A stretch of 64,000 nucleotides of DNA from an uncultured Bacteroidia bacterium (GTDB lineage: Bacteria; Bacteroidota; Bacteroidia; Bacteroidales; UBA932): contig CADBYT010000002.1 of the NCBI GenBank assembly GCA_902798975.1, forward strand, positions 49,890 through 113,889, read 5' to 3'. The position numbers were made by a program, and so were the translations under genes. The notes under the pieces are model-generated. The model did not search any database, was not told the origin of the DNA, and was given only the letters and a program-made list of their open reading frames with translations. Shown here piece after piece: positions 1 to 64,000 of this stretch (positions are counted from its first letter, which is position 1; the number at the start of each line of letters is the position of its first letter).

Positions 1-452
1 TGACGAAGATCCTGTTTATATGCCACGGCAACATCTGCCGCAGTCCGATGGCGGAGTTCCTGCTCAAGGCGCTGGTCAAGGCCCGCGGGCTGGAAGACCA
101 ATACTACATCGAATCCGCAGCCGTATCCATGGAGGAGATCGGCAACGGCATCTATCCCCCCGCCAAACGCTGCCTCAGCCAGCACGGAGTCTGGTTCGAT
201 CCCGGCAAGCGGGCGCGGCAGGTCACGCGCTCCGACTACGCGCGCTTCGACCGCCTCATCTGCATGGACGCCTCCAACCTTCGGCTGCTGCGCCGCATCA
301 TCCCCGACGATCCGGACGGCAAGGTCCACCTGATGATGTCTTATGCCGGAAAAGGCCGCGACGTGGCGGATCCGTGGTACACGGGAGATTTCGAAACCAC
401 CTTCCAGGACCTGCTGGAGGGGTGCGAAGCGATGCTTGATAAAACGATATAA
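1..452 (+). CDS. Low-molecular-weight protein tyrosine phosphatase (5' end cut by one base)
   Basis: The frame is open from base 3 and reads TKILFICHGNICRSPMAE, the P-loop (C-x4-5-C-R-S) of LMW phosphatases with catalytic Cys and Arg at about residues 8 and 13. The general-acid Asp is probably in DPWYTGDFE near the C-terminus. Bases 1-2 are TG, so an ATG starting one base before the window would give a complete protein of about 150 residues, the usual family length. It removes phosphate from phosphotyrosine or related small phosphoesters in the cytoplasm. It ends 1 nt before the next ATG, so the two genes are probably co-transcribed. Confidence 0.93.
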   Translation, partial: TKILFICHGNICRSPMAEFLLKALVKARGLEDQYYIESAAVSMEEIGNGIYPPAKRCLSQHGVWFDPGKRARQVTRSDYARFDRLICMDASNLRLLRRIIPDDPDGKVHLMMSYAGKGRDVADPWYTGDFETTFQDLLEGCEAMLDKTI

Positions 453-453
453 T

Positions 454-984
454 ATGGAGAACCCTATCATCACCGCGCTGCAGACGCGCAGAAGCATCCG
501 GAAATACAAGCCGGAGCAGATCACCGACGAGGAACTTAAGACCGTGCTGGAAGCCGGCACCTGGGCCCCTACGGGCATGGGATACCAGGATCCCTGGATC
601 ATCGCCATCCAGGATCCCGCGCTGATGGAGCGCATCTCCCGGATGAACCGGGAAATCTGGGGACGCGACATCGATCCCTTCTACGGCGCCCCCACCTACG
701 TGCTCGTCTTCGGCTCCGACCCGAAGAAATGGGCGAATTCCGTCTATGACGGCGCGCTGGTGCTGGGCAACATGATGAATGCCGCGCACGCCATCGGCCT
801 GGGCTCCTGCTGGATCAACCGCGAGCGGGAAATGTTCTCCTCGGAAGAGGGCAAGGCCCTCATGAAGGAACTGGGACTTCCGGAAGGTCTGGTCGGCATC
901 GGCGCGCTGGCGCTCGGCTACCCCGCCTCGTTCCCGCAGACCGTCAAGCCCCGCAAAGAGAATTACTACCGCATTATCAAATAA
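454..984 (+). CDS. Nitroreductase family FMN oxidoreductase
   Basis: A 176-residue protein. The start at 454 is chosen because the N-terminal ITALQTRRSIRKYKPEQI is the canonical nitroreductase opening with the FMN-phosphate-binding RRSIR. GTWAPTGMGYQDPW and GLGSCWINR are further family blocks, and GIGALALGYP is the typical C-terminal one. The family reduces nitro, quinone or enone groups with NAD(P)H; the substrate cannot be read from sequence. The stop TAA shares its last A with the ATG of the following transporter, which implies translational coupling. Confidence 0.92.
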   Translation: MENPIITALQTRRSIRKYKPEQITDEELKTVLEAGTWAPTGMGYQDPWIIAIQDPALMERISRMNREIWGRDIDPFYGAPTYVLVFGSDPKKWANSVYDGALVLGNMMNAAHAIGLGSCWINREREMFSSEEGKALMKELGLPEGLVGIGALALGYPASFPQTVKPRKENYYRIIK

Positions 985-1832
985 TGAATACGATCTGGAT
1001 TGTCCTGCCCATCCTCACGCTCCTGATGTTCGACCTGGGGCTGGCCCTGCGGCTGGAAGATTTCGGAAAGGTGTTCCGCCGGCCCGGGCCGATCGCCGTG
1101 GCGCTCGTCGGCCAGCTGGTTCTCCTGCCGCTGATCGCGCTGGGCCTGGCCTACCTGTTCAAGCTGCCGCCCGTGTCCTTCATCGGCCTGGTTCTGATCG
1201 CCTGCTGCCCGGGCGGAAGCTCCTCCAACGTGTTTTCCAAGCTGGCCGGAGGCGACGTCGCCCTGTCCGTGACGCTGACGGCGGTCAGCAGCGTCGTCAC
1301 GCTCTTCACCATTCCCCTGATCATGAGCTGGGCCACGCAGCTGGTGGGAGAAAGCGTGGGCATCTCCCTGCCCGTCGGCAACCTCATCAAGCAGAACCTC
1401 GTGCTGATGCTCCTGCCGGTGCTGCTCGGCATCGGCCTGCACTACGCCTGGCCGAAGGCCGCGGAGAAGACGGACAAGGTGCTGACCAAACTCGCCTTCC
1501 CGCTCCTGCTCGTGCTCATCACCGTCTTCTACATCCAGCATCACCGCACGATCCTGGAGAATATCGGCATCCTGGGCCTCTGCGTCACGGCGCTCATCCT
1601 CGTGGCCATCGGCATCTCTTCCCTGCTGTCGCGCCTGGTCAGGAACAGCCCGCAGCAGCGCAGGACCGTCATCATCGAAGTGGGCATGCAGAACGCCGCC
1701 CAGGCCATCGCCATCGCGTCCAGCCCGCTGATTTTCGCGAGCGACGAGATGGCCATTCCCGCCATTCTCTATTCCCTGATGATGAATATCGTGCTGTTGA
1801 CCTACGTGGCCGTCGTCCGGCATAAAAAGTGA
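984..1832 (+). CDS. Bile acid:sodium symporter (BASS) family transporter
   Basis: A 282-residue, very hydrophobic protein with about nine to ten membrane segments and no soluble domain. It carries the BASS hallmark [21 protein letters not shown] (about residues 72-92) and [14 protein letters not shown] near the C-terminus, which form the two sodium-binding crossover helices in this fold. The family moves organic anions with sodium; the substrate is unknown here. The start overlaps the stop of the nitroreductase. A second BASS protein lies at 47434-48363. Confidence 0.9.
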
Positions 1833-1896
1833 AACGGGACGAATAGGAATTCCGAAGAATATTCTATATATTTGTCCGATTTTGCATTTCCGAATT

Positions 1897-3439
<1,543 letters not shown>

Positions 3440-3459
<20 letters not shown>

Positions 3460-3856
3460 TCTCCTCCCCCTCACCGCCGGCGGAGACCGGATGGCCGAGA
3501 TCGATCCGCATGGATGGACCCTCACGATCATCAGCGTGAGCGTCGTCTTCTGCGCGCTCATCGTCCTCTACTTCATCTACAATTTCTCCGGCAACATCTT
3601 CTCCGGCAAGTACAAGCGCAAACCCAAGGCCCCCAAGGCCGCAAAGGGCGCTCCGTCCGGTGAAGTGGCTGCCGCTATCGCCATGGCGCTGAACGCAGAA
3701 GCGGGCGGCGAGACCGAGGCGGCCATCGCCACGGCCCTGCACCTGTACCTCTCGGAGAGCGTGCACGACCTCGAGCCGGGCTTCATCACCCTCCGGCACA
3801 CCCCGTCCGCCTGGGACGACAGACAGTTCAATTTCAGAAAAACACCCCGCAAATGA
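3440..3856 (+). CDS. Sodium-pump decarboxylase gamma subunit (OadG family)
   Basis: A 138-residue protein with one membrane helix ([22 protein letters not shown], about residues 26-47) followed by a basic, Ala/Pro-rich linker and a short soluble tail. This is the layout of OadG/MmdD subunits, which assemble the carboxyltransferase onto the membrane pump. The gene overlaps mmdA by 20 nt at 3440; an internal ATG at 3491 that omits the first 17 residues is an alternative start. The 3' end overlaps the biotin-carrier gene by 4 nt. Family sequence conservation is weak, so the call rests mainly on topology and operon position. Confidence 0.8.
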
Positions 3857-4299
3857 AAGCATACAAGTTCAAGATTGGCGGCAACCAGTACGATGTGACC
3901 GTCAACGGTATTGAAGGCAAACTCGCCGATGTGACCGTCAACGGCGTCAACTATCAGGTCGAATTAGAAAATGAAGTTTCCCCCGCAGCGAGTGCGCAAG
4001 CGCCTGCGAGCGTCAGCGGTCCGCAGGCCATCCCCCTTGAGGGGGCGCAGGGGGTGAAGGCGCCAACCGCCAACAACGCAGTTGGTGGCAAGAAGATTGG
4101 CAGCCCGCTCCCGGGCGTCATCATTTCCGTCGACGTGAAGGAGGGCCAGGCCGTCAAGCGCGGCCAGAAGGTCGCCGTCATCGAGGCCATGAAGATGGAG
4201 AACGAGATCCTCGCCGAGTGCGACGGCACCATCACCGCCGTCCACGTCAAGCAGGGCGATTCCGTCCTCGAAGGTGCTGACATCGTAACGATCGGTTAA
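3853..4299 (+). CDS. Biotin carrier subunit of the sodium-pump decarboxylase
   Basis: A 148-residue biotinyl/lipoyl-domain protein. The C-terminal 70 residues form the barrel with AVIEAMKMENEILAECDG, whose Lys in AMKM is the biotin attachment site. The N-terminal 30 residues (YKFKIGGNQYDVTVNGIEG) are the small beta segment common to MmdC/GcdC proteins. An Ala/Pro/Val linker at about residues 45-75 joins the two and lets biotin swing between the carboxyltransferase and the membrane beta subunit. It overlaps its neighbours by 4 nt at the start and 1 nt at the end, consistent with stoichiometric translation. Confidence 0.94.
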   Translation: MKAYKFKIGGNQYDVTVNGIEGKLADVTVNGVNYQVELENEVSPAASAQAPASVSGPQAIPLEGAQGVKAPTANNAVGGKKIGSPLPGVIISVDVKEGQAVKRGQKVAVIEAMKMENEILAECDGTITAVHVKQGDSVLEGADIVTIG

Positions 4300-5459
4300 T
4301 GGAAAACGTTATAGACAGCCTCCAGCAGTTCTGGCAGTTCACGGGCTTCGCGAACTGTACCCCGGCGCACCTGATCATGATCGGCATCGGTCTGGTCTTC
4401 ATCACGCTGGGCATTGTCAAGCACTGGGAACCGCTGCTGCTCGTGCCGATCGGATTCGGTATCATCATCGGCAACATTCCGCTCTTCTTCGATCCCGAGA
4501 CCGGCATGGGCCTCAAGATCGGCATCTACGAAGAGAACTCCGTGCTGAACATCCTCTACCACGGCGTGAAGAACGGCTGGTATCCGCCGCTCATCTTCCT
4601 GGGCATCGGAGCCATGACGGACTTCAGCGCGCTGATCTCGCAGCCGCGCCTGATCCTGATCGGCGCCGCCGCGCAAATGGGTATCTTCGGCGCCTACCTG
4701 CTCTCGCTGCTGCTCGGTTTCGCCCCCAACGAGGCGGGTGCCATCGGCATCATCGGCGGCGCGGACGGCCCGACGGCCATCTTCCTGAGCTCCAAGCTTG
4801 CCCCGGAACTGATGGGCGCCATCGCCGTGTCGGCCTATTCCTACATGGCCCTCGTGCCCGTGATCCAGAAGCCCATCATGCTGCTCCTGACCACCAAGAA
4901 GGAGCGCGTGATCCGCATGAACAAGCCGCGCGTCGTGAGCCAGCGCGAGAAGATCATCTTCCCTATCGTCGGCTTCCTCTGCACCGCTTTCATCGTCCCC
5001 TCCGGCCTGCCGCTGCTCGGCATGCTCTTCTTCGGCAACCTGCTGAAGGAAAGCGGCGTGACCAAGCGCCTCGCCGCCACGGCCAGCGGTCCGCTGATCG
5101 ATGTCGTGACGACGCTCATCGGCGTGACCGTGGGTGCCTCCACCCAGGCGGACGTCTTCCTCAACAGCCGTTCCATCCTCATCTTCGGCCTCGGTCTCGC
5201 GTCCTTCGTGATCGCCACCACTTTCGGCGTGCTCTTCACGAAATTCATGAACCTCTTCCTCAAGGAAGGCAAGAAGATCAACCCGCTCATCGGCAACGCC
5301 GGCGTGTCCGCCGTGCCGGATGCAGCCCGCGTATCCGAACAGGTCGGTCTCGAGGCGGATCCCTCCAACCACCTGCTCACCCACGCTATGGCGCCGAATG
5401 TCGCAGGTGTTATCGGTTCCGCTGTTGCAGCGGGTATCCTGCTGGGTTTCCTCGGCTAG
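4299..5459 (+). CDS. Sodium-translocating decarboxylase beta subunit (OadB/MmdB/GcdB family)
   Basis: A 386-residue membrane protein with about nine to eleven helices. Diagnostic blocks are GIGAMTDFSALISQPRLILIGAAAQ, GIIGGADGPTAIFLSSKLAP (the GGADGPT motif with the conserved intramembrane Asp) and the C-terminal HAMAPNVAGVIGSAVAAG. It decarboxylates carboxybiotin and uses the released energy to export Na+. It is the last gene of a four-gene operon and is followed by a strong intrinsic terminator. Confidence 0.94.
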   Translation: MENVIDSLQQFWQFTGFANCTPAHLIMIGIGLVFITLGIVKHWEPLLLVPIGFGIIIGNIPLFFDPETGMGLKIGIYEENSVLNILYHGVKNGWYPPLIFLGIGAMTDFSALISQPRLILIGAAAQMGIFGAYLLSLLLGFAPNEAGAIGIIGGADGPTAIFLSSKLAPELMGAIAVSAYSYMALVPVIQKPIMLLLTTKKERVIRMNKPRVVSQREKIIFPIVGFLCTAFIVPSGLPLLGMLFFGNLLKESGVTKRLAATASGPLIDVVTTLIGVTVGASTQADVFLNSRSILIFGLGLASFVIATTFGVLFTKFMNLFLKEGKKINPLIGNAGVSAVPDAARVSEQVGLEADPSNHLLTHAMAPNVAGVIGSAVAAGILLGFLG

Positions 5460-5483
5460 CACAGAAATATCCAAGGTTTCAAT

Positions 5484-5514
5484 AATCCGGCTTTTTCTTT
5501 CAAAAAGCCGGATT
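5484..5514 (+). terminator. Intrinsic terminator after the decarboxylase operon
   Basis: A perfect 13-bp inverted repeat (5484-5496 with 5502-5514) around a 5-nt loop. It ends in a T-rich stretch, so it can stop transcription 25-60 nt after the beta-subunit stop and insulate the V-ATPase operon. Confidence 0.85.
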
Positions 5515-5594
5515 TTCTTTGCTCTTTCGGTGAGTTTTTTTTAGATTTGTAGAACTACCTACGGGTATAACCTGACTAATAACAAGTATAGTAT

Positions 5595-6200
5595 ATGTCC
5601 AACAAACTACAGGAACTCACGGAGAAACTCTACAACGAGGGGCTCTCCAAAGGTAAGGAAGAAGGAGAACAGCTGCTCGCACGCGCCCGGGAAGAGGCCG
5701 ACCAGATCATCGCCAACGCCCGCAAGCAGGCAGACGAAATCGTCGGTGCCGCACAGCGGCAGGCCGACGACCTCAGGGACAAGACTACTTCCGATGTCAA
5801 GATGGCCTCGGCCCAGTGCCTGCAGGCGACCAAGAAAGATATCGAGGACCTGCTGGTCGGTGCCGTCAGCGCCGACAGCGTGAAGCAGTCTCTCTCCGAT
5901 CCCGATTTTCTCAAAAAGATCATCACCGCCGTCGCCGAGCGTTTCAGCGCCACGGAATCCGCCGACCTCTCGCTCATCCTGCCCGCTTCCCTGCAGCAGG
6001 AGCTGGAGCCCTGGGTCGCCGGGGCCCTCGCCAAGGCCCTTGGCAATGAGCCCAAGGCCGAGTTCAGCAAGAAGGTCTCCGGCGGCTTCTCCATCGGCCC
6101 CAAGGACGGCAGCTGGTTCGTCAGCTTTACCGACGAGACCTTCCGCGAGCTGATTGCCGAATATCTCCGTCCCGTCACGCGCAAGTTCCTCTTTGGTTAG
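5595..6200 (+). CDS. V-type ATPase subunit E
   Basis: A 201-residue protein whose first 75 residues are charged and helical (KEEGEQLLARAREEADQIIANARKQADEIV), the peripheral-stalk coiled coil of V-type E subunits, followed by a globular C-terminal domain. It links the soluble V1 head to the membrane part as part of the stator. It is the first gene of the operon; a TAGATTTG -7 box lies at 5542-5549, giving a leader of roughly 40 nt. Subunit identity also rests on the fixed gene order that follows. Confidence 0.85.
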   Translation: MSNKLQELTEKLYNEGLSKGKEEGEQLLARAREEADQIIANARKQADEIVGAAQRQADDLRDKTTSDVKMASAQCLQATKKDIEDLLVGAVSADSVKQSLSDPDFLKKIITAVAERFSATESADLSLILPASLQQELEPWVAGALAKALGNEPKAEFSKKVSGGFSIGPKDGSWFVSFTDETFRELIAEYLRPVTRKFLFG

Positions 6201-6204
6201 GCAG

Positions 6205-6816
6205 ATGAACAATTACGCGTATATCATCGCCAGCCTGCCTGCTCTCCAGCAGGAGGACAAGCGGACGGACAACTTCTCCGCCCGGGATCTCATCGACGAG
6301 ATCCGGAGCCAGTTGTCCGCCCAGGACGAGGCGGTGCTGGACCTGCTGCTCGAGGGTTGCGACCCCGGGAAGCTCGACGCGGAATTCTACCAGAAGGCCC
6401 TGAAGCACGGCAACCGCTTCATCCGGGAATGGTTCCGCTTCGACCTGGACCTGCGCAACACCGTGGTCTACTACCTCAACGACTCGCTGGGCCGTCCGGA
6501 AGAGCAGGACATGGTCCTGCTGGAAGGCCGCGAGACCGAAGAGTTCTTCGAGCTGGATGCCGCGAAGGCCGTCCTGAACGGCGGCGACATCCTGAAGCGC
6601 GAACAGGGGCTGGACGACCTGCGCTGGCAGAAGATCGACGATATGACCATGCTGGACAGCCTCGATCTGGAGATCCTCCTCGGCTACGTGCTGAAAGTCA
6701 AGATCATCGACCGCTGGATGCAGCTCAATCCGGAGTCCGGGCGCGCGCTCTTCCGCAAGCTGGTCGAAGACATCCGCTCCACATACGACAACAAAAAACA
6801 GAATCTTACGATATGA
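6205..6816 (+). CDS. DUF2764 protein of the Bacteroidales V-ATPase operon
   Basis: A 203-residue protein starting MNNYAYIIASLPALQQED, typical of DUF2764, a family found between subunits E and A of Bacteroidetes V-type ATPase operons. It is soluble and helical, with no signal peptide. By position it may act like archaeal/bacterial subunit C, which caps the rotor, but I see no motif that proves this. ATG 6205 is 4 nt after the E stop. The stop overlaps the atpA start as ATGA. Confidence 0.85.
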   Translation: MNNYAYIIASLPALQQEDKRTDNFSARDLIDEIRSQLSAQDEAVLDLLLEGCDPGKLDAEFYQKALKHGNRFIREWFRFDLDLRNTVVYYLNDSLGRPEEQDMVLLEGRETEEFFELDAAKAVLNGGDILKREQGLDDLRWQKIDDMTMLDSLDLEILLGYVLKVKIIDRWMQLNPESGRALFRKLVEDIRSTYDNKKQNLTI

Positions 6817-8555
6817 GTACTAAAGGAAAGGTTACAGGCATTGTATCCAACCTGGTGACCGTGACCGTAGACGGACCGGTGGCGGAGAATGAACTCTGCT
6901 ACATCTCCGTCGGCAGCGAGAAACTGCTCGCCGAGGTCATCAAGGTCAACGGAGACAAAGCCTCCGTCCAGGTGTTCGAGAGCACCCGCGGGCTCAAGAA
7001 CGGCGACGAGGTCGAGTTCCTCGGCAAGATGCTTGAGGTCACCCTCGGTCCCGGCCTGCTGTCCGGCATCTATGACGGCCTGCAGAACAACCTCCGCACG
7101 ATGACCGGCGTCTTCCTCAAGCGCGGCGAATACACGGACCCGCTCGACCGGGAAGCCCTGTGGGCATTCACGCCCATCGCCCAGCCCGGCGAACGCGTGG
7201 CCGCCGCCGACTGGCTCGGCGAGGTCAAGGAGGGCTGGCTGCCCCACAAGATCATGGTCCCCTTCTCCTTCCCGGGTGAATATACCGTTAAAAGCGTCGC
7301 TCCGGAAGGGAATTATACCGTCGACCAGACCATCGCGGTCCTCACCGGCCCCGACGGCGAAGACGTGAACGTGACCATGACGCAGCGCTGGCCGGTCAAG
7401 GTGGCCGTACGCGCCTATAAGGAGAAACCGCGCCCGCAGCGCATCATGGAGACGGGTGTCCGCTGCATCGACACCTTCAACCCCATTGCCGAAGGCGGCA
7501 CCGGCTTCATCCCGGGCCCGTTCGGCTGCGGCAAGACGGTGCTCCAGCACGCCATCGCCAAGCAGGGCGACGCCGACGTGATCGTCATGGCCGCCTGCGG
7601 CGAACGTGCCAACGAGGTCGTGGAAATCTTCACGGAGTTCCCGGAGCTCGTCGACCCGCACACCGGGCGCAAGCTCATGGAGCGTACCACCATCATCTGC
7701 AACACTTCCAACATGCCTGTGGCCGCGCGCGAGGCCTCCGTCTACACGGCGATGACCATCTGCGAGTACTACCGTGCGATGGGCCTCAAGTGCCTGCTGC
7801 TGGCGGACTCCACTTCCCGCTGGGCGCAGGCGCTCCGCGAAATGTCCAACCGTATGGAGGAACTGCCGGGCCAGGACGCCTTCCCGGTGGACCTCTCGGC
7901 CATCATTTCCAATTTCTACGCACGCGCGGGCATGGTCGTGCTGAACAACGGCCAGCTCGGCGCCGTCACCTTCATCGGTACGGTCTCCCCTGCCGGCGGT
8001 AACCTTAAGGAGCCGGTGACCGAGTCCACCAAGAAGGCCGCCCGCTGCTTCTATGCCCTCGAACAGAGCCGCGCCGACCAGAAGCGCTACCCGGCCGTCA
8101 ACCCGATCGATTCCTATTCCAAATACCTGGAATACCCCGAAATCCGCGAATTCCTCGACACCACCATCCAGCCGGGCTGGACGGACAAGGTCCTCCGGGC
8201 CAAGAACTACGTCCGCCGCGGCCGCGAAATGGCCGACCAGATCAACATCCTCGGCGACGACGGCGTGCCCATGTCCTACCACGAGGCCTTCTGGAAGTCC
8301 GAGCTCGTGGACTTCGCCTTCCTGCAGCAGGATGCGTTCGACGCCATCGACGCCCTCTGCCCGCTGGAACGGCAGAAGTTCATGCTCGACCTCATCCTGG
8401 CGCTGTGCGACCGGCATTACGAGTTCGAGACCTTCGAAGAATGCCGCGCGTACTTCAAGGACCTGATCAATACCCTCCGGCAGATGAACTACACCCAGTT
8501 CCAGAGTCCGGAATTCAACGCATACGAGCAGCAGCTCCGCAAACACCTCGCATAG
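6813..8555 (+). CDS. atpA: V-type ATPase catalytic subunit A
   Basis: A 580-residue catalytic subunit. The start ATG 6813 overlaps the preceding stop. The nucleotide-binding P-loop is GPFGCGKTVLQ at about residues 233-243, and the 90-residue non-homologous region specific to A subunits (PGLLSGIYDGLQNNLRTM to about 200) precedes it. LLLADSTSRWAQALREMSNRMEELPGQD is the Walker B and catalytic-loop region. It hydrolyses or makes ATP while turning the rotor. Bacterial V-type enzymes of this kind pump Na+ or H+. Confidence 0.97.
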   Translation: MSTKGKVTGIVSNLVTVTVDGPVAENELCYISVGSEKLLAEVIKVNGDKASVQVFESTRGLKNGDEVEFLGKMLEVTLGPGLLSGIYDGLQNNLRTMTGVFLKRGEYTDPLDREALWAFTPIAQPGERVAAADWLGEVKEGWLPHKIMVPFSFPGEYTVKSVAPEGNYTVDQTIAVLTGPDGEDVNVTMTQRWPVKVAVRAYKEKPRPQRIMETGVRCIDTFNPIAEGGTGFIPGPFGCGKTVLQHAIAKQGDADVIVMAACGERANEVVEIFTEFPELVDPHTGRKLMERTTIICNTSNMPVAAREASVYTAMTICEYYRAMGLKCLLLADSTSRWAQALREMSNRMEELPGQDAFPVDLSAIISNFYARAGMVVLNNGQLGAVTFIGTVSPAGGNLKEPVTESTKKAARCFYALEQSRADQKRYPAVNPIDSYSKYLEYPEIREFLDTTIQPGWTDKVLRAKNYVRRGREMADQINILGDDGVPMSYHEAFWKSELVDFAFLQQDAFDAIDALCPLERQKFMLDLILALCDRHYEFETFEECRAYFKDLINTLRQMNYTQFQSPEFNAYEQQLRKHLA

Positions 8556-8559
8556 CATT

Positions 8560-9882
8560 ATGGCAACGAAAGCATTCCAACGCACATACACGCAGCTCCA
8601 GGCCATCACCAAGGCCACGGTCACGCTGAACGCCAAGGGCGTGTCGAACGACGAGCTGGCTACCGTGAGCGGCAAGCTCGCCCAGGTCGTCAAGACCAAG
8701 GGCGACACCGTCACCCTGCAGGTATTCTCCGGCACGGAAGGCGTGCCGACCAACGCCGAGGTGTCCTTCCACGGAGCACCTCCGACCCTCCACGTGAGCG
8801 ATCAGCTTTCCGGCCGCTTCTTCAACGCCTACGGCCACCCGATCGACGGCGGTCCCGAAGTCGAAGGAGAAGAACGGGAGGTGGGCGGCCCGTCCGTCAA
8901 CCCCTACAAGCGCCGCCAGCCCTCCGAGCTGATTCCGACCGGCATCGCCGGCATCGACCTCAACAACACCCTGGTTTCCGGCCAGAAGATCCCCTTCTTC
9001 GCCGACCCGGACCAGCCGTACAACAAAGTCATGGCCGACGTGGCCCTGCGCGCCGATGTTGACAAGATCATCCTGGGCGGCATGGGCCTGACCAACGACG
9101 ACTACCTCTTCTTCCGCCACGAATTCGAGGCGGCGGGTGCCCTGAACAAGATCGTCTCCTTCGTCAACACGACCGAGGAGCCCCCGGTGGAGCGCCTGCT
9201 CATCCCGGACATGGCCCTCTGCGCCGCGGAGTATTTCGCCGTGGACAAGAACGAGAAGGTGCTCGTCCTGCTGACGGACATGACCCTGTACGCCGACGCC
9301 CTGTCCATCGTGTCCAACCGCATGGACCAGATCCCGTCCAAGGACTCCATGCCGGGCTCCCTCTATTCCGACCTCGCCAAGATCTACGAGAAGGCCGTGC
9401 AGCTGCCTGACGGCGGTTCCATCACCATCATCGCAGTCACCACCCTCAACGACGGCGACATCACGCACGCCATTCCGGACAACACGGGCTACATCACCGA
9501 AGGCCAGCTCTTCCTGCGGGCCGACCCGGATACGGGCAAGGTCATTGTGGACCCGTTCCGCTCCCTGTCCCGACTCAAGCAGCTCGTACAGGGCAAGAAG
9601 ACCCGCGAGGACCACTCCCAGATCATGAACGCGGGCGTGCGCCTCTACGCCGACGCCCAGAACGCCAAGACCAAGCTCGAGAACGGCTTCGACCTGTCCG
9701 ACTACGACCTGCGCTGCCTGGACTACGCCAAGGAATACGCCACGCGCCTGCTTTCCATCGACGTCAACATCAGCGTGGAGCAGATGCTGGACACCGCGTG
9801 GGAGATTTTCGCCAAGTACTTCTCGCCGGCCGAGACCGGCATCAAGCAGGCGCTTGTCGACAAATACTGGAAAAAGGCTTAA
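8560..9882 (+). CDS. atpB: V-type ATPase regulatory subunit B
   Basis: A 440-residue non-catalytic B subunit. Residues 1-75 form the beta-barrel, LIPTGIAGIDLNNTLVSGQKIPFFAD marks the degenerate P-loop region (SGQKIP instead of GxxGxGKT), and LVLLTDMTLYADALSIVSNRMDQIPSKDSMPGSLYSDLA is the conserved interface with A. ARG/YKRRQPSELI precedes the core as in the family. It is 4 nt downstream of atpA and is followed by an intraoperonic palindromic repeat before subunit D. Confidence 0.96.
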   Translation: MATKAFQRTYTQLQAITKATVTLNAKGVSNDELATVSGKLAQVVKTKGDTVTLQVFSGTEGVPTNAEVSFHGAPPTLHVSDQLSGRFFNAYGHPIDGGPEVEGEEREVGGPSVNPYKRRQPSELIPTGIAGIDLNNTLVSGQKIPFFADPDQPYNKVMADVALRADVDKIILGGMGLTNDDYLFFRHEFEAAGALNKIVSFVNTTEEPPVERLLIPDMALCAAEYFAVDKNEKVLVLLTDMTLYADALSIVSNRMDQIPSKDSMPGSLYSDLAKIYEKAVQLPDGGSITIIAVTTLNDGDITHAIPDNTGYITEGQLFLRADPDTGKVIVDPFRSLSRLKQLVQGKKTREDHSQIMNAGVRLYADAQNAKTKLENGFDLSDYDLRCLDYAKEYATRLLSIDVNISVEQMLDTAWEIFAKYFSPAETGIKQALVDKYWKKA

Positions 9883-9904
9883 CGTCACCCCGACCTGACT
9901 GTAA

Positions 9905-9930
9905 CGTCATTCCCGGCCTGACCGGGAATC
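9905..9930. repeat. REP-like palindrome inside the V-ATPase operon
   Basis: ATTCCCGG at 9909-9916 pairs with CCGGGAAT at 9922-9929 around a 5-nt loop. With the adjoining CGTC it reads, on the minus strand, ATTC-stem-TCAGG-stem-GAAT-GACG. The same design recurs at 61214, 61586 and 63844. An imperfect copy of its left half (AACGTCACCCCGACCTGACTG) lies just upstream at 9881-9901. It fills the only sizeable gap in the operon. Confidence 0.8.
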
Positions 9931-9942
9931 CCAACCAAAGCA

Positions 9943-10557
9943 ATGGCAATAAAGTTCCAATATAACAAGACCTCTCTGACGTCGCTTGGCAAACAGCTCA
10001 AGGTTCGCCAGAACGCCCTCCCGACCCTCAAGAACAAGGAGTCGGCGCTGCGTTCGAGCGTACAGGAAGCCAAAGCGGAATCCGAGCGCCTGGCCGCCGA
10101 ACTTGAAGCCTCCCTTCAGCGCTACGACTACCTCGCGGCGCTCTGGAACGAATTCGATCCCGGACTGATCCGCATCGTGGACGTGGACCTGGGCATCACC
10201 AAGGTCGCGGGCGTCAAGACGCCCCGCGTGGACAATATCCAGTTTGAAGTCCAGCCGATCAACGTCTTCGTCAAACCGGCCTGGTTCGCCGACGGCGTCG
10301 AGATCCTCAAGGAACTCTCCCGCCTGGGCATCGAGTCCGAGATCTTCGAGCAGCGCCGGCAGATTCTGGAATACAACCGCAAGAAGACCACCCAGAAGGT
10401 GAACCTCTACGAGAAAGTCCAGATTCCAGGCTACAAGGAGGCCATACGCAAGATCAAGCGCTACATGGAGGACGAGGAGAACCTCTCCAAGGCTTCCTCC
10501 AAGATTGTCAAGACCCGTCACGCGGAAGAAGAGGAACAGGAGGCCTCCGCCCTATGA
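9943..10557 (+). CDS. V-type ATPase subunit D (rotor shaft)
   Basis: A 204-residue protein predicted to be two long helices. The N-terminal IKFQYNKTSLTSLGKQLKVRQNALPTLKNKESAL matches the V-type D subunit, whose antiparallel coiled coil is the central rotor shaft inside the A3B3 head. The middle section (ELSRLGIESEIFEQRRQILEYNRKKTTQKVNLYEKVQIPGYKEAI) continues the second helix. It overlaps the subunit I gene by 4 nt. Confidence 0.93.
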   Translation: MAIKFQYNKTSLTSLGKQLKVRQNALPTLKNKESALRSSVQEAKAESERLAAELEASLQRYDYLAALWNEFDPGLIRIVDVDLGITKVAGVKTPRVDNIQFEVQPINVFVKPAWFADGVEILKELSRLGIESEIFEQRRQILEYNRKKTTQKVNLYEKVQIPGYKEAIRKIKRYMEDEENLSKASSKIVKTRHAEEEEQEASAL

Positions 10558-12344
10558 TTGACCGGATGACGAAATATTCCTTCATTCTCCTGAACGGAGA
10601 GGAAGGTGCGCTGCTGGACCAGCTCCAGCAGCTGGGGCTGGTGGACATCACCCGCAGCGAGAAAGCCGTGGATGAGGAATCCTCCAAGCTGTCCGGAGAA
10701 GTCGACCTCATCCAGGGTCTCATCCAGGGCATCAAGGGCATCTCCCTGCCGGAAGACACGAAACCCCTCACCTACCCCGAAGAGGATCTCGTGCGCCTCG
10801 TCGGCGGCACCCTCATGCACTACGCCGACATCCAGGCAAAAGTCGCCGCCCTCAGCAAGGAGGAATCCGCCATGGAGCACTGGGGACATTTCGATCCCGA
10901 CGTGCTCAGGAAGCTCTCCGAAGCAGGCGTTCCCGTGCATTTCCATACCCTGCCCGCCAAGCAGTTCAAGCAGGAATGGCAGGAGGAATATGCCCTGGAC
11001 GTCATTTCCCGCGACAAGGACCATCTATACTTCGTGGTGGCGGGGGCAGACGGACTGCCCGGCGAAGTTACCGCCCCGCAACGCGATGCCGCTGCGGTGA
11101 ATGCCGATTTGCAGAAAGCGCTTCAGGCACAAGCCACCCTGCAGGGCATCATCGCCGCCATCAAGGAGCGGCTTCCCGAACTGGAAGCTAAGAAACGGAG
11201 CGCCTATGCCTCGCTGGACAGATATCTGGCAGGCCAGGCCGCCGTACCGGCTGCAGAAAACACCATCGTCACCCTGGTGGGCTATGCGCCTGCCGACTGC
11301 GATGCCACGGTGACCCGGGCGCTGGAAGATGCCGGCGTCTTCTATCTCCAGGAGGAGGCCAGCGTCGACGACCGGCCGCCGATCCGCTTCAAGAACAACA
11401 AGTTCGTCAAGATGTTCGAGGTGCTGACCGACATGTACGGCCGCCCCGAATATGACGGTTTCGACCCGACGCCCTTCATCGCCGTGTTCTTCATGCTCTT
11501 CTTCGCCCTCTGCATGGGCGATATGGGCTACGGCCTGGTGCTGATCGTCGTCGGACTGCTGCTCCGGAAGGTGGAGAGTTTCAAGAGCCTCGCGCCGCTC
11601 GTCGTCACCCTCGGCGGGGCGACGGTGGTCGTGGGATTCTTCCTGCACACCTTCTTCTCCATCGATATTGCGCAATGGGAGTGCTTCGCGGGCATCCGCG
11701 GCATCTTCCTGCCGGACGAGATCGCCGGGTATGCCGGCGGCATGGTCCTGTCCCTCATCATCGGCGTGGTGCATCTCTGCCTCGCCATGATCATCAAGGC
11801 CATCAACGCGGTGCGGGTGCATGGTTTCGACGCTTCGCTCGGCACGCTCGGCTGGACGCTGCTCATCGTGGGCGGCGTGGTCGTGGGCGGCATTTCGCTG
11901 ACCGGCGTGATGAGTTCCGAGGTCACGAAGTGGGTTGTCATCGCCCTGGGCGTCATCTCCGCCATCGGCATCTTCCCGCTCAACAATCCCAAGCGGAACA
12001 AGCTTGCGAACGTGGGTCTGGGCCTCTGGGACAGCTATCAGATGGTCACCGGCCTGCTGGGCGACGTGCTCAGCTACCTGCGTCTGTACGCGCTCGGCCT
12101 CGCCGGCAGCATGCTTGGCATGGCGTTCAACGACATGGGCAATATGGTGCTCGGCGACGGTTCGAATCCCATCCTCTGGGTTTTCTTCATCCTGCTGGTC
12201 CTGATCGGGCATACGCTCAATATTGCGATGTGCGCCCTCGGCGCCTTCGTCCACCCGCTGCGACTCAACTTCCTGGAGTTCTTCAAGAATTCCGGCTACG
12301 AGGCCGGCGGCCGCAAGTTCAACCCTTTGACTAATAATGAATAA
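10554..12344 (+). CDS. V-type ATPase subunit I (membrane stator)
   Basis: A 596-residue protein with a soluble N-terminal half of about 290 residues (coiled-coil arms, QAQATLQGIIAAIKERLPELEAKK) and a C-terminal half with seven or eight membrane helices starting at PFIAVFFMLFFALCMGDMGYG. LGDVLSYLRLYALGLAGSMLGMAFN carries the conserved Arg helix that faces the proteolipid ring and completes the ion half-channels. Its start overlaps subunit D as ATGA. The short first residues MIDRMTKYSF leave a choice between two closely spaced ATGs. Confidence 0.94.
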   Translation: MIDRMTKYSFILLNGEEGALLDQLQQLGLVDITRSEKAVDEESSKLSGEVDLIQGLIQGIKGISLPEDTKPLTYPEEDLVRLVGGTLMHYADIQAKVAALSKEESAMEHWGHFDPDVLRKLSEAGVPVHFHTLPAKQFKQEWQEEYALDVISRDKDHLYFVVAGADGLPGEVTAPQRDAAAVNADLQKALQAQATLQGIIAAIKERLPELEAKKRSAYASLDRYLAGQAAVPAAENTIVTLVGYAPADCDATVTRALEDAGVFYLQEEASVDDRPPIRFKNNKFVKMFEVLTDMYGRPEYDGFDPTPFIAVFFMLFFALCMGDMGYGLVLIVVGLLLRKVESFKSLAPLVVTLGGATVVVGFFLHTFFSIDIAQWECFAGIRGIFLPDEIAGYAGGMVLSLIIGVVHLCLAMIIKAINAVRVHGFDASLGTLGWTLLIVGGVVVGGISLTGVMSSEVTKWVVIALGVISAIGIFPLNNPKRNKLANVGLGLWDSYQMVTGLLGDVLSYLRLYALGLAGSMLGMAFNDMGNMVLGDGSNPILWVFFILLVLIGHTLNIAMCALGAFVHPLRLNFLEFFKNSGYEAGGRKFNPLTNNE

Positions 12345-12351
12345 ACAATAA

Positions 12352-12792
<441 letters not shown>

Positions 12793-12803
12793 CGCCCTAC
12801 CAA

Positions 12804-14105
12804 TTAGATCATTTTCACGACAGCAGCGTCCCAAGCGGGCGCTGTTGTCGTTATGTTTTCCGGGATGGCGGGAACGAGGGAGCGGAGCTCCTGCGGAAGG
12901 GAAAGGGTGACGGTGGCGGGAGTGTCGGAGAAGTTGCAGACGACCAGCCAGGCTTCGTCGGCGCTGAAGCGGACGAAGGCAAAATGACGCTCCGGGTTAT
13001 AGCCCGGGGCGTTTTCGTTGCAGTAGGTCAGGTCCCAGGTGCCGCCTTCGGCGAAAGCGGGACGTTTCGCGAATGCGAACAGTTCGCGGTAGCGGACGAG
13101 CAATTCCGCTTCGGCGGGTGCCAGCGCGGCGCCGCCGTGCAGGGAGCGGTAGAGTTCGCGCAGCTCGGGCGGGTCGCTCCAGTTGAAGATGGACGTTCGG
13201 CCATTGGCGCCTTCGATGCCGTCCTCCCCCACTTCCTGCCCGAAATAGAGCATGAACGGGGCTGTGTTCAGCAGCAGCGAGCAGGCCAGCGGCGCATAGC
13301 CCTTGCAGGCGTCACCCAGAAATTCGGGCGAACCGAGCCGCTGCTCGTCATGGTTTTCCAGGAAATTCAGCACGCGGGGCTGCAGGTCCCCGAGCCACTG
13401 CCAGTTCCAGGTGATGCCGCGCGCCGTCGCGCCGTGGCAGCAAACAGCCCGCAGGGTGTCGTACATGCCGGACTTGTCGTAGAGCAGGTCGAAGCCCACG
13501 TCGTCGAGGTAGCGGCGGTAATTCTCCTTCCGGTAGACCTCCGCCACGAAGAGCAGGTCCGGATAATCGGCCTTTACAGCCGAAATCAGGGCCTTCAAAG
13601 CTTCCGGGGGCACCAGCTCCACCATATCGCAACGGAAGCCGTCAACACCGCGGGAAGCCCAAAAACGGAGGATTTCCAGCATTTCCGCCCGCGTGTCGGG
13701 CGAAGACCAGTCGTTTTTGCGCGTATCCGTCCAGTCGCCGTCGCACCAGTCATAGCGGCAGATGCGTCCCTGGTAATCCGGCGCTACGTGGTTGGGGATA
13801 TAATCAATCAGGACCTTGAAACCGGCCGCATGGGTCCGCGCGAGGAGCGCGTCGAATTCTTCCATCCGGCGCTCCGGGTCGTCCGCAAGATAGGGATTGA
13901 CATCCCGCCAGTCGGAGATGGCATAGGGCGATCCGGGGTTGCCCTTGACGAAGTCCTTGCCGGTGGCATGGCGCGGCACGCCGGTATACCATACGTAATC
14001 GACGCCCAGCGAATGCAGATGGTTGAAAGAAGCTTCGTCCCAATCGGAGAAGCGCCCTTTGCCCCACAGTCTGGGCAGGGTCTGGTAAATGATCTTCTTG
14101 GTCAT
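12804..14105 (-). CDS. GH13 alpha-amylase family enzyme, cytoplasmic
   Basis: A 433-residue TIM-barrel glycosidase. The four GH13 regions are present: VLIDYIPNHV (region I), GVDGFRCDMVE (II, nucleophile Asp), LLFVAEVYR (III, acid/base Glu) and VLNFLENHDEQR (IV, third Asp). There is no signal peptide, so it probably acts on imported or stored alpha-glucans. A short C-terminal beta domain follows the barrel. Only 1 nt separates it from the upstream TamA-like gene, so it is the last gene of a minus-strand trio. Exact specificity within GH13 is not readable. Confidence 0.9.
   Translation of the reverse strand: MTKKIIYQTLPRLWGKGRFSDWDEASFNHLHSLGVDYVWYTGVPRHATGKDFVKGNPGSPYAISDWRDVNPYLADDPERRMEEFDALLARTHAAGFKVLIDYIPNHVAPDYQGRICRYDWCDGDWTDTRKNDWSSPDTRAEMLEILRFWASRGVDGFRCDMVELVPPEALKALISAVKADYPDLLFVAEVYRKENYRRYLDDVGFDLLYDKSGMYDTLRAVCCHGATARGITWNWQWLGDLQPRVLNFLENHDEQRLGSPEFLGDACKGYAPLACSLLLNTAPFMLYFGQEVGEDGIEGANGRTSIFNWSDPPELRELYRSLHGGAALAPAEAELLVRYRELFAFAKRPAFAEGGTWDLTYCNENAPGYNPERHFAFVRFSADEAWLVVCNFSDTPATVTLSLPQELRSLVPAIPENITTTAPAWDAAVVKMI
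12817..12851 (+). terminator. Hairpin terminating the V-ATPase operon
   Basis: A 12-bp inverted repeat (12817-12828 with 12840-12851, one G-T pair) lies 25 nt after the subunit K stop. It is inside the 3' end of the convergent GH13 gene, so the same bases encode the last codons of that enzyme. The T-tract is weak. Confidence 0.55.
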
Positions 14106-14106
14106 A

Positions 14107-16254
14107 TCAAAAAGGATAACCGACGCCGAAATGGATGGCGGAACTGCCGTGGAACCAGTCGCGGGGCCTCACCCAGCGGTCCCCCGCCTCACGCGCCGGA
14201 TCATGGATACGGAAACCGGCGTCCACGCGGATCAGGATGAAGTCCAGGTTGACGCGGATGCCCACGCCCCAGTCGGCGGCCAGGCTCTGGATCGAGAACT
14301 GGGCGCCGTTCCGCTGACCGTCTTCAGCCTTCGGCGCATATTCCCAGATGTTGCCGGTTTCTGCGAAGAGGGCTCCTTCCAGTTTCCAGAAAAGAGGGAA
14401 ACGGTACTCGATGTCCGCTTCAAGTTTAACGTTTCCGGTCTGGCTCGGAATCTTGAAATAGTCACTCATCAGAGCAAAACCGGGACCCAGGGTACGCGCC
14501 TGCCAACCGCGCATGCTGCTCGCGCCGCCGCAGTAGAACTGCTTCTCGAACGGGAGCGCCACCGAGTTGCCGTACACCAAGCCGAAGCCGCCTACCACAT
14601 GCATGGCCAGCGCCTGCGAATCGTTCCAACCGAAACGGAACACCCGCCCGAGGTTCAGCTCAGCCCGGATATATTGCTTGTACGGCAGACCGAACAGCAG
14701 GTGTTGCGTGATAGTTTCGAATGTTTCCGTGGGCAGGATGGGATTGAGCAGGGAAATCAGGTTGCCGGACACATCCAGGGAGAAGCGCTCATAATGATAA
14801 GAGGTCTTCGGCACCACGTTGGAATCGGTGGTATGGTAGATCATCGCTCCGACGCCCGCGTCGATCTGGTCCTCGAAGGTATCCCACAGGTACGGGTACG
14901 CATTAAGCATGTCGAGGAAATTCACGCTCACCGAGAACAATTTGACAGTGCTTACCTGCAAAGGATAGACCTGATAGAAGTAGTTGCGGCCGATCTGGCC
15001 GGTGTAGCCGAAACTCATGGAGGTCAGGATGCGGCGGTACTCCGGCCGGTTGTGGTAATTGAACGAGCCCTTGATCTCCGTCCGCGGAATGTTCTCGCCG
15101 CGCATCCTGCGCAGCGAAAGCCCGAGCAGGCGCGGGAAGCTGAGGGACCCCGTCACGCCGAGTTCCGCGGAAGAGACGTCCGGATTATTCGGGATCCACT
15201 GCCATTTGCCCGTGAAGCCCAGGTCCAGCCACTCGCCGCCATGGAAGAGATTCTTGTGGAAGAGGTTCAGCTGCGGCGAGAAGCCCAGCAGGCCGGAGGC
15301 GTTCGTGGACGCCTCCATGTTCACCTTGAAGCCCAGCTGATCCAGGCCGGACAGACGGATGTCGCAATCCACCGTGGCGCTGTCGGTCGGAGTCATCTCC
15401 ACGCTGACGCTGTTGAACACCTTGAGCGCGGACAGTCGGGCGTAGGTCGCGTTGATCATCTGCTCGTTGTACAGCGCGCCGGGCTCGATCGTATTGAATT
15501 TCCGAAGCAGCGACTCGCGGAACGGAATGCCCGCCGGATGGATGATGTTGACATTCCCGATATGGTACTTCTGGAAGGAATCGTCCTTAATCCGGTAGTA
15601 CAGGATGGTCTTCTCCGTGAGCGTGTCGGCCTCGAAGGAATAATGTTTCTTGTTAAAATCGTAATAGCCAAGGTTGCGGAAGACGCCCGCACCGCGGACG
15701 GTTTCCGCCTCCAGCGACTTCTCGGACAGGTAGTCTCCCACGTGCACCGACATGTTGACGCTGTCGGCCTGGAAGGCTTCGCCGAATTCTCCCCCGGGCA
15801 CCTGGTAGACGATTTCGTCGATGGGGTAGCGCTTGCCGGGTGTGACGAGGTAATTCACCCAGGCCTTGCGGCCGTTGTAACGCACGCTGCCGGTGACCAG
15901 CGAGCCGTAATAGCCCAGCGACTCCAGGTGGTTGACGATGTTGGAGCAGGAACTCTGCACCGAGGTCGAGTCGAACACTGTCGGCGCCGAGCCGACCGTC
16001 TCCCAGAATTTGTTGATACCCTGGCCGCTGCCGTCCGACCAGTTGTAGATGGACAGGCCGGGGCTCCAGCCGAAGATCAAGCCCTTCTTGGCCTGTTGGC
16101 GGATGTACGGGGTTACTTCACCTGCGGGGAGTTTCTCCCCTTCGAAAGCGACCTTGTTGGACACGAGCCGGTAATCACCCTCGGGGATCAGTTTTGTAGT
16201 ACTGCACGAGATGACCGCAAATAACGATATGACCAACAATACGATACGCTTCAT
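14107..16254 (-). CDS. BamA/TamA-family outer-membrane lipoprotein (TamL-like)
   Basis: A 715-residue protein with a lipobox signal (VISLFAVISC, Cys 17) followed by about 350 residues of POTRA-type repeats (NHLESLGYYGS, LYYRIKDDSFQKYHIGNVNI) and a C-terminal beta-barrel with the typical FGRVFRFGWNDSQALAMHVVGGF and GGASSMRGWQARTLGPG blocks. It ends in the aromatic strand SSAIHFGVGYPF. Bacteroidetes TamA homologues are lipidated like this one and help insert outer-membrane proteins. It overlaps the upstream TrmH gene by 4 nt. A matching TamB is not in the window. Confidence 0.88.
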   Translation of the reverse strand: MKRIVLLVISLFAVISCSTTKLIPEGDYRLVSNKVAFEGEKLPAGEVTPYIRQQAKKGLIFGWSPGLSIYNWSDGSGQGINKFWETVGSAPTVFDSTSVQSSCSNIVNHLESLGYYGSLVTGSVRYNGRKAWVNYLVTPGKRYPIDEIVYQVPGGEFGEAFQADSVNMSVHVGDYLSEKSLEAETVRGAGVFRNLGYYDFNKKHYSFEADTLTEKTILYYRIKDDSFQKYHIGNVNIIHPAGIPFRESLLRKFNTIEPGALYNEQMINATYARLSALKVFNSVSVEMTPTDSATVDCDIRLSGLDQLGFKVNMEASTNASGLLGFSPQLNLFHKNLFHGGEWLDLGFTGKWQWIPNNPDVSSAELGVTGSLSFPRLLGLSLRRMRGENIPRTEIKGSFNYHNRPEYRRILTSMSFGYTGQIGRNYFYQVYPLQVSTVKLFSVSVNFLDMLNAYPYLWDTFEDQIDAGVGAMIYHTTDSNVVPKTSYHYERFSLDVSGNLISLLNPILPTETFETITQHLLFGLPYKQYIRAELNLGRVFRFGWNDSQALAMHVVGGFGLVYGNSVALPFEKQFYCGGASSMRGWQARTLGPGFALMSDYFKIPSQTGNVKLEADIEYRFPLFWKLEGALFAETGNIWEYAPKAEDGQRNGAQFSIQSLAADWGVGIRVNLDFILIRVDAGFRIHDPAREAGDRWVRPRDWFHGSSAIHFGVGYPF

Positions 16255-16976
16255 CTTCTTCTGAACTCAGAAAGGGTCACAGCCGTCGCGACGGCCACGT
16301 TCAGCGATTCGGCGCCCGTGCCGGCGCCCGTTTCCCGGGCGGAACGCCCGAACGAGGGAATCAGCAGCCGGGCATCCACCTCGGCGGCGACCTCCGGCCG
16401 GATACCGGCCGCCTCGTTGCCCATCAGCACGAGGCCCTCGGGCACCAGCTCTTCGCGGTACAGGTTCTTCCCATCCAGGAAGGTCCCGTACACGCGCATG
16501 CCCGCTTCGCGGAAACGACGGGCCAGATCCGCCAGGTCGGCGGTAACTACGCGAACCCGGAAAATGGACCCCATCGAGGCCTGAATGACCTTGGGATTGT
16601 ACAGGTCCACGCAATCTTCAGAGACGAAAACCGTCTCCACGCCGAACCAGTCGGCGATACGCAGGATGGTCCCCAGGTTGCCCGGGTCGCGGACCCCGTC
16701 CAGCCCCAGGCAGAGACTGCGCTGCAGCACGATTCCGGACGGTTCCGGGCGGGCCACCACGGCCAGGACGGGAGAAGGGGAAGACAACTGGCTGATGCGC
16801 TCCATGGCGGCTTCGCCGATCTCGTCGCGGCGCCATACGCGCACCACCTCGAAATCGGACAGGAGGGCCTCCTGCACCATCTTCTCCCCCTCCACGACAA
16901 ACAGTCCGTACGCATCGCGGAACTTCTTCTCGCGAAGCGAACGGATCTGCTTGATTTCGGCCTGCGTAATATTCAT
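16251..16976 (-). CDS. TrmH/SpoU-family RNA 2'-O-ribose methyltransferase
   Basis: A 241-residue protein with an N-terminal substrate-binding segment (ITQAEIKQIRSLREKKFRDAYGLFVVEGEKMVQEAL) and the SPOUT trefoil-knot domain: GVRDPGNLGTILRIADWFG (motif 1), LVLMGNEAAGI (motif 2) and ESLNVAVATAVTL (motif 3, AdoMet and catalytic Asn). It methylates tRNA or 23S rRNA ribose; which one is not clear. It is the promoter-proximal gene of the minus-strand trio. Confidence 0.93.
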   Translation of the reverse strand: MNITQAEIKQIRSLREKKFRDAYGLFVVEGEKMVQEALLSDFEVVRVWRRDEIGEAAMERISQLSSPSPVLAVVARPEPSGIVLQRSLCLGLDGVRDPGNLGTILRIADWFGVETVFVSEDCVDLYNPKVIQASMGSIFRVRVVTADLADLARRFREAGMRVYGTFLDGKNLYREELVPEGLVLMGNEAAGIRPEVAAEVDARLLIPSFGRSARETGAGTGAESLNVAVATAVTLSEFRRR

Positions 16977-16980
16977 ATTA

Positions 16981-17010
16981 AAAAACCGGATTCTCTCGGA
17001 TCCGGTTTTT
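16981..17010. terminator. Hairpin between YegP-like gene and TrmH gene
   Basis: AAAAACCGGA (16981-16990) pairs with TCCGGTTTTT (17001-17010) around a 10-nt loop. It has A and T runs on both sides. On the minus strand it lies downstream of the YegP-like stop at 17032. Confidence 0.75.
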
Positions 17011-17031
17011 ATTCAGGACAGCGTAATCTAT

Positions 17032-17361
17032 TTAGATTTCCTCGACGACAGCGGAGTCGGCAGCGTTGCGCATCACGGAAGCGATGCCCTGCTTCATCGT
17101 ACGCTCGGACGCATACATCTGGCTGGAGCCAATCACCTGGCCGTTGGAAGCTTTCAGGTTGAAGAAAGGCTTGCCGTTCTTGGCTTCCTTGATCTCATAA
17201 CGCTCGGCGACGGGGCCGTTCTTCTTCACGGACTCGATGCCGTTCAGGCAGGCAGCCTTGGTGTTATAGCCTTCGCTGGTGAGGATGACCTGGCCGTTGG
17301 TGGCCTTCAGATTGAACTGGAATTCGCCATTTTTGCGAACAGTGACAACAAATTTACCCAT
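17032..17361 (-). CDS. YegP-family DUF1508 protein
   Basis: A 109-residue protein made of two copies of the DUF1508 repeat: GEFQFNLKATNGQVILTSEGY and KPFFNLKASNGQVIGSSQMY, each followed by a helix with a run of similar residues. ATG 17361 is chosen, giving MGKFVVTVRKNG; the longer open frame upstream is AT-rich promoter DNA. A TATATTTG -7 box on the minus strand lies at 17402-17409. The function of the family is unknown. It is monocistronic. Confidence 0.92.
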   Translation of the reverse strand: MGKFVVTVRKNGEFQFNLKATNGQVILTSEGYNTKAACLNGIESVKKNGPVAERYEIKEAKNGKPFFNLKASNGQVIGSSQMYASERTMKQGIASVMRNAADSAVVEEI

Positions 17362-17607
17362 GGTTCTATTGTTTTGAAGTGTTGATGAATTGTCGTATTG
17401 ACAAATATAGCAAAATATTGATTCATACGCACCCCATTTTGAGAAATTTATGGGCATTTTGATATATAACAAAAATGTTACAATGATTAACTTTTTTGTT
17501 TTTCTGACTGATTTTTAAGCATTTGTTTAATAACACACAAAAGGGCAATTTCGCGCAGGCAAAACCATATTTTTTTCGTATCTTCGCAGAAAATAGTACG
17601 CAAACAC

Positions 17608-18528
17608 ATGGACAACTACCAGATCAGAAAAGAACTTTACGACGCCGACTCCCTTTATCTCGGCTTCAATCCATCCGACGAACGCAGCTACGCTACCTGC
17701 TACGACGCACATGTTTATAACGACTACATCGCGAGCGGCAAGCACAGCCGTGACCTCGCCGTCACCCTCCCCCGCACCCTGCACGACCACTCCATCAGCG
17801 ACGCACTGTTCCGCTTCCTGGATCACTACGACCCCTACCAGATCGTGGGCGTGATGGGCGGCCACGCGATGAAGCGCGGTGACGACTCCTACCGCACCGT
17901 CGCATTGATTAGCAAGCGCCTGACCGAGCACGGCAAACTGATGGTTTCAGGCGGCGGCCCCGGCGCCATGGAGGCGACGCACTTCGGTGCCTGGATGGCC
18001 GGACGTACCGACGCGGAGTTCGAAGAGGCATTGAAGATGATCCGCGTCGCGGACACCTTCCGGGACGCCGGCTGGCTCAGCTCCGCCTTCGCCGTACGCG
18101 AGCGCTTCCCGCAGGAGAAATACCAGAGCCTGGGCATCCCGACCTGGTTCTACGGCCATGAGCCCTCCACGCCCTTTGCCACCCACATCGCCAAATACTA
18201 CGACAACAGTATCCGCGAAGATACGATCCTGACCATTTCCGTCGGCGGTATCATCTTTACCCCCGGCTCGGCCGGCACTCTTCAGGAAGTCTTCCAGGAG
18301 GCCGCCCAGGACCACTACAAGACCTGCGAGGTGTCCAGCCCCATGGCTTTCCTCGGCGTGGATTTCTTCACCAGGGAGCTCCCCGTGTACTCCTTCCTGG
18401 AGGACATGATGGCCCGCGGCAAATACCATGACCTGCTGCTCTCCATCTCCGACAACCCCGATGATGTCATCCGGGAGATCCTTGCCTTCAACCGGCAGAA
18501 CGCAGTTGGCTATCACAGGAAAATCTAA
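17608..18528 (+). CDS. LOG-like Rossmann nucleotide-binding protein
   Basis: A 306-residue protein related to the lysine decarboxylase-like (LOG) fold. [17 protein letters not shown] is the GGGxGxM loop, and [19 protein letters not shown] replaces the usual PGGxGTxxE, so Ser-Ala stands where Gly is commonest, as in several Bacteroidetes homologues. The family cleaves nucleoside 5'-monophosphates at the base-ribose bond. Its place 4 nt before phosphofructokinase suggests co-expression. A TATCTTCG sequence at 17579-17586 is a plausible -7 box. Confidence 0.8.
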
Positions 18529-18532
18529 TAAT

Positions 18533-19504
18533 ATGACTATTAACACTATAGGCGTACTCACCTCAGGTGGCGATGCACCTGGAATGAATGCTGCGATCCG
18601 GGCCGTTACCCGGGCCGCCATCTACGAAGGGTGGCGCGTCTTCGGTATCTACCGGGGATGGGAAGGCCTCATCATGGGCGACATCAAGGAATTCACCAGT
18701 TCCAGCGTCAGCAACACCATCCAGCGCGGCGGCACCATCCTCAAGACCGCCCGCAGCGAGGAGTTCCGTACGCCGGAAGGCCGCGCCAAGGCCGCGGAAA
18801 ACATCAAGAAGTTCGGGCTGGACGCCCTGGTCGTCATCGGCGGCAACGGTTCCCTGACCGGAGCCCAGCTCCTGGCCCGGGAACACGACATCTGTGTGAT
18901 CGGCCTGCCGGGCACCATCGACAACGACCTGTACGGCACCGACTCCACCATCGGATACGACACCGCCCTCAACACCATCATGGAATGCGTGGACAAGATC
19001 CGCGACACGGCCAACAGCCACGACCGGATCTTCTTCGTCGAAGTGATGGGCCGCGACGCCGGCTTCCTGACGCAGAACAGTGCCATCGCCTCCGGCGCGG
19101 AGGCCGCCATCATCCCGGAGGACCAGACCGACATCGACCAGCTGGCCACCTTCATCGGCCGCGGCATCCGCAAAAGCAAGAACAGTTCCATCGTGCTCGT
19201 CTCCGAGAAGGACGGCGGCGCCATGCATTACGCAGAGCGCGTGCGCCAGGAGTATCCGGAATACAACGTGAAGGTCTCCATCCTCGGGCACCTGCAGCGC
19301 GGCGGCTCCCCCACCGCCTACGACCGCATCCTTGCCAGCCGCCTGGGCGTCGCCTCCATCGAGGCGCTCAAGGAAGGCCAGCGCAACATCATGGTGGGCA
19401 TCAAGAACGACCAGATCGTCTACGTGCCCATTTCCCGCGCCATCAAGATGGACAAACCCATCGACAAGGAACTCATCAACGTATTGAACACCCTATCCAT
19501 ATAA
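18533..19504 (+). CDS. pfkA: 6-phosphofructokinase, with Asn in the GGDGS position
   Basis: A 323-residue ATP-type [21 protein letters not shown] (ATP phosphate loop), [22 protein letters not shown] (catalytic Asp, base for the fructose-6-phosphate hydroxyl), [10 protein letters not shown] and [15 protein letters not shown] are all intact. The Mg-ATP loop reads [10 protein letters not shown], so residue 105 is Asn (codon AAC at 18845) where family members have Asp. It phosphorylates fructose 6-phosphate in glycolysis. ATG 18533 follows the upstream stop by 4 nt; the gene after it starts 4 nt past its stop. Confidence 0.95.
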
Positions 19505-19508
19505 CCCC

Positions 19509-20162
19509 ATGAATATCACTGATCCTTTTGTCATTACCATCAGCCGTGAGCTCGGCTCCGGCGGACGTACGGTCGGACGCAAGCTCGCCGCCGAACTGGG
19601 CGTGCGCTACAGCGACAAAGAACTGATTAACCAGCTCGAAGACCAGTTCAAACTCACGAGCAGCGGCATCGAGCAGCTGAAAGGAAAGAAGAAAAACTGG
19701 ATAGCGGACTTCATCCAGTTCGTAGCTCCCGTACCCAAGGTCAAGATGCTGGTGGACACGGACAGCAAGTACGTCCAGGAATTCCGTCCGGACCTTACCC
19801 CCAACGACCTCTACAAGGCGGAATCCGAGATCCTCACGGCCATCGCCGCGGAAGGATCCTGCGTCATCGCGGGCCGCTCCGGCTTCTTCATCCTCAAGGA
19901 CCACCCCAACAAGCTGGATGTCTTCATCACGGCCTCCATGGAGCACCGGATCGAGCGCGTGATGCGCAAGCAGCAGCTGAGCCGTGAGGAAGCGGTGGCC
20001 ACCATCAAGCGCGTGGACGAGATGCGTGACAACTACATCAAGCGCTACACCGGCAAAAGCCGCTATGACGTCCGCAACTACGACATCACCCTCAGCATGG
20101 ACGATCTCTCCGAAGACGAAGCCGTCAAGCTGATCCTGAAGTTCATCAAATATACTAAGTAG
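19509..20162 (+). CDS. Cytidylate kinase-like protein
   Basis: A 217-residue P-loop protein. ITISRELGSGGRTVGRKLAAELG is the ATP-binding loop of the cytidylate kinase-like family, and DKELINQLEDQF follows. GRSGFFILKDHPNKLDVFITA and RIERVMRKQQLSREEAVATIKRVDEMRDNYIKRYTG correspond to the core strand and arginine-rich lid. It is shorter than and separate from classical Cmk. The natural phosphoryl acceptor is uncertain. It closes a three-gene run and ends 48 nt before the tRNA. Confidence 0.88.
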   Translation: MNITDPFVITISRELGSGGRTVGRKLAAELGVRYSDKELINQLEDQFKLTSSGIEQLKGKKKNWIADFIQFVAPVPKVKMLVDTDSKYVQEFRPDLTPNDLYKAESEILTAIAAEGSCVIAGRSGFFILKDHPNKLDVFITASMEHRIERVMRKQQLSREEAVATIKRVDEMRDNYIKRYTGKSRYDVRNYDITLSMDDLSEDEAVKLILKFIKYTK

Positions 20163-20167
20163 AAGCG

Positions 20168-20198
20168 TTTGTCTTTTTGAAAAAACTTGCTACCTTTG
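20168..20198 (+). promoter_or_regulatory. Bacteroidetes-type promoter for tRNA-Ala
   Basis: TTTG (20168-20171), a 19-nt spacer and TACCTTTG (20191-20198) match the primary sigma-factor consensus of Bacteroidetes. The tRNA 5' end is 12 nt downstream. Confidence 0.75.
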
Positions 20199-20209
20199 CG
20201 TCCGCAATT

Positions 20210-20282
20210 GGGGGTATAGCTCAGTTGGTAGAGCGATAGGTTCGCAATCTATAGGTCAGGGGTTCGAATCCCCTTATCTCCA
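20210..20282 (+). tRNA. tRNA-Ala, anticodon CGC
   Basis: A 73-nt cloverleaf. The acceptor stem is GGGGGTA with TATCTCC, including the G3-T70 wobble that identifies alanine tRNAs. The D arm is GCTC-AGTTGGTA-GAGC, the anticodon stem ATAGG with TCTAT (last pair G-T) around loop TTCGCAA, and the T arm AGGGG-TTCGAAT-CCCCT. Discriminator A is at 20282 and CCA is not encoded (CGG follows). CGC would read GCG codons, common in this GC-rich genome. Confidence 0.9.
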
Positions 20283-20284
20283 CG

Positions 20285-20317
20285 GAAAGAGGGTGACTGG
20301 ACTAGTCACCCTCTTTC
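20285..20317 (+). terminator. Hairpin after tRNA-Ala
   Basis: A perfect 14-bp stem (20285-20298 with 20304-20317) and 5-nt loop start 3 nt after the tRNA. The following T-run is short. A second inverted repeat (TTTGTTCCCG at 20320-20329 with 20369-20378, enclosing a smaller one) fills the gap before the S46 peptidase stop; neither has a T-tract for minus-strand termination. Confidence 0.6.
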
Positions 20318-20415
20318 TATTTGTTCCCGGCTCCGAGCCAGCAGGCAGCCAGCTCGGTCTCTCCGCTTCGGGAACAAAAAAGCTGCCGAGGAGCTGCACC
20401 AGCCCACCAAAAACA

Positions 20416-22488
20416 TCAGTCCGCGAAGACCATTTCGTCGAAGAGCCAGTCGGCGTGGCCGATCTCCCGCATCACGAAGAGCAGGTAGCGGATATCCAAG
20501 GAGATGTTGCGGCAATAATCCGGATCGAAAACGATGTCGCTCATCGTCCCCTCCCACACACGGTCGAAGTTGATGCCGATCAACTGCCCGTCCGCATTGA
20601 TCACCGGACTCCCGGAATTGCCGCCGGAGGTATGGTTCGTCGCCAGGAAGCAGACCGGCTGGGCCTCATGCCCGCCCTGGGCGTAAATGTCCCGCAGGAC
20701 CTGCGGAATGTCGTAGTCAAAGATTTCCGGATTATCCTTCTCCATGATACCCGTCAGGGTGGAAACGGGCGAATAATAGACCGCATCGGAAGGGCTGTAG
20801 CCCGCCACGTGGCCATAGGCGACGCGCAACGTCAGGTTGGCGTCCGGATAGAAGGCCTTGTCCGTCTCGAAGGCCATCTGCCCGCGCATGTAGTCGCGAT
20901 ACGCGAGACGGATCTCCCGGTCCAGGTCCGTGATCACGGGCTGCAATTCGCTCCGGTACCACTGGTAGAACGCATCGTAGAGGGCGAAGGCCGGGTCGGC
21001 CGTGACGGCCGCCAGATCCTCCTTCGTGAGGGCGCTCACGCGCTTCTGATCCGTAAAGAGCGAGCGGGAGAAAAGGGCATCCCGCCAGGCGGCCACGCTG
21101 CCGTAGGAGGCCAGTTGTTCCGTAAAGAAGGCCGGCTTGTAGCCGGGCGCCATCTTCCGGTCGAAGGCCTCCAGCATCGCCACGAAAATCTCCTTGTCGA
21201 TGGGCTGGTAATAATCCTTGAAGAACGACTCCGCCAGCTCTCCGACCGGCCTGCCGGCATCCAGCGCCGTCTTGACCTGGTTCGCGAACTGCAGCAGCTC
21301 CACCGTCCGGACGGTCTCGGTATAATACTCATAGGCACGGTAAACCGGATTGCGCTGCGCATAAAGGCCATGCAGGCGCTCCGGCAGGCCCTCATAAGCC
21401 GTTCCCGCCGCCCAGGCGGAAAAACGGCGCTCGTAGTCATCCTTGGCCGCAACGGTCTTCAGGCGCGCAATGCCCTTCGCCTCCCCCTGCCACTTCTTCC
21501 AGGCATTGGAGATGTTGGCGTACTTGGACGAGTACTGGATGCGGACCGCCTGGTCCTGCTCCATATACTTCCGCAGGATGTCCAGGCGCAGCGTGCGCAG
21601 GGCGATCTTCTCCGGATCGGAAACCTCGCCCACATAGCGGACGGCGTCGGAGGCCACGTACTCCTGCGTGCTGCCTGGGCAGCCGTAGACGAAGGTGAAG
21701 TCGCCCTCCTTCACGCCGGCACGCGAAACCGTAAAGAAACGCTTCGGCGTATACGGAATGTTATCTTCCGAATAATCAGCCGGTTCGTTATTCTTATCTG
21801 CATAAATGCGGAAGACGGAAAAGTCCCCCGTATGGCGGGGCCACATCCAGTTGTCCGTGTCGCCGCCGAACTTGCCGATCGACGAAGGCGGGGCGCCTAC
21901 CAAGCGCACGTCGCGATAGACCTTATAGACGAAGAGGAAGTACTGGTTGGCGTAATAGAGCGCCTCCACGCGGGCGCGGATTCCCTTGTCCGGATTCGCC
22001 ACCTGCCGCACGATCGCATCGCCGTTGACCTTGACCAGCGAGTCGCGCTGCGCCTCGCTCATCGAAGGCACATAACCCTTCAGCACCTGGTCCGTGACCT
22101 CGTCCATGCGCTCCAGGAAACTTACGGTCAGCCCCGGATTCGGAAGCTCTTCGCGGCGGGACATGGCCCAGAAGCCGTCTCTGAGGTAGTCATGCTCCAC
22201 GCTGCTGTGCTGCTGGATCTGGCTGTAGCCGCAATGGTGGTTGGTGAAGAGCAGGCCGTTGTTCGAAACGATTTCGCCCGTACAGCCCGAGCCGAACAGC
22301 ACCACGGCATCCTTCAGGGAGGCCTGGTTCACGCTGTAGACATCCTCCGCCGTCAGGCGGAAACCATGGGCCTGCATATCCTCGATGCGCTGCGAAATCA
22401 GCACCGGCAGCCACATGCCCTCGTCGGCCCGTGAAGGCTGGAAGACGGCCGCCAGACAGAGTGCCGTCAATATAAAGTATTTCTTCAT
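20416..22488 (-). CDS. S46 family dipeptidyl-peptidase (DPP7/DPP11 type)
   Basis: A 690-residue exported serine peptidase with a signal peptide (residues 1-21, cleavage after SRA) and the mature start DEGMWLP seen in this family. The chymotrypsin-fold triad includes His in LLFTNHHCGY (about residue 87) and Ser in NHTSGGNSGSPVINADG (about 627). It removes N-terminal dipeptides from oligopeptides in the periplasm, supplying amino-acid fermentation. DPP7 versus DPP11 specificity depends on one substrate-pocket residue I cannot place with confidence. It is 6 nt downstream of rmuC. Confidence 0.92.
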   Translation of the reverse strand: MKKYFILTALCLAAVFQPSRADEGMWLPVLISQRIEDMQAHGFRLTAEDVYSVNQASLKDAVVLFGSGCTGEIVSNNGLLFTNHHCGYSQIQQHSSVEHDYLRDGFWAMSRREELPNPGLTVSFLERMDEVTDQVLKGYVPSMSEAQRDSLVKVNGDAIVRQVANPDKGIRARVEALYYANQYFLFVYKVYRDVRLVGAPPSSIGKFGGDTDNWMWPRHTGDFSVFRIYADKNNEPADYSEDNIPYTPKRFFTVSRAGVKEGDFTFVYGCPGSTQEYVASDAVRYVGEVSDPEKIALRTLRLDILRKYMEQDQAVRIQYSSKYANISNAWKKWQGEAKGIARLKTVAAKDDYERRFSAWAAGTAYEGLPERLHGLYAQRNPVYRAYEYYTETVRTVELLQFANQVKTALDAGRPVGELAESFFKDYYQPIDKEIFVAMLEAFDRKMAPGYKPAFFTEQLASYGSVAAWRDALFSRSLFTDQKRVSALTKEDLAAVTADPAFALYDAFYQWYRSELQPVITDLDREIRLAYRDYMRGQMAFETDKAFYPDANLTLRVAYGHVAGYSPSDAVYYSPVSTLTGIMEKDNPEIFDYDIPQVLRDIYAQGGHEAQPVCFLATNHTSGGNSGSPVINADGQLIGINFDRVWEGTMSDIVFDPDYCRNISLDIRYLLFVMREIGHADWLFDEMVFAD

Positions 22489-22494
22489 ATAAAA

Positions 22495-23739
22495 TCAGTT
22501 ATCTGCTTCCCCTTCAGGAAGAGGTTTCTTTGGATTCTTCGGGACGCCAAGTTTGATCAGCTGGCGGGCGGAGGTCAGGATGGACTGGCCGGACTCATCA
22601 ATTTTGGCCGACACGGCGTCGTACTGCTTCATCGCTTCGCGCAGCTTCTCCCCCATCGTCGCATGGGCTTTGGAGAAGTCGTACACCCGGTCGATCATGT
22701 TCTGCGCCGCCTTGATGATCTTCTCCTGGTTGCGCACCTGGTCATAGTTGGTCCATGCGATGCGTATCATCCGCAGGAAGGGCATCAGCGTCTCCTCCGT
22801 CGCCAGCAGCACGCCCTGGGCGTACGCCTCGTTGAAGATGTTGGGGGCGAGCGATTTGGCGAGCTGCAGCGAGCCGTAGTTCGGCACGAACATCACCACG
22901 TAATCCAGGGTTTTGCAGCCTTCGCGGATGTAATGCGGGTAGCGCTTGCCGGAAAGGTCCTTGATCTGCGCGCGAATGGCCTGCAGGTTGCGCTGCGCGG
23001 CTTCGTCCTTCGCGGCCGGGTCCTCGGCGGCGAACCAGTCGGAATAGGCATCCAGCGACACCTTGGCGTCGATGATCACTTCCGTCTTGTCCGGGTAATG
23101 CAGGATGTAGTCGGGGCGCATACGCTTGCTGCTGTCATCGTTGTGCACCGTCTGACCGAGCGCGTCGCGCAGCGTCTCCTCCCGGTCGAAGTCGCGGCCT
23201 TCGACCATGCCTTCATTCACCAGCATGTTGTAAAGGATGACCTCGCCCCAGCCGCCGGCGGTCTTGTTCTGGCCCTTCAGGGCAGAAGCCAGGTTGTCCG
23301 CCTTGGCGCCGATGCTGGAAGTCTGGTGCTGGAGGTTCTTGACGGCCTGCTCCATCGCCTCCTTCATCTGTGCCGTGCCCTCGGTCTGGGATTTCCGCTG
23401 GGCCGCGAACGCCTCCTGCATCGCCTTCAGGTCCTTCCCGAGGTTGCCGGAGATGTTCTGGAAGGTCTCCTCCGCCTTCTTGGAGATGGCCTCCTCGCGC
23501 TGCTTGAGCAGCTTCTCCGTCTCGGCGGTCATCTGGCTGCGTATGCCTTCGATCTGCTGCTGGAGCGCCTTCTCGTTCGTTTCGCGGATCAGCTGCAGTG
23601 CCTTCTCGTTGGCCTCCGCATCGCTCCGGCGCAGGGCCTGGGCCGTCCGGACTTCCGCGTCCTTGCGGACAATCACAATCACCAGCACAGCGATGACCAG
23701 CACCGAAGCACCCAGGATGATATAGCTTGTCAATTCCAT
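22495..23739 (-). CDS. rmuC: DNA recombination protein RmuC
   Basis: A 414-residue protein with an N-terminal membrane anchor (TSYIILGASVLVIAVLVIVIV), a long coiled coil (about residues 30-160) and the RmuC nuclease-like domain: GGWGEVILYNMLVNEGM, MRPDYILHYPDKTEVIIDAKVSLDAY and FVPNYGSLQLA. ATG 23739 is used; an upstream-extended frame would be antisense to the next gene. RmuC limits inversions at short repeats, of interest in a region rich in deletion scars. Confidence 0.93.
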   Translation of the reverse strand: MELTSYIILGASVLVIAVLVIVIVRKDAEVRTAQALRRSDAEANEKALQLIRETNEKALQQQIEGIRSQMTAETEKLLKQREEAISKKAEETFQNISGNLGKDLKAMQEAFAAQRKSQTEGTAQMKEAMEQAVKNLQHQTSSIGAKADNLASALKGQNKTAGGWGEVILYNMLVNEGMVEGRDFDREETLRDALGQTVHNDDSSKRMRPDYILHYPDKTEVIIDAKVSLDAYSDWFAAEDPAAKDEAAQRNLQAIRAQIKDLSGKRYPHYIREGCKTLDYVVMFVPNYGSLQLAKSLAPNIFNEAYAQGVLLATEETLMPFLRMIRIAWTNYDQVRNQEKIIKAAQNMIDRVYDFSKAHATMGEKLREAMKQYDAVSAKIDESGQSILTSARQLIKLGVPKNPKKPLPEGEADN

Positions 23740-23803
23740 TTCATCATTTTTTATGAGGATGCAATTTACAAAAAAATCCCTAACTTGCAGAAAAAAACAG
23801 CCC

Positions 23804-24478
23804 ATGAAGAAATCCGCCCGTATCGCCGGTTTCCTGTTCTTAGCCCTGTCCCTGACCGATGTCGTCCCCCTCTGTTTCGGCATCGGGAGCATCCATCCCC
23901 TGGTCAAGCCTTTCCTGATCCCGTCCCTTGCTGCGGCCGCCCTGTTCTCGCTGCTTCCGGAGCATAAGGGACGGCAGACCGTCCTGCTCGCCCTCGGTAT
24001 GGCCCTCCACGCGGCAGGCGACATCCTGCTGATCTTCGACTCCCGGGGTTTCATCTGGTTCGCGGCCGGGCTGGCCGCTTTCCTGCTCGGGCATTTCTGC
24101 TATATAGCGGTGCTGCTGCACAAGATGGGCCGCCTGCGGGGCTGGAAGGAGATTTTCACCTGGATCATCCCCATGCTCGCCTTTCCCATCATCTCCGTCT
24201 TCGAGGTCCAGGGCGCTCTCCGCATCGTCCTTGCCGTCTACGCCGCCACGCTGTTCTACGTGACCGCCAGCGGCGGCCTGTGGATCCTGCGCGGGCGCAA
24301 GCTGGGCTGGCGCATCCTCGCCGGCGGCCTGTTTTTCATCGTCTCGGACACCATGCTTGCGCTACACGCCTTCAACGGGGTGGATTTCCCCCTGCGCCAC
24401 TCCGCCGTGATGGGCTCCTACCTCTTCGCCGAATGGTTGCTGGTCAGCGGTATGGTACGGCAGCGTTTTTTTGATTAA
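23804..24478 (+). CDS. YhhN family (lysoplasmalogenase-like) membrane protein
   Basis: A 224-residue protein with about eight membrane helices. The paired Asp-containing motifs of the YhhN/TMEM86 family are seen as ALGMALHAAGDILLIFDSRGF (about residues 75-95) and LFFIVSDTMLALHAF (about 187-201). Human TMEM86B hydrolyses lysoplasmalogen; the bacterial substrate is unproved. ATG 23804 is chosen because upstream codons lie in the divergent promoter region shared with rmuC. Confidence 0.85.
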   Translation: MKKSARIAGFLFLALSLTDVVPLCFGIGSIHPLVKPFLIPSLAAAALFSLLPEHKGRQTVLLALGMALHAAGDILLIFDSRGFIWFAAGLAAFLLGHFCYIAVLLHKMGRLRGWKEIFTWIIPMLAFPIISVFEVQGALRIVLAVYAATLFYVTASGGLWILRGRKLGWRILAGGLFFIVSDTMLALHAFNGVDFPLRHSAVMGSYLFAEWLLVSGMVRQRFFD

Positions 24479-24487
24479 CTTTGGAAC

Positions 24488-25492
24488 GTGAAAAAATATA
24501 ATATCCTGCGACCGGAAGCCGCCACGTCATTCGGTGACGCCATCGCTTCCCTGCTTGAAAAACTAACTGCATACTTCCTTGCGGAGACCGGCGAAGGCCG
24601 GCATCCGGTATTCGTACGCTTCTTCCTGAGCGACGCCCAGAACCAGGTCGACGCCCTGCGGACCGCCCTGGACGATTGTCCGTGGGCCGGCATCGCCACC
24701 TCGATGGTGGAGCAGCCGCCCCTCGACGGCAGCCGCGTCGTCGCGCTCGCACTGACGGACTCCGCCTGCCCCAACTGGCTGTTCCACAGCCTGCGCCTCA
24801 GCGAAGAAGAAGCCGCCGGAAAAGACTCCTACGCGCAGGCGCGCCTGCTTTTTGACAAGTATCTCGACCGCATCCGCCCGCTCGGGCTGGAGCTCAAGAC
24901 GCACTGCGTCCGCACCTGGATCTACGTCCGCGACATTGACGCCAACTACGCCGGGCTCGTGAAGGCCCGCAACGACGTGTTCGACGCCGAAGGGCTCAGC
25001 CATGACACCCATTACATCGCTTCCACCGGCATCGGCGGAGCCACGGAAGGGCGCAGCGCCGTCGTTGCCATCGACTTCCTGACCTGTCCCGACATTCAGG
25101 AGACGGACAAGACCTACCTCAAGGCCCTGTCGCATCTCAGCCCAACGCACGATTACGGCGTAGCGTTCGAGCGGGGTGTCCGCCTCTCCGACGGGCAGAT
25201 CTTCATCAGCGGCACCGCCAGCATCGACCACCGCGGAAAGGTCCTTTACGAGGGGGATGTGCTCGCCCAGGCAGACCGCCTGCTCGAGAATATCTCCACC
25301 CTGCTTGCCGAGGGAGGCTCCTCCCTGGCGCAGATCCCCTACTTCGTCATCTATCTTCGGGACATCTCCGACTACGCTCTCATCGACGCTTACATGGAGC
25401 GCCGCTTCCCAGGCATCCCGCGCGTCCTGCTTGAAGCACGCGTCTGCCGGCCGACCTGGCTGATCGAAATGGAAGTCGAGACGAATGGATAA
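24488..25492 (+). CDS. RidA/YjgF-fold protein, chorismatase-like length
   Basis: A 334-residue protein starting with GTG (24488), read from the fit of VKKYNILRPEA and the 9-nt spacing from the previous stop. The C-terminal 140 residues are a RidA/YjgF domain (AFERGVRLSDGQIFISGTASIDHRGKVLYEG, then ISTLLAEGGSSLAQIPYFVIYLRD). The N-terminal half resembles the extra domain of chorismatase-type proteins (FkbO/Hyg5). Without a residue-level alignment I cannot claim chorismate hydrolysis. Its last 8 nt overlap the remnant that follows. Confidence 0.7.
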   Translation: MKKYNILRPEAATSFGDAIASLLEKLTAYFLAETGEGRHPVFVRFFLSDAQNQVDALRTALDDCPWAGIATSMVEQPPLDGSRVVALALTDSACPNWLFHSLRLSEEEAAGKDSYAQARLLFDKYLDRIRPLGLELKTHCVRTWIYVRDIDANYAGLVKARNDVFDAEGLSHDTHYIASTGIGGATEGRSAVVAIDFLTCPDIQETDKTYLKALSHLSPTHDYGVAFERGVRLSDGQIFISGTASIDHRGKVLYEGDVLAQADRLLENISTLLAEGGSSLAQIPYFVIYLRDISDYALIDAYMERRFPGIPRVLLEARVCRPTWLIEMEVETNG

Positions 25493-25993
25493 CGGTATCA
25501 ACAAGATATCGTGGCGCGAGCGCATTGGCTTGGGCTCCGGCGAACTCGCGGAGAACCTCATTTACCAGACGGTCAGCATCTGGCTGCTCTTTTTCTACAC
25601 CAACGTATTCGGGCTGAAGCCGGAGGTGGTCACCTACGGCGAATACACGACCGGCCGGCCTTCGGCACGCACCTGGACGTAGTCAACATGATCACTTCGC
25701 CGCAGCGCTATTTCCGCAACGACGCATTCCTGGACGAATGTTTCGCCAAGCTGAAGGGGACTATCTGCAGCTGCCATCTCAAGGATATCCGCCTGCGGGA
25801 GGAATACACCTTCCAGCTGGAGGAAACGGCCTGCGGCGCGGGTTCGCTGGACCTGGAACGCTATGCACGGCTGGCCAGCGCGGAGCGGCCGCGCCTGCCC
25901 ATGATCATCGAGCACCTGGACGACGACAAAGCGTACCTCGCGAGCGTGGAATACGTTCAAAGGCGCCTGTGCGCCTATCTCGACGCGCGGTAG
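25485..25993 (+). pseudogene. Deletion scar joining a GPH sugar symporter start to a sugar isomerase/epimerase end
   Basis: The first frame (25485-25682) opens with NKISWRERIGLGSGELAENL and WLLFFYTNVFGL, the unmistakable N-terminus of a GPH/MelB-type cation symporter, and stops after 65 residues. Its last part, VVTYGEYTTGR, resembles a motif that sits hundreds of residues further on in these transporters, so the middle seems lost. From about 25645 another frame reads FGTHLDVVNMITSP to the stop at 25993, the last 110 residues of a xylose-isomerase-like TIM-barrel protein with metal-binding residues in HLDVVN and SCHLKD. Neither half can be a working protein. Confidence 0.82.
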
Positions 25994-26013
25994 GTCCAGG
26001 CATAGAGGGCCTG

Positions 26014-26940
26014 TCAAAGACGGATGTGTTCTTTCCGGACGGCAGCTTCCAGCAAAGTCCCCGGTATGATGGACTTGACGGCCTGGACCACGACGTTCAG
26101 CAAAGATTCGTGGATGTAGTCCTTGCGGATGGCCAGGCAGATCGTACGTTTGGGTTCGGGATTCACGATGGGCCGCAGATTCTTCTGCATGCTGAACAGG
26201 ATCAGATCGACGTGCGTTTCCGGGATCATCGTGAGTCCGCCGTTTTCGTTCACGATCTGGATCAGGGTTCCCACACGCCCGCCTTCGAAGTAATGTTCGT
26301 AGTTGACGGCTTCCGACTCGGGAAGGGAGGTGGTGTCCAGCAAGCGTACGCCGCCTTTCATGATCCAGACAGGACGACCGGTCAACCTGCGGGCCTGAAG
26401 GGTTTCGCAGGCGTAGTCGGGATCCTTTTCAGACACATAGGCAAAATAACGTTCCGTCCAGAGCGGGATTTCCAGCAGTTCCGGGTCGCCTGCCGGCGAG
26501 GACAGGATGCCCATGTCGATTTCCGCCTTGTGCAGGCGTTCACGTATGGTATCGCTCATCATTTCCTGCGTCATCAGAGAGATGGCAGGGTAATGGGCGC
26601 CGATGTACTTAAAGAGACCCGGGACCAGGATGGGAGCGACGGTCGAAATGAGGGCGATCTTCAGGGGACCGGACAGAAGTTCCTTCTCGGAACGGGTCAT
26701 TTCGGTGATCTGCGCCGCATTGTAGAGAACGACTTTCGCCTTGTCAATGATCTTTCGGCCCATCCCGGTGGGCACCACCGGATGGGCGTCCCGGTCGAAG
26801 AGGATTACGTCCAGTTCATCTTCCAACTTCTTGACCATCAGGCTCAGCGTGGACTGGGTGAGCTCGCAGGCCTCGGCGGCCTTCCCGAAATGCCGGTACT
26901 GGTCGATGGCCACGATGTATCGGAGTTGCTGAAGTGTCAT
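26014..26940 (-). CDS. LysR-family regulator resembling OxyR but lacking the redox cysteines
   Basis: A 308-residue LysR protein. MTLQQLRYIVAIDQYRHFGKAAEACELTQSTLSLMVKKLEDEL is the winged HTH, followed by a linker helix and a periplasmic-binding-like effector domain. The sequence is nearest to Bacteroidetes OxyR-type regulators, but the loop that holds the peroxide-sensing Cys pair reads PVWIMKGGVRLLDTTSLPES without Cys. The three Cys present are elsewhere. It is divergent from the trkH-like gene with a 94-nt intergenic region; a TATCTTTG box on the minus strand lies at 26967-26974. Confidence 0.85.
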   Translation of the reverse strand: MTLQQLRYIVAIDQYRHFGKAAEACELTQSTLSLMVKKLEDELDVILFDRDAHPVVPTGMGRKIIDKAKVVLYNAAQITEMTRSEKELLSGPLKIALISTVAPILVPGLFKYIGAHYPAISLMTQEMMSDTIRERLHKAEIDMGILSSPAGDPELLEIPLWTERYFAYVSEKDPDYACETLQARRLTGRPVWIMKGGVRLLDTTSLPESEAVNYEHYFEGGRVGTLIQIVNENGGLTMIPETHVDLILFSMQKNLRPIVNPEPKRTICLAIRKDYIHESLLNVVVQAVKSIIPGTLLEAAVRKEHIRL

Positions 26941-26986
26941 GCCTTGTTTGATTGAAAATATCAATGCAAAGATAAAAATTTTTGTA

Positions 26987-27017
26987 TTGATAAATGACAC
27001 GGGGCACCCTATTTTTG
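26987..27017 (+). promoter_or_regulatory. Promoter of the TrkH-like gene
   Basis: TTG (26987-26989), a 20-nt spacer and TATTTTTG (27010-27017) fit the Bacteroidetes consensus 18 nt before ATG 27035. It lies in the region shared with the divergent LysR gene, so the regulator may bind here. Confidence 0.65.
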
Positions 27018-27034
27018 CACGGTTTTTTTCGGAA

Positions 27035-28486
27035 ATGAACGCAAAGGTCATTATCTGGTACGTCGGCGTGGCACTGCTCCTGATCAGTGCACTGATGACC
27101 GTGTCCGGCATCATTGCCTGCTATACGCCCGGGGACCCCAGCCGGGTTCCCCTGTTCTTCTCGGCCTTCATCACCTGCATCGTCGGATTCTTTCCGCTCA
27201 TCTTCATCCGCAGCGACGCCCATAAGCTCAATTTCCGGGAAGCCAACGGCATTGTCGTCGCCTCCTGGCTGTTCGGCTGCCTTTTCGGAATGCTTCCTTA
27301 TTATTTTTATGGCGGCGACTTCAATCTCGTGAATGCGCTCTTCGAGAGCGTCTCCGGCTTCACGACCACCGGCGCTTCCATCCTCACCGACATTGAGGCG
27401 CTGCCGCGCGGACTCCAGTTCTGGCGGATCGCCACGGCCTGGGTGGGCGGTATCGGAATCGTCACCCTGTTTTCGCGCCTGATGTTCGGACGGGCGGACC
27501 AGTCCAAACTGTCCGGTTCCACCATTTCCACCCTGGCCCGCCAGAGCATGTCGGGCGCCCGGAGCGAATTCTTCGCCAACCGTATCCTCGTGACCTACAT
27601 CGTCCTCACGCTGCTAACTCTTTTCGCTCTGAAGGTCACGGGGTTAGGATGGTTTGATGCCGTAACGACGGCCATGTCGGCCTGCAGCACCTGCGGGTTC
27701 TGCAACGGCAACGCCAGCATCGCCACATTCGGCAATCCTGCCGCCGAAGTGGTCCTGATCATCGCCATGCTGGCCTCGGGAGCCAATTTCAGTCTCATTT
27801 TCCTGACCTTCGTAGACGGCAGCCACAAAAACATCCTCAAGTCGGAGGTTTTCCGGATATTCTTCGGGCTAGTCGCCTTGTGCACCGTGCTGATCACCGT
27901 GGACCTGTTGACCGGCGGCGGATACAGCTCGGTCGGCGTGGCGCTGCGGGATGCGGCATTCCAGGTGGCGTCCATCTCCACCACGACGGGATTCGCGACG
28001 CAGGACACCACCCTGTGGCCGACCCTCTCGATGGGAATCCTGGTCATCTGTTCCCTCTTCTGCGGCTGCAGCGGCTCCACTTCGGGCGGCATCAAGATGG
28101 ACCGGCTCATTCTGGCCGTCAAAGGAATCAGCAGGAAGATGCGCAACTTCATGAATCCCAGCGCCGTCTATACCGTCCGCCTGGACGGAAGCGCCAGCAG
28201 CGACCAGCAGGTGAACGAGGTGTACGGCTTCATTTTCTGCTACCTGGTCATCCTGGCAGCCGGCGGGATTGTCAATATGGCCGGCGGCCTGGATTTCACG
28301 ACTTCGCTCACGGCCTCCATCGCCTGCATCGGCAATGTCGGCCCCGGTTTCGGGGCGGTCGGCTCCATGGCGAACTACGGCGATTTCCCCGCCCTGCTCA
28401 AGGTCTCCGGGATGCTGGAGATGCTCATCGGACGTCTGGAAATCTTCCCGATCCTGTATTTGTTCCAGGGCTTCCGGAAGTCCTGA
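27035..28486 (+). CDS. TrkH family potassium uptake channel
   Basis: A 483-residue membrane protein with four M1-P-M2 repeats. Selectivity-filter loops are visible: SVSGFTTTGASIL, MSACSTCGFCNGN, ASISTTTGFATQD and CIGNVGPGFG. NKVIIWYVG at the N-terminus starts the two leading helices. It imports K+, normally together with a TrkA-type regulatory protein, which is not adjacent. ATG 27035 is preferred to codons inside the promoter. Upstream initiation would put sequence into the LysR start. Confidence 0.92.
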   Translation: MNAKVIIWYVGVALLLISALMTVSGIIACYTPGDPSRVPLFFSAFITCIVGFFPLIFIRSDAHKLNFREANGIVVASWLFGCLFGMLPYYFYGGDFNLVNALFESVSGFTTTGASILTDIEALPRGLQFWRIATAWVGGIGIVTLFSRLMFGRADQSKLSGSTISTLARQSMSGARSEFFANRILVTYIVLTLLTLFALKVTGLGWFDAVTTAMSACSTCGFCNGNASIATFGNPAAEVVLIIAMLASGANFSLIFLTFVDGSHKNILKSEVFRIFFGLVALCTVLITVDLLTGGGYSSVGVALRDAAFQVASISTTTGFATQDTTLWPTLSMGILVICSLFCGCSGSTSGGIKMDRLILAVKGISRKMRNFMNPSAVYTVRLDGSASSDQQVNEVYGFIFCYLVILAAGGIVNMAGGLDFTTSLTASIACIGNVGPGFGAVGSMANYGDFPALLKVSGMLEMLIGRLEIFPILYLFQGFRKS

Positions 28487-28496
28487 CGGGCGCGGC

Positions 28497-29435
28497 TTAT
28501 GCCCGGTACTTCTTTCCCGGGAAGAATTTGGACACCTCCCGGCAGTAGCGGTCGTATTCGGGATATTTCGCGGAGCTGATTTCCTCTGCGAAGGCACTGC
28601 TGCCCAGGAAAAGGACGATCAACAGCAGGGCACCGATGATGCTCCAGTTGAAGATGCCGATGCCGCCGGCCACGGAGAAGAGGTAGAATGCACACCAGGT
28701 ACCCTGTTCGGCAAAATAATTGGGATGACGGCTGCGGCTCCAGAGCCCGACGGTATTGAATCCCTTGTCGTAAGGCGACGGCAGCTCATTCAGGCACTTC
28801 CCCGCCTTGAGCATCTTCCACTTGGCCGTCTGGAAGGCCCACTGCTGCTCGTCGGCGACGGTCTCATACACGACAAAGCCCAGCATCAGCACGGCCGCGA
28901 GGGCGTCAACCCAGCCGAACGGCACCGTCACGTTCATCAACACCAGCGCCGGGAAAGTGATCATCAGCACCAGGGCATTCTGATAGATACTGATGAAGAA
29001 AAGATTGAAGATCATCCACTTCCAATGCGGCTGGAATTCCTTCTTCGCGCGCAGCACCGACCAGCGATAATCCTCTTCCCCCTCCCAGAATTTGAGTCTG
29101 TAGGCTCCTTTCCGGCCGAAGTTAAAGGTGAGTCGGCAGCCCCAGACCGTAGCCAGCACGGCCATCACGACCAGGCGCGACATCATGCCACCCCGAACGG
29201 CAATCACCCAGGTATAGGCGATGGGAAGCAGGCTCCAAAGCTTGTCCATCTGGCTGTTGTTGCCGGTCAGTTCGCCGACGACAAAGCAAAAGAGGGCGCT
29301 ACCACCCATAATGAGACCGAGGATCCTGAGTGTGTCCAGCTGGGATGCGTCGAGGGCCGGTCCCACGAAAATATAAAGCAACGGGCACGCGACAACGGAG
29401 ATCACGATGAGGGTTCCTACAAGTTTGATATTCAT
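28497..29435 (-). CDS. DUF1295 membrane protein (steroid 5-alpha-reductase-like)
   Basis: A 312-residue membrane protein with about eight helices. The C-terminal block GLWSRSRHPNYFAEQGTWCAFYLF and KYPEYDRYCREVSKFFP are the conserved cofactor-binding motifs of the DUF1295/steroid reductase superfamily; GELTGNNSQMDKLWSLLPIAY and WGCRLTFNFGRKGAY complete the family pattern. Members reduce or methylate lipids using NADPH or AdoMet; the substrate is unknown. It converges on the trkH-like gene with a 10-nt gap. Confidence 0.88.
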   Translation of the reverse strand: MNIKLVGTLIVISVVACPLLYIFVGPALDASQLDTLRILGLIMGGSALFCFVVGELTGNNSQMDKLWSLLPIAYTWVIAVRGGMMSRLVVMAVLATVWGCRLTFNFGRKGAYRLKFWEGEEDYRWSVLRAKKEFQPHWKWMIFNLFFISIYQNALVLMITFPALVLMNVTVPFGWVDALAAVLMLGFVVYETVADEQQWAFQTAKWKMLKAGKCLNELPSPYDKGFNTVGLWSRSRHPNYFAEQGTWCAFYLFSVAGGIGIFNWSIIGALLLIVLFLGSSAFAEEISSAKYPEYDRYCREVSKFFPGKKYRA

Positions 29436-29506
29436 GGATACCTGGTTTAGAATTGGGGCAAAGATACGAAAAATGACTATATTTGGGTATTCAACTCACA
29501 ATTGGT

Positions 29507-29890
29507 ATGAAAGCAATCCACACAGATAAGGCTCCGGCGGCCATCGGCCCCTACAGCCAGGCCATCGACAGCGGCGCGGGCATCGTGTTCGTGTCCGGAC
29601 AACTCCCCATCAATCCGGCTACCGGCGCATTTCCCGAAGGCGGGATCCAGGAGCAGACCCGGCAGAGCCTCAGCAACGCCAGGGCCATCCTGGAAGCGGC
29701 CGGCCTCGGCCTGCAGCACGTCGTCAAAACGACTGTGTTCCTCGCTGACATGGCGGACTTCGCCGCCATGAACGAAGTGTACGCCCAATTCTTCGCCGCT
29801 CCCTTCCCGGCCCGGAGCGCCGTGGCGGTCAAAACGCTGCCCAAGGGCGCCCTGGTGGAGATTGAGTGCATTGCTGCAAAGAATCAGTAA
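29507..29890 (+). CDS. ridA: RidA family enamine/imine deaminase
   Basis: A 127-residue protein, the standard RidA length. IHTDKAPAAIGPYSQAI, IVFVSGQLPINPATG and SAVAVKTLPKGALVEIECIA include the conserved Arg (in FPARSAVAV) and Glu needed for hydrolysis of reactive enamines released by pyridoxal enzymes. ATG 29507 is used. A TATATTTG -7 box at 29478-29485 with a TTG at 29453 forms a likely promoter. It is 13 nt before a carboxylesterase gene. Confidence 0.93.
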   Translation: MKAIHTDKAPAAIGPYSQAIDSGAGIVFVSGQLPINPATGAFPEGGIQEQTRQSLSNARAILEAAGLGLQHVVKTTVFLADMADFAAMNEVYAQFFAAPFPARSAVAVKTLPKGALVEIECIAAKNQ

Positions 29891-29903
29891 ATCTAATCAT
29901 ACA

Positions 29904-31391
29904 ATGAAAAAGGTATTCTTCCTCCTGGCCGCGGCGTTGAGCCTGGCCGCCTGCAACTGTTCAGAAAAGACCGCAACCAGTCCCGTCCTGACCATCGAAG
30001 GCGGACAGGTTCAAGGTGTCGCCGCCGAACTCGACGGCATTTTCGTGTATCGGGGCATCCCGTACGCCGCTCCGCCTATCGGTGAAAACCGCTGGAAAGA
30101 GCCGCAGCCGGTCGTGCCCTGGGAGGGCGTGCTGAAGGCCGATGAATTCGGCCATCCGAGTTACCAGGCCGTTCACTACCCCGGCAACTATTTCACGGAG
30201 TGGGGCTATGGTGAAGAGAAGCAGTGCAGCGAAGACTGCCTCTACCTCAACGTGTGGACCAAGTATCCCGGCCAGGTGGACCGCAAGGCCCCCGTTGCGG
30301 TCTGGATCCACGGTGGCGGCTACCGCGAAGGCTGGGGCTCCGAGCCCGAATTCGACGCGCAGGAGTGGGCTGCCAAGGACGTCGTCCTGGTGTCCATCAA
30401 CTACCGCCTCGGCATCTTCGGCTTCATGGCCCATCCCGAGCTGTCGGCCGAAAGCCCCAACGGCGTGTCCGGCAATTACGGCATCCTGGACCAGATTGAG
30501 TCCCTGAAATGGGTCAAGAAGAATATCGCCCAGTTTGGCGGCGATCCCGATAACGTCATGATCTTCGGCCAGAGCGCCGGCGGCGGCAGCGTCCGGACGC
30601 TTTGCGCCTCGCCGCTGGCCAAACCGTACTTCCACAAGGCCGTCATCATGAGCGCCAACGGCCTCAACGTGGTCAAGAACCAGAGCTTCACCCTCGCCGG
30701 TGGCGGCCCGGCTGTTCCGCCGGCCATGATCAAGATGATGTTCGGCGGCCAGACCCTGCAGGAAGCGGAAGCCGAGGGTAAAGCCGTCATGGACTGGGCC
30801 GGCCTGACCGACCTGAAGAAGATGCGCGCTGCCGCGACGGATGCCGTCCACGCTGCCAGCGCCCTCTATACCTCCGCCACCGGCAAGGGCGGCATCACCA
30901 TCACACCCATCATCGACGGCCACGTGTCCGTGGAAATCTTTGACGATGCGGCTGCGGACGGTTCCCTGGCCGATGTGCCGTATATGATCGGCTACACGCT
31001 CAACGACATGGGCGACATGTCGGCGGGCATCGCCGCTTTCTGCGCCAACCGCCAGGAGCGGGGCGCCAAGGCATGGGCCTACGAGTTCGCCCGTCCGCTG
31101 CCGGACGACGGTTCCCACCCGGAGGACAAGCTCAAGGGTGCGTTCCATTCTTCCGACCTCTGGTTCGTATTCAAGTCGCTCCAGCACTGCTGGCGTCCCT
31201 GGACCCAGGGCGACTGGGACCTTTCCGAGAAAATGCTCACCGCCTGGACCAACTTCGCCAAATACAGCGACCCGAACGGCCCGGACGGCGGTATCTGGAC
31301 GCCCTGCACGAAAGAGAATGACAACTTCATGCTCTTCAAGCTGGATGCGGCCGACGCCGAAGCATCCGAAATGGGACAGCCGATCAAATAA
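29904..31391 (+). CDS. Type B carboxylesterase lipoprotein
   Basis: A 495-residue alpha/beta hydrolase with a lipobox signal (FFLLAAALSLAACNC, Cys 17). EDCLYLNVWTKYP and PVAVWIHGGGYREG (oxyanion hole) precede the nucleophile elbow MIFGQSAGGGSVRT (Ser about 215). The catalytic His is likely in AFHSSDLWFVF (about residue 416). Such surface or periplasmic esterases remove acyl groups from plant polysaccharides or drug-like esters. It is 6 nt before an SGNH hydrolase, so the two probably act together. Confidence 0.92.
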   Translation: MKKVFFLLAAALSLAACNCSEKTATSPVLTIEGGQVQGVAAELDGIFVYRGIPYAAPPIGENRWKEPQPVVPWEGVLKADEFGHPSYQAVHYPGNYFTEWGYGEEKQCSEDCLYLNVWTKYPGQVDRKAPVAVWIHGGGYREGWGSEPEFDAQEWAAKDVVLVSINYRLGIFGFMAHPELSAESPNGVSGNYGILDQIESLKWVKKNIAQFGGDPDNVMIFGQSAGGGSVRTLCASPLAKPYFHKAVIMSANGLNVVKNQSFTLAGGGPAVPPAMIKMMFGGQTLQEAEAEGKAVMDWAGLTDLKKMRAAATDAVHAASALYTSATGKGGITITPIIDGHVSVEIFDDAAADGSLADVPYMIGYTLNDMGDMSAGIAAFCANRQERGAKAWAYEFARPLPDDGSHPEDKLKGAFHSSDLWFVFKSLQHCWRPWTQGDWDLSEKMLTAWTNFAKYSDPNGPDGGIWTPCTKENDNFMLFKLDAADAEASEMGQPIK

Positions 31392-31397
31392 ATTATT

Positions 31398-32057
31398 ATG
31401 AAGAAATTACTCTTTGGGGCATTGCTGCTGACCACCCTGTTCACGGCGTGCGCACAGACCAAGAAAGTCTCCATCCTCGGAGACTCGTATTCAACCTATC
31501 AGGGCTACAACCCGGAAGGGTACGCACCCTTCTACCCGGATGCCAACAACGACGTCAAATCTGTTGACCAGACCTGGTGGAGCCTCTATATCAAGGCCAA
31601 GGGCTACGAACTGGAGCAGAACAACTCCTGGGGCGGCACCACCATCTGCAGCACCGGTTATTTCGGGCGGGTAAATTACGAATCGTCCTTCATGGGCCGC
31701 GTGGACATGCTCGGCAACCCGGACATCATCTTCCTCTTCGGCGGCACCAACGACGCCTGGTCGCGCGCCCCGATCGGCGAGTACCAGTGGTCCGACTGGA
31801 CCCAGGACGACTGCAAGGCTTTCCGCCCTGCCCTAGCCTACCTGCTGGACGCGCTGCAGAAACGCTATCCGAAGGCGAAGATCTACTCCATCCTGAACTC
31901 CGAGCTGCGGGAAGAGATCAATGAGTCCATGCGCGCCGTTTGCCAGCATTATGGCGTGCAACTGATTGAGCTGCATGACATTGAGAAGCAGAACGGACAC
32001 CCGTCCATTGCCGGCATGCAGAGCATCTGCGATCAGCTCCTGGAAGCCATCGACTAA
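31398..32057 (+). CDS. SGNH/GDSL hydrolase lipoprotein, copy 1
   Basis: A 219-residue exported hydrolase with a lipobox (LLLTTLFTACAQ, Cys 18). The SGNH blocks are VSILGDSYSTYQG (Ser nucleophile), NSWGGTTIC (Gly), FGGTNDAW (Asn) and KQNGHPSIAGM (His). It probably deacylates carbohydrates. A close paralogue lies at 52633-53328. The 3' end overlaps the convergent XRE-regulator gene by 4 nt. Confidence 0.88.
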   Translation: MKKLLFGALLLTTLFTACAQTKKVSILGDSYSTYQGYNPEGYAPFYPDANNDVKSVDQTWWSLYIKAKGYELEQNNSWGGTTICSTGYFGRVNYESSFMGRVDMLGNPDIIFLFGGTNDAWSRAPIGEYQWSDWTQDDCKAFRPALAYLLDALQKRYPKAKIYSILNSELREEINESMRAVCQHYGVQLIELHDIEKQNGHPSIAGMQSICDQLLEAID

Positions 32058-32302
32058 AGCTTTTCTTCAAAGATATCCTCTTCCGGCTCGACCCCTTCCG
32101 GGTCGGGCTGATAGTTCAGGATGTCGCCCGGGAGGCATTCCAGCACCTTGCAGATCTTGTTGAGCGTGGTGAAGCGGATGGCCCGGCCTTTCCCTGTTTT
32201 GAGCAGGGAAAGGTTGGTCATCGAAATGCCGATCTTTTCGGACAGCTCGGAGAGCTTCATGTGCCGCTCCCAGAGCATCTTGTCGAGGTTGACGGTAATC
32301 AT
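32054..32302 (-). CDS. XRE-family helix-turn-helix regulator (YozG-like)
   Basis: An 82-residue DNA-binding protein. LSELSEKIGISMTNLSLLKTGKGRAIRFTTLNKICKVLECLPGDILNY is a Cro/CI HTH of the small YozG type. ATG 32302 overlaps the stop of the upstream membrane-protein gene by 4 nt, so they form a coupled pair. Genes of this type usually act together with a DUF2975 membrane protein as a two-gene unit of unknown signal. Confidence 0.88.
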   Translation of the reverse strand: MITVNLDKMLWERHMKLSELSEKIGISMTNLSLLKTGKGRAIRFTTLNKICKVLECLPGDILNYQPDPEGVEPEEDIFEEKL

Positions 32303-32766
32303 ATCGTGAGTTTGCTGTCTTTGGCGGTGAGGTAGGCCATCCTGTAAAGTCCGGCGAACAACAGGATGGCCAGCGGAACGAAAAAGGTATTCCCGTCTAG
32401 CACGGAGCACGTGGCCCCCTGAAGCACGTCCTCGTAGTTGGCGTGGGCAAAGGTCACAAGCGCCGCGACCACCGCCGTCCAACGAAGGAGGGCAATGTTG
32501 GATTTCGGGAAAATCTCGCCGGTCTGCAGGGCCCGGTTCGTGCGGACCAGGAAGATCCAGCAGAACACATAGAGAAGGGTCGCACCGATGAGCCAGCCGG
32601 CAATGACGAAATACTGCCAGGCAAGATGGTCCGGATTCCAGACCACGGACTTCCGGACCCACAGCTGATTGACCGTGGTGCCGTAGATGAAGACGAGGTA
32701 AAGTGTCGTGATGATCAGGATGGCGATGGACAGCCCCTTGATGTTCTTTTGTGTTGAATTCTTCAT
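32299..32766 (-). CDS. DUF2975-like membrane protein paired with the XRE regulator
   Basis: A 155-residue protein with four membrane helices (about residues 11-30, 49-73, 90-108, 127-146). RTNRALQTGEIFPKSNIALLRW between helices two and three is typical of DUF2975. It is the first gene of the minus-strand pair. AT-rich DNA upstream (32770-32870) should hold the promoter. A similar pair in the same order lies at 46762-47408. Confidence 0.82.
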   Translation of the reverse strand: MKNSTQKNIKGLSIAILIITTLYLVFIYGTTVNQLWVRKSVVWNPDHLAWQYFVIAGWLIGATLLYVFCWIFLVRTNRALQTGEIFPKSNIALLRWTAVVAALVTFAHANYEDVLQGATCSVLDGNTFFVPLAILLFAGLYRMAYLTAKDSKLTI

Positions 32767-32919
32767 GTCTTTAATTGATTTGTTTGATCAATCCGGAGAC
32801 AAAGATAATGCCATTTTTACGAAAATCATAAAATAATTATACGGATTTCGTAAAATCCATGGATACCAATTAAATATTTTTTGGTTATCTTTGACTCGAG
32901 AAACCAAATAATCAACCAC

Positions 32920-33210
32920 ATGAAGAAAATCATTCTCTTTTCCGCCATCGCTGCGGCGATTGCCCTGAGCGGCTGTCAGACCCGGCAGAACGAACCCTCC
33001 GCCATGGATGTCATCATGTCCCGGATCAGTATCCGCAGTTATACCGGCGATCCGGTATCCCGGGATCAACTGGAGACCATCCTGAAGGCCGGCATGGCCG
33101 CGCCTAGCGCCATGAACGGCCAGCCCTGGCGTTTCGTCGTCGTGACGGATAAGGACCCGGCCCCGAAAGACAAATGGAAACCGGAATTCATTCACTGGGA
33201 GCAGTGGTAA
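32920..33210 (+). pseudogene. Internally deleted nitroreductase lipoprotein
   Basis: A 96-residue open frame. It starts with a lipobox signal (LFSAIAAAIALSGC, Cys 18) and then AMDVIMSRISIRSYTGDPVS and LKAGMAAPSAMNGQPWRFVVVTD, the first 70 residues of a nitroreductase. The rest is KDKWKPEFIHWEQW, which resembles a C-terminal tail of the same family (about 200 residues when full). The middle with the FMN and dimer contacts is missing, yet the frame is kept. A TATCTTTG box lies at 32886-32893. It may still be made, but should not bind FMN. Confidence 0.78.
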
Positions 33211-33211
33211 T

Positions 33212-33937
33212 ATGATCAGAAGGACATTCATCAAGACAGCGGCCCTGGCCGCTGTCGGCACGGCGGCCTATGCTTCGCCGCTTTCCGCTACACTGACAAA
33301 TTCAGACGCCCGCATGAAAGTGCTATTGATTAACGGCAGTCCCCGCCCGGACGGCAACACCTTCTGCGCCCTGCAGGAGATTGAGAAACAACTGAAGAAG
33401 CAGGGCATCGACACCGAGATCTTTCAGATCGGCGCACGGCCGGTCCGGATGTGCATCAACTGTGGCGGCTGCCGGCGCAACGCCGGCAAGGGCTGCGTCT
33501 TCGACGACGACCCCTGCAACGAGATCGCCCGCAAGCTCGCCGAGTCGGATGCACTGATCGTCGGCTCCCCCGTTTACTACGGGCAGCCGAACGGCGGCAT
33601 CCTGGCCGTGATGCAGCGCCTGTTCTACTCCGCCGGACACCTGGTCCAAAACAAACCGGCGGCGGCTGTTGCCATTTGCCGCCGCGGCGGCGCCACGGCG
33701 ACGCTCCAGACCATGAACATGATGTTCGAGATGATGAACATGCCCGTGGTCACCTCCCAGTACTGGAACATCGCCTACGGCGCCGGGAAGGGCGAGGCAA
33801 AGCTCGATGCCGAGGGCATGCAGACCATGCGCACGCTTGGCAACAACATGGCCTGGCTGCTGAAGAAGATCCACGCCGGCGGCGATTCCGCCCCGCAGCG
33901 CGACGAGCAGCCGGCATTCACGAACTTTATCCGATAA
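33212..33937 (+). CDS. Flavodoxin-fold NAD(P)H-dependent oxidoreductase with Tat-like signal
   Basis: A 241-residue protein. IRRTFIKTAALAAVGTAAYA is a twin-arginine type signal, consistent with export after cofactor insertion. KVLLINGSPRPDGNTFCAL is the FMN-phosphate loop, CINCGGCRRNAGKGCVFDDDPCNEI is a Cys-rich segment common in this iron-sulfur flavoprotein-like group, and VGSPVYYGQPNGGILAVMQRLFY contacts flavin. It starts 2 nt after the nitroreductase remnant and 3 nt before an esterase gene. Confidence 0.88.
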   Translation: MIRRTFIKTAALAAVGTAAYASPLSATLTNSDARMKVLLINGSPRPDGNTFCALQEIEKQLKKQGIDTEIFQIGARPVRMCINCGGCRRNAGKGCVFDDDPCNEIARKLAESDALIVGSPVYYGQPNGGILAVMQRLFYSAGHLVQNKPAAAVAICRRGGATATLQTMNMMFEMMNMPVVTSQYWNIAYGAGKGEAKLDAEGMQTMRTLGNNMAWLLKKIHAGGDSAPQRDEQPAFTNFIR

Positions 33938-33940
33938 GCC

Positions 33941-34753
33941 ATGAGACAGATACTGATTACCCTCGCGCTGTGCCTGGCCGTGCTGGGCCTCAACGCACAG
34001 AACTACAAGCAAGTCAACGACATCAGCTATACCGGCAAGTCCGACGCGTACGCGCAGGAGCGGCTGAAGCTCGACGTCTATTACCCGGAGGGGCAGAAAG
34101 ACTGTCCCGTCATCGTCTGGTTCCACGGCGGTGGCCTGGAAGGCGGCAACAAGGAGATTCCCGCGCAGTTGCAGAAGAAAGGCTGGGTCGTCGTCGGCGT
34201 GAACTACCGGCTGCTGCCGAAGGTGACGGTCCGCGAGACGCTGGACGACGCCGCCGAGGCCGTGGCCTGGGTGTTCCGCCACGCCGCCGAGTATGGCGGT
34301 GACCCCGCCAAGATCGTCGTCACCGGCCATTCCGCCGGCGGCTACATCGGCATGATGCTTTGCCTCAACAAGGCCTGGCTGGCGGGCTACGGCGCCGACG
34401 CGGACAACGTGTGGATGTATATCCCGTTCAGCGGGCAGGCCGTCACGCACTACAATGTCCGCAAGATGCAGGGCCTGCAGCCGCTGCAGGTCACCATCGA
34501 CGAGTTCGCGCCCATCTACTGGGTACGCCCGGATTGCCCGCCGCTGGTCCTCATCTGTGGCGACCGCGAGCTGGAGCTCTACGGCCGTTACGACGAGAAC
34601 CAGTACCTCGCCCGGATGATGAAACTGGTCGGGCACGAGCAGACCTACCTCTACGAACTGGACGGCCACGGCCACAACACCATGGTCGGCCCCAGCTTCC
34701 ACATCCTGGAGACGCACATCAACCAGGCACTGGGCAAACGGGTATTTCAGTAG
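33941..34753 (+). CDS. Exported alpha/beta hydrolase (BD-FAE-like esterase)
   Basis: A 270-residue protein with a signal peptide (cleavage after LNA, about residue 19). CPVIVWFHGGGLEGGNKEI is the oxyanion-hole motif, VVTGHSAGGYIGMM holds the Ser nucleophile, and the catalytic His is probably in LDGHGHNTMVGPS. Sequences of this shape include bifunctional feruloyl/acetyl xylan esterases in Bacteroidetes. It is the third gene of the 32920-34753 run, 3 nt after the flavoprotein. Confidence 0.88.
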   Translation: MRQILITLALCLAVLGLNAQNYKQVNDISYTGKSDAYAQERLKLDVYYPEGQKDCPVIVWFHGGGLEGGNKEIPAQLQKKGWVVVGVNYRLLPKVTVRETLDDAAEAVAWVFRHAAEYGGDPAKIVVTGHSAGGYIGMMLCLNKAWLAGYGADADNVWMYIPFSGQAVTHYNVRKMQGLQPLQVTIDEFAPIYWVRPDCPPLVLICGDRELELYGRYDENQYLARMMKLVGHEQTYLYELDGHGHNTMVGPSFHILETHINQALGKRVFQ

Positions 34754-34797
34754 TTTTGCTATCTTTGTACAATAACACGAACTAATTCCACATCCGT

Positions 34798-34956
34798 ATG
34801 AAAAAGTATGTATGCAATGTTTGCGGGTACGAGTACGACCCGCAGGCCGGCGACCCCGACAACGGAATCGCCCCCGGAACCGCCTTTGAAGACCTTCCCG
34901 CAGACTGGGTTTGCCCCCTGTGCGGCGTAGGGAAAGACGATTTCTCCGAACAATAA
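34798..34956 (+). CDS. Rubredoxin
   Basis: A 52-residue rubredoxin. [20 protein letters not shown] and [14 protein letters not shown] hold the two CxxCG pairs that bind one iron. It moves single electrons in oxygen or peroxide defence. A TATCTTTG -7 box lies at 34760-34767, giving a leader of about 25 nt, and a GC-rich terminator follows, so it is monocistronic. No partner rubrerythrin is in the window. Confidence 0.97.
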
Positions 34957-34963
34957 AAAGATG

Positions 34964-34986
34964 CGCCCGGGCTCCCCGCCCGGGCG
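34964..34986 (+). terminator. Intrinsic terminator after rubredoxin
   Basis: CGCCCGGGC (34964-34972) pairs with GCCCGGGCG (34978-34986) around a 5-nt loop, followed by TTTTCT. It starts 7 nt after the rubredoxin stop. Confidence 0.88.
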
Positions 34987-35009
34987 TTTTCTATGATTCT
35001 CTGCAGGAA

Positions 35010-35273
35010 TTAAAATCTGCTGTAGATGAAATAGGCCAGGGCCACCTGGGCCAGGAGTATCAGCGGGAGGCCGATGGCGAACTTCTTGTGCTTGGTCTTG
35101 TGGTGGAAAACGCTCATGCCCAGCAGGGCGCCGACGCTGCCGCCGAACACGGCAAGCAGGATCAGCGTCGCCTCCGGGATGCGCCATTTGCCCTTCCGGG
35201 CCTTCCACTTGTCGAGGCCATAGGCCAGGAAGGTCAGGATGTTGATTCCGATGAGATAATAGATTACAATCAC
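35010..35273 (-). CDS. DUF1294 membrane protein
   Basis: An 87-residue protein with three membrane helices. NILTFLAYGLDKWKARKGKWRIPEATLILLAVFGGSVGALLGMSVFHHKTKHKKF is the DUF1294 signature (YxxDK, RIPE, GG..GA..G...FRHKT). Its role is unknown. It is alone on the minus strand between rubredoxin and the GH2 gene. Confidence 0.93.
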   Translation of the reverse strand: MIVIYYLIGINILTFLAYGLDKWKARKGKWRIPEATLILLAVFGGSVGALLGMSVFHHKTKHKKFAIGLPLILLAQVALAYFIYSRF

Positions 35274-35287
35274 GTCTGCAAAAATAA

Positions 35288-39178
<3,891 letters not shown>

Positions 39179-39187
39179 GATTTGCGC

Positions 39188-39589
39188 TTAGGCCTTCTTA
39201 AGGCAGCGCCAGGCAACGATAGCTTCGATCAGGCCCAGCACGAAATAGATGTTGCTAAGGGCCACGAAACCCCATACATACCACTCCAGGGCGGTCCACA
39301 GCATCAGGAGGATGCCGCAGGCGAAGGTCACCCAATATGCAAGCGGATGTTTCTTGAAGAGCATCACCGCCGCGAGGAGCTGTGTGAGGCCGTTCACGGC
39401 CAGCAGGGCGAAGCCGGAGGGGATGAAATCCTTGAAGAATATCTCCGGCCAGGGCAACTTGGCGCGCAGCATGTCCAGCATCGCCTCCCCGCCCCAGCTG
39501 ACGCCGGTGGGATCCATCCACATCATCACCGCGCCGCCGACGGCGCCGACGGCGATGAAAAGGGTCAGTACTTTCAGGAATGTTTTCAT
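39188..39589 (-). CDS. Four-helix membrane protein, function unknown
   Basis: A 133-residue protein with four predicted helices, resembling DoxX-like small membrane proteins in topology only. Features include a first helix ending in GGAVMMWMDPTG, the segment FKDFIPSGFALLAVNGLTQLLAAVMLF and a last helix IYFVLGLIEAIVAW. No catalytic motif is seen. Its ATG overlaps the stop of the peroxidase gene upstream on the same strand, so it is the second gene of a coupled pair. Confidence 0.75.
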   Translation of the reverse strand: MKTFLKVLTLFIAVGAVGGAVMMWMDPTGVSWGGEAMLDMLRAKLPWPEIFFKDFIPSGFALLAVNGLTQLLAAVMLFKKHPLAYWVTFACGILLMLWTALEWYVWGFVALSNIYFVLGLIEAIVAWRCLKKA

Positions 39590-40188
39590 AGGATATCCGC
39601 AATCTGGCTGTCTATCTCTTCCGGGGTCACGACGGGCTCGAAACGGGCCACGACCTTGCCTTTCCTGTCAATCAGGAACTTGGTGAAGTTCCACTTGATA
39701 TCGGGATTGGAAGCATAGTCCGGATCGTTCCTGGAGAGCATTCCGTCCATGAATTTCCCGGTCTCGCTCTCGCCCCAGCCGGCAAAGGGCTTCTCGGCGT
39801 ACAGCCACTTGAAGATCTCGTTGGCGTTCTCGCCGTTGACGTCCGACTTCGCCATCAGCGGGAAGGTCACGCCATGATTGAGACGGCAGAATTCTTCGAT
39901 CTCCTCGTTGCTGCCGGGCTCCTGGTGGCCGAACTGGTCGCAGGGGAATCCAATGACAGTGAAGCCTTCGGATTTGTACTTCTGGTACAGGGCTTCCAGC
40001 CCGTCATACTGCGGCGTGAAGCCGCATTTCGAGGCGGTGTTGACGACGAGCAGGACCTTGCCTTTGTAGTCGGCAAAGTTGACCTGCTCACCCGAATTGG
40101 ATTCGGCGCTGAACTGATAGATGGTGTTCGTGTCGTTCGAACAACTGATAGCGCAAATGGCAGCCAGAATAAAAAGGATCTTCTTCAT
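39586..40188 (-). CDS. Glutathione-peroxidase-family thiol peroxidase, lipoprotein
   Basis: A 200-residue protein with a lipobox (ILFILAAICAISC, Cys 16). VLLVVNTASKCGFTPQY holds the peroxidatic Cys (not selenocysteine), VIGFPCDQFGHQEPGSNEEI the conserved Gln and possible resolving Cys, and DIKWNFTKFLIDRKG the Trp-Asn pair. It reduces peroxides, probably with thioredoxin-like donors, outside the cytoplasm. It diverges from a TlpA-like gene whose product could supply electrons. Confidence 0.92.
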   Translation of the reverse strand: MKKILFILAAICAISCSNDTNTIYQFSAESNSGEQVNFADYKGKVLLVVNTASKCGFTPQYDGLEALYQKYKSEGFTVIGFPCDQFGHQEPGSNEEIEEFCRLNHGVTFPLMAKSDVNGENANEIFKWLYAEKPFAGWGESETGKFMDGMLSRNDPDYASNPDIKWNFTKFLIDRKGKVVARFEPVVTPEEIDSQIADIL

Positions 40189-40245
40189 GGATGCAAAAAT
40201 AAGAATCTTTTTCGTTACCTTTGATACGATAAACAAATTGACAAA

Positions 40246-41292
40246 ATGAAACGTTGCACCCCCCTCTTCCACAGCATTTTCGTCACCGCCCTTCTGGCGG
40301 CCGCCGTCGGCTGCTCGTCCAAGTCTTTCACCATCACCTGCGACCTGTCGCCCATACTGGCCCTGTATGATGGAGGTACGGTCATCGACTCCATCCTGGT
40401 GCAGTATATGTTGCCCGATGGTGAATATGCGACACTTGGCCGGGCCGAAGTGACGGGAAATGTCGCACGCTATTCCGGAATAATCGAAGAGCCGGCCATC
40501 GGGAAAATGAAATTCTTCCTGACGGTACCTGGCGGCTCCGGCTCGTCCGAGTGCAATCTGATCCTCGAGCCGGGAGACATCACCGCAGACGAAAAGTTTT
40601 CGTTCCATGGATCCCAGGGCAATGATGCCGTGAATGCGGCGCTGGACCAGCTGGCGCTGTGCGCCAATGATCCGCAGGCCGTTCAGGACCTGGTTGATGA
40701 GTTCCAGCGCAAGCAAAACGACGTGACAACGACTGCCTTCTTCTCCAAAACCATCCCGCAGTTAGGTCTGGAGCGTTGGGCAGAAACGCTCGGATCGATG
40801 GGTGACGGCGTTCAAAATCACCCCTATATCCAAAAGCTCTCCGAGAGCGTCAACCGGGCACTTGCCGGCCAGGAAGCCATGTCGCCGGGAGCCCGGTATC
40901 GGGATTTCCTGGGGACCTGGGAAGGGAAAGAATACAAACTGTCCGATTTCGTGAACCAGGGGAAGTATGTCCTGGTCGATTTCTGGGCCTCCTGGTGCAA
41001 CCCCTGCCGCAAGGAGATTCCGAACATCATCCGCACCTACAACAAGTACAAGGACAAAGGACTGGAAGTGATTGGCGTTGCCGTCTCCGACAAACCGGAG
41101 GACACGGCCAAGGCTGTGAAAGAACTGGGGATCAACTACACCGTATTCAACGAGACGGATGGCAGCGCGTCCAATGCGTATGGCATCCAGTCCATCCCGC
41201 AGATCCTCCTCTTCGGCCCCGACGGCACCATCCTCGCCACCGGCATGCGCGGAGAAGAGATTGAACAATCAGTTAAACGAGCACTTAAATAA
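40246..41292 (+). CDS. TlpA-like thioredoxin lipoprotein with DUF4369-type N-terminus
   Basis: A 348-residue exported protein with a lipobox ([10 protein letters not shown], Cys 23). Residues 25-125 form a beta-rich DUF4369-like domain, a helical linker follows, and residues 215-348 are a thioredoxin/AhpC fold with the active site [15 protein letters not shown] and cis-Pro in [12 protein letters not shown]. It reduces disulphides or peroxidase partners in the periplasm. A TACCTTTG box lies at 40216-40223 in the region shared with the divergent peroxidase. Confidence 0.9.
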
Positions 41293-41300
41293 CCCGATAT

Positions 41301-41621
41301 ATGATTCTTACCACTACCCCGGCCATTGAGGGCCGCACCATCGTCGAATACAAAGGCGTCGTTTTCGGAGAGGTGATCTCCGGCGTCAACTTTCTCCGCG
41401 ACTTCGCCGCCAGCATCCGCAACATCGTCGGCGGGCGCAGCGGCTCCTACGAAGAGGAACTCATCACCGCACGCACGCAGGCAATGGATGAAATGGCCAG
41501 CCGCGCCGCCCGGCTCGGCGCCGACGCCGTCGTGGGCATCGATATCGACTACGAGGTCTTGGGCGAGAACAACGGCATGCTGATGGTCACCGCCTCCGGC
41601 ACAGCCGTCAAACTGGCTTAG
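41301..41621 (+). CDS. YbjQ/UPF0145 family protein
   Basis: A 106-residue protein. [27 protein letters not shown] and [16 protein letters not shown] match the YbjQ family throughout, at its usual length. These proteins form pentamers with a possible metal-binding role; the function is not established. It is 9 nt downstream of the TlpA-like gene. Confidence 0.94.
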
Positions 41622-41631
41622 TCCGTATCAG

Positions 41632-42132
41632 ATGGATACTTTCATTGATGCATTGCTGAGCGGCAAGACCGACAGGATTCCGGACGAATACGACTGGTTC
41701 GCCCCGCTGCTCGGCGACTGGGACTGCGACTACTACGACGAGCCCGAACCGGGCCGCAAACGCCACGTCAAGGGAGAATGGATTTTCCGCAGGATCCTGG
41801 AAGGCACAGGCATCCAGGACATCTTCATCTTCCCATCGCGGGCTACGAAGGAGACCGAGCCGCAGCCTGACGGCGAATACGGCTCGTCGTTCCGGATGTT
41901 CAACAAGACCGCCAAGTGCTACGACGTCGTGTACACCTGCGACCATGCCATGAAGCGGCTCTGCTTCACCAAGCAGGGCGACCGGCTGGTCGGCAAGGTG
42001 CTCTCGGAAGAGAATGCCTACTGGATCTTCTCCGACATCACCCCGGACAGTTTCCGCTGGGAAAACGTCCGGATCAAAGACAACGGGGAGAAGTTCCAGC
42101 TCTGTGAAATCTACGGCAAGAGGATAGGATAA
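41632..42132 (+). CDS. Conserved hypothetical protein, lipocalin-like strand pattern
   Basis: A 166-residue soluble protein I do not recognise. It has many short, alternating beta segments (DWDCDYYDEPEPGRKRHVKGE, DIFIFPSRATKET, CYDVVYTCDHAMKRLCFTKQ, RWENVRIKDNGEKFQLCEIY), as in small beta-barrel families such as DUF1579. There is no signal peptide. It is 10 nt after the YbjQ gene and 3 nt before the broken DUF4234-like gene. Confidence 0.6.
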   Translation: MDTFIDALLSGKTDRIPDEYDWFAPLLGDWDCDYYDEPEPGRKRHVKGEWIFRRILEGTGIQDIFIFPSRATKETEPQPDGEYGSSFRMFNKTAKCYDVVYTCDHAMKRLCFTKQGDRLVGKVLSEENAYWIFSDITPDSFRWENVRIKDNGEKFQLCEIYGKRIG

Positions 42133-42135
42133 TCG

Positions 42136-42403
42136 ATGACCTTCCAGCACACAAACAGGGCCGGGTTCTGGTTGGGAATCCCGACGCTGTTCATCTACCC
42201 GATTATCTGGATGGCGCGGATTGCCGAGGGAATTGAAAGAGAAGGCGCTCACGATGGGAATCGAGGGGCCGCACACTTCCTGGTGGCACATGTTCGGCTG
42301 GAATGTCTTCGGCTTCCTACTGCTGGGCCCCGGCATCGCCACGAAGCGCTTTTTCGACACGCTCAACCGGATCGAGCGGAAAATGAACGGGAGTAATCGC
42401 TAA
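42136..42403 (+). pseudogene. Broken DUF4234-like gene (internal deletion plus frameshift)
   Basis: The intact relative at 55179-55673 gives the reference. Here the N-terminus FQHTNRAGFW joins directly to LGIPTLFIYPIIWMARIAE, missing about 42 residues that include the first membrane helix. At 42226-42229 an extra G (GCCGAGGGAATTG against the expected GCCGAGGAATTG) shifts the frame. The rest, ELKEKALTMGIEGPHTSWWHMFGWN to NRIERKMNGSNR, continues in frame 2 and stops at 42403. Both lesions should abolish the product. Confidence 0.85.
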
Positions 42404-42461
42404 ATTGATTATATTTGTTTTTGTCAATTTAGTTAGGTGTATGAACCAAAAACTCTAGAAA

Positions 42462-42665
42462 ATGAAGGAATACCTCATTCGCTCTATTGTAACCGCATTG
42501 GTCTTCGGCGGACTTACGGTGGTTTTTGATGCCATTTTCAACGAAGTGGGCAGCATCTGGAAATACGTAGTTTCCGGTATTATATTTGGTTTTGTCTACG
42601 AAGGATGGTGGCATTTCTATCGAAAAGGGACATTCTCCAAAAAGAAAGACCGAACGGAGAAATGA
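42462..42665 (+). CDS. Small two-helix membrane protein
   Basis: A 67-residue protein with helices at about residues 7-23 and 33-50 and a basic tail (RKGTFSKKKDRTEK). No family is recognised. A TATATTTG box lies at 42410-42417. The stop TGA overlaps the ATG of the CPBP protein gene (ATGA), which supports it as a real gene of the same transcript. Confidence 0.65.
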   Translation: MKEYLIRSIVTALVFGGLTVVFDAIFNEVGSIWKYVVSGIIFGFVYEGWWHFYRKGTFSKKKDRTEK

Positions 42666-43381
42666 ACAGACTTCCCCTTCTTTTGCCCATCCGGTCCATC
42701 GTCTTTGTGCTGGTCTTCGTCATTGGCGCACTGGCTGCGCACAAACATGTCGATGAAATCAGCAACTGGTGGAGCATCATCGCAGTTGTAGTCAACATCC
42801 TGAACATTCTGCTACTGGTGTATGCCGCCCGCCGGAACGGCAAGACATACTGGGAACTCATTAACTATCAGAAGGGAAAGACGCGGCTGGGGCAGGTTCT
42901 TCTTGTTTCCCTGATGATCCTGACCATCGGCACAGCCGGGATGTACCTGGCCGGCTACCTCTGCTACGGGATTCTCCCCTACGCCGCCCCGATGATGATC
43001 GCCCCGATTCCGAAGGTCCTGGCCATCATTAACCTGGTTCTGCTGCCTGTCACGACGGCATTCGCCGAAGACGGTCTGTACCTGGGTTGCGGCGTCAACC
43101 AGATCCGGAACAAGGCCGCCGCCATCCTGGTCCCGGCATTCTTCTTCGCCTTGCAGCACTGCTTCATCCCGACCTTGTTCGACGCCCCGTACATCCTATA
43201 CCGTTTCCTTTCCTTCCTTCCACTGACCATCATCTTGTGCTGGTACTATTACAGGAAGCGCAATCCCCTCCCCATCATGATCGGACACGCCCTGATCGAC
43301 GTGGCCACTGCCGCTCAAATCCTGGCATCCTCCACGATTCCCGGTTTCTTCGAAACCATGTGCAACGCAGCCTTATCATGA
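42662..43381 (+). CDS. CPBP-like intramembrane protease homologue with degenerate motif 1
   Basis: A 239-residue membrane protein with about seven helices. The CPBP/CAAX pattern is partly kept: FAEDGLYLGCG stands where active members have EExxxR, FALQHCFIP has the F-x3-H of motif 2, and GHALIDVATA the H-x3-D of motif 3. Loss of the second Glu and the Arg suggests weak or absent protease activity. ATG 42662 overlaps the previous gene. Confidence 0.7.
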   Translation: MNRLPLLLPIRSIVFVLVFVIGALAAHKHVDEISNWWSIIAVVVNILNILLLVYAARRNGKTYWELINYQKGKTRLGQVLLVSLMILTIGTAGMYLAGYLCYGILPYAAPMMIAPIPKVLAIINLVLLPVTTAFAEDGLYLGCGVNQIRNKAAAILVPAFFFALQHCFIPTLFDAPYILYRFLSFLPLTIILCWYYYRKRNPLPIMIGHALIDVATAAQILASSTIPGFFETMCNAALS

Positions 43382-43435
43382 AACCAAATGTTTTATAGTT
43401 TTTCGCGAACTGTGTTGTCTAACGAAGATTTGAAG

Positions 43436-44731
43436 ATGAAAAAGATTCTTACGATAGTTGCTCTGCTGTTTTCATTCGCGTTCCTTTCGAACGCCCAGGA
43501 CGGCACCTGGACGGGAAAACTCGATGTCCAGGGAATGAAACTTACAATCGTCTTCCACCTGGACGGTGATGAGCCCTGTATGGATTCGCCGGATCAGGCC
43601 GCACAAGGTATCCCTATCCAGGTCGAAAGGAACGATATGGGGAAGATCATCATCCGGATTCCGATGCTCGGCGCCAGCTACGAAGGACTTTGGCTGGGGA
43701 ATCAGATTGTCGGCACCTTTACGCAAATGGGCCAGTCCCTGGCGCTGACCCTTGCTCCCGGAGAAGACAAGCTGAACCGTCCGCAGACCCCGCAGGGGCC
43801 GTTCCCGTATGCGACGGAGGAAGTGTCCTTCGACAATGGAGATGCGCATCTGGAGGGCACGCTGGTGCTCCCGGAGGGATATTCCCGCAAGACCCCCGTC
43901 CTGATCTTCGTCACCGGCAGCGGCCAGGAGGACCGGGATGAAACCGTCTTCGAGCACAAGCCTTTTGCGGTCATTGCAGACGCCCTCGGCCGGGCAGGCA
44001 TCGCCACGCTCCGCTATGATGACCGCGGCGTGGGCGGCTCCACCGGAGAGGTCGCCAACGCCACCACGGAAGATTTCAGGGACGACGCCCTGGCCGGCAT
44101 CAAGCTGCTCCGGGAGCGCTTCGACAAGGTCGGCGTCATCGGCCACAGCGAAGGCGGCACCATCGCCCTGATGCTGGCGGCCGAGAGGCAGGTCGATTTC
44201 ATCGTCTCACTGGCGGGCATGGTGGTCTCCGGCAAGGAAACATTGTTATGGCAGAACCGCATTGCGTTCATGGACGCCGGTGTCCCCGCAGAAACGACAG
44301 ATGTCTATTGCAAAGCTCTGGGCGAAGCCATCGACGCTTGTATCACCGGATCCCCTATACCATCGGCCAGCAAGTATGACCTCCCCGCGGCGTTGGCGCA
44401 GAATCTGGCAGCAGCATCCATGCAACTGCAGACTCCTTATCTGAAGTACTTCATCGCAATGGACACTCGTCCACTCCTGGGGAACATAACCTGCCCCATC
44501 CTGGCCATCAACGGCACCAAGGACATTCAAGTGGAGCACGAGAGCAACCTGGAAGCCCTGCGTAAAGGCCTGCCGGCGAATCCCAGAAACAGAATTGAAG
44601 CCATTGAAGGCGTGAATCATCTGTTCCAGCACTGCACCACCGGCGCCGTCGCCGAATATCGCCAGATTGAGGAGTCTTTCGCCCCGGAAGCACTGGACCT
44701 GATTGTCAACTGGCTCTCCGCCTTTAAATAG
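43436..44731 (+). CDS. Exported alpha/beta hydrolase (dienelactone-hydrolase/serine-aminopeptidase fold)
   Basis: A 431-residue protein with a signal peptide (ends SNA, about residue 20), a beta-rich N-terminal domain of about 110 residues (GTWTGKLDVQGMKLTIVFHL) and a hydrolase domain. FVTGSGQEDRDE is the oxyanion region, VGVIGHSEGGTIALML holds the Ser nucleophile (about residue 239), and GVNHLFQHC the His. The layout is common in Bacteroidetes exported esterases. The substrate is unknown. ATG 43436 gives a clean signal peptide. Confidence 0.88.
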   Translation: MKKILTIVALLFSFAFLSNAQDGTWTGKLDVQGMKLTIVFHLDGDEPCMDSPDQAAQGIPIQVERNDMGKIIIRIPMLGASYEGLWLGNQIVGTFTQMGQSLALTLAPGEDKLNRPQTPQGPFPYATEEVSFDNGDAHLEGTLVLPEGYSRKTPVLIFVTGSGQEDRDETVFEHKPFAVIADALGRAGIATLRYDDRGVGGSTGEVANATTEDFRDDALAGIKLLRERFDKVGVIGHSEGGTIALMLAAERQVDFIVSLAGMVVSGKETLLWQNRIAFMDAGVPAETTDVYCKALGEAIDACITGSPIPSASKYDLPAALAQNLAAASMQLQTPYLKYFIAMDTRPLLGNITCPILAINGTKDIQVEHESNLEALRKGLPANPRNRIEAIEGVNHLFQHCTTGAVAEYRQIEESFAPEALDLIVNWLSAFK

Positions 44732-44742
44732 AATCGTAGCAA

Positions 44743-45102
44743 ATGGAAGATTTTATCCTCAAAGAGATTGACAAGCTGGGCGAGATGCTGCGGATGATCG
44801 CCCGGAAGTTGGGGCTGTTGAACGACGGCACCCCGGACTACACCATAACGGACGTGAAGGCCGAATTCGACAAGTCCAGCCTACCTTTCGATTTGGACAC
44901 CGTCCTGCAACAGGATAACCCGGTCTGGTACCTGACCCAGACCGCCAAGTTCTCCGACTCCGCGCTGGAGACCTTCATCGAAATCCTATTTCATTCGAAC
45001 CTTGATGAAGACAGGAAAGCAGCGCTCCTGGATGATGCCCTGGCCTATCTTGACGGCAAGGGCAACTTCTCCTTCAAACTTCATTCGCTGAGCAGCAGAT
45101 GA
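44743..45102 (+). CDS. Conserved hypothetical protein
   Basis: A 119-residue helical, acidic, soluble protein. The first 25 residues (DFILKEIDKLGEMLRMIARKLG) form an amphipathic helix, and the remainder resembles a TPR-like helical bundle. No family is claimed. It is 11 nt after the hydrolase gene and overlaps the GNAT gene by 4 nt, so it is part of this operon. Confidence 0.6.
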   Translation: MEDFILKEIDKLGEMLRMIARKLGLLNDGTPDYTITDVKAEFDKSSLPFDLDTVLQQDNPVWYLTQTAKFSDSALETFIEILFHSNLDEDRKAALLDDALAYLDGKGNFSFKLHSLSSR

Positions 45103-45626
45103 CCTCCGTCAAGCCCTCTCTGGAACTATCCATCCGGGCCGCCCGGGCGAACGATTTGTCGGATATCATGGCCGTTCTGGAGGCGGCCAAGGGTATCATG
45201 CGTGCGTCGGGCAATACCCTACAATGGGTCGGTGGCTATCCTTCGGAGGAGGTCATCCTGCAGGATATCGACCGGGGGCACGGACAAGTGGTCATGGCAG
45301 ACGGCCGCATCGCGGGCTATTTCGCGTTCATCCCCTCCCCGGAGCCGACTTATGCTGCCATCTACGACGGTGCCTGGCTGGATGACTCCCGGCCCTACCA
45401 CGTCGTGCACCGCATCGGCAGCTATCCGGAGATTCACGGGGTCTTCCGGGCCATCATGGACTGGTGCTTCGCCCGTGACGCGAACATCCGCATCGACACG
45501 CAGCGGGACAACCGGATCATGCAACACAATATCCTGAAATACGGATTCCGGTACTGCGGCATCATCTATCTGGCCTCCGGGGACGAAAGGCTGGCCTACC
45601 AGCGAATAATCGGGGATAATTGTTAA
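45099..45626 (+). CDS. GNAT family N-acetyltransferase
   Basis: A 175-residue acetyltransferase. LSIRAARANDLSDIMAVLEAAKG is the N-terminal fold; the acetyl-CoA site region is around RIGSYPEIHGVFRAIMDWCFARDANIRIDTQRDN, where the Q/RxxGxG/A motif is degenerate. MQHNILKYGFRYCGIIYLASGDERLAY is the C-terminal block. A fragment of a sister copy is at 52336-52515. It overlaps the upstream gene by 4 nt. Confidence 0.85.
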   Translation: MTSVKPSLELSIRAARANDLSDIMAVLEAAKGIMRASGNTLQWVGGYPSEEVILQDIDRGHGQVVMADGRIAGYFAFIPSPEPTYAAIYDGAWLDDSRPYHVVHRIGSYPEIHGVFRAIMDWCFARDANIRIDTQRDNRIMQHNILKYGFRYCGIIYLASGDERLAYQRIIGDNC

Positions 45627-45639
45627 CTTGGCTTGCGAA

Positions 45640-46662
45640 ATGGCAACCGGCAGGCAATACTACCTCGACAACCTGAAGGTCTGGTTGACCGTCCTCGTGA
45701 TCTTCCACCACGCAGGACAGGCTTATGGTACCGGCGGCGGATGGGCGTATACGCCAAGCAATCCGGCGGAATTCCTCCCATGGCTGGGGAATTTCTTCAG
45801 CGTGAACGCCGGCTTCTTTATGGGACTGTATTTCCTGATCTCCGGCTATTTCGTGCCAAGCAGCTACGACAAGAACGGCGGCAAGGCCTTCGTCCGCAAG
45901 AAGCTGGTCCGGCTGGGCATCCCCTGGCTGGTGATAGGCACGATCCTGTCCGTCCTTTTGGGTAAGTTTGAGACCGGGCACATGTGGTTCGTCGAAAGCC
46001 TGCTCGTGTTCTGCCTCCTCTACGCGCTGTACCGGCGCATCTTCCCGCCAGTCCGCAGCCGCGAGCAGCGACCGACTCTATGGGCCCTGCTGCTGATCGG
46101 GCTCGTAATGGGCGCTGGCAGCTTCTTCATCCGCAAGGTGAGCCCGCAGGACCATTGGATCTGGCCCTTCGGCATCATTCCCCTACCGATGGAGCCCGCC
46201 CATTACCTGCAGTACGTCATGCTCTTCGTGCTGGGCATCCTGGCCCGGCGCTTCAGCTGGCTGGAGCAGATGAGCGACCGCCTCGGCGCCGCGTCGCTCG
46301 GCCTCGGCGTCCTGTTTGCCCTGGGTATTTACCTGCGCGGCGACGGCGCCTGGAGCGCCTTTGTCTGGCGCTGGTTCGGCTTCTATGAATCCCTGCTGTG
46401 CGTCTTCCTCTGCGCCGGCCTGCTCTGGCTGTTCCGCCGCTGTGACAACGGCACCAGCAGCTTCAAGCAGTGGTGCGCGGCCCAGTCGTACGGCGCATAC
46501 ATCTTCCACATGCTGCTGATGCTGGTCCTCCAGTTCGCCACCGACGCCGTCTGGATGGGCGCCTTCGGCAAATTCTTCTTCATCGGCGCCGTCACGACCG
46601 TTCTGGCGTTCACGCTCACCTGGGCCCTGCGCCTGATACCCGGCGTGAAGAAAGTGATATAG
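45640..46662 (+). CDS. Acyltransferase family 3 membrane protein
   Basis: A 340-residue protein with about ten membrane helices. QYYLDNLKVWLTVLVIFHHAGQAYG is the family opening with the catalytic His in HH, and FLISGYFVPSSYDKNGGKAFVRKKLVRLGIPWL is the second conserved block (R/KxxRLxxP). SYGAYIFHMLL is the C-terminal His motif. Such proteins move acetyl or other acyl groups onto sugars or lipids at the membrane. ATG 45640 is preferred to a TTG 12 nt upstream. Confidence 0.9.
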   Translation: MATGRQYYLDNLKVWLTVLVIFHHAGQAYGTGGGWAYTPSNPAEFLPWLGNFFSVNAGFFMGLYFLISGYFVPSSYDKNGGKAFVRKKLVRLGIPWLVIGTILSVLLGKFETGHMWFVESLLVFCLLYALYRRIFPPVRSREQRPTLWALLLIGLVMGAGSFFIRKVSPQDHWIWPFGIIPLPMEPAHYLQYVMLFVLGILARRFSWLEQMSDRLGAASLGLGVLFALGIYLRGDGAWSAFVWRWFGFYESLLCVFLCAGLLWLFRRCDNGTSSFKQWCAAQSYGAYIFHMLLMLVLQFATDAVWMGAFGKFFFIGAVTTVLAFTLTWALRLIPGVKKVI

Positions 46663-46703
46663 CCGAATTCCGACAAGTTTATTTTATTTTTTGCAAAGTT
46701 TTC

Positions 46704-46733
46704 TTGTCATTTAGAAAATTTTGCTTAGCTTTG
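46704..46733 (+). promoter_or_regulatory. Promoter of the second membrane-protein/XRE pair
   Basis: TTG (46704-46706), a 19-nt spacer and TAGCTTTG (46726-46733) match the Bacteroidetes consensus. The first ATG is 28 nt downstream at 46762. Confidence 0.78.
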
Positions 46734-46761
46734 CTAGCAGAAACAATCAAACGAACCGAAC

Positions 46762-47202
46762 ATGAAATCCAAAAGCATCCTCATGCCGCATGCCTGCCAG
46801 AAGGTAGGCTGGTGCCTGGTGGCCCTGTCGCTGATCTTATTCATCGTCAAGGTGCTGTTCTTCGGCCGCAACATCGACGTGGCCTGGTACCTGGCGAAAA
46901 CCACGCATTTCACGGTTCTCCTTGCATTCTTCTTCCTCTGCCTGTCGAAGGAGAAGGTGGAAGACGAGATGATTTCCGCCTACCGGCTGAAGGCCGCCGG
47001 GATTACCGGGTATGCCTTCTTCATCTTTTTCATCCTGCTCAGCATCTTCCTGGAGCTGCATCTCTATCTTCTCTTCGAGCAAGCAGAGGACACCTTGAGC
47101 GCGTATCTGTGCGAGTTTTTCCTCATCGTTCTTCCGCTGCTGGTGTTCATCGTGTATTTCGTCACGTTCAAGCTGTTGCTCGTGAAATCCAAAATGCAGT
47201 AG
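46762..47202 (+). CDS. Four-helix membrane protein paired with an XRE regulator (DUF2975-like)
   Basis: A 146-residue protein with four membrane helices and a short soluble loop (KEKVEDEMISAYRLKAAGI). The topology and the HTH gene 5 nt downstream are like those of the 32054-32766 pair, but sequence identity with that protein is low by eye. Family assignment is therefore tentative. The promoter is at 46704-46733. Confidence 0.72.
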   Translation: MKSKSILMPHACQKVGWCLVALSLILFIVKVLFFGRNIDVAWYLAKTTHFTVLLAFFFLCLSKEKVEDEMISAYRLKAAGITGYAFFIFFILLSIFLELHLYLLFEQAEDTLSAYLCEFFLIVLPLLVFIVYFVTFKLLLVKSKMQ

Positions 47203-47207
47203 CCGCC

Positions 47208-47408
47208 ATGAAGAACACTGTCAAAGTCGAACGCGCCATCCTCGACATCACCCAGCAGCAGCTGGCCGACGCCATCGGCGTGAGCCGCAACACGATCAAC
47301 TCCATCGAATCCGGCAAATACGTCCCCTCCACCGTCCTGGCCCTCAAGATCGCCCGCCACTTCGGCAAACCGGTCGACGTCATCTTCCAGCTGGATGACA
47401 ACGACTGA
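47208..47408 (+). CDS. XRE-family helix-turn-helix regulator (YgzD-like)
   Basis: A 66-residue DNA-binding protein. VKVERAILDITQQQLADAIGVSRNTINSIESGKYVPSTVLALKIARHFGKPVDVIF is a complete HTH_3 domain of the small YgzD type, with the recognition helix at VSRNTINSIESG. ATG 47208 is 5 nt after the membrane-protein stop. It probably represses its own operon. Confidence 0.92.
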   Translation: MKNTVKVERAILDITQQQLADAIGVSRNTINSIESGKYVPSTVLALKIARHFGKPVDVIFQLDDND

Positions 47409-47418
47409 ATTAATTGAT

Positions 47419-47426
47419 TATCTTTG
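47419..47426 (+). promoter_or_regulatory. -7 box 7 nt before the BASS start codon
   Basis: TATCTTTG at 47419-47426 ends 7 nt before ATG 47434. Transcripts from it would have almost no leader. The HTH gene ends at 47408, so the gap also has no room for a longer leader unless transcription starts upstream. Confidence 0.5.
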
Positions 47427-47433
47427 TTCTGTC

Positions 47434-48363
47434 ATGAAGCGGCTTTGCAAGTGGATTTCTGATTGGATGGGGGTCCTGGGCCTGGGATCGGCCATCCTGG
47501 CACTTGCATTCCCGGAGGTGCTGGGACACCTGAAGCCCTCGCTCATCAATCCCCTGCTGGGCGTGATCATGTTCGGGATGGGTCTGACGCTCAAGGTGGA
47601 AGACTTCCGCGTGGTGTTCAGCCGCCCCAAGGACGTGCTCGTCGGCTGCCTGGCGCAGTTCACCGTGATGCCAGCCCTGGCGTTCGGGCTTTCGCGCCTG
47701 TTCGGCCTGGACGAAGCGCTCACCATCGGCGTCATCCTGGTCGGATGCTGCCCGGGCGGCACCGCCTCCAACGTCATTACCTATCTGGCAAAGGGCGACC
47801 TGGCGCTGTCGGTGGGCATGACGGCCACGTCCACGCTGCTGGCTCCCCTGCTCACCCCGCTGCTGGTTCTGCTGCTGGTTGGCGAGACGGTGGATGTCAA
47901 CGTGGTCGGGATGCTGCTGAGCATTCTCTGGGTCGTCATCCTGCCCATTGTGCTGGGCCTGCTGGTCAAACGCCTGTTGCCCAAGGCGACGGAGCAGGCC
48001 ACGGCGTATCTTCCGGCGGTTTCCACCATCGCCATCTGCCTCATCGTGATGATTGTCATCGCGGCGAATGCCCATAAGCTGCTCGCCGGCGGCTGGATCG
48101 TCATTCTGGTCGTGATGCTCCACAACATCCTCGGACTTACCGTCGGCTACCTGATCGGGCTGCTGCTGAAGATGACGCCCGCCAAGCGCCGGGCCATCAG
48201 CGTGGAGGTGGGCATGCAGAACAGCGGGCTGGCCTCGTCGCTGGCGACGCTCCACTTCGCCGCCTTCCCCATGGCCACCGTTCCCGGGGCCATATTCAGC
48301 GTCTGGCACAACATCAGCGGCGCCATCGTCGCCCGTTTGTTTGCCAGGCGGAAATTGTGCTAA
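47434..48363 (+). CDS. BASS family sodium-dependent transporter, second copy
   Basis: A 309-residue protein with nine to ten membrane helices. VGCCPGGTASNVITYLAKGDLALSVGMTA and ISVEVGMQNSGLASSLA are the two BASS crossover motifs. It is closer to the classical bacterial ASBT type (YocS/PanS-like) than the copy at 984-1832, which has a shorter N-terminus. The substrate is unknown. ATG 47434 gives a short basic start before helix one. Confidence 0.9.
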   Translation: MKRLCKWISDWMGVLGLGSAILALAFPEVLGHLKPSLINPLLGVIMFGMGLTLKVEDFRVVFSRPKDVLVGCLAQFTVMPALAFGLSRLFGLDEALTIGVILVGCCPGGTASNVITYLAKGDLALSVGMTATSTLLAPLLTPLLVLLLVGETVDVNVVGMLLSILWVVILPIVLGLLVKRLLPKATEQATAYLPAVSTIAICLIVMIVIAANAHKLLAGGWIVILVVMLHNILGLTVGYLIGLLLKMTPAKRRAISVEVGMQNSGLASSLATLHFAAFPMATVPGAIFSVWHNISGAIVARLFARRKLC

Positions 48364-48387
48364 CTATTTGTGTACCACCATAAAGAA

Positions 48388-49482
48388 ATGAGGGCAGGTA
48401 TTATTGTCATATTAGCGGGCTCCTTGCTGGGGATATTGTATGTGACCTGGCATCTTTGGCGCATCACGCCGGGCGGCTGGGTGGCGAAACTGGTGGTTGC
48501 CGTATTATTCCTGCTCTGGATGGCAGCCGCATTCGCCAGCATGCTGCTCCGTGACAAGGCCTCCACTTCCACCATCACCGCACTCTACGAGCTAGGGCAT
48601 CCCTGGATGATTGCCTTCCTGTATCTTCTGATTGTCTTCATCCTGGCCGATATCGGGGTTCTGGTCCGGCTCATTCCAAAAGACTGGCTCGTCAGCAACG
48701 CCGTTTCCATGGTAAGCATCCTGGGCGTGATTGCCGTCGTGCTCACGGCCGGGGGCATCCATTATCGGCACAAATACCGGGAAGAGCTGACCATCCGGAC
48801 AGAAAAGCAACTGGACAAGCCCCTGACCATTGTCCTCGCCAGCGACCTGCATATCGGCTACAGCAACCGCAAAGCAGAACTGGGCCGCTGGATCGATTTG
48901 ATCAATGCCGAACATCCGGACCTGGTGCTCTTTGGAGGGGACATCGTAGACTTCACGACGAAGCCCTTGGTGGACGGGAATTATGCCGATGAATTCCGCC
49001 GCCTGGAGGCCCCGGCCTATGCGGTGCTTGGCAATCATGAATACATTGCCGGCGTGGAAGACTCGGAAAGATTCCTTTCTGAAGCCGGAATCACACTTCT
49101 GAAGAACTCGGTGGCGCATTTCGAAGGGATAAACATCATCGGCCGGGACGACCGGAGCAATCCCTGCAGAGCGGCGCTTTGGGAATTTGCCGATTCTTTA
49201 AGCGGTTTCACCATCCTGCTGGACCATCAGCCCTCCCATCTGGAGGATGCAGAGGATGCCGGTGTTGACTTCCAGTTCAGCGGGCATACACACCGCGGGC
49301 AGGTATGGCCCCTCAACTGGCTGACGGATGCCATATTTGAAAAGTCATGGGGGCTTCACCAGCGCGGCAACACGCAGTATTATGTAAGTTCAGGCCTGGG
49401 CATCTGGGGGCCCAAAATCCGTATCGGCACCCGGTCGGAGTATCTCGTGCTCCATATTGCTCTGTCAGATAAAAAGCTATGA
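48388..49482 (+). CDS. Membrane-anchored metallophosphoesterase
   Basis: A 364-residue protein with four N-terminal membrane helices (residues 5-130) and a calcineurin-like domain: TIVLASDLHIGYSNRK, LVLFGGDIVDF, YAVLGNHEY, LLDHQPS and FQFSGHTHRGQVWPL supply the metal ligands. It resembles YkoQ/LpxH-type phosphoesterases acting on phospholipid substrates or nucleotides. ATG 48388 is chosen over a GTG 18 nt upstream. Confidence 0.93.
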   Translation: MRAGIIVILAGSLLGILYVTWHLWRITPGGWVAKLVVAVLFLLWMAAAFASMLLRDKASTSTITALYELGHPWMIAFLYLLIVFILADIGVLVRLIPKDWLVSNAVSMVSILGVIAVVLTAGGIHYRHKYREELTIRTEKQLDKPLTIVLASDLHIGYSNRKAELGRWIDLINAEHPDLVLFGGDIVDFTTKPLVDGNYADEFRRLEAPAYAVLGNHEYIAGVEDSERFLSEAGITLLKNSVAHFEGINIIGRDDRSNPCRAALWEFADSLSGFTILLDHQPSHLEDAEDAGVDFQFSGHTHRGQVWPLNWLTDAIFEKSWGLHQRGNTQYYVSSGLGIWGPKIRIGTRSEYLVLHIALSDKKL

Positions 49483-49670
49483 AGCGTTTGCCGAAACAGA
49501 AGAAGCTGCGGATTACGGAGGCCGACTTTATGCTGGCCAACCGCAGGGCGGCACGGCTCGAGGAGATTGCCGAGCACGGGAGGCCTGTTTCCTTCCGGCG
49601 GGTCACCCACAAATCCAAAAAGGTCTATGACCGCAAGCGACTGAAGAAACTGGCCGGCCAGGATGACTGA
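49479..49670 (+). CDS. Small basic protein of unknown function
   Basis: A 63-residue, strongly basic protein (about one third Lys/Arg), predicted helical, starting KRLPKQKKLRITEADFMLANRRAARLEEI. The ATG overlaps the phosphoesterase stop by 4 nt, so it is translated with it. Charge suggests nucleic acid or ribosome contact, which is only inference. Confidence 0.72.
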   Translation: MKRLPKQKKLRITEADFMLANRRAARLEEIAEHGRPVSFRRVTHKSKKVYDRKRLKKLAGQDD

Positions 49671-49760
49671 AGCAATCCAGGATCGGGAGAAATGGTTATA
49701 TTTGTTTCGAATAATCAGGATTTTCAGACTATTTATCTGGTAGCATAAATCATTCAAGAT

Positions 49761-50447
49761 ATGGCAAGTAACGCAGATTTCGTACAATATATCGTTGATC
49801 AGTGCTCGGGCGCCGGGGAGATAGCCGCAAAGAAGATGATGGGAGACTATTGCATTTACTGTGACGGTATCCTCTTTGGCCTTATCTGCGATAATAACCT
49901 GTTTATCAAGCCCACCTATCAAGGCGCAGCGCAATTGAAAGAGGTGGTGATGCGTTCTCCGTATCCCGGAGCCAAGGAACATTTCCTGATCGACGACGTG
50001 GATGACCGGGACTACCTGACAGCCATCATCAAGGCGACGCTACCCGCCCTGCCGAAGCCGAAAGCGAAAAAGAATCCGATGCTTGAAACGAAAAAGCATG
50101 TTCCGGCCTCGCTGGATGAGCTTATTCCACAGAGCGTTGTATGTTCACAGGAACTCAGGGCTTTCTTTCAGCAGCACCTGGGCAAAGGATTCCACTTCAA
50201 GGTAGAGTTCCAGAAGTGGCTGCATGAGAATGCCGGAAAGACTTACGGAGATGCCGTGGAAGCCTACAAGACGCTGGAGCATCCCACCGAAATCTGGCCC
50301 CAGTTTGAATACAACCAATATGTCCGCGACTTCTTTGCGGACAACGAAGGCGCATCTCTGGACGATGCAATCAAGTGTTGGCACTGGAAGAAATTGCAAC
50401 CGGGAAGCCACCGCTATGAGCGAAGCGACCTGGAGGCGGCAAAGTAA
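49761..50447 (+). CDS. TfoX-like N-terminal domain protein with C-terminal DUF6434-like region
   Basis: A 228-residue two-part protein. Residues 1-100 are a TfoX/Sxy N-terminal-like domain (GEIAAKKMMGDYCIYCDGILFGLICDNNLFIKPT). Residues 125-225 (LDELIPQSVVCSQELRAFFQQHLGKGFHFKVEFQKWLHENAGKTYGDAVEAY) resemble the SAP-like DUF6434 segment, ending in AIKCWHWKKLQPG. TfoX regulates competence in proteobacteria; here the role is unknown. A TATATTTG box lies at 49697-49704. Confidence 0.8.
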   Translation: MASNADFVQYIVDQCSGAGEIAAKKMMGDYCIYCDGILFGLICDNNLFIKPTYQGAAQLKEVVMRSPYPGAKEHFLIDDVDDRDYLTAIIKATLPALPKPKAKKNPMLETKKHVPASLDELIPQSVVCSQELRAFFQQHLGKGFHFKVEFQKWLHENAGKTYGDAVEAYKTLEHPTEIWPQFEYNQYVRDFFADNEGASLDDAIKCWHWKKLQPGSHRYERSDLEAAK

Positions 50448-50459
50448 ATTCGAATTAAT

Positions 50460-50587
50460 ATGATTGTGCTGATTATTGTCGCGGCTATTCTGGTCATCAT
50501 GGGAGTGGTCATCCTTATCGGGAAGGGTGACAACCTGATTGCCGGATGAAAGGCGTTACCCCCAGGGAGTACCGGAAGAGTTTGTAG
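50460..50587 (+). pseudogene. DUF3784 start joined to the tail of an AraC regulator
   Basis: A 29-codon frame (50460-50549) encodes one membrane helix and GKGDNLIAG, the start of DUF3784 proteins, which normally go on with YNT and a second half. It stops there. Overlapping in another frame, 50546-50587 reads GVTPREYRKSL then stop, a typical last segment of the AraC/XylS HTH. The two ends meet at 50545-50550, as expected for a deletion that removed everything between them. Confidence 0.7.
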
Positions 50588-50626
50588 ATATATTCCCATT
50601 TATCGGCAAAGATGACTGCTATCCGG

Positions 50627-50672
50627 CAGTCACTCAAACCTCTGTGCCGAAAAAGCTCGAAAACGGCGCCGA
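50627..50672. repeat. Dispersed 46-nt element, copy A (with 32-nt imperfect palindrome)
   Basis: CAGTCACTCAAACC (50627-50640) is followed by a 32-nt hairpin unit (50641-50672) with an imperfect stem, GTGCCG against CGGCGC. The same arrangement with a better palindrome is at 63741-63786. The remainder of the 50588-50775 gap shows no gene. Confidence 0.7.
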
Positions 50673-50775
50673 AAATCACCATTATTAGGGATTTCACGGA
50701 TGGCTTATTCCGGGTACCTTTGCCATCGATTTCTTAACTATGTCAGACAAAAACGGTTTAGTGTGTAATGCCAGT

Positions 50776-51660
50776 TTAAGCGGACGTAAACGGAATCAGG
50801 AAAATAGAGCGGAAGAAGGCCACGGTGCGGGAGACCACTTCTGCGCGGCGGCGGTTGATCGAATGATTCTCCCCATCGACGATGGTATATTCGGCCTGGT
50901 CGCCATAAATCTCTTTATAGCGCTCGCTGCACCACAGCGGCACGATGCGGTCTTTGTTCCCATGCAGGATGCATACCCTCCCCATGTAGGCCGATGCCGT
51001 CCCGTAGATATCCAGCGTTTGGGTACTTACGAGATACTCGCGCCCCAGTTTGTTGATGAGCCAGCAGCGGATGAACTGCGGAGGATCCTTCGGGTCGAAA
51101 CGTGCATTGAAAAACCGGCCCGCCTGGCAGGCATCCTTGATGATAGAACCCGGCGCCAGGAGCACCATCGCCTTCGGGACGTTCGGACCCGCCTCGGCCA
51201 GCCGCCCGGCCGTCATGGAAGCGACCACACCACCCTGGGAATGCCCCAGGAAGCCGATTTCGGAAACATAAGGCAGCCCCTTGACATACGTCCAGACGGC
51301 CATCGCGTCGGCGATCTCCTTCTCCACGGTCATGTCCTCCATCCGGCCTTCGCTCTTGCCGTGTCCGTCGAAATCGAAACGGATGGACGCGATGCCGGCG
51401 GCGGCCAGCCCTTTGGCCAGGGCCGGCATCGGATTGTAGTCCTTGCTGGAGAAAACGCCGTGCATCAGGATGACCATCGGGCAACGGCCGGACTCCGTGT
51501 TGAAGCCGTCAGGAAGTGTAATGACCGCAGACAGGGCGCCCTGGGGACCGCGGAGCTCCACATCTCCAGCCGCGGCGCCCGCCAAGGGTAAAATGGCAAA
51601 AAGAAGGATGAGGAACGTTCTTCTCAAGGCAATGGGGAACATATTTTTGCTCACATTCAT
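50776..51660 (-). CDS. Exported alpha/beta hydrolase (cinnamoyl-esterase-like)
   Basis: A 294-residue protein with a signal peptide (about residues 1-31, ends GAAA). MVILMHGVFSSKDYNP is the oxyanion loop, SIRFDFDGHGKSEGR and EIGFLGHSQGGVVASM (Ser about 143) follow, and the His is in DGENHSIN. This is the pattern of bacterial feruloyl/cinnamoyl esterases. It is monocistronic on the minus strand and diverges from the DUF308 gene. Confidence 0.9.
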   Translation of the reverse strand: MNVSKNMFPIALRRTFLILLFAILPLAGAAAGDVELRGPQGALSAVITLPDGFNTESGRCPMVILMHGVFSSKDYNPMPALAKGLAAAGIASIRFDFDGHGKSEGRMEDMTVEKEIADAMAVWTYVKGLPYVSEIGFLGHSQGGVVASMTAGRLAEAGPNVPKAMVLLAPGSIIKDACQAGRFFNARFDPKDPPQFIRCWLINKLGREYLVSTQTLDIYGTASAYMGRVCILHGNKDRIVPLWCSERYKEIYGDQAEYTIVDGENHSINRRRAEVVSRTVAFFRSIFLIPFTSA

Positions 51661-51731
51661 TGGATTTCTTCAGGACAAAGATAGCGAAAAATGCTTATCT
51701 TCGTGGTTAATAACCAAACATCCACATCATT

Positions 51732-52304
51732 ATGAAAAATAGTTCTAAAATCTGGCTGGCGATCGCAGGCATCCTGCTTGTCGCCCTCGGCGTCGTATGC
51801 ATTACAAAACCCGCCGCAACCCTGTTCACAACGGCCTGGGTCATCGGTGTATTTACGCTGATTGCCGGTATCTCCAAACTGATGTTCACGTTCAAGACAC
51901 AGGCCTTCCTGCCCAACAGCGGATCCCGGGCCCTGTCTGCCGTCCTGGAAATCATCATCGGCATCATCTTCCTGGGAAACAACCTTTTCCTGGCCATATC
52001 CCTGCCCGTCATCTTCGCGATGTGGGTGCTGTTCGAGGGCGTGATCATCGCCGTGGACAGCTTTGACTACAAACGGGTCGGCTTCTCCGGATGGTTTGTG
52101 ATCCTGCTGCTCGGCATCTGCGGCATTGTGCTGGGTATCCTCGGGCTCAAGAATCCGGACATAACTGCCAGGACCCTGTCCACGCTGATCGGACTCGGTG
52201 TCATCGCCATGGGCGCCGCTTACCTGTTCGCCCTGCTGGGTATCACCCGATTCGAGAAGAAGGTGGAAGGATTCCGCAGGGGAATCGGCATCGACGAGCA
52301 GTAG
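51732..52304 (+). CDS. DUF308 (HdeD-like) membrane protein
   Basis: A 190-residue protein with six membrane helices in three DUF308 hairpins (IAGILLVALGVVCITKPAATL, VLEIIIGIIFLGNN, LLGICGIVLGILGLKNPD), each with the Gly-rich first helix and a Pro after the hairpin. HdeD relatives are linked to acid stress in enterobacteria. The role here is not known. The first codon is 71 nt from the divergent hydrolase start. Confidence 0.9.
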   Translation: MKNSSKIWLAIAGILLVALGVVCITKPAATLFTTAWVIGVFTLIAGISKLMFTFKTQAFLPNSGSRALSAVLEIIIGIIFLGNNLFLAISLPVIFAMWVLFEGVIIAVDSFDYKRVGFSGWFVILLLGICGIVLGILGLKNPDITARTLSTLIGLGVIAMGAAYLFALLGITRFEKKVEGFRRGIGIDEQ

Positions 52305-52335
52305 TATCCCGGGATACGGCTGACCGGAGCGGGTT

Positions 52336-52515
52336 TCAGGAAACGGGCATCTGATAGGCAAGGCGTTCGTCGCCGTTGGCAAGATGGATGATGCCGCAGT
52401 ACCGGAAGCCCGCTTTCCGTATACAGTGCTGCATGATGCGGTTGTCGCGGTGGGTGTCGATCCGCAGATTTCGGTCCCTTTCCATGCTCCAGGCAATGAG
52501 GTCGGAGAATATGCC
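52336..52515 (-). pseudogene. C-terminal fragment of a GNAT acetyltransferase
   Basis: On the minus strand this segment reads GIFSDLIAWSMERDRNLRID, then HRDNRIMQHCIRKAGFRYCGII and GDERLAYQ, nearly the same as the last 60 residues of the intact GNAT at 45099-45626. The first 110 residues are absent; the upstream bases (52516-52593) belong to promoter DNA of the next gene. It is a remnant. Confidence 0.85.
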
Positions 52516-52579
52516 GCGTGCTTCCATGAAACACGGTTTTCCTGGCCTTCCGGCCGCTTGCAAAGATAACGATTTTTCA

Positions 52580-52609
52580 TTGACGGAAGACAAATAATGG
52601 TTATATTTG
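52580..52609 (+). promoter_or_regulatory. Promoter of SGNH hydrolase copy 2
   Basis: TTG (52580-52582), a 19-nt spacer and TATATTTG (52602-52609) match the Bacteroidetes consensus. ATG 52633 is 23 nt downstream. Confidence 0.78.
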
Positions 52610-52632
52610 GGAGTTTAACCAACGCTTTGATC

Positions 52633-53328
52633 ATGAAACGGATTCTCAAATCTTTCTCCGGCCTCGCCATTATCCTCGCCGGGATTACGGCCTTGATGGC
52701 CATGACTTCGTCTTCCGCATTTGCCCAGACCACGAAAGTCTCCATTCTCGGAGACTCCTATTCCACCTATCAGGGCTGCAACCCGGAGGGGTACGCACCC
52801 TTCTACCCGGATGCCAACAACGATGTCAAATCCGTTGAGCAAACCTGGTGGAGCCTGTATATCAAGGCAAAAGGGTACGAGCTGGAAAAGAACAACTCCT
52901 GGGGCGGCACGACCATCTGCGGCACCGGATTTTTCAGCAGGGACGTGACGGCATCGTGTTTCCTGAGCCGTGTGTACATGCTCGGGAATCCGGACATCAT
53001 CTTTGTATTCGGTGGCACGAACGACGCCTGGCAGCGCTCCCCGATCGGCGAGTACAAGTTTTCAGACTGGACGAGGGAAGACTGCATGACCTTCCGCCCC
53101 GCCCTCGCCTGCCTGCTGGATACCCTGAAGAAACTCTATCCGAAAGCCAAGGTCTATTCCATCCTGAATTCCGAACTGCGGGAAGAGATCAACGAGTCGA
53201 TGCGGACCGTCTGCGAGCGCATGAACGTCCAGCTCATCGAGCTGCACGACATTGATAAGCAGAACGGCCATCCTTCCGTGAGCGGCATGCAGAGCATCTG
53301 CGACCAGCTCCTGGAAGCCATCCACTGA
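52633..53328 (+). CDS. SGNH/GDSL hydrolase, copy 2
   Basis: A 231-residue exported hydrolase with a Sec signal (ends SAFA, about residue 33) instead of the lipobox of copy 1. The mature part is near-identical in most blocks: VSILGDSYSTYQG, NSWGGTTIC, FGGTNDAW and KQNGHPSVSGM supply Ser, Gly, Asn and His. The main difference is the segment around TGFFSRDVTASCFLSRV. It lies 15 nt before the SLC13 gene. Confidence 0.88.
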   Translation: MKRILKSFSGLAIILAGITALMAMTSSSAFAQTTKVSILGDSYSTYQGCNPEGYAPFYPDANNDVKSVEQTWWSLYIKAKGYELEKNNSWGGTTICGTGFFSRDVTASCFLSRVYMLGNPDIIFVFGGTNDAWQRSPIGEYKFSDWTREDCMTFRPALACLLDTLKKLYPKAKVYSILNSELREEINESMRTVCERMNVQLIELHDIDKQNGHPSVSGMQSICDQLLEAIH

Positions 53329-53343
53329 TTCTGAACGGCATTC

Positions 53344-55143
53344 ATGGGCGAGATCGTATTCCTGGGCCTCAACCTGGATGCGTGGATCACCCTCATCACG
53401 GTGATCACGGTTCTCGCCGTGCTCCTGCTGACGAAAGTGCGCACCGATGCGGTCTTCCTGATCGCCATCGGTGTGCTCTTCGTTACAGGCGTCCTTGATG
53501 CCCGGGAAACGTGCTCGGGTTTCAGTTCTTCCGCCGTGGTGGTCACGGGTGTGCTGACCGTCGTGGTAACCGGACTGCACGAGACGGGCGTGCTGCACTG
53601 GATTCAGAAGCACATCTTCGGCCTGCCCGAAAATTATCCGAAGGCCCTCCTCCGGATGATGCTGCCCGTTTCCTTCCTGAGCGCCTTCCTCAACAACACC
53701 ACGGTAACCGCCCTGTTCGAAGGGGTGGTAAAACAATGGGCCCGGAAGCTCGGCACGGCCGCATCGAAGTTCTATATCCCCCTGGTATATGCGGTCCTGA
53801 TGGGCGGCGTCTGCACGCTTGTCGGGACACCGTCGAACATCGTCATTTCCGACCTCTATGAGGAGGCCACCGGCCTGGATATGAACATGTTCGCCCCACT
53901 GATACCCAGCGTAGCGAGCCTGATCGTCGGCATCGCGTTCATCCTCCTCACGCGCCGGTGGCTGCCCGAGCGCAAGGCGCCGGAAGCGGCCTTCGAAGCG
54001 ACGCTCGACTACACGGTGGAGTTGCTGGTTCCTTCAGACAACCCGAACATCGGCAAGACCCTGGGGGAAGCCGGACTCATCAAGGTCAAGGGCGGCAGTC
54101 TGATAGAGATCTACCATTTCGACGACGTACGGTCGCCCGTCAGCGAGGACGAGTATATCATGGGCGGCGACCATCTGGTCTATGCCGGCCGGATCGAAGA
54201 GATCCTGGAACTGAAGGCGACGCATGAACTGGCCGTCGCCGATCACCACATCTTCTCGGTCAAGGAGACGGAAGGGCGGAATTCCCAGTTGCGCACGGCT
54301 TCCGTCCCCTACGGCAGCCGCCTTATCGGAAAAACCATCGGCGACAGCACCCTCGAGCGGGACTACAACCTGATTCTCGTGGCGGTCGCCCGGCGCGGAG
54401 AGCGTATCGAAGCGGTGCCGCGCGAGGTGGTGCTGCGCATGGGCGACACCCTCCTTTTCGAATGCCCGCGCAAGATGAAGGCCTATTCCGAGCGACTGTC
54501 CGCCATGCTGCAGTTTTCCGAATTCCAGGAGGTGGTCGAAACCGGCCCCGGCACCATTGTCTCCGCGCTGATCATGACGGCGATGATGCTCCTCACGGCC
54601 CTGAATGTCGTCTCGCTCCTGGAGGGCACGGTGCTGGCGGCCCTGGCGATGCTGGTCTGCCGCTGCTGCAGCATCGGGAAGGTCATGGACTCGCTCAACT
54701 GGAACGTACTGATGGGCATGGCCGGCTCCATCGTGCTGGGAACTGCCATCACGAAGACGGGTATTGCGGAAAGTGCCGCCCACGGCATCCTCGGCCTGTG
54801 CGGCGCGCATCCCGTCGCAGTCATGGTTGCCGTGTGCATCGTGGCCACGCTCGTCACCCAGCTGGTCATGAACGTGGCCGTAGGCGCCATGTTCTTCCCC
54901 ATTATGTTTGAGGCGGCCACACAAATCGGCTACGACCCCCTTCCCTTCCTCATCGCGCTGATGATCGCCGTCAACACCTCCTTCGCCACGCCGATCGGCG
55001 CACCGGCCAACATGATGGTCTATGGCCCGGGCGGCTACCGCTTCAGCGACTTCATGCGCATCGGCATCCCCCTGACCCTGATCGTCACCGTCACCGGCAT
55101 CGCCGTCGCCTGCCTGGTGTTTCCGCTGACGCCGCTGCCGTAA
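53344..55143 (+). CDS. SLC13/DASS family permease with two TrkA-C (RCK_C) domains
   Basis: A 599-residue membrane protein. Helices 1-5 contain SAFLNNTTVTALFEGVV and LMGGVCTLVGTPSNIVISDLY (first SNT-type motif). Two RCK_C domains are inserted at about residues 218-300 and 315-385. Helices 6-12 follow, with QLVMNVAVGAMFFPI and NTSFATPIGAPANMMVYGPGGY (second motif, residue 545 onward). The family moves sulfate or dicarboxylates with Na+. The soluble domains probably sense a ligand. The substrate is unknown. Confidence 0.92.
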   Translation: MGEIVFLGLNLDAWITLITVITVLAVLLLTKVRTDAVFLIAIGVLFVTGVLDARETCSGFSSSAVVVTGVLTVVVTGLHETGVLHWIQKHIFGLPENYPKALLRMMLPVSFLSAFLNNTTVTALFEGVVKQWARKLGTAASKFYIPLVYAVLMGGVCTLVGTPSNIVISDLYEEATGLDMNMFAPLIPSVASLIVGIAFILLTRRWLPERKAPEAAFEATLDYTVELLVPSDNPNIGKTLGEAGLIKVKGGSLIEIYHFDDVRSPVSEDEYIMGGDHLVYAGRIEEILELKATHELAVADHHIFSVKETEGRNSQLRTASVPYGSRLIGKTIGDSTLERDYNLILVAVARRGERIEAVPREVVLRMGDTLLFECPRKMKAYSERLSAMLQFSEFQEVVETGPGTIVSALIMTAMMLLTALNVVSLLEGTVLAALAMLVCRCCSIGKVMDSLNWNVLMGMAGSIVLGTAITKTGIAESAAHGILGLCGAHPVAVMVAVCIVATLVTQLVMNVAVGAMFFPIMFEAATQIGYDPLPFLIALMIAVNTSFATPIGAPANMMVYGPGGYRFSDFMRIGIPLTLIVTVTGIAVACLVFPLTPLP

Positions 55144-55178
55144 TTCCGATTCTACGATTAGCATAAAAAACTGGCACT

Positions 55179-55673
55179 ATGACCCCGGCATCTGTCATGC
55201 GATTCAAGCACACCCGTCGTCCGGGATTCCTGTTCGGGCTGATCGACTTCTGTACCGTCGGCCTGTTCTTCCTGTTCTATATGCCGCAGAGCGGTCTGCA
55301 GGAAGAGCTGGACTGTATCCTGGGGCGAAAGACAATGCCCTACTGGAAGGCCTATCTGCTGGGCATCCCGACCCTGTTCATCTACCCCCTGGTCTGGATG
55401 GCCCGGATCGCGGAGGAGCTGAAAGCGAAGGCCGTCGAGCTGGGAATCGAAGGCCCGTACACTTCGTGGTGGCACATGTTCGGCTGGAACACGTTCGGCG
55501 TGCTGCTGCTCGGTCCCGGCTTTGCAACGGGCCGTTTCTTCTCGACCCTGAACAGGATTGAGTCCAGATTGAACGGATCGGAATGTCCGGAATACTTCCT
55601 CCGGGCGACCATCCTGCGCCTGGCGTCCCCCAGGGGCAAAAACACCCCTTTCTGCCCCCGGCGCACGGAATAA
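55179..55673 (+). CDS. DUF4234-like membrane protein with a C-terminal tail made by a repeat
   Basis: A 164-residue protein. The core (residues 1-146) has helices at about 20-38, 58-77 and 100-118 and matches the broken copy at 42136-42403 in LGIPTLFIYPLVWMARIAEELK and GPYTSWWHMFGWN. The last 15 to 18 residues (LRLASPRGKNTPFCPRRTE) are encoded by the 32-nt palindrome at 55630. The older stop would be expected about where the broken copy ends (after NGS). The repeat may have been inserted into the gene end. Confidence 0.78.
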   Translation: MTPASVMRFKHTRRPGFLFGLIDFCTVGLFFLFYMPQSGLQEELDCILGRKTMPYWKAYLLGIPTLFIYPLVWMARIAEELKAKAVELGIEGPYTSWWHMFGWNTFGVLLLGPGFATGRFFSTLNRIESRLNGSECPEYFLRATILRLASPRGKNTPFCPRRTE

Positions 55674-55712
55674 TTCGTCTCCAGGGGCAAATCAGGGCCT
55701 CAGCGCCCCTGG
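55630..55712. repeat. Two-unit array of 32-nt palindromes
   Basis: Units at 55630-55661 and 55681-55712, separated by 19 nt. Both begin CCAGGGGCAAA. Stems pair CCAGGGGCA with TGCCCCCGG (one mismatch) and CCAGGGGC with GCCCCTGG. CAGAAGGAGAT follows the second unit, as it does after the last unit of the array at 61083-61207. Confidence 0.85.
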
Positions 55713-55809
55713 CAGAAGGAGATGATACAAAGAAGGCCAGCGTTGATCCGAGGGGGAAACATATCAGGTAAAAAAAGCTATATTAGCGCATAACAATCAA
55801 ATACTTTCA

Positions 55810-56481
55810 ATGAAACGCGCAATAACATTTATCCTGGCCGCATTGGTAATGCTTACAGGCTGTAATACCAACATTAACAACACTAAAGATATGAATGCCA
55901 ACGAACCCCTTCAAGAAGTGACGGGCCGCAAGAACTTCGGCCCCAGCCACGCCCTCGTTACTACGCCCCAGCCGTGCGTGATGATTGCAACCTGGGATGA
56001 AAACAAGAACCCCGACGTGATGATGGCCGCCTGGGCCGGACAGCTTGACGCCAGGCAGATTGTCATCAGTCTTTCCAAGCACAAAACTACCGACAACCTT
56101 GAGAAGACAGGAGCTTTCACCATCAGTTTCGCCGACGAACGTACTGTGGTTGAATCCGATTACTTCGGACTGGTGAGCGGCAACAAGGTGCCTGACAAAG
56201 TGGCCAGGGCCGGCTTTACGCTTACCCCCAGCCCCAATGTCAATGCTCCCATTATCAATGAATATCCGCTGACGCTCGAGTGCAAGGTGGTCAGTTTCGA
56301 GGACGGCATGCTCATCGGTGAAATCATCAACCAGAGTGCCGATGAGAGCATACTCACCGACGGTCAGGTAGACCTGGCGAAACTCAGGCCCATCGTCTTT
56401 GATGCCGCCGGAATGTGTTACCGTGCCCTCGGCGAAGTTGTCGGGAAAGCCTGGGGAGCAGGAAAGGCCATCGCAGAATAG
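55810..56481 (+). CDS. Flavin reductase-like domain lipoprotein
   Basis: A 223-residue protein with a lipobox (ILAALVMLTGCNT, Cys 18), then a split-barrel flavin reductase-like domain (about 40-215): MIATWDENKNPDVMMAAWAGQL, FTISFADERTVVESDYFGLVSGNKVPDK and ECKVVSFEDGMLIGEII. It binds FMN and may transfer electrons outside the cytoplasm. The next gene, 24 nt or less away, is a nitroreductase, so both could work on related substrates. Confidence 0.88.
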   Translation: MKRAITFILAALVMLTGCNTNINNTKDMNANEPLQEVTGRKNFGPSHALVTTPQPCVMIATWDENKNPDVMMAAWAGQLDARQIVISLSKHKTTDNLEKTGAFTISFADERTVVESDYFGLVSGNKVPDKVARAGFTLTPSPNVNAPIINEYPLTLECKVVSFEDGMLIGEIINQSADESILTDGQVDLAKLRPIVFDAAGMCYRALGEVVGKAWGAGKAIAE

Positions 56482-56505
56482 CATCTTAATGAGGACATGT
56501 ACTTC

Positions 56506-57183
56506 ATGACACTACAGGAAGCAATCAAAAACCGGCATTCCGTGCGGAAATACACGGACAAGCCGATTGAGACAGCGAAGGTTGCGACCCTTCGCACCGG
56601 GATTGAAAGGGCCAACGCCGAAAGCGGACTGAACATCCAGCTGGTTCTGGAGGAGCCGAAGTGTTTCTCTTCGGGTATATGGAAATATGGCCAGTTCTCC
56701 GGCGTAAAGAATTACTTCGTAATGGCCGGCCCCAGGGGTAAAGAGGCCGAGGAGAAGATCGGCTACTTCGGCGAAAAACTGGTCATCCTGGCTCAGACAC
56801 TGGGCTTGAACACCTGCTGGGTTGGACTCACATACAAGAAGATTCCCGGGACCTATACGCTAAGGGATGGAGATATCGTTCATTGCGTTGTTTCGCTGGG
56901 TTATGGTATCTCCCCCGGTGTGCAGCACCCGCAGAAGCCGGCAGAGCAATTCTTTGAGTCCGAAGGCCTTCCTCCCAAGTGGTTCCGGGATGGAATGGAA
57001 GCCGCCCTTCTGGCCCCGACAGCGGTAAATCAGCAGAAGTTCAAGTTCATCCTGCATGACGGCAACAAGGTGGAGGCAAGGACTTCATTCTCAATGGCCG
57101 GATACACTAGTATCGATCTTGGCATCGTCAAATACCATTTTGAAGTTGGCGCCGGGGAGGATAGTTTTGAATGGGTTTACTGA
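56506..57183 (+). CDS. Nitroreductase family protein (TM1586-like)
   Basis: A 225-residue protein starting TLQEAIKNRHSVRKYTDKPI; an upstream ATG at 56497 adds three residues and cannot be excluded. KNYFVMAGPRGKEAEEKIGYFGEKLVILAQTLGLNTCWVG is the core; LLAPTAVNQQKFKFILHDGN is the second half seen in the TM1586-like two-part nitroreductases. SFSMAGYTSIDLGIVKYHFEVGAG is the tail. It reduces small molecules with FMN. The end overlaps the chimeric remnant. Confidence 0.88.
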   Translation: MTLQEAIKNRHSVRKYTDKPIETAKVATLRTGIERANAESGLNIQLVLEEPKCFSSGIWKYGQFSGVKNYFVMAGPRGKEAEEKIGYFGEKLVILAQTLGLNTCWVGLTYKKIPGTYTLRDGDIVHCVVSLGYGISPGVQHPQKPAEQFFESEGLPPKWFRDGMEAALLAPTAVNQQKFKFILHDGNKVEARTSFSMAGYTSIDLGIVKYHFEVGAGEDSFEWVY

Positions 57184-57440
57184 CGGTAGAATTGATCCCT
57201 TTACAGAAAGACGACCGGGAGCAGTTCATCCTGGACAACCAACGGGCGTTCTGGTATGGCGGCCGGCAGGAATTCGGGATGCAGGAGCTTCTGGAAGAGA
57301 CTGGTTACGCCGGTGGCGTGTGGCAGGAGTGGAGGACCTGGCACTCCGGCTCATCGGGGAGGGCACACGGCTGGAGCGACTTCGCAACCTGGTTGCAGGG
57401 AAGGCGTTATATCTTTGCCGTGTTAAAAAACTGCATATGA
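57171..57440 (+). pseudogene. Chimera of a GNAT start and a Nudix-box fragment
   Basis: The open frame begins VELIPLQKDDREQFILDNQRAFWYG, the N-terminus of a GNAT acetyltransferase. At 57285-57332 it changes to ELLEETGYAGGVWQEW, exactly the second half of the Nudix box of the intact gene at 59558 (59849-59896), with seven synonymous base differences in 48. After that the sequence is unrelated and runs into promoter DNA of the next gene (TATCTTTG at 57410-57417). Neither domain is complete. Confidence 0.8.
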
Positions 57441-58123
57441 GAATCAGTCTTATGGATCGGGCGATTTTCGCCGTTGTGTCAAACGTCAGTGTAATGGAAC
57501 TCAGGAAGGAGCATCCGGCGTGGAGTGGCCGCAAGATCAGGCATCTGGCGAGGCCTCGCTACTTGAAGATGCTTCAGGAGACGCCGGATATCGGATCCTA
57601 CAGGGATAATTGTCTGAGGATTTGCCTGACCGGCGGGGCTGTGTGGTTCTCCATCTATGAGGCCGTCGAGGCTCTGTATGGCAAAATGCCGGACGAGCTG
57701 TACGGGCGGATGTGCAATGCCACGTACGGCATCCCCATGATGGCCAGAAAGTACCGGAAGACACCCTTCTTTGATGCCAGGTACCAGGATCAATATGCCG
57801 TCAGGATGGAAAAAGTCTTGAAGATCAAGTCTGACTTCAATTGGACACCGAACTACGGAAAAGGTGCCCCGGACTATTCTACGATGCGGTTTACCTCCTG
57901 CGGTCTGTGTGCTTTGGCCAACCGCACGGGACATCGGGACATCTTGCCCATAATGTGCTCCACGGATTACACGGTAGCCAAACTGATGGGCGTGAATCTG
58001 CACCGCGACAAGACATTGGCCACCGGCGACGCCTTCTGCGATTATCTCTATACCCGACCGGGGTCTGCGATTGAGAAGAAATGGCAGGAAGAGCATCCGC
58101 AAGGGTCGTTTCACTCCAAATAG
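57437..58123 (+). CDS. L-2-amino-thiazoline-4-carboxylic acid hydrolase-like protein
   Basis: A 228-residue soluble protein of the ATC_hydrolase family. GAVWFSIYEAVEALYGKMPDELYGRMCNATYGIPMMARKYRKTPFFD and FTSCGLCALANRTGHRDILPIMCSTDYTVAKLMGVNLHR hold conserved Cys and Asp residues of the family. In Pseudomonas this activity leads to L-cysteine; the bacterial family is broad and mostly untested. ATG 57437 overlaps the end of the remnant; TATCTTTG lies 20 nt upstream. Confidence 0.82.
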   Translation: MRISLMDRAIFAVVSNVSVMELRKEHPAWSGRKIRHLARPRYLKMLQETPDIGSYRDNCLRICLTGGAVWFSIYEAVEALYGKMPDELYGRMCNATYGIPMMARKYRKTPFFDARYQDQYAVRMEKVLKIKSDFNWTPNYGKGAPDYSTMRFTSCGLCALANRTGHRDILPIMCSTDYTVAKLMGVNLHRDKTLATGDAFCDYLYTRPGSAIEKKWQEEHPQGSFHSK

Positions 58124-58130
58124 CGGTCCC

Positions 58131-58844
58131 ATGATTTACAATCTCGGAAACAGAGTCGTCAACAATTATCTTGTCAGTCTGGATAATGGCGGCTATGTGC
58201 TCATTGATACAGGATATGCCGGGAACTATCCGGCATTCCGGAAACGGCTAAAGAAAACGGGTGTTTCGCCCGGGGAAATCAAGTACGTCTTCCTGACGCA
58301 CGCGCACGATGACCACGACGGGTTCCTGAATGAGGTGCTGGCCATCACGGACGCTCCGGTGATTCTCCATCCCAAGGCGGTCGATGGCCTGCTGCGGGGG
58401 CAGAACTCCTTCGAGGGCGGCTGCTCCAGCCGGCTCGCCTGGCTTTTCTGCCAGATCCTGGCGCTTTTCGGCAAAGGCGAGCACAAGTATCCCCCGCTCC
58501 GGAAGGAATATCTGGACCGGCTTGTCACGATCGGCTCCCCTGCCTTCCGGGCTCTTTCATTACCGTTCGAGGTTATCGCGACACCGGGACATACCGCCGA
58601 CCATATCTCCCTGCTGATGGATGGTATCCTGTTCTGCGGCGATGCCGCCATGAACAACTTCCCCAGCATCAAGCGCACCATCATCTGGATTGAGGACCTG
58701 GAGCAGTACAAACGATCCTGGGAGAAGATGATCGCTTTGCATCCCAAAATGGTTTTTCCGGCTCACGGGAAACCATTTCCGGTTGAAGATCTCGGCAAGT
58801 ATCGTTCTTATCTGGATAGAATAAAGCTATATGCTTTAAAATAG
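58131..58844 (+). CDS. MBL-fold metallo-hydrolase
   Basis: A 237-residue protein. NNYLVSLDNGGYVLIDTGYAG opens the fold, YVFLTHAHDDHDGFLNEV is the HxHxDH zinc motif, VIATPGHTADHISLLMDGILFCGDAAMNN gives His and Asp, and VFPAHGKPF the last His. All ligands are present. The role could be thioesterase or lactonase-like. ATG 58131 is 7 nt after the previous stop. Confidence 0.92.
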   Translation: MIYNLGNRVVNNYLVSLDNGGYVLIDTGYAGNYPAFRKRLKKTGVSPGEIKYVFLTHAHDDHDGFLNEVLAITDAPVILHPKAVDGLLRGQNSFEGGCSSRLAWLFCQILALFGKGEHKYPPLRKEYLDRLVTIGSPAFRALSLPFEVIATPGHTADHISLLMDGILFCGDAAMNNFPSIKRTIIWIEDLEQYKRSWEKMIALHPKMVFPAHGKPFPVEDLGKYRSYLDRIKLYALK

Positions 58845-58938
58845 GGTACAATATACTTGTTTACACTGAATGAAAAAAATGCTCCTCGGGTGCGTTTTGC
58901 TGTACATTTAAAGAGGGTGATTCCGGAAAATACGTATC

Positions 58939-59142
58939 TTAGCCAAGATCAAGCAGTTCAGGATTCTTCGCCATCAAGACCAGGCCGGCACAAAACATCG
59001 GCACGAAGAGAATACCCATCAACAGCCATCCCTGCCAATAATGTAGTGATCCCGCGGACAGAAAAAGTAACAGGCCGATGATGACCGCGCCCAGCAGAAA
59101 CTTGGACAGCTACTGTATGAGCAATCCTTTTTCCATGGTCAT
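58939..59142 (-). pseudogene. Fragment of an isoprenylcysteine carboxyl methyltransferase-like gene
   Basis: On the minus strand, ATG 59142 or 59136 starts a short frame (MEKGLLIQ) that meets an in-frame TAG at 59110-59112. Beyond it the frame reads LSKFLLGAVIIGLLLFLSAG and WLLMGILFVPMFCAGLVLMAKNPELL, the first two membrane helices of ICMT-family proteins, then stops at 58939. The C-terminal catalytic region is not in the window. The rest of 58845-59289 shows no further gene. Confidence 0.75.
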
Positions 59143-59289
59143 TTTGAGTTTTCTTTTTACAAAGAGAATATAGGCATTTTCTGCGAGATGGGGTGAGAAG
59201 GTCGGAGCGGGACGCGGAAGCGGTGCGGACGGCGAAGACGGGCACACGGCTGGAGCGGAGTTGGAGAATTATGGTTATCTTTGTGTGTT

Positions 59290-59538
59290 ATGGTAACGAT
59301 TGGAATCAAAGGGAGGGAGGAGGCGGTGGTGCTTCCGGAACTCACGGCGAAGCATATCGGCAGCGGGACCGTGCCGGTGCTGGCGACGCCGATGATGATC
59401 GCCTTGATGGAGAAGACCTGCCGGCTGTCGGTGAAGCCTTATCTGGATGAGGGCCAGGAGACGGTCGGGACGCACGAGCGCTTCATTATTGACGAGAGCT
59501 GGTTCCGCGACAAGATGGAGCTGAAGAGCAAACAGTAG
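59290..59538 (+). pseudogene. Internally deleted thioesterase (FlK-like hotdog)
   Basis: An 82-residue open frame. ELTAKHIGSGTVPVLATPMMIALMEKTCRL and EGQETVGT are the first 60 residues of a hotdog-fold thioesterase of the fluoroacetyl-CoA thioesterase type. It then goes straight to HERFIIDESWFRDKM, normally the last strand about 50 residues later. GTH occurs at both expected ends, so a deletion between short direct repeats would explain it. A TATCTTTG box lies about 10-17 nt before the ATG, so it may be transcribed. Confidence 0.78.
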
Positions 59539-59557
59539 AGATGACACGCCATTTGAT

Positions 59558-60121
59558 ATGAAGAATACGATCAACGAAGAGAAGAAGTGGAAGGTGCTCA
59601 AATCGGAGTATCTGTTCAAGCGGCCGTGGCTGACGGCGCGCAAGGATGAGGTGCAGCTGCCCGACGGGCGGATCAATCCGGAGTATTACATCCTGGAGTA
59701 TCCGGACTGGGTGAACGTCATCGCTTTCACGAAGGATGGGCAGATGGTCCTGGAGCGGCAGTACCGGCACGGGCTCGGGAAGACCTGCTATGAGCTGCCC
59801 TGCGGGGTGGTCGAGGCGGGCGAAGCCTCGTTGGAGGCCGCGAAGCGGGAACTCCTCGAAGAGACCGGCTACGCAGGAGGCGTGTGGCAGGAGTGGATGA
59901 CGCTCTCTCCCAACGCGAGCGCGAACAGCAACCTCGTGCATTGCTTCCTGGCCCGCGATGTCGAGAAGGTTGCGGAGCAGGATCTCGACCCGACGGAGGA
60001 TATCGCCGTGTCGCTGCACAGCGAGGCTTTCGTGCGGGACCTGCTGGTGGAGAATCAGCTCATGCAGGCGCAGATGGTTGCGCCGCTGTGGAAATATTTC
60101 TATCTGCTGGACAAGAAATAA
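59558..60121 (+). CDS. Nudix hydrolase (ADP-ribose pyrophosphatase-like)
   Basis: A 187-residue protein. The Nudix box is GVVEAGEASLEAAKRELLEETGY (about residues 82-104), with all metal-binding Glu residues. VIAFTKDGQMVLERQYRHGLGKTCYELP precedes it and resembles ADP-ribose hydrolases. It cleaves nucleoside diphosphates linked to another group. It sits 19 nt downstream of the thioesterase remnant. Confidence 0.93.
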   Translation: MKNTINEEKKWKVLKSEYLFKRPWLTARKDEVQLPDGRINPEYYILEYPDWVNVIAFTKDGQMVLERQYRHGLGKTCYELPCGVVEAGEASLEAAKRELLEETGYAGGVWQEWMTLSPNASANSNLVHCFLARDVEKVAEQDLDPTEDIAVSLHSEAFVRDLLVENQLMQAQMVAPLWKYFYLLDKK

Positions 60122-60125
60122 TTGG

Positions 60126-60212
60126 ATGAAGCGCGGGAAGAAACTGAATTCGCAGGCGAAGTCTATGCCGGCGCAGCGGGCAATGGGTAAAGACCACTCA
60201 ATCTATGGATGA
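60126..60212 (+). CDS. Possible 28-residue small protein
   Basis: ATG 60126 opens a basic 28-residue frame (KRGKKLNSQAKSMPAQRAMG, then KDHSIYG) between the Nudix and HD genes, overlapping the HD start by 8 nt. It has no recognisable family. It could be a real small gene, a remnant of a longer gene's end or chance. Confidence 0.3.
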   Translation: MKRGKKLNSQAKSMPAQRAMGKDHSIYG

Positions 60213-60795
60213 CCGACTGAAAAAGCAACTGGATTTTATCCTTGAAATCGACAAGGAGAAGAATATCTTCCGCCAGACGCATCTGTCCGGCGGCGGCCGG
60301 GCGGAGGACGACGCCGAGCACGCCTGGCACATGGCCATCATGGCCTGGCTGCTGAAGGACTATGCCAACGAGCCTGTCGACGTGGCCCGCGTGATGATGA
60401 TGTGCCTGATCCACGACATCGTGGAAATCGACGCCGGAGACACCTACGCCTATGATCCCGAGGCGCTCAAGACGCAGCAGGCGCGGGAGGACGCCGCCAA
60501 GGAGCGGATCTTTTCGCTGCTGCCGGAGGACCAGCGGGCGGAACTCATCGCCCTGTTCGACGAATTCGAGGCGGCGCAGACGCCGGAGGCGAAGTTCGCC
60601 CATTCACTTGACAACCTGCAACCGCTGCTGCTGAACAACAGCAACGACGGCGCCGACTGGAAGGCGCACGGGGTGACGGCGAAACAAGTCTGGGGCCGCC
60701 AGCGGAACACGCAGCTCGGTTCGGAAACCCTGTTCGAAGTCACGGAGGGCATCATCCGGGAGCAAATCCGCAAAGGCAATCTGCCGGAAGAGTAA
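60205..60795 (+). CDS. HD-domain hydrolase (YfbR-like)
   Basis: A 196-residue protein. DDAEHAWHMAIMAWLL provides the first His, VARVMMMCLIHDIVEIDAGDTYAYD the HD pair, and SLDNLQPLLLN the last Asp, the metal-binding set of HD hydrolases. It is close to the 5'-deoxynucleotidase YfbR group, which removes phosphate from deoxyribonucleoside 5'-monophosphates. The neighbouring Nudix gene also acts on nucleotides. Confidence 0.9.
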   Translation: MDDRLKKQLDFILEIDKEKNIFRQTHLSGGGRAEDDAEHAWHMAIMAWLLKDYANEPVDVARVMMMCLIHDIVEIDAGDTYAYDPEALKTQQAREDAAKERIFSLLPEDQRAELIALFDEFEAAQTPEAKFAHSLDNLQPLLLNNSNDGADWKAHGVTAKQVWGRQRNTQLGSETLFEVTEGIIREQIRKGNLPEE

Positions 60796-60829
60796 GAGAA
60801 GGTGCAGCTTGGAAGGCCGTTACGGCAGC

Positions 60830-61018
60830 TCAGTCGATGATGACGGAGCCGTCGGAATGAAGGGTGACGTAGTTGCCTTCGTGGATGGTGACGGGACCCT
60901 CGTCGGTCATCAGGGAGAGCATCGAGAAGCCCATGCAGTCGTACGGGGCGAGGAGGCGTTCGCCGAGAAGCTGCTTCAATTCGGCATAGTTGTTTCCGGT
61001 GTATTGGATCCGTGTCAT
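60830..61018 (-). CDS. Small conserved-looking protein, function unknown
   Basis: A 62-residue soluble protein starting TRIQYTGNNYAELKQLLGER and ending VTIHEGNYVTLHSDGSVIID, with a helix then three strands. Proteins of this shape occur in phage and chromosomal settings. No role is claimed. ATG 61018 is chosen since upstream codons run into the repeat array. The array at 61083-61207 lies 65 nt upstream, in its likely promoter region. Confidence 0.6.
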   Translation of the reverse strand: MTRIQYTGNNYAELKQLLGERLLAPYDCMGFSMLSLMTDEGPVTIHEGNYVTLHSDGSVIID

Positions 61019-61082
61019 CGCAGGTCGAGTTGGGTGAGGATAAAACAGGTCAGGGCAATTTGCGCCCGGCATTTTTCGCTTC

Positions 61083-61207
61083 CCGGGCACACCAGCACCC
61101 CATTTTGTGCCCGGCAACCGTTTCCCAGGGGCAAAAGCACCCCATTCTGCCCCTGGAAACCCTATTTTCTTGCCGCCAGGGGCAAAACTGCCCCTTTTCG
61201 CCCCTGG
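61083..61207. repeat. Three-unit array of 32-nt palindromes
   Basis: Units at 61083-61114, 61125-61156 and 61176-61207, each exactly 32 nt, with gaps of 10 and 19 nt. Stems: CCGGGCACA with TGTGCCCGG (9 bp), CCAGGGGCA with TGCCCCTGG (9 bp), CCAGGGGC with GCCCCTGG (8 bp). Units 1 and 2 have the same centre, AGCACCCCATT, although the stem sequence differs on both arms. A half-unit may precede (TGCGCCCGG at 61061-61069). Confidence 0.88.
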
Positions 61208-61213
61208 CAGAAG

Positions 61214-61244
61214 GAGATTCGCCGGTCGAAGCCGGCGAATGACG
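61214..61244. repeat. REP-like palindrome ATTC-stem-GAATGACG
   Basis: ATTCGCCGG (61217-61225) pairs with CCGGCGAAT (61232-61240) around TCGAAG, followed by GACG. It follows the last 32-nt unit directly. It belongs to the group at 9905, 61586 and 63844. Confidence 0.82.
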
Positions 61245-61505
61245 GATAGAGGATGGCAGAGCGTTTTGCGGCAGCCGGTGGGGAGGATGTGCGGGAGCCC
61301 GCGCCCGTTTGCCCGTGCTGTCGGGGGATGTGCGGGGGCCGTGCGTTGGGAGCGGCTGCCGCGGGTGCTGGAGGCAGAAAAGACTGTGGGATGCAGGCAG
61401 ACAAGCATTTTTTTGCTTGGATGGCTGCAGCCCCACAGGCTCTGCCGGAAGCACATTGCGGCTGTGAGCTGGAAGTAGATATGTATCAGAATCAGAGAAT
61501 TGCGG

Positions 61506-61540
61506 TTTTGTACTCCCCCGAAAAAAGGGATAGTACAAAA
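61506..61540. other. Hairpin of unknown role
   Basis: TTTTGTACTCCC (61506-61517) pairs with GGG (61527-61529) and, after a two-base bulge, AGTACAAAA (61532-61540). The loop is A-rich. It has no T-tract on either strand. No gene is adjacent. Confidence 0.6.
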
Positions 61541-61585
61541 ACATATCTATCATTCAATCAGTAATTTACATCTCACAGCGAAAAC

Positions 61586-61613
61586 GAGATTCCGGGTCAA
61601 GCCCGGAATGACG
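61586..61613. repeat. REP-like palindrome ATTC-stem-GAATGACG
   Basis: ATTCCGGG (61589-61596) pairs with CCCGGAAT (61602-61609) around TCAAG, with GAG before and GACG after. Confidence 0.82.
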
Positions 61614-61690
61614 CAAGAAAGCCAGCGCTGGCGGAGAAGGAAACGAAAAAGACAGCGAAACCGCTATCAGGCTCGGAGCGAAGCGACTAG

Positions 61691-61789
61691 GGGGTGCTCG
61701 AGGGGGTACGCCCCCCTCGTTCTTCAAAGGATGAGGGTTCCACGCGGCAGTTAGAGCGAAGCGAAGTCGGCACCAGCCGACCGGCGCGG
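61691..61789. repeat. Long direct repeat, copy 1 (99 bp shared with 63902-64000)
   Basis: From GGGGTGCTCG to CCGGCGCGG the 99 bases are the same as 63902-64000, where the window ends, so the true repeat may be longer. It contains the hairpin CGAGGGGG/CCCCCTCG and the hairpin GTCGGC-ACCA-GCCGAC. No protein is evident. Confidence 0.9.
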
Positions 61790-61823
61790 GCGAAGCGAAG
61801 TCGGCACCAGCCGACCGGCGCGG
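61756..61823. repeat. 34-bp perfect tandem duplication
   Basis: A 34-nt unit beginning GCGAAGCGAAGTCGG occurs at 61756-61789 and again, without a gap, at 61790-61823. Each unit holds the hairpin GTCGGC-ACCA-GCCGAC. The first unit is also the end of the long repeat. Confidence 0.9.
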
Positions 61824-61903
61824 TCCCGGGACTTTGCGCCAGCAAAGTCGGAAAGGGACTTGAGCGACGCAGGGGGTCGCAGGGGGCGGAGCCCCCTTTA
61901 AAG

Positions 61904-61938
61904 CAAGAAAAGCCTGCCAGGCTGGCAGGCTTTTCTTG
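61904..61938. terminator. Strong bidirectional-type hairpin
   Basis: AAGAAAAGCCTGCCA (61905-61919) pairs perfectly with TGGCAGGCTTTTCTT (61923-61937) around a 3-nt loop. With A-rich and T-rich arms it could stop transcription from either side; on the minus strand it is about 90 nt after the toxin gene stop. Confidence 0.75.
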
Positions 61939-62029
61939 TACCCCCAACCGGAGTAATATCGAACTCTTTCCTGGAAGATCTGGAGCGGATCTGGTCCCTG
62001 CGGGATGTCATTCCGGATCCTAATAAGAT

Positions 62030-62371
62030 TTAGCTATCTAATTCCAAGTGTTGTGCAACCACATGGTTATTGCTCATGTAACGGACTAGAAAGACAGTCT
62101 CCCCTCCTACCTCGTAAACGTTAAAGAAAACATACCAAGTTGTATGCTTATTCTTATGAAAAGAGGCATAGAACATCTCTTTACCAAATCGATCAAACCA
62201 AGCCGGTGCTTTCCGGTGTACTTTCTGCGGAAGAGATGTCTTGATGTCACGGAAAAGACTCTCTGAATACTCCAGTGCAGTATCCAGAAAGCTCAGATAG
62301 CCCTTTTCATAGAGGATCTCAGCCAGCTCCACGAATTGCTGGCTGACCTCAGGAAGAAACAGCACCCTCAT
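62030..62371 (-). CDS. RelE/ParE-like toxin
   Basis: A 113-residue basic protein. RVLFLPEVSQQFVELAEILYEKGYLSFLDTALEYSESLFRDIK is the N-terminal helical hairpin, and WYVFFNVYEVGGETVFLVRYMSNNHVVAQHL the C-terminal strands of the RelE/ParE fold. The order antitoxin then toxin and 4-nt overlap support the call. It would cleave mRNA or poison gyrase; which is unclear. Base composition is more AT-rich than most of the window. Confidence 0.82.
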   Translation of the reverse strand: MRVLFLPEVSQQFVELAEILYEKGYLSFLDTALEYSESLFRDIKTSLPQKVHRKAPAWFDRFGKEMFYASFHKNKHTTWYVFFNVYEVGGETVFLVRYMSNNHVVAQHLELDS

Positions 62372-62610
62372 TCCGCCGACACCTTCTCCGCTTCCTTCCT
62401 TTCAAACATTTCGGTGAGCCCCTCGCGAACCTTGGCGATGACTTCGTCCACGGTGATTGCCCGGGCAAGGTCAAATTCCACGGGATTCTGTTGCATGGAA
62501 AGCACGAAAGTCTCGTTCTTCCCACGCTGAATCAGCACCTGCTCCCGCTTGGCGATATCCAGGTACTTCTTCATATTGCTCCGTAACTCAGCAGAACTAA
62601 TTACAACCAT
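62368..62610 (-). CDS. Phd/YefM-like antitoxin
   Basis: An 80-residue protein. VVISSAELRSNMKKYLDIAKREQVLIQRGKNETFVL is the Phd/YefM DNA-binding fold; residues 50-80 form an acidic helix to bind the toxin. It is first in the operon and overlaps the toxin gene by 4 nt. A perfect 16-bp palindrome 8 nt upstream is the likely operator for self-repression. Confidence 0.85.
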   Translation of the reverse strand: MVVISSAELRSNMKKYLDIAKREQVLIQRGKNETFVLSMQQNPVEFDLARAITVDEVIAKVREGLTEMFERKEAEKVSAE

Positions 62611-62617
62611 AATACAA

Positions 62618-62633
62618 GTACATTATAATGTAC
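62618..62633. promoter_or_regulatory. Palindromic operator of the toxin-antitoxin operon
   Basis: GTACATTATAATGTAC is a perfect 16-bp palindrome, 8 nt before the antitoxin ATG on the minus strand. Its place fits Phd/YefM autoregulation. Confidence 0.72.
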
Positions 62634-62659
62634 AAAAATAGAAATAGTTTTCGAAAAAC

Positions 62660-62676
62660 ACAATATGTCATATTGT
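62660..62676. promoter_or_regulatory. Palindrome upstream of the HELVHG lipoprotein gene
   Basis: ACAATATG-T-CATATTGT (62660-62676), 10 nt before a TATATTTG -7 box (62686-62693) of the plus-strand gene at 62725. It lies where a regulator could block that promoter. It differs from the toxin-antitoxin palindrome. Confidence 0.6.
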
Positions 62677-62724
62677 TAAAATGCTTATATTTGATTCGAC
62701 AAATAGGTCTTAAGCGATTCTTGT

Positions 62725-63714
62725 ATGCGCATTGCTAGATTATTGTTGTGCTTGCTGACATTAGCCGTTTTTTCCTGCAACGGCAAACAAATACCGACGA
62801 AACAAGAGAAAGAGCTGATTGCTCAAATTGAACAGATTTTCTGTGTCAAACAACAGTTGGCCGACAAATATTGGCCTGAGTTTAATGACGAAAAGTATTC
62901 CGTTCCTATCATTTTTTTTGCAGGTTCAACTTGTTATGTCGTGAATCCAGAGGCTGACTTTTTGAGAGCATTCCGTTGTAAACAGATTAAAACGGACAAG
63001 TTTCAACTGTATAAGACCAGGAGACTTGATTCCAGACCCTACATTATGGAGACGCAGGTCAATTTATCCTCCTATACTTCGACATACGCGGGGAAAACAC
63101 CCTATGCCATGTGCAGTGTTTGGAGTGAGACGCAGAAGACGTATTCAGTAGAAATAATGGATGAAGCAGTGTGGATGGCGAGTGTGATTCATGAGCTGGT
63201 ACATGGTTGCCAGGTATCTCATCCATGGTTTAATTTGGCGCAGCACAAGACGGATTATTCGGTTTCTGATATGGAATTAACCTCATACCCTTCCCGATAT
63301 CCTTGGCTTTGTGATGCTCTGATTGAGGAAAATGATTACTTGTTGTCCGCAATCTCTGCCGATGATGAATCTGAGATGAAGGTTTTTCTCAGAAAATTCC
63401 TTTCGTGCCGGAAAGAACGCAAAAATAGGATGAAGGCAGAGTTTGGAGAGGCTCTTGTCCGGAATGAGGAACAATACGAAACCGACGAATCTCTTGCCCG
63501 GTTTATGGAACTCCAAACTGCCATAATGCTCAACACGGAGAATCCAGTATATGCAGAAGGCTCTTTCTATTTCTGCAATAATGTTCAAGAAGACTATCAA
63601 TTCATTACAGGATACAATCTTGTCAGACTGTTCTTGAAGATGGGCATTGATCTGGATTTGCCTTACAATTCAGTCTTGCTTAGGTCACTTGACTCATATA
63701 TCAATATAGATTGA
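62725..63714 (+). CDS. Lipoprotein with HELVHG zinc-binding-type motif
   Basis: A 329-residue exported protein with a lipobox (LLLCLLTLAVFSCNG, Cys 18). MASVIHELVHGCQVS (about residues 151-166) has the HExxH of zinc metallopeptidases. A third ligand could be one of the Glu residues in DALIEENDYLL or RFMELQTAIM; I cannot choose. No family name is recognised. By eye it is AT-rich (about 42% GC) against about 60% for most neighbours, which suggests transfer with the toxin-antitoxin pair. Confidence 0.65.
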   Translation: MRIARLLLCLLTLAVFSCNGKQIPTKQEKELIAQIEQIFCVKQQLADKYWPEFNDEKYSVPIIFFAGSTCYVVNPEADFLRAFRCKQIKTDKFQLYKTRRLDSRPYIMETQVNLSSYTSTYAGKTPYAMCSVWSETQKTYSVEIMDEAVWMASVIHELVHGCQVSHPWFNLAQHKTDYSVSDMELTSYPSRYPWLCDALIEENDYLLSAISADDESEMKVFLRKFLSCRKERKNRMKAEFGEALVRNEEQYETDESLARFMELQTAIMLNTENPVYAEGSFYFCNNVQEDYQFITGYNLVRLFLKMGIDLDLPYNSVLLRSLDSYINID

Positions 63715-63740
63715 TTTTTATTCCAAGAATAGAGTCCTGA

Positions 63741-63786
63741 CAGTCACTCAAATCTCGGCGCCGGAAAAGCACTAAACCGGCGCCGA
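63741..63786. repeat. Dispersed 46-nt element, copy B (32-nt palindrome)
   Basis: CAGTCACTCAAATC (63741-63754) precedes a 32-nt palindrome (63755-63786): TCGGCGCCGG and CCGGCGCCGA pair over 10 bp around AAAAGCACTAAA. Copy A is at 50627-50672. The AAAAGCAC centre is also in array unit 61125-61156. Confidence 0.78.
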
Positions 63787-63843
63787 CCCCACTTCAAAAA
63801 CCTATGTGGGCGCCACTAACCGCCATTTTCGCCGCCGACATTC

Positions 63844-63874
63844 TGAGATTCGCCGATCAAGTCGGCGAATGACG
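63844..63874. repeat. REP-like palindrome ATTC-stem-GAATGACG
   Basis: ATTCGCCGA (63848-63856) pairs with TCGGCGAAT (63862-63870) around TCAAG, followed by GACG. It lies between the 46-nt element and the long repeat. Confidence 0.82.
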
Positions 63875-63901
63875 GGAGTTCGGAGGCCGAAGGCCGACGC
63901 A

Positions 63902-64000
63902 GGGGTGCTCGAGGGGGTACGCCCCCCTCGTTCTTCAAAGGATGAGGGTTCCACGCGGCAGTTAGAGCGAAGCGAAGTCGGCACCAGCCGACCGGCGCGG
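63902..64000. repeat. Long direct repeat, copy 2 (cut by window end)
   Basis: The 99 bases to the window end are the same as 61691-61789. The region from 63715 on holds only repeats. Together the two copies flank the toxin-antitoxin pair and the HELVHG lipoprotein gene. Confidence 0.9.

Follow-up and report, generated by a model that had tools for sequence, protein, structure and literature searches.

Hairpin pairs set 51 bases apart form a probable mobile repeat of gut Bacteroidales, with a stem sequence that seems to track a matching transposase

The window, by which we mean the whole 64,000-nt stretch of DNA that was analysed, comes from a genome whose genus is probably Cryptobacteroides, and at 61083-61207 it contains 125 nt holding three 32-nt hairpins separated by linkers of 10 and 19 nt. 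A sequence-only reading had described three such hairpins, and we recovered them at 61083-61114, 61125-61156 and 61176-61207, each folding better than its dinucleotide shuffles (z of -4.0, -3.7 and -3.1 for units 1, 2 and 3). The stems of units 1 and 2 are 9 bp each, and that of unit 3 is 8 bp followed by a mismatch and then 3 further pairs. The parts of this locus, and of a second copy found in the window, are as follows.

55179-55673, plus strand: 164-aa ORF for which the second copy encodes the C-terminal end, RGKNTPFCPRRTE
55630-55661, plus strand: second copy, a-type hairpin 1
55662-55680, plus strand: second copy, 19-nt linker, which gives the upstream ORF its stop codon
55681-55712, plus strand: second copy, a-type hairpin 2
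61051-61069, plus strand: probable remnant of the b-type hairpin with which the composite would begin, recognized by eye from its right half, ending GCGCCCGG
61070-61082, plus strand: b-b linker, shortened to 13 nt versus 19 nt in full copies
61083-61114, plus strand: unit 1, b-type hairpin with stem CCGGGCACA/TGTGCCCGG
61115-61124, plus strand: 10-nt linker between the b and a modules, CAACCGTTTC
61125-61156, plus strand: unit 2, a-type hairpin 1 with stem CCAGGGGCA/TGCCCCTGG
61157-61175, plus strand: inner linker of the a module, 19 nt
61176-61207, plus strand: unit 3, a-type hairpin 2 with stem CCAGGGGC/GCCCCTGG
61208-61216, plus strand: CAGAAGGAG junction, with a second occurrence at 55713-55721
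61217-61244, minus strand: CGTC-type REP palindrome abutting the module, with a CGTC tag and the 9-bp stem ATTCGCCGG (class as given in PMC3733652)

At the window locus, a b module and an a module are joined into a composite that is now damaged and that adjoins a CGTC-type REP. The probable remnant at 61051-61069 was recognized by comparison with four-hairpin copies in two other loci (L184, at 7705, and L140), and 10-nt linkers resembling CAACCGTTTC occur in composites elsewhere; the sequence-only reading had missed both this likeness to a fourth hairpin and the recurrence of the 10- and 19-nt linkers. It had correctly judged the gaps too short for CRISPR. A CRISPR array consists of identical repeats split by unique spacers of about 30 nt; as the linkers here are 10 and 19 nt, with a shared consensus among the 19-nt ones, they are too short and too alike, and we set CRISPR aside. 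Elsewhere in the window we noted a dispersed repeat (GGGTGCTCGAGGGGGTACGCCCCCCTCGTTCTTC...) with copies at 61689-61823 and 63902-64000, the first carrying a 34-nt tandem duplication at 61756-61823; a further 32-nt palindrome at 63755-63786 (TCGGCGCCGGAAAAGCACTAAACCGGCGCCGA), its stem different from the array's, with a CGTC-type REP some 65 nt beyond it at about 63852-63877; and, on the minus strand at 62030-62610, adjacent small ORFs of 113 and 80 aa that resemble a toxin-antitoxin pair.

A search of the window for CCAGGGGCA-N14-YGCCCCTGG with up to 3 mismatches gave 8 matches (4 places, both strands) versus 0.29 expected, and 0 of 100 shuffles reached 8; the four places do not include unit 1. 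The second hairpin pair (55630-55661 and 55681-55712) accounts for two of the four and has the same 51-nt start spacing. The basic module is a double hairpin of 32-19-32 = 83 nt, and the hairpin pairs of the window's own genome align gap-free over all 83 columns. Searching that genome with a single-unit pattern (up to 2 mismatches), we found that 14 of 14 units had a partner exactly 51 nt away, and a covariance model of the double hairpin matched 16 distinct places at E-values of 1.5e-6 or better, 10 of which had served to build the model.

The sequence-only reading had proposed a covariance-model search of related genomes, where finding no further units would count against it. In a survey of 200 genomes sampled from the window's genus, its own included and with 22 candidates scored per genome, the model matched at E ≤ 0.01 in 81, so the units do recur. 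A search of relatives with the a-type pattern, allowing 3 mismatches, gave matches in 44 of 61 genomes; in many of these a reversed-pattern control gave results of similar size, and for this reason we used pattern results from the own genome only. A search of GTDB species with a pattern that fixes most stem letters returned at least 80 stretches. Among the matches listed, 79 of 80 named Bacteroidales, Bacteroidia or, in one case, Candidatus Cryptobacteroides equifaecalis in their titles, on which our guess at the genus rests, and many came from ruminants; a Herminiimonas match (L192) looked like a chance coding repeat and was excluded from the covariation and unit-end counts. There were no exact matches to the pattern in viral_contigs, and we set a phage origin aside on that result. 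We take the element to be a mobile repeat of gut Bacteroidales made of hairpin pairs 51 bases apart.

The stem comes in different versions, e.g., CCAGGGGC (a), CCGGGCAC (b) and CCGGGAGC (c), in which the four arms of a module change together. To the 93 double hairpins that remained among the GTDB matches listed after removal of L192 and overlapping matches, the search pattern had made no pairing demand at positions 3, 6 and 7; because the other stem letters were largely fixed, the covariation test bears on pairs 3-30, 6-27 and 7-26. Pair 6-27, at which G-C, C-G and A-T are each common, was Watson-Crick in 90 and 86 of 93 (first and second hairpin), pair 7-26 in 92 and 90, and pair 3-30 in 68 and 73 with G-T in a further 11 and 10. 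Perfect hairpins numbered 129 of 186 (shuffled mean 45, maximum 69), and both hairpins shared the same left arm in 76 of 93 modules (shuffled mean 24, maximum 43); these figures count copies, not events. The earlier claim that structure is kept while sequence changes is upheld by these counts. A neutral process might produce something similar. Template switching within a palindrome transfers a change in one arm to the other, and repeats can grow by slippage; chimaeric arms are indeed present in one locus (L120), and arrays grow by 51-nt steps to about 14 copies. However, such a process leaves unexplained both the sharing of a stem by the two hairpins of a module and the match between stems and transposase clades described below, and it would need a mover for dispersal to unrelated loci and for the empty orthologous sites, so we regard it as a very unlikely account of the covariation.

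Among 133 distinct arrays, neighbouring units were 51 nt apart in 116 of 125 cases and 42 nt apart in 8, the units having been pre-filtered for 7 of 8 pairs; since the GTDB pattern that supplied most loci required the 19-nt linker, this count is not independent proof of the spacing, and the unbiased evidence is the 14 of 14 units in the own genome together with 40 transposase loci, discussed below, that were fetched without the hairpin pattern. Tandem arrays reach about 14 units in steps of 51 nt. At seven distinct loci, the window's included, a 10-nt linker connects a b-type hairpin (CCGGGCAC) with an a-type pair (CCAGGGGC); five of the seven composites show all four hairpins (b-19-b-10-a-19-a), the window having three and the remnant. 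By eye, a GATTC(G)CCGG-like REP terminates five of the seven, and a REP core lies within 120 nt of 10 of 91 arrays versus about 1.4 expected. The window stretch from ~61072 to 61244 was matched at five places in genome G104 (one ending earlier, and the stretch through the REP to ~61244 being found as a single block) and at two in G087, and from this recurrence the composite seems to spread whole. In 80 unit pairs among 263 units, at least 14 of the 16 loop letters agreed although the stems differed, a count taken with no control. On either strand, 22 of 116 linkers begin CAANNNNTT versus 0.2 when shuffled, a start that we take to resemble the IHF consensus; an IHF-like core in the linkers is a lead only. 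Beside the hairpin arrays of one locus (L145:4786-4943) we also observed a 13-nt tandem repeat of about 12 copies.

Arrays lie both within and between genes. An open frame of at least 60 aa on each side spanned 39 of 84 testable arrays, a count inflated by high GC, and known Pfam families were found in nine of ten array-spanning proteins: THUMP-like methyltransferase (two), HrpB (two), MutY, GH106, MatE, P-type ATPase and phosphofructokinase. The insert falls within the Pfam domain in MutY and the P-type ATPase and between domains in the THUMP-like methyltransferase and HrpB; in the phosphofructokinase it precedes the domain and may be outside the real gene. The THUMP-like methyltransferase gene had a match in 136 of 151 genomes. 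We looked at the best 30 loci plus 5 others, of which 17 without the motif used were left unread, and a 17-row tree contained 11 rows with the loop filled, 3 with it empty and 3 outgroups. The close orthologs L203, L200 and L205 have no insert, the filled L204 and the empty L203 are sisters (100/99), and the stems within this single loop vary between species. For MutY, the hairpins were present in 2 of 28 rows read, namely L135 and the own genome; other in-frame insert types (e.g., IPRNPLGRFAPTAS and KWFFAKPCEKYF) occupy the MutY loop by species in L226-L255. The in-frame copies raise the idea of a protein-coding repeat whose 17-residue periods (PGAxxGxxAPG and the like) are selected as peptide. 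Seventeen codons do equal 51 nt, and the repeat is in a single frame in 11 of the 14 non-outgroup methyltransferase rows, but the frame of the insert differs among host genes, 37 of 82 copies are intergenic (heuristic gene calls), and the insert is missing from the three close orthologs just named. We find this idea hardly credible.

Intergenic arrays lie a median of 31 nt from gene 3' ends (n=41) and 108 nt from 5' ends (n=33), and divergent gaps hold few of them (5 of 37, versus 45 of 150 control gaps; heuristic gene calls). This position, together with strong folding on both strands, would suit hairpins that act as RNA, i.e., as transcript-end stabilizers, terminators or a structured small RNA under selection, with spread being incidental. 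REPs in general also favour 3' ends (PMC3733652), so array position does not discriminate. Moreover, 60700-61600 had no terminator-like site under scan rules requiring loops of 3-8 nt, all seven Rfam matches in 60000-64000 were below gathering scores, many copies sit within coding genes, and the best evidence ties the stems to a transposase. We consider an RNA function of this kind unlikely. The sequence-only reading had left RNA and protein binding side by side; protein binding is the better reading, because these hairpins are also found on either side of a Y1 HUH transposase gene, and the transposase clades largely agree with the stems.

That gene was found in a relative, G121 (locus L103), where it lies in a block of 1.34 kb that carries one hairpin pair close to either end. 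The flanks of the block, apparently lon on one side and a uracil-DNA glycosylase gene on the other, are contiguous by DNA search in three of nine other genomes (G174, G089 and G015), so the block is extra in G121; whether this represents gain there or loss elsewhere was judged on parsimony alone. In the other six genomes 2.2-4.3 kb separate the flanks, and in L307, L308 and L309 (G000, G104 and G132), where they are 2.5-4.3 kb apart, their relative orientation is different. We saw no target-site duplication, and the exact inserted length could not be fixed. The gene encodes 319 aa and is related to the genus's Y1 transposases (E-values of about 1e-6 to 1e-24), and close homologs adjoin hairpin units elsewhere. 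No Pfam family reached two reference transposase proteins, the 319-aa one included; Y1_Tnp was reached by one of ten family members (E-value 8.7e-5), and the family profile touched ISDra2-type TnpA around the HUH region (E-value 0.06). Residues M76, H79, H81 and Y137 are invariant in all ten rows, Y137 being presumably the catalytic residue, and the motifs NH[LV]H and YVNRNG occur in five and eight rows, respectively. Foldseek searches with a predicted structure (pLDDT 80.5) gave no match at E ≤ 0.001; the best was 4er8, a RAYT bound to a REP hairpin (probability 1.00, E-value 2.1e-3), followed by IS608/ISDra2-type TnpA. From its predicted fold, the flanked gene in relatives is a divergent Y1 (HUH) transposase, the nearest solved fold being that of a REP-associated transposase.

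At one stage we read the system as having no RAYT, as none of the 16 PF01797 loci read held a 32-nt unit. At E ≤ 0.001, PF01797 was detected in 16 of 17 genomes rich in the element, and also in 12 of 20 that had no R1 match. The G121 gene overturned that reading, since it is a relative mostly invisible to PF01797 (one of ten members). Some PF01797-type transposases in 3-kb genus loci (L266, L273, L274, L275 and L280) are flanked by palindromes of their own, some 37 nt long, 51-52 nt apart and with unrelated stems. In the own assembly, which is 71% complete, we found no cognate transposase: the best of its five transposase homologs (1.4e-47) is not in the close group, and none of the five loci had a hairpin unit. 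The best homologs in the element-rich G104, G143 and G174 (8.0e-91, 1.1e-50 and 2.4e-98) are likewise outside the close group, and G064 has a close-group gene yet only one model match.

We read 37 distinct transposase loci and labelled by hand the 26 with clear flanking palindromes, keeping off the tree the 11 that showed no clear repeated pair. On the tree of 26 genes, the 11 stem labels could be explained with 10 changes, which is the fewest possible; shuffled labels needed 18 on average, and none of 200 shuffles got down to 10. Six of the labels are single rows. Stems a (100/99) and b (99/96) are each one clade, as are stems GGAACAAAC and CGAACAAA; stem c, which includes the distant L165, is not (3 changes, 19 of 500 shuffles as low). 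A rule-based check of all 14 genes chosen for CCxGG-like stems agreed with the hand labels, every gene having one or more same-stem pairs at a distance of exactly 51 nt. Among 52 transposase loci, some of them near-copies, a same-stem palindrome pair was present in the flanks of 34 and absent at 18, and the distance between centres was 51 nt at 27, across unrelated stems; such pairs occurred at 10 of 12 loci fetched for hairpins and at 17 of the 40 others, and 200 control windows of 425 nt had no 51-nt pair and two pairs at 93. The stem sequence of the hairpins appears to follow that of the matching transposase, which gives the co-varying stems a plausible and testable explanation. Residue 78 adjoins the HUH motif and differs with the stem (a, S; b, T; c, N; 11 rows), but as clade and stem are confounded it is a candidate only.

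From these results we conclude, with a probability of roughly 0.85, that the array is composite, non-autonomous mobile DNA of a REP-like kind, moved by a stem-specific Y1 (HUH) REP-associated tyrosine transposase. The module would be two same-stem 32-nt hairpins with centres 51 nt apart, which the transposase would recognize, most likely as single-stranded DNA, and copy or move as a pair to new sites. Each transposase clade would read its own stem, and as the preference of the enzyme shifts the four arms would shift together, leaving co-varying stems; copies within genes would be retained only when in frame and stop-free. The comparisons show how the module is built and dispersed, orthologous sites with and without a copy, the covariation of the stems, hairpin pairs beside transposase genes in relatives and, for most labels, agreement of clade with stem; we infer binding, cleavage, single-strandedness, action as a dimer over 51 nt and present mobility in the own genome, as we do the mobilization of modules as such. 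A more specific reading, to which we give somewhat less than even odds, is that this is a distinct branch of single-strand transposition whose substrate is an obligatory same-stem hairpin pair of fixed 51-nt pitch. The stems of the clades have no common sequence (CCGGGNRC, GGAACAAAC, CGAACAAA, TTGCAGCA and GGTGTGCA), and as the pitch holds across them the enzyme might recognize the spacing and the structure, leaving its preference for a stem free to drift. Modules with different stems might then be joined into composites that spread as blocks.

Within one uncultured gut lineage, the system provides a natural series, running from stem c to b and a, along which a transposase that reads hairpins seems to have changed in step with its target. 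The series allows one to test how a Y1 enzyme chooses its stem and whether it needs two hairpins at a set distance. As the repeat decorates conserved enzymes in frame (MutY, HrpB and the THUMP-like methyltransferase), it also affects gene annotation in the genus. Our searches of open-licence literature brought up no description of the 51-nt hairpin pair or of this family in Cryptobacteroides.

The sequence-only reading knew of no described element of this design, which is partly right: the kind, REP/RAYT, is known, and the form found here is a variant of it. We read the system as REP/RAYT (REPIN-like) without a GTAG or CGTC tag. Palindromic copies are many and dispersed in a genome (the 16 places, 10 of which built the model), in relatives the Y1 gene is flanked by the same palindromes (14 of 14 genes), the protein combines the HUH motif and tyrosine with a Y1 fold (fold E-value 2.1e-3), and transposase types have stems of their own (26 of 37 loci labelled, stem c not forming one clade). 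In the REPINs of Pseudomonas what replicates is apparently a REP doublet, groups of REPs are found close to particular RAYT transposases, and tandem clusters form (PMC3116915), features that are shared here. Most doublets there are two inverted REPs, and the commonest inter-REP spacings are 71 and 110 bp, whereas every unit here is a palindrome of 32 nt in its own right and the spacing is 51 nt. Compared by description, TnpA_Y1 subclass 2.6 shares a mostly Bacteroidetes host range, the lack of a GT[AG]G tag and atypical secondary structures that flank the genes and also occur at other places in the genome (Quentin et al. 2018, PMC6006769). Its structures are weaker, it has a YIH[QN]NP motif and its median length is 179 aa, in contrast to the strong hairpins, YVNRNG (8 of 10 rows) and proteins of about 315 aa found here; of its other motif, NH[LIV]H, the form NH[LV]H occurs here in 5 of 10 rows. 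The GTAG and CGTC REP superfamilies, which include Rickettsia RPE-4 and RPE-6, likewise consist of short dispersed palindromes that form dimers and clusters, with intergenic and intragenic copies, several of them in DNA repair genes (PMC3733652); the DNA repair gene in our case is MutY. At the foot of 440 unit ends, GTAG was found 0 times and CGTC 10 times, which places the units outside the canonical superfamilies, and unlike those REPs the units have no unpaired tag at their ends, have loops of about 14-16 nt and come as a fixed 51-nt pair. Lastly, the Rickettsia palindromic elements share the habit of in-frame insertion into conserved protein genes, a likeness of descriptions and not of sequence; they are described as 105-146 bp long (PMC2229807).
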